Virus record (IMG/VR): IMGVR_UViG_3300042868_004441
Location: 1-21,734 of that record
Source of the DNA: a virus
Direction: 5' to 3' (one strand)
Length of the DNA stretch: 21,734 bases
In this document: positions 1-21,734 of the stretch, one piece after another
Numbering within the stretch: position 1 is the first letter of the stretch
Layout: every line of letters starts with the position of its first letter
Translations under genes and position numbers: made by a program
The notes under the pieces: model-generated
Database searches by the model: none
Told to the model about the DNA's origin: nothing
Seen by the model: the letters and a program-made list of their open reading frames with translations, nothing else

Positions 1-375
1 ATAGATAAAATAGATTTCAAGTCAGTCATTTTAACTATTGGTGGTTGGTTTATAGTTGATGAAGGTATTAAAGCAAGAAGGAGAATAATAAGATTGTTGG
101 AGGAAATTAAAAAGACAATTAAACTAAACTCCAACAAACATTATTTTAATGGTATGTTGATAGATGTGGCAGAAATCCCTTACACATTTGATGAACAGAG
201 AACAGGTTATATTACATTTGAATATACTTTGTTTATGAATAAGGAAATAAAGTTCAACAAACAAGAAATGACTATGTTGATGAACGAGATGATTGATGTT
301 GTGTATAAAGAACACTTTAAGGAACCAGTAGGTTTTGATGTGTATAAAAATAGAATAGAGTTTAACGCAAGATGA
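1..375 (+). CDS. 5'-truncated hypothetical protein
   Basis: The frame is open from the first base of the window to a TGA at 373-375, giving 124 visible residues. I treat it as truncated upstream. A TTG start at 94 is possible but would ignore 31 open codons that read as normal protein. The visible part begins with a short hydrophobic stretch (VILTIGGWFIV, residues 9-19), then a basic segment (KARRRI), then a mixed alpha/beta region rich in Lys, Glu and Phe. I do not recognise a family. The stop overlaps the ATG of the methyltransferase (ATGA, 372-375), so the two are probably translationally coupled and share a transcript. A role in packaging or DNA modification would be a guess from position only. 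Confidence 0.6.
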   Translation: MDKIDFKSVILTIGGWFIVDEGIKARRRIIRLLEEIKKTIKLNSNKHYFNGMLIDVAEIPYTFDEQRTGYITFEYTLFMNKEIKFNKQEMTMLMNEMIDVVYKEHFKEPVGFDVYKNRIEFNAR

Positions 376-1256
376 AAATACTAACGGGGGATTGTTTTGA
401 GTTGATTAAAGATATACCAGACAACTCAATTGACTTGGTGATTACCAGTCCTCCGTATGCGGATATTATCTCATATGGTAAAGATGTATCAATTAAAAAA
501 TCAAATGACTATGTAGATTGGATATTACCATTATTCAAGGAAATATATAGGGTATTAAAACCATCAGGTTCTTTTATATTAAACATAAATGATACTTGTA
601 AAGATGGTTATAGAAACACATTTATCTATGAATTGATTTATAGGAACTCAATAGAAACCCCACTAAAACTATACGACACTTACTTTTGGCATAAGTTGAA
701 CGGAATACCAAATGGGTCAAAGAAAAGGTTTAGAAACAATACAGAGTTCATATTCCATTTCTGTAAGGATACAAAACAGATGAGGTTTTATATGGATAGG
801 GTATTAAAGGAACCAGCCAAGGCAACAAGTGATAGGGCTAAATATCCTTGGCAACCAAAAGGTAATGGTGATATTGTTGATGGGGAAAGAACAAACAAAA
901 AACCCATTAAGATAAGAAAGACAAGTAAAAAAGTTGATTTAACAGGTTCAAGTTGTGATGAGTTTGTTGATAGGTATGTGCCAGAGAAAGTTAGACCTGA
1001 TAATGTATTTAGATTTCCAACAGCAGGTTTGGCAAGAGATAATACGATTAGACACCCCGCACCTTACCATAAAGAATTACCTTCCTATTTCATCAAATTA
1101 CTTACAGATGAGGGTGATATAGTCCTTGATGTATTCAGTGGAATAGGCACCACCGGTGTTAGTTGTAAGGAGTTAAATAGAGACTATATCGGTATGGAAC
1201 TAAACGAGAAATACGCAGAGTTCTCAAAACAAAGAATAATGAGTAAATTATTATGA
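372..1256 (+). CDS. DNA methyltransferase, beta-class, N4-cytosine or N6-adenine
   Basis: This 294-residue protein is an S-adenosylmethionine-dependent DNA amino-methyltransferase. The catalytic motif IV, TSPPY, lies near the N-terminus (residues 25-29). The AdoMet-binding motif I, DVFSGIGTTG, lies near the C-terminus (253-262), followed by DYIGMELNEKY. Motif IV before motif I is the beta-class order. An SPPY rather than DPPY core is common among N4-cytosine enzymes, but it also occurs in N6-adenine enzymes, so the modified base is uncertain. The variable middle part (about 90-225) would be the target recognition region. No restriction endonuclease is visible nearby, so it looks like an orphan phage enzyme that could protect phage DNA or mark it before packaging. 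It overlaps both neighbours by ATGA junctions. Confidence 0.9.
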   Translation: MKILTGDCFELIKDIPDNSIDLVITSPPYADIISYGKDVSIKKSNDYVDWILPLFKEIYRVLKPSGSFILNINDTCKDGYRNTFIYELIYRNSIETPLKLYDTYFWHKLNGIPNGSKKRFRNNTEFIFHFCKDTKQMRFYMDRVLKEPAKATSDRAKYPWQPKGNGDIVDGERTNKKPIKIRKTSKKVDLTGSSCDEFVDRYVPEKVRPDNVFRFPTAGLARDNTIRHPAPYHKELPSYFIKLLTDEGDIVLDVFSGIGTTGVSCKELNRDYIGMELNEKYAEFSKQRIMSKLL

Positions 1257-1366
1257 AAATACAAAGACAAAGAAAATCAAAACACAATAGACGAAAAGAT
1301 AAAGTTTATGTGATACTCCAATCTGTAAAGTGGAGTTTGGAATTACACAACTATTTTGGATTATGA
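1253..1366 (+). CDS. 37-residue basic micro-ORF between methyltransferase and terminase
   Basis: An ATG at 1253 opens a 37-codon frame ending at TGA 1364-1366. Its start overlaps the methyltransferase stop (ATGA, 1253-1256) and its stop overlaps the best start of the large terminase (ATGA, 1363-1366). The product begins with a strongly basic segment (KIQRQRKSKHNRRKDK) and ends with a more hydrophobic stretch (VYVILQSVKWSLELHNYFGL). I do not recognise it. Exact stop/start overlaps on both sides, in a run of genes using the same junction, support real translation. Its main job may simply be to carry ribosomes to the terminase start, or it could be a tiny nucleic-acid-binding partner of the terminase. 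It is too short for similarity to be decisive. Confidence 0.55.
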   Translation: MKIQRQRKSKHNRRKDKVYVILQSVKWSLELHNYFGL

Positions 1367-2514
1367 GCGTTAAAACAACAATTGTATTTGAGAAATTATT
1401 GGAAAGTGATGAACTTGGAAAAAGAATTGTTGTAGCACAAGGTGGTTCAAGAAGTGGAAAAACTTTTAACATTTTACTCTATTGGGTGTATAGATTATTA
1501 CAAGAAAATAACAAGACATTATCAATTGTAAGAAAAACATTACCATCATTAAAAAACTCTGTATTAAAAGATTTAATTGAGGTATTAGAAATCTTTGGAA
1601 TATATGACCCTACAAAGTTCCACAAACAAGATGGATACTACCAAATAGGAACAAACACCATCAACTGGTTCTCTGTAGATGAACCACAGAAACTGCGTGG
1701 TAGTAAAAGGGATTGGTTATATTGTAATGAAGCCAACGAGTTAAACATAGAGGATTGGAACCAGTTGATATTTAGAACCACAGATAAAGTAATCTTGGAC
1801 TTAAACCCGAGTGAATTATCCTGTTGGGTATATGACTTGGAAAATAGGGAGGATTGTTTTTATTTTAAGACGACTTGGAGAGATAATCCATTTGTGGATA
1901 AAAATATTATCAAGGAGTTAGAAAACCTAAAAGACAAAGATGAAAACTTATACAGGATTTACAACTTGGGTGAGAAGGGTATAGCAACAACTCTGGTGTT
2001 TAACAAATGGAATACCATACAACAAATACCCGATGGTTGTAAATTACTTGGATATGGAGCGGATTTTGGATATAATGACCCTTCAACACTTGTAGGTGTT
2101 TATCAAAGGGGAGATGAGTTATATTACAAAGAACTTATCTATGGTAAAAATCTAACCACACAGGACTTTATCTACAAGATAAAAGAATTGGATATAGATA
2201 AAACTGATACGATATGGTGTGATAGTTCCCAACCGGCAACCATAGAGGAAATGAGGAGGGAAAAAATAAACGCAAAACCTGTAAATAAGAAAACTATTTT
2301 ACACGGAATAGATTTAATGCGTAGGCATCATAACTATATTTTAGAGACATCAAAGAATATCTTATATGAGTTTGGTTCTTACAAGTGGAAAACTGACCGA
2401 GATGGTAATTTGTTAGACGCACCGATGGATACGGACAACCATACAATAGATAGTATCAGGTATGTATTAGAAAGCACAATAGGTAATAAACCAAAAAAGT
2501 TTGTAATAGTATGA
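1363..2514 (+). CDS. terL: Terminase large subunit (packaging ATPase/nuclease)
   Basis: This is the DNA-packaging motor, which cuts concatemeric phage DNA and pumps it into the procapsid through the portal. I choose the ATG at 1363 (383 residues) over a GTG at 1330 because the ATG forms an ATGA overlap with the upstream micro-ORF. The ATPase domain shows a Walker A motif, GGSRSGKT (residues 27-34), a Walker B-like WLYCNEANE (118-126, likely catalytic Glu123) and a coupling-type motif LDLNPS (145-150). The C-terminal RNase H-like nuclease shows GADFGYNDP (Asp234), CDSSQP (Asp287) and DTDNHTIDSIRY (acidic residues around 357-363). Length and motif order fit the Terminase_3 type. No small terminase subunit is recognisable in the window. 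Confidence 0.95.
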   Translation: MSVKTTIVFEKLLESDELGKRIVVAQGGSRSGKTFNILLYWVYRLLQENNKTLSIVRKTLPSLKNSVLKDLIEVLEIFGIYDPTKFHKQDGYYQIGTNTINWFSVDEPQKLRGSKRDWLYCNEANELNIEDWNQLIFRTTDKVILDLNPSELSCWVYDLENREDCFYFKTTWRDNPFVDKNIIKELENLKDKDENLYRIYNLGEKGIATTLVFNKWNTIQQIPDGCKLLGYGADFGYNDPSTLVGVYQRGDELYYKELIYGKNLTTQDFIYKIKELDIDKTDTIWCDSSQPATIEEMRREKINAKPVNKKTILHGIDLMRRHHNYILETSKNILYEFGSYKWKTDRDGNLLDAPMDTDNHTIDSIRYVLESTIGNKPKKFVIV

Positions 2515-3197
2515 TAGAAATAAAATTAGATGATAGAAAGATTAAAGTTGATGAGGAATTGACTATAAAGAAATACCAAGAGATTACCAAAAACCCAATC
2601 AAGTATAAAGATGGTGTTGAAGTATTGGCTTTATATTTGGGTGTATCCGTAGATGAGGTAAAAGAATTACCTTACAAAGACATAAAGTTTGTTGAGGCAT
2701 ACCTTACACAGAAATACACCAAAGAAGTAGATAAACAAATTGTATTCACATTTAACTACAAAGGTGTTGATTATGGTTTGGAAAATGATTGGAAAAAGAT
2801 GACTTGGGGGCAATGGATTAGTATGGAGGTATTATCTCAACCTGATAAAATAGCAGATAATATCGCACACATTATGGCATTACTTTACAGACCGATTAAA
2901 AAACAAGATGGAACAAAATATACTTTGGTGCCTTACAAGGAAAATGAAGTAGAAAATAGGAAAATACTATTCCAAGAATTACCTGTTAAGTATTGGTTTG
3001 GGGCAGCCACTTTTTTTTTTCTAATTGTAAAAATATACATACAAGATATAAAGAGTTCTTTGGATATGAGGAACAAGACGGAGAAACTACTGATGCCGAT
3101 ACGGAGGATACTGCCAAAATGGGCGCAACCGAAGCCACTTTACGCTTCTACTTTGAACTCACTTATGAACTCGCAAATAGAGACCTTACTAAAATAG
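2511..3197 (+). CDS. Probable tail assembly chaperone, zero-frame product
   Basis: This frame gives 228 residues, starting at an ATGA overlap with the terminase stop. The N-terminal 165 residues look like a genuine soluble domain, with a segment KKMTWGQWISME and a later NIAHIMALLYRP. I associate this pattern with small tail proteins of Bacteroidota phages. From a T10 run at 3011-3020 onward two frames are open. The zero-frame tail (residues 171-228, rich in Lys, Pro and Leu) looks like an out-of-frame reading, whereas the -1 frame reads like normal protein and ends in an ATGA overlap with the next gene. This short/extended pair resembles lambda G/GT, in which a -1 frameshift extends the tail assembly chaperone. 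The assignment rests on that architecture and on lying upstream of the tape measure gene. Confidence 0.6.
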   Translation: MIEIKLDDRKIKVDEELTIKKYQEITKNPIKYKDGVEVLALYLGVSVDEVKELPYKDIKFVEAYLTQKYTKEVDKQIVFTFNYKGVDYGLENDWKKMTWGQWISMEVLSQPDKIADNIAHIMALLYRPIKKQDGTKYTLVPYKENEVENRKILFQELPVKYWFGAATFFFLIVKIYIQDIKSSLDMRNKTEKLLMPIRRILPKWAQPKPLYASTLNSLMNSQIETLLK

Positions 3198-3316
3198 AAC
3201 AAATAGAAAATACTAATCTATATTTATGCCTTAACACTGCGTCTTTAATGAAAGATAGAATTATTAAAGAACGTAATGAATTAAAGAAATTAGAAAACCA
3301 GAATAAAACAAGATGA
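2990..3316 (+). CDS. -1 frame extension of the tail assembly chaperone
   Basis: This frame opens just after a TAA at 2987-2989 and ends at TGA 3314-3316, overlapping the ATG of the next gene. A -1 shift at the T10 run would join residues 1-170 of the upstream frame to this sequence and give one 268-residue protein. The extension carries an acidic stretch (DGETTDADTEDTAKMGATEA) and then a helical, charged region (YLCLNTASLMKDRIIKERNE) that looks like real coding sequence. Three explanations are possible: programmed frameshifting; a homopolymer miscount in the assembly (one more T would fuse the frames permanently); or a separate gene starting at the ATG at 3119 (65 residues). The position and the phasing of the T run favour the first two. 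Confidence 0.6.
   Translation, partial: VLVWGSHFFFSNCKNIHTRYKEFFGYEEQDGETTDADTEDTAKMGATEATLRFYFELTYELANRDLTKIEQIENTNLYLCLNTASLMKDRIIKERNELKKLENQNKTR
3011..3020 (+). promoter_or_regulatory. T10 run, candidate -1 frameshift slippery site
   Basis: Ten T residues follow ACx in the coding sequence. In the upstream frame the codons read ACT TTT TTT TTT CTA, so the canonical T TTT TTT heptamer is in the correct phase at 3011-3017 and again at 3014-3020. Slippage by -1 leads directly into the open frame that ends at 3316. I do not see a convincing downstream stem-loop, so the homopolymer itself would be the main driver. Confidence 0.55.
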
Positions 3317-3858
3317 ACGAATACATAACCTTTCATAAGATTTTAGATTACTTACAGGAGTGGGTAGATGGCTCACCCATAATGAATACATTTGGGTATG
3401 GTAATCTTGTAGATTTTGGTAAAAACATATCAGGGACTACAACACCGAATTATCCTTTCTTATTCGCAGTCCCACAAGCGATTACTTATGATGAGAACAC
3501 AACAACTTATCAACTTACACTTATCTTTGCCGATATTCTAAATACAGATGTTAATAATGAAAAAGATTGTGTGAGTGATATGTCCTTACAAGCAAGAAGG
3601 TTCTTATCATCTATCAAGTGGGGACAAAACACATATCCCTATATGTATGATAATATGGATTGTGTTATACCTGCGGCAGCCATACCCTTCTTTGAACGTA
3701 TGAGCGACCACGTGGCAGGTGTTGCCTTGGATACAAACATCATTATCTTTGAGGACTTAAACGCTTGTGATTACTATGTTAGTCCTACTCCATCTGTAAG
3801 TGCGTCAGCCACTCCAACACCCACAATAACTCCAACGCCCACAATAACACCATCATAA
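3313..3858 (+). CDS. Tail terminator/completion-like protein with Pro/Thr tail
   Basis: The product has 181 residues. Residues 1-155 resemble the tail-terminator or tail-completion proteins of long-tailed phages. They show an N-terminal helix (FHKILDYLQEWV), a central beta region (FPFLFAV-like segment 47-53, then YQLTLIFADIL at 66-76) and a helix (DCVSDMSLQARRFLSSIKW). This pattern is familiar to me from Bacteroidota phages, but the match is from memory. Such a protein caps the end of the tail tube and joins it to the head. Residues 157-181 form a Pro/Thr/Ser-rich tail (TPTPTITPTPTITPS) like the linkers in the adhesin genes further downstream. That is unusual for a neck component and might expose this end of the protein on the virion. 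It starts at an ATGA overlap with the chaperone extension. Confidence 0.55.
   Translation: MNEYITFHKILDYLQEWVDGSPIMNTFGYGNLVDFGKNISGTTTPNYPFLFAVPQAITYDENTTTYQLTLIFADILNTDVNNEKDCVSDMSLQARRFLSSIKWGQNTYPYMYDNMDCVIPAAAIPFFERMSDHVAGVALDTNIIIFEDLNACDYYVSPTPSVSASATPTPTITPTPTITPS
3781..3855 (+). repeat. Pro/Thr-rich coding repeat, C-terminus of tail terminator-like gene
   Basis: This is a low-complexity coding array for residues 157-181 built of Thr-Pro and Thr-Pro-Ser/Thr-Ile units. DNA motifs such as actccaac and cccacaataac recur within it. It belongs to the same linker type found in four further genes of this window. Confidence 0.85.
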
Positions 3859-3859
3859 T

Positions 3860-4456
3860 ATGGACGAGGAACAAATGAAATTACTTATTAGTGAGTTAAT
3901 TAAAGATGAATTACAAAATCAACTCCTACAAGTAGGACCGGCAAAATCCTATAATGGTATTCCAAAACCTACAAGTGGTAGATTTCCTGGTAGTATAGGA
4001 AACAAAATATCATCAGGGGAATTGTATAATTCTATCCAAGTATATTTTGATACTGATTTCTCACAAGGGGGATTAGAATTGAGAGTGGAGATGGCACCTT
4101 ATGGAAAGTATGTTGATGAAGGTAGATTACCTGGAACTGAAATACAAAAGACAAGAACAAGTAAAACAGGAAAACAAATCTCTTATACCTCTTATACAAA
4201 GTTCCCACCATTATCCTCAATTAAAAGTTGGGTTCAACAGAAACCAGCGCTTACAGCACCAAACTTAACAACAGACCAAAGAGCGTTCTTGGCAGCCCGT
4301 AGTATTGCTCGTGATGGTATATTCCCCACAGAGTTTATTAAAAAAGCCATAAATAATGTAGAGGACAAAGTGGTATATTATTTAGGAGAATATGCCAAAG
4401 AATATTTAACAAACTTACTGGCAACAGGACAATTAAAAGTATCATATAAAAAATAA
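3860..4456 (+). CDS. Neck / head-tail connector protein, HK97 gp10-like
   Basis: This 198-residue protein resembles the HK97 gp10-like neck proteins that join the head to the tail. The supporting segments are GELYNSIQVYF (residues 54-64), then YGKYVDEGRLPG (about 87-98), then FPPLSSIKSWV (115-125), and AFLAARSIARDGIFPTEFI (143-161), which together form a pattern I know from that family. The C-terminus is a helix ending in basic residues. The gene begins two bases after the stop of the tail terminator-like gene, and terminator and neck genes are commonly neighbours in phage genomes. It lacks the Pro/Thr array carried by the genes on both sides. The assignment is motif-based and would be tested by a profile search. 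Confidence 0.6.
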   Translation: MDEEQMKLLISELIKDELQNQLLQVGPAKSYNGIPKPTSGRFPGSIGNKISSGELYNSIQVYFDTDFSQGGLELRVEMAPYGKYVDEGRLPGTEIQKTRTSKTGKQISYTSYTKFPPLSSIKSWVQQKPALTAPNLTTDQRAFLAARSIARDGIFPTEFIKKAINNVEDKVVYYLGEYAKEYLTNLLATGQLKVSYKK

Positions 4457-4457
4457 A

Positions 4458-6071
4458 ATGAGTGTAATTTTTACAAATACCCCCGAACAATTCCAACCCG
4501 TATTGAGTGATGGAATATTTTTTACAGCATCTGCTGATACAACCAACACATACAATTTTAGATATGTCTATGACTTGTATGTAAATAATGAATTGGTGTT
4601 TCAGGGAAAAGCCACACCTAATCCTTTTGGGTTGGGAATAATTGATTTACAACAGATATTAGAAACATATTGTTTTAATAATGTAATCGCAGATTGGAAC
4701 GGAACAACAATTTACACTCACACAACCTTTCCATTTTCCAAACCTTACTATGATGAAACAATTACTTATCAAGTAAAATGTGGATATGAATATTCATCAA
4801 CTCCATTAGGAGCGATTACAGGATTTACTGGTAATGGTAATGCGATTGGAACACCAGCATATTCATCACAACAATACAAAACTTTCCGTTCAACTATGGG
4901 GGTAAATGGTAGAGCAACACAACAAAGTTTTAACATAGACCCATTTGTATTATCAGGAGACCCAACAACAATCAATCCTACAACATCAGGTTTGTTTTTA
5001 ACTAACTCACCAAGAATTAGAAACATACAACCAACAGAGTATTACACATTAGGATTTACAAACTACTTTTTAGGTGGAGCAATATTGAGTGAGCCTTACT
5101 ATGTGAAATATACCTTCTACGACAATCAAGGAACAGAGATTACAGGAACAACCTATGAGAACATCACCACTAATGGTGGAGGTCCAAGAACATCTTGTAA
5201 TCAAGTGTATCAATCAATCTACCAAGTATCACCAACAAGCGCATCAACATATAACACACTTTATGTAGGAGCAGGACCACAGAACATACCTAATTTCCCT
5301 CCAAATTGTGCTCAATATACAATTCAGTTATACGGGGTATTTACAGGGACAACATCACCGATACAACCCACTCCAACGCCTACGCCGTCTCCTACGGCAA
5401 CCAGCACCACTCCTACGCCCACTCCTACTCCTTCGGCAACCCCTGGTTGTGGAACTTGTAATGAGTATGCTATTACAAACACAGGTAGTAGCACAGCAAC
5501 AATCTTTATTGTAAATTGTAGTAATGGAGCATCACAATCATTTACAGCACTTACAGGACAAACCTACGTAGCTTGTTCTTGTTCTATACCTACAAGTGAG
5601 TTTGGAACAATTGATATACAACTATTAGGTGCTTGTAGTGTTCCACAACCATCACCAACTCCTACTCCTTCGGCAACCCCATCACCGGCTGTTCCTTGTA
5701 TCTGTTTAGAATATGAGTGTGTGGCAGCAGTTGATAGTTTTGGATTTGTAGATTATACGGATTGTAATGGAGTTGCTGCTCAACTTTATATGTTCCCTAA
5801 CACAACTGAATACATCTGTGCTTGCCAAGATAGTCCAGTTGGATTTAATGTTAGTGTGGTAGAAAGCGGACCTTATTGTGGTTGTAATTGTTCATCATAT
5901 AATGTGTTAAACACTTATGGTGGAACTTTATACTTTGATTATATTGATTGTGATGGAGACGCACAAACATTACCAATTGACGCAGGTGATGACTTTAACA
6001 TCTGTGCTTGTTTTGGAACTATTATTCCACAGACAGAACCATTAACCATAACTTATCTTGGAACTTGTTAA
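4458..6071 (+). CDS. Tail-associated protein with three Cys modules and Pro/Thr linkers
   Basis: The product has 537 residues. Residues 1-300 form a beta-rich domain beginning with a pattern (YVYDLYVNNELVFQGKATPN, 36-55) typical of a tail protein family in Bacteroidota phages. A Pro/Thr linker (303-329) is followed by three related modules of about 60 residues (330-393, 414-474, 475-537), with a second linker at 397-412. Each module has a Cys-x-Gly-type site (Cys354, Cys436, Cys498), then 18-19 residues later a CxC motif (373/375, 454/456, 516/518). The modules may be disulfide- or metal-stabilised surface domains; their function is unknown to me. The gene sits between a neck gene and another tail gene, so a tail-tip or decoration role is plausible. 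No signal peptide is present, as expected for a virion protein. Confidence 0.6.
   Translation: MSVIFTNTPEQFQPVLSDGIFFTASADTTNTYNFRYVYDLYVNNELVFQGKATPNPFGLGIIDLQQILETYCFNNVIADWNGTTIYTHTTFPFSKPYYDETITYQVKCGYEYSSTPLGAITGFTGNGNAIGTPAYSSQQYKTFRSTMGVNGRATQQSFNIDPFVLSGDPTTINPTTSGLFLTNSPRIRNIQPTEYYTLGFTNYFLGGAILSEPYYVKYTFYDNQGTEITGTTYENITTNGGGPRTSCNQVYQSIYQVSPTSASTYNTLYVGAGPQNIPNFPPNCAQYTIQLYGVFTGTTSPIQPTPTPTPSPTATSTTPTPTPTPSATPGCGTCNEYAITNTGSSTATIFIVNCSNGASQSFTALTGQTYVACSCSIPTSEFGTIDIQLLGACSVPQPSPTPTPSATPSPAVPCICLEYECVAAVDSFGFVDYTDCNGVAAQLYMFPNTTEYICACQDSPVGFNVSVVESGPYCGCNCSSYNVLNTYGGTLYFDYIDCDGDAQTLPIDAGDDFNICACFGTIIPQTEPLTITYLGTC
5364..5444 (+). repeat. Pro/Thr-rich coding repeat, first linker of Cys-module tail protein
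   Basis: The array encodes residues 303-329 (TPTPTPSPT-type units) and separates the N-terminal tail domain from the first Cys module. A shorter related array at 5646-5693 (residues 397-412) separates modules one and two. Modules two and three have no linker between them. Confidence 0.85.
5646..5693 (+). repeat. Pro/Thr-rich coding repeat, second linker of Cys-module tail protein
   Basis: This array encodes residues 397-412 (PSPTPTPSATPSP). The DNA stretch actcctactccttcggcaac recurs from the end of the first linker (around 5422-5441), so the two linkers probably arose by duplication together with the adjoining module. Confidence 0.8.
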
Positions 6072-6083
6072 AAATTAAAAACT

Positions 6084-6617
6084 ATGGGAATTATACCACA
6101 ACCTAATCCAACCACTTATACCCAAGGCAATTGCTCGGGATTTACACCTTGTAGTGAGATATTCACTTTTAATGTTGAGGACATTTGTTCTCGTTCATCT
6201 AATCAATTATTACAATTGATGTTTTTAAATAGATACGGACATTATGATTATTATACACTAACTGCCAACAAGTATGATGGTATAGATATACAAAGGGAAA
6301 CTTTCAAGCAGTGGAACTTGGATTGGGGTAGTCCTAATCCTGTTAAAACACAATACTCAAGAGGACTTACAGATAGTGAGGTTGTAATGGCTGAAACTAT
6401 TGTAGCCAACACAGGTTTCCTAAACCAACCAGACTTTATGTTCTTGGAGGAATTATGGACATCTAATGAGGTGTATGAGATACAACCTAACGGAGGATTG
6501 TATCCTGTTAATATCTTGAATACAGAGTTTATTAAAAAGATAGAAGGTGATAGAACCTTATACAATTTAGAACTTACTTATGTGTATAGTAATAACATAA
6601 AACTATTGGGTAAATAA
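6084..6617 (+). CDS. Tail-associated protein, NRYGHYDYY family
   Basis: This 177-residue protein carries the segment LMFLNRYGHYDYYTL (about residues 45-59), then YSRGLTDSEVVMAETIVANT and FMFLEELWTSNEVYEIQP. I associate this series with tail proteins of Bacteroidota phages. In those proteins I recall this part being the C-terminal half of a longer polypeptide whose N-terminal half resembles residues 30-70 of the preceding gene. If so, the ancestral protein is split here into two adjacent genes, with the linker and Cys modules added to the first. The start is the ATG at 6084, preceded by an A-rich stretch (aaaaattaaaaact) without a Shine-Dalgarno motif. The biochemical role is unknown; a tail-tip or baseplate-like role is inferred from neighbours. 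Confidence 0.55.
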   Translation: MGIIPQPNPTTYTQGNCSGFTPCSEIFTFNVEDICSRSSNQLLQLMFLNRYGHYDYYTLTANKYDGIDIQRETFKQWNLDWGSPNPVKTQYSRGLTDSEVVMAETIVANTGFLNQPDFMFLEELWTSNEVYEIQPNGGLYPVNILNTEFIKKIEGDRTLYNLELTYVYSNNIKLLGK

Positions 6618-6624
6618 TAACATC

Positions 6625-9183
6625 GTGGATACTACATTGCTATTATTTCTAAATGGTGCTTATCAAAGGGTAGATATATTTGAGGATATACAGATTACCA
6701 TTACAATTCAACAAGCGGAATTAAACCCACTTAACTCACGTAGAGCACCATATTCCAAAGTTATACAAATACCTTCAACCAGTAATAATGATATATTATT
6801 TGAGCATTTTTTTGAACCTAATGGAATTGATTACAACCCATTATTTAAGGTTCCAGCCGTGGTTCAGTATAGGGGCACAGATATTTTTACTGGTGTATTA
6901 AGATTAAATAGCGTAGTATCTGTTAGTGGAAAAAGATATTATGAGGTTTATATCTTGGGAGATACAGCAGATTTTGCGAGTGAGTTTAAGGACTTATTAT
7001 TACAGGATTTAAATTGGAGCGAACTTACCCACACATTAGATTATTCAGCAGTTACGAACTCTTGGTATGCCAACGGAGATGGAACATCAGGTATTTTTGG
7101 TGGTAATATAATTTATCCATTAGTAAATTATGGATTAGAATATGAAGGGTCATCTACCGCATCTACTTACTCTATGTCTTTTGGTTTAGAGAATAGTTTT
7201 GACCAAAGTGGATATGCTATACCACCCGAGAACTTTAAACCCGCCATAAAGGTTAAATATGTGTTAGATAAGATATTTGATACAACCCAATATAAAGTTA
7301 ATTCTACTTTCTTTGAAACAGATTATTTCAAGAGTATCTATATGGATACTTTCCTAAATGGAAAAGTAGGTATTTCAACAGCATCGGCAACCACTAACCA
7401 AAACATATTTTTAGCCCAAAGGGAAAAACAAACAACAATCAGGTATAGAAAAGATACTACTATACCATTTCCATTTTCTACAAACATAGCAGGTTCTTAC
7501 AATCCACTTGGTAATTTCTATAATGCTGGTTCAATACAAAATCCTACAAATAGTTTTTTTGTGGCTCCGTATGCTGGCACTTATTCCTTTAACTTAAAGT
7601 TTGGATTTAAGCCGGCAGAAACAACAATATTAACTGGTAGTGTTAATTTCTTATGTAAGGTAAATGGTATTACTCAATTCACATCACAGGAATACAAGAT
7701 GTCCCAAAATGGCACACTTGGAGTAAATGTAAATCTATTCATCAATTTATCACTTACTAATGGTGATGAGGTAGAATTGTTTATACAGATGAACGAAGGT
7801 ATTATTAAGTTCGCTGGTGAGGTAGGACAAACCAATTTCATTATCCGTGAGTTTGGAATAAATATAGATGCTGAGGAAATACCACCCACCTTTGATTTAT
7901 ACAATTCACCATCTTTAATTGGTGAGCAACTTGTAGATATGAAATTAGGTATTCCAAATATAAATTGTTATGAGTTTTTTAAGAGTATGATTACTATGTT
8001 TAATCTTGTAATAATTCAAGATGAGGCAAGGAAAGAAATATTGATAGAACCTTACAACTGGTATTTTAATGAGGAGGATAGAGTAGTTAGAGATTTTACA
8101 AACATCTTGGATATTGATAGTCCATATAAAGTAGAACCATTATCATTTGATTTATCAAAAGAGGTGATATGGACGAACTCTTATACTGACTTTGAGTTCT
8201 TGAATAAACAATTTACAGACGCTAATGATTTTGTTTTTGGTAGATATAGATTTACAGCAGAGGGAGACATTTTGTCGGGTTCTCAAATCTACGAATTACC
8301 ATTTGGTAGTTGTCCTACATCAGGACTTACGGGAGCACCAAACTTTATCATACCAAAGTTTTATTACTTGAATAATGGATTAGAGACAGGATATTCAACA
8401 AAACCACACTTATTCTTTTGGACTGGTAATAGATACGCATATAAAGATGAGTTCAAGCAACAACAAGGGTTTTGGTATTTATTATCAGGAACAACGGGAA
8501 TACAACAAACAACATATCCCGCAGTATCCCACTTATCAACATTAGATAGTTTATTACCATCAGTAGTAAGTGATTTGAACTTTTTACCTACCTTTGATTT
8601 CTTTGGCAATAGTAATACACAAATTACTCAATTCACACCTTACAATCTATTTGATTTATATTGGAGTGATTACATCAGTAATATCTACTCAAGGGATACA
8701 AGGAGAGTATCAGGTAGATTTTTCATAAGACCAATAGATATTCATAACATAAAGTTAAATGATAAAATCTTTATCAAAGATGGTAATTATACGATTGAGA
8801 AAATAACTGATGCGAACTTGGTGGATAAAGTCCTAACAGAAATAAGTTTAATAAAAGATATTTTCCCATACTATAAAACAGAACCACCAGCACCTTTTTA
8901 CTTTATTAGTCCAAATGAACCATACCCTGGATTAGAACCTGCGTTTAATTATATGGCTTATGTATCCACTAATGAAACTCAAGTATGTAATGGAACAACA
9001 CCATCACTTACAGAGATTGTAGTGTTCGGTGGAATAGTAGAAAATGGTAGTAGAGTGTGGTATGAAAATGGAGGTTCTTATTCTGTTATACCACTTGGAA
9101 CTTTTGTAAGAACAACTACTTCGGCAGATACATATGTGGTGGTAGATAATTATGGAACAATACTCCAATATAATTGTAATTAA
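6625..9183 (+). CDS. Large tail-tip / baseplate-like structural protein
   Basis: This 852-residue protein begins with LFLNGAYQRVDIFEDIQITI and continues with SKVIQIPSTSNNDILFEHFF (residues 45-64) and RGTDIFTGVLRLNSV (83-97). I associate this arrangement with large tail proteins of Bacteroidota phages that form the tail tip. The middle is beta-rich, and the segment IRPIDIHNIKLNDKIFIKDG late in the protein also fits that family. The last 74 residues (779-852) look like a separate small domain with two cysteines (788 and 851) and an NGSRVWYENGG segment. The only fitting start is the GTG at 6625, eight bases after the previous stop; GTG starts are otherwise rare here, so translation may depend on coupling. 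It lies immediately upstream of the tape measure gene. Confidence 0.6.
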   Translation: MDTTLLLFLNGAYQRVDIFEDIQITITIQQAELNPLNSRRAPYSKVIQIPSTSNNDILFEHFFEPNGIDYNPLFKVPAVVQYRGTDIFTGVLRLNSVVSVSGKRYYEVYILGDTADFASEFKDLLLQDLNWSELTHTLDYSAVTNSWYANGDGTSGIFGGNIIYPLVNYGLEYEGSSTASTYSMSFGLENSFDQSGYAIPPENFKPAIKVKYVLDKIFDTTQYKVNSTFFETDYFKSIYMDTFLNGKVGISTASATTNQNIFLAQREKQTTIRYRKDTTIPFPFSTNIAGSYNPLGNFYNAGSIQNPTNSFFVAPYAGTYSFNLKFGFKPAETTILTGSVNFLCKVNGITQFTSQEYKMSQNGTLGVNVNLFINLSLTNGDEVELFIQMNEGIIKFAGEVGQTNFIIREFGINIDAEEIPPTFDLYNSPSLIGEQLVDMKLGIPNINCYEFFKSMITMFNLVIIQDEARKEILIEPYNWYFNEEDRVVRDFTNILDIDSPYKVEPLSFDLSKEVIWTNSYTDFEFLNKQFTDANDFVFGRYRFTAEGDILSGSQIYELPFGSCPTSGLTGAPNFIIPKFYYLNNGLETGYSTKPHLFFWTGNRYAYKDEFKQQQGFWYLLSGTTGIQQTTYPAVSHLSTLDSLLPSVVSDLNFLPTFDFFGNSNTQITQFTPYNLFDLYWSDYISNIYSRDTRRVSGRFFIRPIDIHNIKLNDKIFIKDGNYTIEKITDANLVDKVLTEISLIKDIFPYYKTEPPAPFYFISPNEPYPGLEPAFNYMAYVSTNETQVCNGTTPSLTEIVVFGGIVENGSRVWYENGGSYSVIPLGTFVRTTTSADTYVVVDNYGTILQYNCN

Positions 9184-9185
9184 AA

Positions 9186-12100
9186 ATGGCACAAACAATA
9201 GCACTTACCCTTACCTTAAATGGTGTAGAACAAACAATCACTTCTGTTCAAGATTTAGAAAAAGCGATAAAAGATGCGAGAGAAGCACTTGGTAATTTTT
9301 CAGGAGAACAAGAGGAATTAAAAGCGTTTAATAAACAGATAAACGACGCTCAACAATCATTAGACACTTTAAGAAATAAGAAGGGAAAAGATGAGGCGAT
9401 AAAGAGTATTGGTAATCTTGCCAAGATTGGTAGTGCCGTGACGAGTTCTTTTGCCGCAGCAACAGCCGCAGTATCTTTATTTGGGGGTAATACAGAAGCA
9501 GTCAGTAAAGCGGCAGAGAAAGCCCAACTGGCATTAACACTTGCTTTATCAGGTAGAGAGATTGCCGAGGGGGCTGTAGCCATCGCAACGGGTGTGGCAA
9601 ACTTACAAACAGAATTACAAATCTTATCCACAAACGCAGCAAACGCAGCAACCAAGAGGTTCTACGCAACTCTTGCCGCCAACCCATACACAGCCATAGC
9701 CATCGCTATTGGATTAGTAATTGCTGCCGTATATGCCCTTACTACTGCTGAAAGTGAAAATCTTAAATTACAGAAACAACTTGTAGGTGTAAGACAAAAT
9801 GCCGCAAAAGAATTAAAACAACAATTAACAATTCTTACTGATAATGTAAAAACACAAAACTTGGAGTTAGATGCTATTGAGGAATTAAAGAAAACATATC
9901 CTGGTTTTAATGCGTTTATTGATGCTAATAACCAACTTAATTCTGCTGGTATTGTATTCCTAAAAGCCAAGATTGGTTTGATGGAACAAGAGGCGATAAT
10001 CCAAGCGGCACTTGCGATTAAGGCAGAAGCCCAAATAAAGTATGAGGAGAGAATAGCCGAGATAAATGATAGGAAGGCATCTTTCTTTAAGAGCCAAGGT
10101 AGATTGGAAGCAGAAAACGCTGTGGATAGATTTTTGGCTCAACAGGAGTTGGAGAAATCTACAAGGGCTGCTACTCAAGCCATAGCGACAGCAACTCAAA
10201 AGAGCGAACAATATTCAGGGACTATAAGACAAGGTAATAAGGTATTAGAAAATCAGGTTAATTTAGAGGAAAAGAATAAGAAAGCCAAAGATAATGCCGC
10301 TGACGCTATTGAAAAACAAAGACAAGAATACCTAAAATTATTAGACGCACAAAATGAAGCGATTAAGAATTATAGTAAAATAAATGAGGGTGAGGCTAAA
10401 ATATCCACAGGTATTGTTGATAGAGCCAAGGAGTTTGTTAGTGAAGCAAAAAAACTATTAGAGGATAGAAATGCGTTTTTTAGAAAAACTCAAAGTGAGT
10501 TAGGAAAAGAAACTGATAAATTATTATTTGAGATTATACCATCATCTCAACAACTTACAGAAATTGAAGATGTTTATACTCAATTATTCGGGTTTATACA
10601 AACACAATTATCCGCAGGTGCCACTAATGTATTAGATGAAACTGGTAAAGCGGTAAAGTTTAATTTGGATTTTATTAAAAAACAATACATCTCTTATTAT
10701 GAGGGTATAGCAGATACTGCTGAAAAAAGTGGAGATAAGGTAAGTGCTATGATTACAAGACGACTTTTCCTTGACCCTGATGTTATTGAAAAAGAGTTTG
10801 GTAAATTAGGTGATGATAGTGAAGCAGCACTTGTTGAGTATTTCCAAAGAATAGCACAAACAGCAGAGATTTATAGTAAGGGATTAAAGTTTGGTAATTT
10901 GATTATCCGTCCTGAAACAAGAGATGATATTGAGAATAGTTTATTAGATATTACTGATAGAGCAGTCGCAGTATTAAATGACCCAACAATCTTAAAAGGA
11001 TTTAAGGATAGTGCGATTACAGAGGAGATACAAAAGATATTTGTATTCCCAACAAAAACTATTAAAGATTTTAAAAACTCATTAGACCCACAAGGTGCGT
11101 TAGACAAGTATAATGAGGCTGTTAGATTATCTCTTGAAAATCTTGTAGGTTTTGCTAAAGCACAAGCAACTCAAAAAATGGCGAGTGATGAAGCCAACAA
11201 GGCTTTAATGGAACAAAGAAAGTTATTAACAGATTTAGATGCTCAATTAGGTATTACAAGAGATAGGTTAAAACCAGGTGATGACTTTTTGGAAAGATTA
11301 TCTCCTGATGATATTACAAAATATATTGAGTTTGTTAAACAAACATTAGGACAAGAACAAGGATTATTTACAGATTACTTAACAGCAATATTTGAAAAAA
11401 GAAGTGACTTATTTGAAAGATTAGGAGAACAAGGGGTAATGGATTTATTCTCTGGTATATCATCAGGTTTTGGTGATTTAACAGGTAAGAGTGAGGAGGA
11501 GTTAAATAAGTTAATTACGTTCTTGGAAACTGCTGCGGCTGATATTGAAACCAAGTTTGGAAAACCAGCAGCACAATCTTTTATTGATTTAGCGAACAAC
11601 GCCAAGAAAGCATTATCCTCAATTGGGGAACAAAAGTTTTTGGAAGCATTACAGAAAGGTATTGTAGAGTTCATTTCAAGTTTGAGTGATTTAGGTTCAA
11701 CCTTAACTGATTTTTATTCATTACAACTTACAAAATTAGAAAACCAAAATACAAGAATACAAAGTAAGATTTTGGGTGATAGTGAAAAGAGTAATCAAAA
11801 GAGAATAGAGCAAGAACAATTATACCAAGATGAAAAGGCGAAATTAGAAAAGAAGGCAGCACTCCGTTCCTTACAAATATCAAGGGCTACGGCACTTGCC
11901 AACGCTGCTGAAAGTATTACAAAGGTGTTCGCTAAAAATGAACCGATTACTGCGGCAATATTCGCAGCCATAGTTGCGGCAAACAACTTGGTTCAAGTAG
12001 GAATTATTACATCACAGATAAACGAACTTGATAGTTTCCAAAGAGGCGGTATGATTAAAGGACAAGGTGGATTATTAGTAGGTCCTGCTCACGAACAAGG

Positions 12101-12371
12101 TGGTATTAGATTTGGTGCTATGGGATTAGAATTGGAAGGTGGAGAAAGTGTAATCAATCGTCAATCTACGATGAACTATGGAGCATTACTTTCACAGATA
12201 AATCAAAGTGGGGGTGGAAAACCATTAGTGAATAATAATTTTGATGATAGTAGAATATTGGAAGCACTTGCTAAACAGAGAAACGAACCAATAAGAGCGT
12301 ATGTTGTAGAAAGTGAGATTACAAATAAACAGGGTATAACCAAAAGATTAGAACAATTATCGCAGTTCTAA
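9186..12371 (+). CDS. Tape measure protein
   Basis: This 1061-residue protein sets tail length and is ejected ahead of the DNA. The evidence is its size, long charged helical stretches likely to form coiled coil (about 20-80, 190-400 and 820-900), and an Ala/Gly-rich region with a hydrophobic segment at 169-187 (TAIAIAIGLVIAAVYALT). A second hydrophobic helix lies near 915-940. The last 110 residues carry GGLLVGPAHEQGG, LEGGESVINRQST and PIRAYVVESEITNKQ, a C-terminal block I know from tape measure proteins of Bacteroidota phages. At about 0.15 nm per residue, a rule of thumb, the full length corresponds to a tail near 160 nm. The gene starts two bases after the previous stop. Confidence 0.9.
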   Translation: MAQTIALTLTLNGVEQTITSVQDLEKAIKDAREALGNFSGEQEELKAFNKQINDAQQSLDTLRNKKGKDEAIKSIGNLAKIGSAVTSSFAAATAAVSLFGGNTEAVSKAAEKAQLALTLALSGREIAEGAVAIATGVANLQTELQILSTNAANAATKRFYATLAANPYTAIAIAIGLVIAAVYALTTAESENLKLQKQLVGVRQNAAKELKQQLTILTDNVKTQNLELDAIEELKKTYPGFNAFIDANNQLNSAGIVFLKAKIGLMEQEAIIQAALAIKAEAQIKYEERIAEINDRKASFFKSQGRLEAENAVDRFLAQQELEKSTRAATQAIATATQKSEQYSGTIRQGNKVLENQVNLEEKNKKAKDNAADAIEKQRQEYLKLLDAQNEAIKNYSKINEGEAKISTGIVDRAKEFVSEAKKLLEDRNAFFRKTQSELGKETDKLLFEIIPSSQQLTEIEDVYTQLFGFIQTQLSAGATNVLDETGKAVKFNLDFIKKQYISYYEGIADTAEKSGDKVSAMITRRLFLDPDVIEKEFGKLGDDSEAALVEYFQRIAQTAEIYSKGLKFGNLIIRPETRDDIENSLLDITDRAVAVLNDPTILKGFKDSAITEEIQKIFVFPTKTIKDFKNSLDPQGALDKYNEAVRLSLENLVGFAKAQATQKMASDEANKALMEQRKLLTDLDAQLGITRDRLKPGDDFLERLSPDDITKYIEFVKQTLGQEQGLFTDYLTAIFEKRSDLFERLGEQGVMDLFSGISSGFGDLTGKSEEELNKLITFLETAAADIETKFGKPAAQSFIDLANNAKKALSSIGEQKFLEALQKGIVEFISSLSDLGSTLTDFYSLQLTKLENQNTRIQSKILGDSEKSNQKRIEQEQLYQDEKAKLEKKAALRSLQISRATALANAAESITKVFAKNEPITAAIFAAIVAANNLVQVGIITSQINELDSFQRGGMIKGQGGLLVGPAHEQGGIRFGAMGLELEGGESVINRQSTMNYGALLSQINQSGGGKPLVNNNFDDSRILEALAKQRNEPIRAYVVESEITNKQGITKRLEQLSQF

Positions 12372-12390
12372 TAAGATATATTTATAGATA

Positions 12391-14922
12391 ATGTTAAAAG
12401 TAATAGAATTACAAATTGAAGAGGCTTTAAGTGCCGATACTGGTGTTTGGGAAGTAGCGTGGGTTGAATATCCTGCTATTGAGGAGGAGTTGATGTATTT
12501 TGGGAGACAAAAGTTTTACAGGGCTCCTGTTAATGTTTCCAAGATTGCTTGCCAAGCGATTAAAGAAAATGAGAAAAGGAACAACAAGGCGGCAACACAG
12601 GTGGGAAAAATTAGAGCACAGCAATTATGTAAAAGAGAAACCATTTCATTAGAAACAATAAATCGTATGAAATCATACTTGGAAAGAGCCAAGGTGTATA
12701 ATACTGATGATTGGGACGATAAAGGGACTATTTCTTGGAAACTATGGGGTGGTAGAGAAGGATTGGAGTGGGTTGATAGTATCTTATCAAGTATAAAGAA
12801 AAAGGAGAATATGGAGATTGAGGACGCTTGTTGGGAAGGATACGAACCTTATGGTATGAAAGAGAAAGATGGTAGATTGGTGCCTAATTGTGTTCCAATT
12901 AAGCAGAGTAAAGAAAAGTTTGTATATCCAAATGCTGGTGAAAATAAAGATGACTTTATTTCAAGATGTATTCCTTATGTATTAAATGAAGGAGCATCAC
13001 AAGAACAAGCGGCGGGTAAATGTTATGGTATGTGGGAAAATAGAGAAAACTTTGACTATGATATATCTGCTTTACCTGCGTATGATAATTACCCTAAATC
13101 AGGTGATACTAACGCTATGTTGGTTAAACCATTTTTAGGTGAGGAGGAGGATTGTGGTTGTATGGCATCCAATAATGAATTAGATGTATTTGGATATAAC
13201 ACCAAGTATTTCTACATTTGTCCTGGTGCTACAGCAACATTTACAGATTTAATAAACAACTCATCATCTTATCCTGATGATACTTTTGGTATGATTAGAA
13301 GTGCTGCGGTAATAGCAGACGCTGTGTTTAAGATTGAAAAAGATGTGTTGGATACTGAAGTATCAACAGAAGCCCAAGTAAAAGAGGCAACTATGTTGGT
13401 AGATGATTTCAAGGATATTATGGTTGAGATTACCAAATTGACTGGTAAAGAATATGATGTATCTTATATGGATAATCACATCAAAACAATATCATCTTAT
13501 CTAAATAGAGAACAATTTAATTTGATGGGATATATTGATGGAGAACCAATATTCTCAACTAAAAAAGAAGCCGAGGACTACGCAGTAAATAAAGGTTGTG
13601 TAGGTTCTCACGAACACAAAGACGAAAATGGTAATGTATCTTATATGGCGTGTGAAACTCACCCAAGTAATCCCAATACAATTGTTGCCAAAGATTATGA
13701 TATTAAATCTATTGGGGGACAAGAAAATATTGAGGTGATATTCAGTAGAGATTATACTGATGATGAAAAAGAAGCGATGGGATTACTAATTCATTTACAA
13801 AGAACGGACTTGGAAAAGTTTGAAGCAGTTGTAGGTCAGTTAAGAGGAGCCACATTAGAACAAGTTAAAAGGAGAAACCATAAAACAGCAACTCCATATT
13901 ACTTGTATAAAAGAGTATTAAACGGAGAACCTAATAGGGATTTCTGTAATAGTATTGAAGGTAGATATTTCCGTAGATTTGAGATTGATTTATTAGATGG
14001 ATTGAATACTCAATTCGGTCATAATAGACAACCATACTCAAAGTGGAATTACAAAGGAGGTCCAAATTGTAATCACGCCTTTTATCGTGTATTGGCTATT
14101 GGTAATAATGTTCGTGAGATTGGACCTGAACCAGGACTACCAGGAACCCCACCTATGAATATGCCAAACAACGGATATTATAGTGAGGAAACAAAAAGAA
14201 AAAGTGAAATCGCATATATCATATCTCAACAGAATATGAGTAAAATGGATTTTGAATTGATTGGAGATTTAACACCACTTGGTTATGTTCAAGGACTACC
14301 GATTTATGATGATGAACTTATAGCAACAGATGCGTCTTACGCTATTGGTTGTGGGGGGATTTATGAGAGTGTTATGTATGAAGGAAAACAAAGGTTTCAG
14401 GCTTGTTCTTACAAGGCAGAAAAGAAGGAAAAGGGTGATGCCTTATTCCGTGCTGTTGTTGAAAAGAAAATGATTTACACACCACTTATGGTGCCAAATA
14501 TTTTAATTCCAAGATTAGATGAAATTACTGGTGAAAGATATTTTGTAAAGTTCTCACCTGAAACAATTGAAAAGATACAACAAAAGTTTATGATAGAACA
14601 AAGGCTTCGTGATACAAACTATGAACATACTGATATGAAGTTTCAGGACTTGGTAATGGTTGAGAGTTGGTTAGTAGATGGAGATAGTGATAAATCATAT
14701 TCATTAGGATATACCGCACAACAAATACCAAAGGGAACCTGGATGGCAGGATACAAAGTGTTAGATACTGATGAAGGAAATGATGTTTGGAATAAATATA
14801 TTAAGACAGGAAAGGTGAAAGGTGCGAGTGTAGAAGGAAACTTTTTACTAAACTTTTCCCGTTCAAATAATGATGAGTATTTATTAGAACAAATAATAAA
14901 CATATTAAAAGAAATAAAATAA
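12391..14922 (+). CDS. Multi-module capsid maturation protease, XkdF-like
   Basis: This 843-residue protein ends in an XkdF-like prohead protease domain (about 740-830) with MVESWLVDGD, PKGTWMAGYKV and KGASVEG. By analogy with this fold, His746 and Ser813 are the catalytic candidates. Upstream modules are: residues 60-128 (ATQVGKIRAQQL, then LWGGREGLEW), a block common in phage head proteins; a Cys-containing GYEPYGMK module (147-170); an FISRCIPYVLNEG module (189-215); a segment resembling the capsid protein N-terminus (220-250); a Gly-Cys module at 378-425 with a second copy at 629-675; and between these a Cys/His-containing region (DFCNSIEGRYF, then YKGGPNCNHAF, 517-564) like that of phage head-morphogenesis proteins. 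It is far larger than single-domain prohead proteases. It precedes the scaffold and capsid genes, as expected. Confidence 0.8.
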   Translation: MLKVIELQIEEALSADTGVWEVAWVEYPAIEEELMYFGRQKFYRAPVNVSKIACQAIKENEKRNNKAATQVGKIRAQQLCKRETISLETINRMKSYLERAKVYNTDDWDDKGTISWKLWGGREGLEWVDSILSSIKKKENMEIEDACWEGYEPYGMKEKDGRLVPNCVPIKQSKEKFVYPNAGENKDDFISRCIPYVLNEGASQEQAAGKCYGMWENRENFDYDISALPAYDNYPKSGDTNAMLVKPFLGEEEDCGCMASNNELDVFGYNTKYFYICPGATATFTDLINNSSSYPDDTFGMIRSAAVIADAVFKIEKDVLDTEVSTEAQVKEATMLVDDFKDIMVEITKLTGKEYDVSYMDNHIKTISSYLNREQFNLMGYIDGEPIFSTKKEAEDYAVNKGCVGSHEHKDENGNVSYMACETHPSNPNTIVAKDYDIKSIGGQENIEVIFSRDYTDDEKEAMGLLIHLQRTDLEKFEAVVGQLRGATLEQVKRRNHKTATPYYLYKRVLNGEPNRDFCNSIEGRYFRRFEIDLLDGLNTQFGHNRQPYSKWNYKGGPNCNHAFYRVLAIGNNVREIGPEPGLPGTPPMNMPNNGYYSEETKRKSEIAYIISQQNMSKMDFELIGDLTPLGYVQGLPIYDDELIATDASYAIGCGGIYESVMYEGKQRFQACSYKAEKKEKGDALFRAVVEKKMIYTPLMVPNILIPRLDEITGERYFVKFSPETIEKIQQKFMIEQRLRDTNYEHTDMKFQDLVMVESWLVDGDSDKSYSLGYTAQQIPKGTWMAGYKVLDTDEGNDVWNKYIKTGKVKGASVEGNFLLNFSRSNNDEYLLEQIINILKEIK

Positions 14923-14925
14923 AAG

Positions 14926-15693
14926 ATGAACGCAAAAGAAGCATTAGAACGCATATCTACCTTGTTAAATCTCAATTTTAAGGCTGAAAAGTTTTACACT
15001 ACCAAATTGAAAGATGGTATGACTGAAATTACTAATAATAAAACAGAAGATTTTATGATTGGTGATGAGGTTTATATGGTAGGTGAAAGCACTTTGGCAC
15101 CTGTATTAGAAGGTGATTACATTACTCGTGAGGGTATGATAATTAAAACCGATGAGATGGGTAAAATTGTTTCTATGGCAGCAGAGATGGAGGACGAAAA
15201 TGACGCCACCGCTGAAATAGAAATAGAAATTGGAGATGAAAAAGAGGATATGATGAGCGCAGCAGAATTAACTGATGGAACAAAAATTGAAACCGATGAG
15301 ACTGGTGATTTTAAGGTAGGACAAAAACTCTACGTTATTACAGAAGCCGGTGATAAAGTATCAGCACCTGAAGGAGAACACACAACCAAATCTGGTGTTG
15401 TAGTAGTAGTAGATGGTGAAGGATTTATCACAGGAGTAAAATACCCTGATAAAGATGGTGAAGGTTCTTTAAGTGAAATGAAAAAAATGAAAGAGGCTAT
15501 GGCTGAAATGATTGGATTGATTAAAGACCTAAATGATTTTAGAGCAGATTTTAACAAAATGAAAACTGACTTTGAAACATTTAAGAAACAACCAGACAGA
15601 GAACCTGTAGTTAAAAAGTTCAGCACAACCTCTGCTGATAGATTAGATTGGAAATTGGAACTTATTAAGAGTTCAAGAGGAGTAAAAAAATAA
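14926..15693 (+). CDS. Scaffold-like protein with duplicated beta domain
   Basis: This 255-residue acidic protein lies between protease and capsid genes, the usual place for a scaffold. It has two copies of a beta-rich unit. The first, about residues 25-85, contains DFMIGDEVYMV and LEGDYITREGMII; the second, about 114-172, contains DFKVGQKLYVI and PEGEHTTKSGVVV. A Glu/Asp-rich linker separates them. Residues 182-222 form a likely coiled coil (EMKKMKEAMAEMIGLIKDL). The basic C-terminus (RLDWKLELIKSSRGVKK) could be the capsid-binding helix, as in other scaffolds. It starts three bases after the protease stop. The role is inferred from position and shape; the duplicated unit itself I do not recognise as an enzyme. 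Confidence 0.7.
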   Translation: MNAKEALERISTLLNLNFKAEKFYTTKLKDGMTEITNNKTEDFMIGDEVYMVGESTLAPVLEGDYITREGMIIKTDEMGKIVSMAAEMEDENDATAEIEIEIGDEKEDMMSAAELTDGTKIETDETGDFKVGQKLYVITEAGDKVSAPEGEHTTKSGVVVVVDGEGFITGVKYPDKDGEGSLSEMKKMKEAMAEMIGLIKDLNDFRADFNKMKTDFETFKKQPDREPVVKKFSTTSADRLDWKLELIKSSRGVKK

Positions 15694-15721
15694 AATAAAA
15701 TAAAACAAAAAAATAATTAAA
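15694..15721 (+). promoter_or_regulatory. A-rich translation leader of the capsid gene
   Basis: The 28 bases before the capsid ATG contain no G and only one C. No Shine-Dalgarno motif can be present. Unstructured A-rich leaders are known to drive strong translation in Bacteroidota, which fits a capsid protein made in large amounts. Confidence 0.55.
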
Positions 15722-16675
15722 ATGGAAAATAAAAAAACAACCAAAATGAACTTTAACTATGATTTGACGAACTTACCGACATATAATAGTTATGGAGACG
15801 AAATGCTTATCAAAGCGTTCTTGGGATTGACTTTGCCAAAGTATTCTATGGTGAAGCCTAATTTAAAGGGCACAACTGAAAAAGTAGGTTTCGTTACTGA
15901 TGAAATCTTTTTACAAGACCTTTCTTGTGGATTTGACCCTTCTGGAACAACTACTCAAAATGTAGTTACGATTGACTTATGTAATAAGAAATTAAACCAA
16001 CAACTTTGTCCTTATGACTTGTATGATACTTACTTATCTCAATACTTGAGTGATAGTAATTTCCACGAGAGCGTCCCATTTGAGGAAGTAATCTTAACAG
16101 ACATTTCTAACAGAGTTGCTAATGAAATTGAAATCCAATTGTGGAGAAATACTACTGCGACTGGTGCTACTCAATATAACTCACAATGTTTTAATGGTGT
16201 TAAAACTTTGATTACATCAGGTAATGGTGCTACAGCAGTTGCTTACACTGCGGCTACTCCAACAAACGGATTAGATGTATTCACTACTTACTACCAAAAT
16301 ATCCCTCAAAACGTTTTACACAGAGACGATTTGGTAATCTATTGTGGATATGCTGACTATCGTGCGTTAGTTGCTTCTATGAGAAACTCAAGTTACGTCA
16401 ATCTATTCAGTTTTGATGATAAGTCAGCGGCTGCGGGAGACACCTGGAGTGTAATGTTACCCGGAACTAATGTAAGAGTAATTCCTACACAAGGTTTAAC
16501 AGGACAGAACTACGTATGTGCTGGTCCTGCTGGATACATTATGGTAGGTATGAATAACGAAATGATGACTATTCGTAGTATGTATGATATGTTCCAAGAT
16601 GTGATTAAAATTAACCTTCACGCTACTTATGGCGTTGGTGTGTTCTCGGTTGATAGTTTCGTTGCTACAGCATAA
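15722..16675 (+). CDS. Major capsid protein (HK97-fold type)
   Basis: This 317-residue protein resembles the major capsid proteins of Bacteroidota siphoviruses. The N-terminal arm reads NFNYDLTNLPTYNSY (residues 10-24) followed by MLIKAFLG. A long helix, the spine-helix candidate, lies at about 115-142 (VPFEEVILTDISNRVANEIE) and ends in QLWRN. The C-terminal half contains IYCGYADYRALVASMRN and LPGTNVRVIPTQGLTGQN, which match that family's pattern. Position after protease and scaffold, an A-rich leader and the length all agree. There is no long cleavable N-terminal scaffold domain, consistent with the separate upstream scaffold gene. A second ATG at codon 9 could also be used, but the first ATG directly follows the A-rich leader. 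Confidence 0.85.
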   Translation: MENKKTTKMNFNYDLTNLPTYNSYGDEMLIKAFLGLTLPKYSMVKPNLKGTTEKVGFVTDEIFLQDLSCGFDPSGTTTQNVVTIDLCNKKLNQQLCPYDLYDTYLSQYLSDSNFHESVPFEEVILTDISNRVANEIEIQLWRNTTATGATQYNSQCFNGVKTLITSGNGATAVAYTAATPTNGLDVFTTYYQNIPQNVLHRDDLVIYCGYADYRALVASMRNSSYVNLFSFDDKSAAAGDTWSVMLPGTNVRVIPTQGLTGQNYVCAGPAGYIMVGMNNEMMTIRSMYDMFQDVIKINLHATYGVGVFSVDSFVATA

Positions 16676-16701
16676 ACCAATTCTAATATAAAGATATAGA
16701 T

Positions 16702-17250
16702 ATGAGTTGTTTTATAGATGAGGGATATACCCTTGATTGTCGTAATGCCTCAACAGGAGGTATTAAATCGCTTTGGATTTTGGGCAATAGTGGAAATACT
16801 ATTTCAGGTTGGACTTCCAACGTGGATAATGAAATCACATCAATTTCAGGTGCTGGAACTTTCTACAAGTTTGAGTTAGTTAAACAGAGTTCGTCTCTTA
16901 CAGAGGCGATAGCGGTAAACACTACAAGTCAATCAGTAGTATTTGAACCAACGCTGGTGATTAATTTACCGAAAATGGCTACTAATTTGAGAAACTTGTT
17001 CCAAAACTTAGTAAACCAGAATAACGTTTATGCGATTGTATTGGATAATAACGATAGATATTGGAGTTTCGCTTTCTCAAACGGAGGTCTAGTAACTGCG
17101 GGAACTTTACAAACAGGTCAGGCTTACGCTGACTTAAATGGTATTTCTGCTTTAACCATCGCTGGTGGAGAACCAAACGCAACACAAGAGATAGTTGTAA
17201 CGACTACCCTTGCTGCTGTGATGAGTGGTATTTCAGTATCTGCTGAATAA
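16702..17250 (+). CDS. Probable major tail tube protein
   Basis: This 182-residue beta-rich protein follows the capsid gene and is the last gene before a hairpin. It begins with FIDEGYTLDCRNASTGGIKS and has a centre with FYKFELVKQSSSLTEAI and FEPTLVINLPKM, then VYAIVLDNNDRYWSFAF, then GTLQTGQAYADLNGISALTI. I associate this series with the tail tube or major structural protein found after the capsid gene in Bacteroidota phages: a helix of the LRNLFQNL type followed by a strand and a YW-containing hairpin. If correct, it polymerises around the tape measure protein. It lacks the Pro/Thr arrays of its downstream neighbours. A second head protein is the main alternative. Confidence 0.6.
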   Translation: MSCFIDEGYTLDCRNASTGGIKSLWILGNSGNTISGWTSNVDNEITSISGAGTFYKFELVKQSSSLTEAIAVNTTSQSVVFEPTLVINLPKMATNLRNLFQNLVNQNNVYAIVLDNNDRYWSFAFSNGGLVTAGTLQTGQAYADLNGISALTIAGGEPNATQEIVVTTTLAAVMSGISVSAE

Positions 17251-17269
17251 TACACAATAAATAAAAACC

Positions 17270-17293
17270 AAAGGGGGGTTAAAATCCCCCTTT
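17270..17293 (+). terminator. GC-rich hairpin ending the head block
   Basis: An eight-base-pair stem (AAAGGGGG with CCCCCTTT) encloses a loop of eight bases. It lies 19 bases after the tail tube stop, in the largest non-coding gap of the window (17251-17318). The downstream sequence is AT-rich but not a clean T tract (atagccttat), so termination may be partial. It could also protect the 3' end of the abundant capsid and tube transcript. Confidence 0.65.
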
Positions 17294-17318
17294 ATAGCCT
17301 TATATTAAAAAGAACAAA

Positions 17319-18494
17319 ATGAAGTGGAACGGAAGGAATTATAGACCAGCAGGACAATACATCAGGCACTCAAAGAACAATAAAGAGTTTAACTTTGAGG
17401 ACGCCTTAAAACCTCTTGGAGAAAAAGAGAGTAAAGGAAATATATGGGTGCCTGTGAAACAGGTTATTATGAACGTTCCACAAACAACATCATCAGTTCC
17501 TGTATCACCCACTCCTACTCCGTCAATTACCCCTACAAATACTCAAACGCCTACGCCGAGTATTACCCCAACACAGACGATTACACCGACTAACACGGGA
17601 ACACCTACGCAGACCCCTACAAACACAGGGACACCTACAAATACACCTACCAATACAGGTAGTCCTACTCCTACTCCAAGTAATTTGGCATCAGGCACTA
17701 CCGAAGCCAACGCTTATTTATCAGCAGTAGTATCGGCAGGTGGAACAGGTATTACACCTACAATATCAGCAGCCACAAGAACATTATTCACCTCACTTGT
17801 AAGTAATGGATTGTATAATAAGATAGTCGCTATGTATCCTATGTTAGGTGGTAATAGTGCTGGTTGTAAGTTCAACGCTAAAAATCCTGTTGATACAAAC
17901 GCTGCTATGAGATTAACTTTCGCTGGTGGTTGGACTTTTAGTTCCAAAGGTGCATTACCAAATGGAACAAATGCTTTCGCAAACACTATGTTAGGATTTA
18001 ATACTATTGTATCTGCTAATAACTGGCACTTATCTTTTTATTCACAAACATCAGGAACAAGTGCTGGTGTAGATATGGGAGTGGGTAGGAGTGATACAGC
18101 AGAAAGGTTGGCTGATTTACAATTACGAACAAATACAAATACCGCAATTTTTGATGCTACGACAACAGGTATTTTCGCTGGTAGAATAACAGCAACAGGT
18201 ATTACAAGTGGAACAGGATATTATATTGGAAGCATTATAGCATCAAATAATAGAAGGTATTACAAAAATGGTAGTGAAATAGCATCATCTACATCTAATA
18301 TTAGTAATACATTATCAACATTTTCATTATTTATTGGTGCTTTAAGTGATGAGTTCACACCAAATGTAAGTGCTTATAGTAATAAAGAGTGTAGTTTTTC
18401 TACAATAGGTAGTGGATTAACACCAGCAGAAATGACTACATTATCATCAATAGTGAATACTTGGGCTACAGCCATAGGTAGAAATACATATTAA
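17319..18494 (+). CDS. Fibre/adhesin-like protein A with Pro/Thr linker
   Basis: This 391-residue protein has three parts. Residues 1-60 are a basic N-terminal domain (KWNGRNYRPAGQYIRH) that may anchor it to the virion. Residues 61-121 are a Pro/Thr/Asn-rich linker. Residues 129-391 are a beta-rich domain starting AYLSAVVSAGG and ending LTPAEMTTLSSIV then IGRNTY. The segment SNGLYNKIVAMYPMLGG and the overall Gly/Thr/Ser pattern suggest a concanavalin-like lectin fold, which I cannot confirm by eye. The same C-terminal domain recurs in the gene at 18960, so the two are paralogues. It is the first gene after the hairpin and probably starts the host-recognition block. A receptor-binding role is inferred. 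Confidence 0.6.
   Translation: MKWNGRNYRPAGQYIRHSKNNKEFNFEDALKPLGEKESKGNIWVPVKQVIMNVPQTTSSVPVSPTPTPSITPTNTQTPTPSITPTQTITPTNTGTPTQTPTNTGTPTNTPTNTGSPTPTPSNLASGTTEANAYLSAVVSAGGTGITPTISAATRTLFTSLVSNGLYNKIVAMYPMLGGNSAGCKFNAKNPVDTNAAMRLTFAGGWTFSSKGALPNGTNAFANTMLGFNTIVSANNWHLSFYSQTSGTSAGVDMGVGRSDTAERLADLQLRTNTNTAIFDATTTGIFAGRITATGITSGTGYYIGSIIASNNRRYYKNGSEIASSTSNISNTLSTFSLFIGALSDEFTPNVSAYSNKECSFSTIGSGLTPAEMTTLSSIVNTWATAIGRNTY
17499..17681 (+). repeat. Pro/Thr-rich coding repeat, linker of fibre protein A
   Basis: This is a 183-base array encoding residues 61-121, built from TPTPSITPT, TNTGTPT and TNTPT units. Short DNA blocks such as cctacaaa and acacctac recur irregularly, so it is a degenerate array rather than a uniform tandem repeat. 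Confidence 0.9.
18475..18494 (+). repeat. 20-base direct repeat, 3' end of fibre protein A (partner 20104-20123)
   Basis: The last 20 bases of this gene, including the stop, are identical to the last 20 bases of the paralogue ending at 20123. They encode GRNTY and the stop. Recombination between the copies would remove the 1629 bases between them, that is, the two small genes and the second fibre gene. Confidence 0.85.
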
Positions 18495-18499
18495 AAATT

Positions 18500-18760
18500 A
18501 TGAAAGTAGTATTATTAACAGAAACAGAAAAAGAGAGTTTAGAAGGACAATTAGTTCAGGTAGATTGGTATTTTAATCCAGTATTAGATTGTATCCAAAA
18601 TTGGATTATATCAACAGAGGAGGTAGATAATTCTATTTATCCTCAAAATGATTGGATAAAATCATTACCTTTAATTGATTGGTGCGGACCATTTATTCCA
18701 CCAGTTCCAACTCCAATACCATCTGGAACTACTGAAAGTTATTCAGGTAATACACTATAA
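18500..18760 (+). CDS. Small protein between fibre paralogues
   Basis: This 86-residue protein begins MKVVLLTETEKESLEGQLV and contains a Trp-rich, acidic middle (WIISTEEVDNSIYPQNDW, then LPLIDWCGPF). It ends in a short Pro/Thr stretch (PPVPTPIPSGTTE) that echoes the linkers of its neighbours. I recall similar short proteins following fibre genes in Bacteroidota phages, but I know no defined function. An assembly chaperone for the fibre, or a small tail-fibre component, would fit the position. The gene starts five bases after the stop of fibre protein A, so it is probably on the same transcript. Confidence 0.6.
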   Translation: MKVVLLTETEKESLEGQLVQVDWYFNPVLDCIQNWIISTEEVDNSIYPQNDWIKSLPLIDWCGPFIPPVPTPIPSGTTESYSGNTL

Positions 18761-18763
18761 TTT

Positions 18764-18967
18764 ATGTATAAGGTAGGAGATATAGCCTTTGATGAATATT
18801 ATGTTAAAAGTGTTGAATTGGAATTAGACACTTGTGATTTAACAATAAAGGTGATATTTCATAAAGATAAAATTGAAAGAGAAAAACACTACAAGATAAA
18901 AACAGATTGTAATGTGGATATAAATAAGTTGATTGATAATTTAAGTGAGATATTAAAAAATGAGTAA
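18764..18967 (+). CDS. Small hypothetical protein, coupled to fibre protein B
   Basis: This 67-residue protein has alternating charged and hydrophobic segments (MYKVGDIAFDEYYVKSVELE, then LTIKVIFHKDKIEREKHYKI) that suggest a small beta sheet, followed by a C-terminal helix (INKLIDNLSEILKNE). No family is recognised. It starts three bases after the previous stop, and its last eight bases overlap the ATG of the next fibre gene (18960-18967), which suggests translational coupling. Lysine and glutamate are rich, unlike the Thr/Pro/Gly-rich fibre proteins around it, so it may be a non-structural helper. Confidence 0.6.
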   Translation: MYKVGDIAFDEYYVKSVELELDTCDLTIKVIFHKDKIEREKHYKIKTDCNVDINKLIDNLSEILKNE

Positions 18968-20123
18968 GGTATTTTTAAGAAAACAATTTTCCAACTATCT
19001 TGGTGAGAACCGAGCATTAGATGATATTATTGTGCGTTTTATTCCTGATGGTGGAATTACTCCAACGCCTACTCCTGTTCCTCCTACTCCTACGCCGACC
19101 CCGTCAATTACTCCAAGTATCACACCTTCAGTTACTCCAACAAGGACTTTAACGCCTACGCCGACAATTACAAGCACACCAACAAACACCCCAAGTATTA
19201 CACCTACAAGGACACCTGCTCCTGCTTGTGATATTACTTATACAGAATTACCATCACCAACCCCAAGTCCTACCCCTACTATCACCCCAACGGCAAGTCC
19301 TGGTCCTTCATTTGACCCTGATGCTGCCGCTTACTTATCTGCCGTTGTTGCTGCGGGTGGTAGTGTAACATCACCAATGTCTGCGGCAACAAACAATATG
19401 TTCTTGGCATTAAAGTCAAATGGATTATATAATAAATTAGATGTGTTCTATCCTATGATGGGGGCAACAGCAGCATCAACAGCATTAAACGCAATTAGAA
19501 CAAATAGTGCGTTTGATATTACTTGGAATAATGTTGGTGATTTAAGTTTTACTATTTCAGGTGTAACCAATAATGGAACTGGTTATGGTAATACCAACTA
19601 TAATCCAAATACTCAATCATCACCAACAAATACATCTTTTGGTTATTATATTGTTGGTGGAAATATTGGTGGAGGAAATGGTGAAGTATTCCCATTTGGT
19701 TCTTACGATGGAAACTTAAATATGTTATATCAAAATAGCGGAACAATAGAAATAGGAATATATGGTTGGTCTGTTGCTAATGATACAAGAGCATTATTTA
19801 CCGCTAATACTGGTAGTAATTTCTTTAAGGGTTCTTGGATTGGAACATTTAATTCAACACCACTTAAATCAATTTATTACAACTATAGTGATTTAACTGA
19901 TAGACAAACTTTAAGTGGCACTCCAATAGGTTCTCCAGCATTACCAAATCAACCATATTATATGTTTGTATTAAACTTAAATGGTAGTCCATATACAGGT
20001 CAATATTACACAGGTAGAAATCAATTCGCATTTATGGGTGATTATTTAACACCAGCAGAGGTTACAACTATTGATAGTATAATAAACGCATTCCAAACCT
20101 CATTAGGTAGAAATACATATTAA
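18960..20123 (+). CDS. Fibre/adhesin-like protein B, paralogue of A
   Basis: This 387-residue protein has an N-terminal anchor-like segment (residues 1-33, with basic FLRKQFSNYLGENR), two Pro/Thr arrays (34-88 and 98-117) around a short insert (CDITYTELPSP), and a C-terminal domain (120-387). That domain starts AYLSAVVAAGG and ends LTPAEVTTIDSII then LGRNTY, matching both ends of the domain in fibre protein A. The region between these ends is much less similar: protein A has a GWTFSSKG stretch here, whereas protein B has NVGDLSFTISG and many Asn/Tyr/Gly residues. The two therefore look like duplicated receptor-binding candidates that have diverged in the middle. The anchors also differ, so they may attach to different virion sites. 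Confidence 0.6.
   Translation: MSKVFLRKQFSNYLGENRALDDIIVRFIPDGGITPTPTPVPPTPTPTPSITPSITPSVTPTRTLTPTPTITSTPTNTPSITPTRTPAPACDITYTELPSPTPSPTPTITPTASPGPSFDPDAAAYLSAVVAAGGSVTSPMSAATNNMFLALKSNGLYNKLDVFYPMMGATAASTALNAIRTNSAFDITWNNVGDLSFTISGVTNNGTGYGNTNYNPNTQSSPTNTSFGYYIVGGNIGGGNGEVFPFGSYDGNLNMLYQNSGTIEIGIYGWSVANDTRALFTANTGSNFFKGSWIGTFNSTPLKSIYYNYSDLTDRQTLSGTPIGSPALPNQPYYMFVLNLNGSPYTGQYYTGRNQFAFMGDYLTPAEVTTIDSIINAFQTSLGRNTY
19059..19223 (+). repeat. Pro/Thr-rich coding repeat, first linker of fibre protein B
   Basis: This 165-base array encodes residues 34-88 (TPTPTPVPPTPTPTPSITPS, then TPTRT units). The Arg residues in TPTRTL and TPTRTP set it apart from the other arrays. Confidence 0.9.
19251..19310 (+). 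repeat. Pro/Thr-rich coding repeat, second linker of fibre protein B
   Basis: This 60-base array encodes residues 98-117 (PSPTPSPTPTITPTASPGPS), directly before the C-terminal domain. Confidence 0.85.
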
Positions 20124-20126
20124 GAT

Positions 20127-21038
20127 ATGGCAACACAGATACAATTACAATCTACAAACTATAACGGACAAATAGCCGATATTACCTTCTATCCTTGTAG
20201 TGGTGGAACTATTAGTTTGGGTAATCAAACTATACCATATACTTACACAAATGATAATTATGAGGGAACTTATGATTTGTATTTTTCAGCGTTTAATCAA
20301 ACTTGCCAATTAGTTATTACTTGCCTAACACCTACTCCAACGACCACCACAACGCCTACGATTACTCCTACCAATACACCAAGTATAACCCCAAGTATCA
20401 CTCCTACAAATACAAATACTCCAAGTATTACTCCAACAAATACAAGCACACCGACTAACACTCCAAGTATAACCCCAACCATCACTCCAACAAATAATCC
20501 ATTATGTCCCGAACAAGTTATAGTAATAGATAATGACCCGTTTGGTTTTGACTATAATGGAACTTATGATAGGTTATATTCATATACTGGTGGAACATTT
20601 ATAGGTGGAACATTTGTAGGTAATGTATTTACACCTGGACCTTATTTTGGTAATCTATATGCTATTTATGGTCGTTTTGACGGAACATTTTATTACACTT
20701 TAATCTATAACACATTTAACCCATCGTATCTTGTTTATGTGAGTAATACCAATTATATTGTTAGTAATACTACATTTTTAGGAGCAACATTTTCAACAAA
20801 TCAAACAATAACTGATGGTTCGGTGTTATATCCAAAAGCAGGTTTTAGAACACCGCCAGGAGTAAGTTTGGAGTATCCTATAAGTTGTCCTACTCCAACG
20901 CCAACGATTACCCCAACAAATACAAGCACACCTACTAATACTCCAAGTAGTAGTCCTTTACCACAATATAAACTACAAGCCGAAAACACCGACTTTATAC
21001 AAACAGAAGGTGGAGACGATATAAACATAGAAAATTAA
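20127..21038 (+). CDS. Fibre-associated protein with two Pro/Thr linkers
   Basis: This 303-residue protein starts three bases after the fibre protein B stop. Residues 8-65 form a small beta domain (NYNGQIADITFYPCSGGTIS, then GTYDLYFSAFNQTC) with three cysteines (24, 60 and 66). I recall this domain from structural proteins of Bacteroidota phages. A Pro/Thr array (68-125) leads to a Tyr/Phe/Gly-rich middle domain (126-254) with short repeats such as GGTFIGGTFVGNVF. A second array (255-279) precedes an acidic tail (LQAENTDFIQTEGGDDINIE). The layout is small domains joined by flexible linkers. The position between fibre genes supports a surface adhesin or fibre accessory role; no catalytic motif is seen. 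Confidence 0.6.
   Translation: MATQIQLQSTNYNGQIADITFYPCSGGTISLGNQTIPYTYTNDNYEGTYDLYFSAFNQTCQLVITCLTPTPTTTTTPTITPTNTPSITPSITPTNTNTPSITPTNTSTPTNTPSITPTITPTNNPLCPEQVIVIDNDPFGFDYNGTYDRLYSYTGGTFIGGTFVGNVFTPGPYFGNLYAIYGRFDGTFYYTLIYNTFNPSYLVYVSNTNYIVSNTTFLGATFSTNQTITDGSVLYPKAGFRTPPGVSLEYPISCPTPTPTITPTNTSTPTNTPSSSPLPQYKLQAENTDFIQTEGGDDINIEN
20328..20501 (+). repeat. Pro/Thr-rich coding repeat, first linker of the 20127 gene
   Basis: This 174-base array encodes residues 68-125, mainly ITPTNT and NTPSITP units. A 37-base block at 20433-20469 recurs with two differences at 20913-20949 in the second linker. Confidence 0.9.
20889..20963 (+). repeat. Pro/Thr-rich coding repeat, second linker of the 20127 gene
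   Basis: This 75-base array encodes residues 255-279 (PTPTPTITPTNTSTPTNTPS, then SSPLP). It shares near-identical DNA with the first linker of the same gene. Confidence 0.88.
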
Positions 21039-21049
21039 AAAATAATAAA

Positions 21050-21734
21050 ATGGCAAATACGAAAATTAGTCAATTACCAGTATATACCGGCTCCGCTGCG
21101 GATATAAGATGGTTCGTAATGAATAACAGCGATGAAACAACAACCTATAAGTATAGTGGTTATACAGGATTACTAATACCAGGAACTGGTGTTGATAGTA
21201 TTGTATCATCATCTGCTTTAACACCTACTTATGGTCCTAACCCAATATCATCAGGTTTAGCGAGTATAGCGATAGGTAGTTCTAATACTGAAGCGTCTGC
21301 TAATTTCGCTTTGGCTCTTGGTTGGAATTGTAGAGCAACCGCTGGTGGTGCTGCGGCTATTGGAGTATCAAACACCGCTACTGGCGACCAAGCGTGCGTT
21401 ATAGGGTATGCTTCATCGGCAGGTGGGGTTGATAGTTTCTGTGGTGGTGTTGAAAGTAATTCTGGTGGTTTTAGGTCTGTTGCTATTGGAAAATATGCTG
21501 CGGCTACAGGTAGTGAAAGTGTCTCTATTGGTAATGCTATATCAAGTGAAGCAAGTTATGGAACTACAATAGGAGGTATTCAACTTATTAGAAATAGTCA
21601 ATATAGTTCAATCGTAGGTGGTCGTAATCAAACAATTATTACTAATACATCATATAATAATATTTTTGGAGCAAGTGATAGTGATATTAGAACCGATAAT
21701 GGTAGTGGTGGATTAAACACTATTATTGGTGGTA
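21050..21734 (+). CDS. 3'-truncated tail fibre with YadA/Hep_Hag-like head repeats
   Basis: An ATG at 21050, after an A-rich leader, opens a frame that continues to the end of the window (228 visible residues). The N-terminus (MANTKISQLPVYTG) resembles the start of tail fibre proteins in Bacteroidota phages. From residue 72 there are repeated units with an Ala/Val-Ile-Gly core about every 14-15 residues: SIAIGSSNTEAS (72-83), AAAIGVSNTATGD (101-113), CVIGYASSAGG (116-126), SVAIGKYAAATGS (143-155), SVSIGNAISSEAS (157-169), then TTIGG, SIVGG, NIFGA and TIIGG. This matches the left-handed beta-roll repeat of trimeric autotransporter heads such as YadA (Hep_Hag type). A trimeric, host-binding fibre shaft or tip is likely. 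The C-terminus lies outside the window. Confidence 0.75.
   Translation, partial: MANTKISQLPVYTGSAADIRWFVMNNSDETTTYKYSGYTGLLIPGTGVDSIVSSSALTPTYGPNPISSGLASIAIGSSNTEASANFALALGWNCRATAGGAAAIGVSNTATGDQACVIGYASSAGGVDSFCGGVESNSGGFRSVAIGKYAAATGSESVSIGNAISSEASYGTTIGGIQLIRNSQYSSIVGGRNQTIITNTSYNNIFGASDSDIRTDNGSGGLNTIIGG

Follow-up and report, generated by a model that had tools for sequence, protein, structure and literature searches.

The head maturation protease of the phage analysed here carries a short internal segment that closely resembles the N-terminal arm of the phage's own major capsid protein. The best explanation of this resemblance, to which we give a probability of about one half, is that the segment imitates the arm and so docks the protease within the lattice of the procapsid. 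The stretch of DNA analysed (the window) comprises positions 1-21,734 of the IMG/VR virus record IMGVR_UViG_3300042868_004441 (21.7 kb), and the features on which the argument rests are the following.

12391..14922, + strand: head maturation protease gene, modular, 843 aa, with the XkdF domain at the C-terminal end
13045..13173, + strand: predicted disordered linker housing the segment, aa 219-261 of the protease (pLDDT < 50)
13048..13140, + strand: arm-like segment, protease aa 220-250, NFDYDISALPAYDNYPKSGDTNAMLVKPFLG, with box 1 = FDYDISALPAYDNY and box 2 = AMLVKPFLG
13177..13506, + strand: helical module 'DVFGYNTKYFYICPGA...', protease aa 263-372, directly after the segment
14926..15693, + strand: candidate scaffold protein, 255 aa, without an arm-like peptide
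15722..16675, + strand: major capsid protein of the HK97 fold, 317 aa
15749..15826, + strand: capsid N-terminal arm, aa 10-35, NFNYDLTNLPTYNSYGDEMLIKAFLG, with box 2 within the N-terminal helix

The first-pass annotation had reported that residues 220-250 of the protease resemble residues 10-35 of the capsid protein, and both the coordinates and the residues proved exact, with 16 of 33 aligned columns identical. BLASTP of one protein against the other returns no further significant segment: this one has a bit score of 32 and an E value of 3e-5, and the runner-up has E = 0.48. When every open stretch of 30 aa or more in the six frames of the window (296 in total) was scanned with the capsid arm, the protease scored 72 and everything else 36 or less, while the best score that any of 300 shuffled arms reached in the six-frame window was 52; the protease is the sole non-capsid match above background. 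The candidate scaffold, which sits between the protease and capsid genes, yielded no arm-like peptide in either the own-arm scan or the motif search.

Relatives of both proteins were taken from viral contigs, all of them metagenomic, giving a comparison set of 165 capsid/XkdF-protease pairs. The shared peptide can be described as two boxes, [DN]xSxLxxYx[DN] and L[IV]x[KR][A/P][IVF]L, separated by a variable linker. Both boxes were found by pattern search in 101 capsid ORFs, 39 protease ORFs and none of 3127 other ORFs, and box 1 alone in 151/201 capsid ORFs, 104/204 protease ORFs and 2/3127 others (these two being proteases cut at contig ends), counts that show specificity rather than discovery because the patterns were derived from these same proteins. 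In typical cases, the upstream protease was the best-scoring ORF when a contig was searched with the arm of its own capsid, at 45-84 compared with about 30 for the runner-up (84 in L161, 80 in L140, 76 in L118, 74 in L168, 72 in L131 and 70 in L002). The own-arm score exceeded all 100 shuffles in 62 of the 165 pairs; many proteases among the others are cut by contig ends or belong to capsid clades without the motif. In the reverse direction, the arm was the best match in the own capsid for 85 of 94 protease segments. Comparison of the capsid-arm profile with the protease-segment profile of each clade gave probabilities of 94-97% (E 1e-7 to 1e-10), and profile scores of 33-45 stood above every column shuffle (maximum 15). 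The proposal of a shared capsid-arm-like peptide is strongly supported: the peptide is matched by clade, specific to capsid and protease and under purifying selection. Neither outcome that the first-pass annotation had named as refuting it was observed, since protease homologues retain the segment and the profile scores exceed those of shuffled controls. Beyond weak Nonlabens matches, no capsid relatives were found among isolated phages, and two query sequences retrieved no named hosts or prophages among 84,980 genomes.

Three main clades emerge when the phages are grouped by their capsid cores, the window phage belonging to clade 0. In clade 0 the capsid reads YNSYGDEMLIKAFLG and the protease YDNYPKSGDTNAMLVKPFLG, with box 2 as MLIKAFLG and MLVKPFLG, respectively; in clade 1 the corresponding sequences are YTDQVGGELIRKAIL and YTDEVGGELVRKPVL (LIRKAIL and LVRKPVL), and in clade 2 YTDQLSTDLITRAIL and YVDQIPKKKKDIVTRAIL (LITRAIL and IVTRAIL). 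Segments score on average 34-45 against their own arm and 21-31 against the arms of other clades. Judged from these sequences, the protease copy bears the features of its own capsid when clades are compared. Finer tracking within clades is unsupported, as permuted arms fit equally well in 905/5000 within-clade trials, and in 1912/2000 for clade 0 alone; we have dropped it on this cross-score permutation, despite a partial Mantel correlation of r = 0.27 (0/2000 permutations) from a test that is too generous with related sequences. With just three main clades, co-inheritance is indistinguishable from active co-evolution, and the match at clade level draws on few independent lineages.

Among complete proteases, the combined pattern detects the segment in 28/34 from clade 0 (four more, L015, L016, L108 and L124, being recognizable by eye), 29/30 from clade 1 and 32/42 from clade 2, where many lack box 2. 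It detects none in the 22 complete proteases of the smaller, more distant capsid clades; one phage of a distant clade (L031) has AYDVSSITGYKD in its protease versus FSYVVSSITGFTD in its own capsid. The segment is not essential for every such protease, since several phages with related capsids do without it. All clade-2 proteases without box 1 carry a 142-aa extension, and we considered whether a scaffold fusion had replaced the motif there; this was rejected, as the extension is an RTFCR...NCKH.W module rather than a scaffold and the phages concerned make up a single subclade.

Residues 219-261 all have pLDDT values below 50 in the AlphaFold2 model of the protease, a disorder that is a prediction only, the model being poor overall (pTM 0.31). 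Within this linker, F221, D222, Y223, L228, P229, G238 and M243 are nearly invariant, and the pattern of substitution points to purifying selection on the segment, which differs from that of L142 by nine synonymous and no nonsynonymous changes. Binding motifs typically show such conservation in regions predicted to be disordered; combined with purifying selection and retention through the exchange of neighbouring modules, it is the signature of a short linear docking motif.

The AlphaFold2 model of the capsid protein (mean pLDDT 76) matches HK97-fold capsids and encapsulins, with a Foldseek E value of 2e-11 (2.9e-11 for HK97, 1ohg) and VIA Z scores of up to 16.7 (15.3 for HK97, rmsd 4.1, 229 residues aligned), and on this model the protein is of the HK97 fold. 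Box 1 of the capsid is modelled with very low confidence (flexible), while box 2 folds as the N-terminal helix (aa 23-34); the alignment places this helix at the N-terminal region of EncA and other encapsulins. The capsid has no long N-terminal delta scaffold domain, its arm starting at residue 10 in the window and at residues 2-3 in clade 2.

We therefore propose that the protease segment, lying in a disordered linker, could act as a short linear motif that imitates the capsid arm of the same phage, a docking role that the first-pass annotation had also suggested. During assembly it would fill a binding site on the inside of the capsid lattice, where the arm of a neighbouring subunit would otherwise sit, with box 1 lying in this site as an extended strand or hook and box 2 as a short helix. 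Docking of this kind would tether the protease inside the procapsid, near its substrates. In two clades, box 2 has Lys-Pro instead of Lys/Arg-Ala, a replacement that would destabilize the helix and could make docking transient. In HK97 the scaffold lies in Prohead I at about the same interior position as the N-arm in Prohead II, so that the interior arm site is exchangeable, scaffold and arm occupying it in turn (PMC10275583); the protease may use such a site to enter the procapsid and to stay there.

The closest parallel is with the cargo-targeting peptides of Family 1 encapsulins, whose cargo-peptide pocket is formed by the N-helix and the P-domain of an HK97-fold shell (PMC6668986, PMC8346489). 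As there, a short peptide in a flexible part of an enzyme would dock here on the inside of the shell, close to these two elements. The docking we infer here involves a segment that resembles the shell protein's own arm, unlike the encapsulin peptides, which are mostly C-terminal, whereas the protease segment is internal (aa 220-250 of 843) and N-terminal only in split proteases. HK97, with its delta-domain scaffold and encapsidated gp4 protease, shares the capsid fold and the placement of the protease beside scaffold and capsid genes. It differs in that the capsid studied here has no long N-terminal scaffold domain, the scaffold candidate being a separate ORF, and in that no arm-resembling protease peptide is described for it in the open-licence literature covered. 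In protease-scaffold fusions (Nonlabens phage P12024S gp01; phrog_24921) the protease likewise adjoins the capsid and a scaffold-like region is delivered along with it; in phage P12024S delivery could be by covalent scaffold fusion, and neither its protease nor its capsid N-terminus carries the motif.

How maturation proteases are recruited to procapsids is poorly known in most phages, and we found no description of a capsid-arm mimic in a protease in the literature (open-licence papers). More tentatively, a large group of tailed phages may recruit its protease by mimicking its own capsid arm, with arm, peptide and groove co-evolving, which would add a third delivery route to scaffold fusion and free encapsidation. 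A defined 30-residue motif that is present in dozens of phages and matched by clade lends itself to a simple deletion or peptide-binding test, and an arm-like motif could be attached to proteins as a tag that directs them into phage shells, much as encapsulin targeting peptides do.

A different role for the same peptide is that of a substrate or pseudosubstrate, the protease recognizing the capsid arm and the segment being either a self-cleavage site or an uncleavable inhibitor peptide in which Lys-Pro replaces Lys/Arg-Ala. Processing of capsid N-termini, and of the protease itself, is frequent among head proteases. The HK97 capsid, for example, is cut at K103/S104 (PMC10275583). In box 2, the capsid Lys-Ala has become Lys/Glu-Pro in clade 0 and clade 1 proteases, as would be expected in a peptide resistant to cleavage after Lys, though this recurrent Ala-to-Pro change fits transient docking and an uncleavable pseudosubstrate alike. 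We nevertheless consider this role unlikely: clade-2 proteases retain the Ala (VTRAIL) or have box 1 without box 2, clade-2 capsids start only 2-3 residues before box 1, and the scaffold, the usual substrate, has no motif. About equally doubtful is a shared third partner, another head protein (scaffold or portal) that binds both arm and segment and co-evolves with both. The very low model confidence of box 1 in both proteins is what a partner-bound peptide would give, and matching at the level of clades fits a common binding site, but nothing specific points to a third protein, and no portal was recognized in the window.

That the segment is a functionless relic of a capsid-protease fusion or duplication, recent or neutral, seems most improbable. 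The two peptides are similar in a way that fits a common ancestry, and the first-pass annotation, which had raised this origin, had also noted similarity at the DNA level. Such similarity is present and is no greater than the protein similarity implies, for the 16 residues identical in segment and arm share 8 codons, where 8.8 are expected from codon usage. As codon identity does not rise above expectation there is no trace of recent copying, and a recent duplication is rejected on this ground. The purely synonymous divergence noted above, and retention of the segment across three deeply divergent capsid clades and through the shuffling of protease modules, also weigh against a relic.

This shuffling is extensive. 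At its C-terminal end the protease has an XkdF domain (Peptidase_S78_2, PF14550; aa 691-817, 43.2 bits against a gathering cut-off of 24), in which the candidate catalytic residues are H746, invariant in 27/27 proteases, and S759, which is Ser in 23 and Thr in 4. The domain is shared with other XkdF-type proteases; unlike in them, it forms part of a long, mosaic polyprotein that also bears an arm-like motif. Several small modules have been gained, lost and reordered among relatives, and the segment is kept while the surrounding HAD, DUF3721 (aa 388-425 in the window) and other modules come and go. The helical module 'DVFGYNTKYFYICPGA...' is a separate gene in L026, L027 and L064. The segment (FDYD...MLVKP) directly follows a HAD-like domain in most close (clade-0) relatives, lies between other modules in L108 and L129, and is N-terminal in L118 and L140, whose protease is divided between two ORFs; the window has lost the HAD domain. 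That the segment is merely the C-terminal tail of this domain, resembling the arm by chance, is barely credible, as it might fit the usual order in clade 0 but the window has the segment without HAD, in these four relatives it lies apart from HAD, many HAD domains lack a tail of this kind, and the profile and clade tests exceed chance.

The HAD-like phosphatase domain found between KCYGMW and FDYD in most relatives is missing at 13038-13050 of the window (compared with L018, L017, L040 and L044), and its motifs look degenerate in L015 and L017 (FDWEVLKT). The two split proteases result from a small gene (MATFT[DE]FLS[ST]LNSCKQQ...) inserted in the polyprotein gene (L118:5387-5770, L140:1114-1542). 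The RTFCR...NCKH.W module is N-terminal to XkdF in most relatives and C-terminal to it in the L286-L300 subclade.

In close relatives, the capsid gene is interrupted around residue 99 by group I introns (Rfam RF00028, 51-84 bits; L002:3663-3901, L059:1073-1369, L106:6655-6882, and a tandem pair in L155 at 8517-8786 and 8844-9110); the capsid gene of the window has none. That gene (15722-16675) matches phrog_11320, a family that matches the HK97-fold capsids of these phages, and phrog_24921 is common to the candidate scaffold (15290-15640) and the protease domain region (14440-14840). Both families are listed as of unknown function; phrog_24921 looks like an XkdF protease-scaffold fusion. Several ORFs of the window (3313-3858, 4458-6071 and 17319-21038) contain long repeats of the PTPTPTPSITP type, which are apparently linkers in tail or surface proteins.
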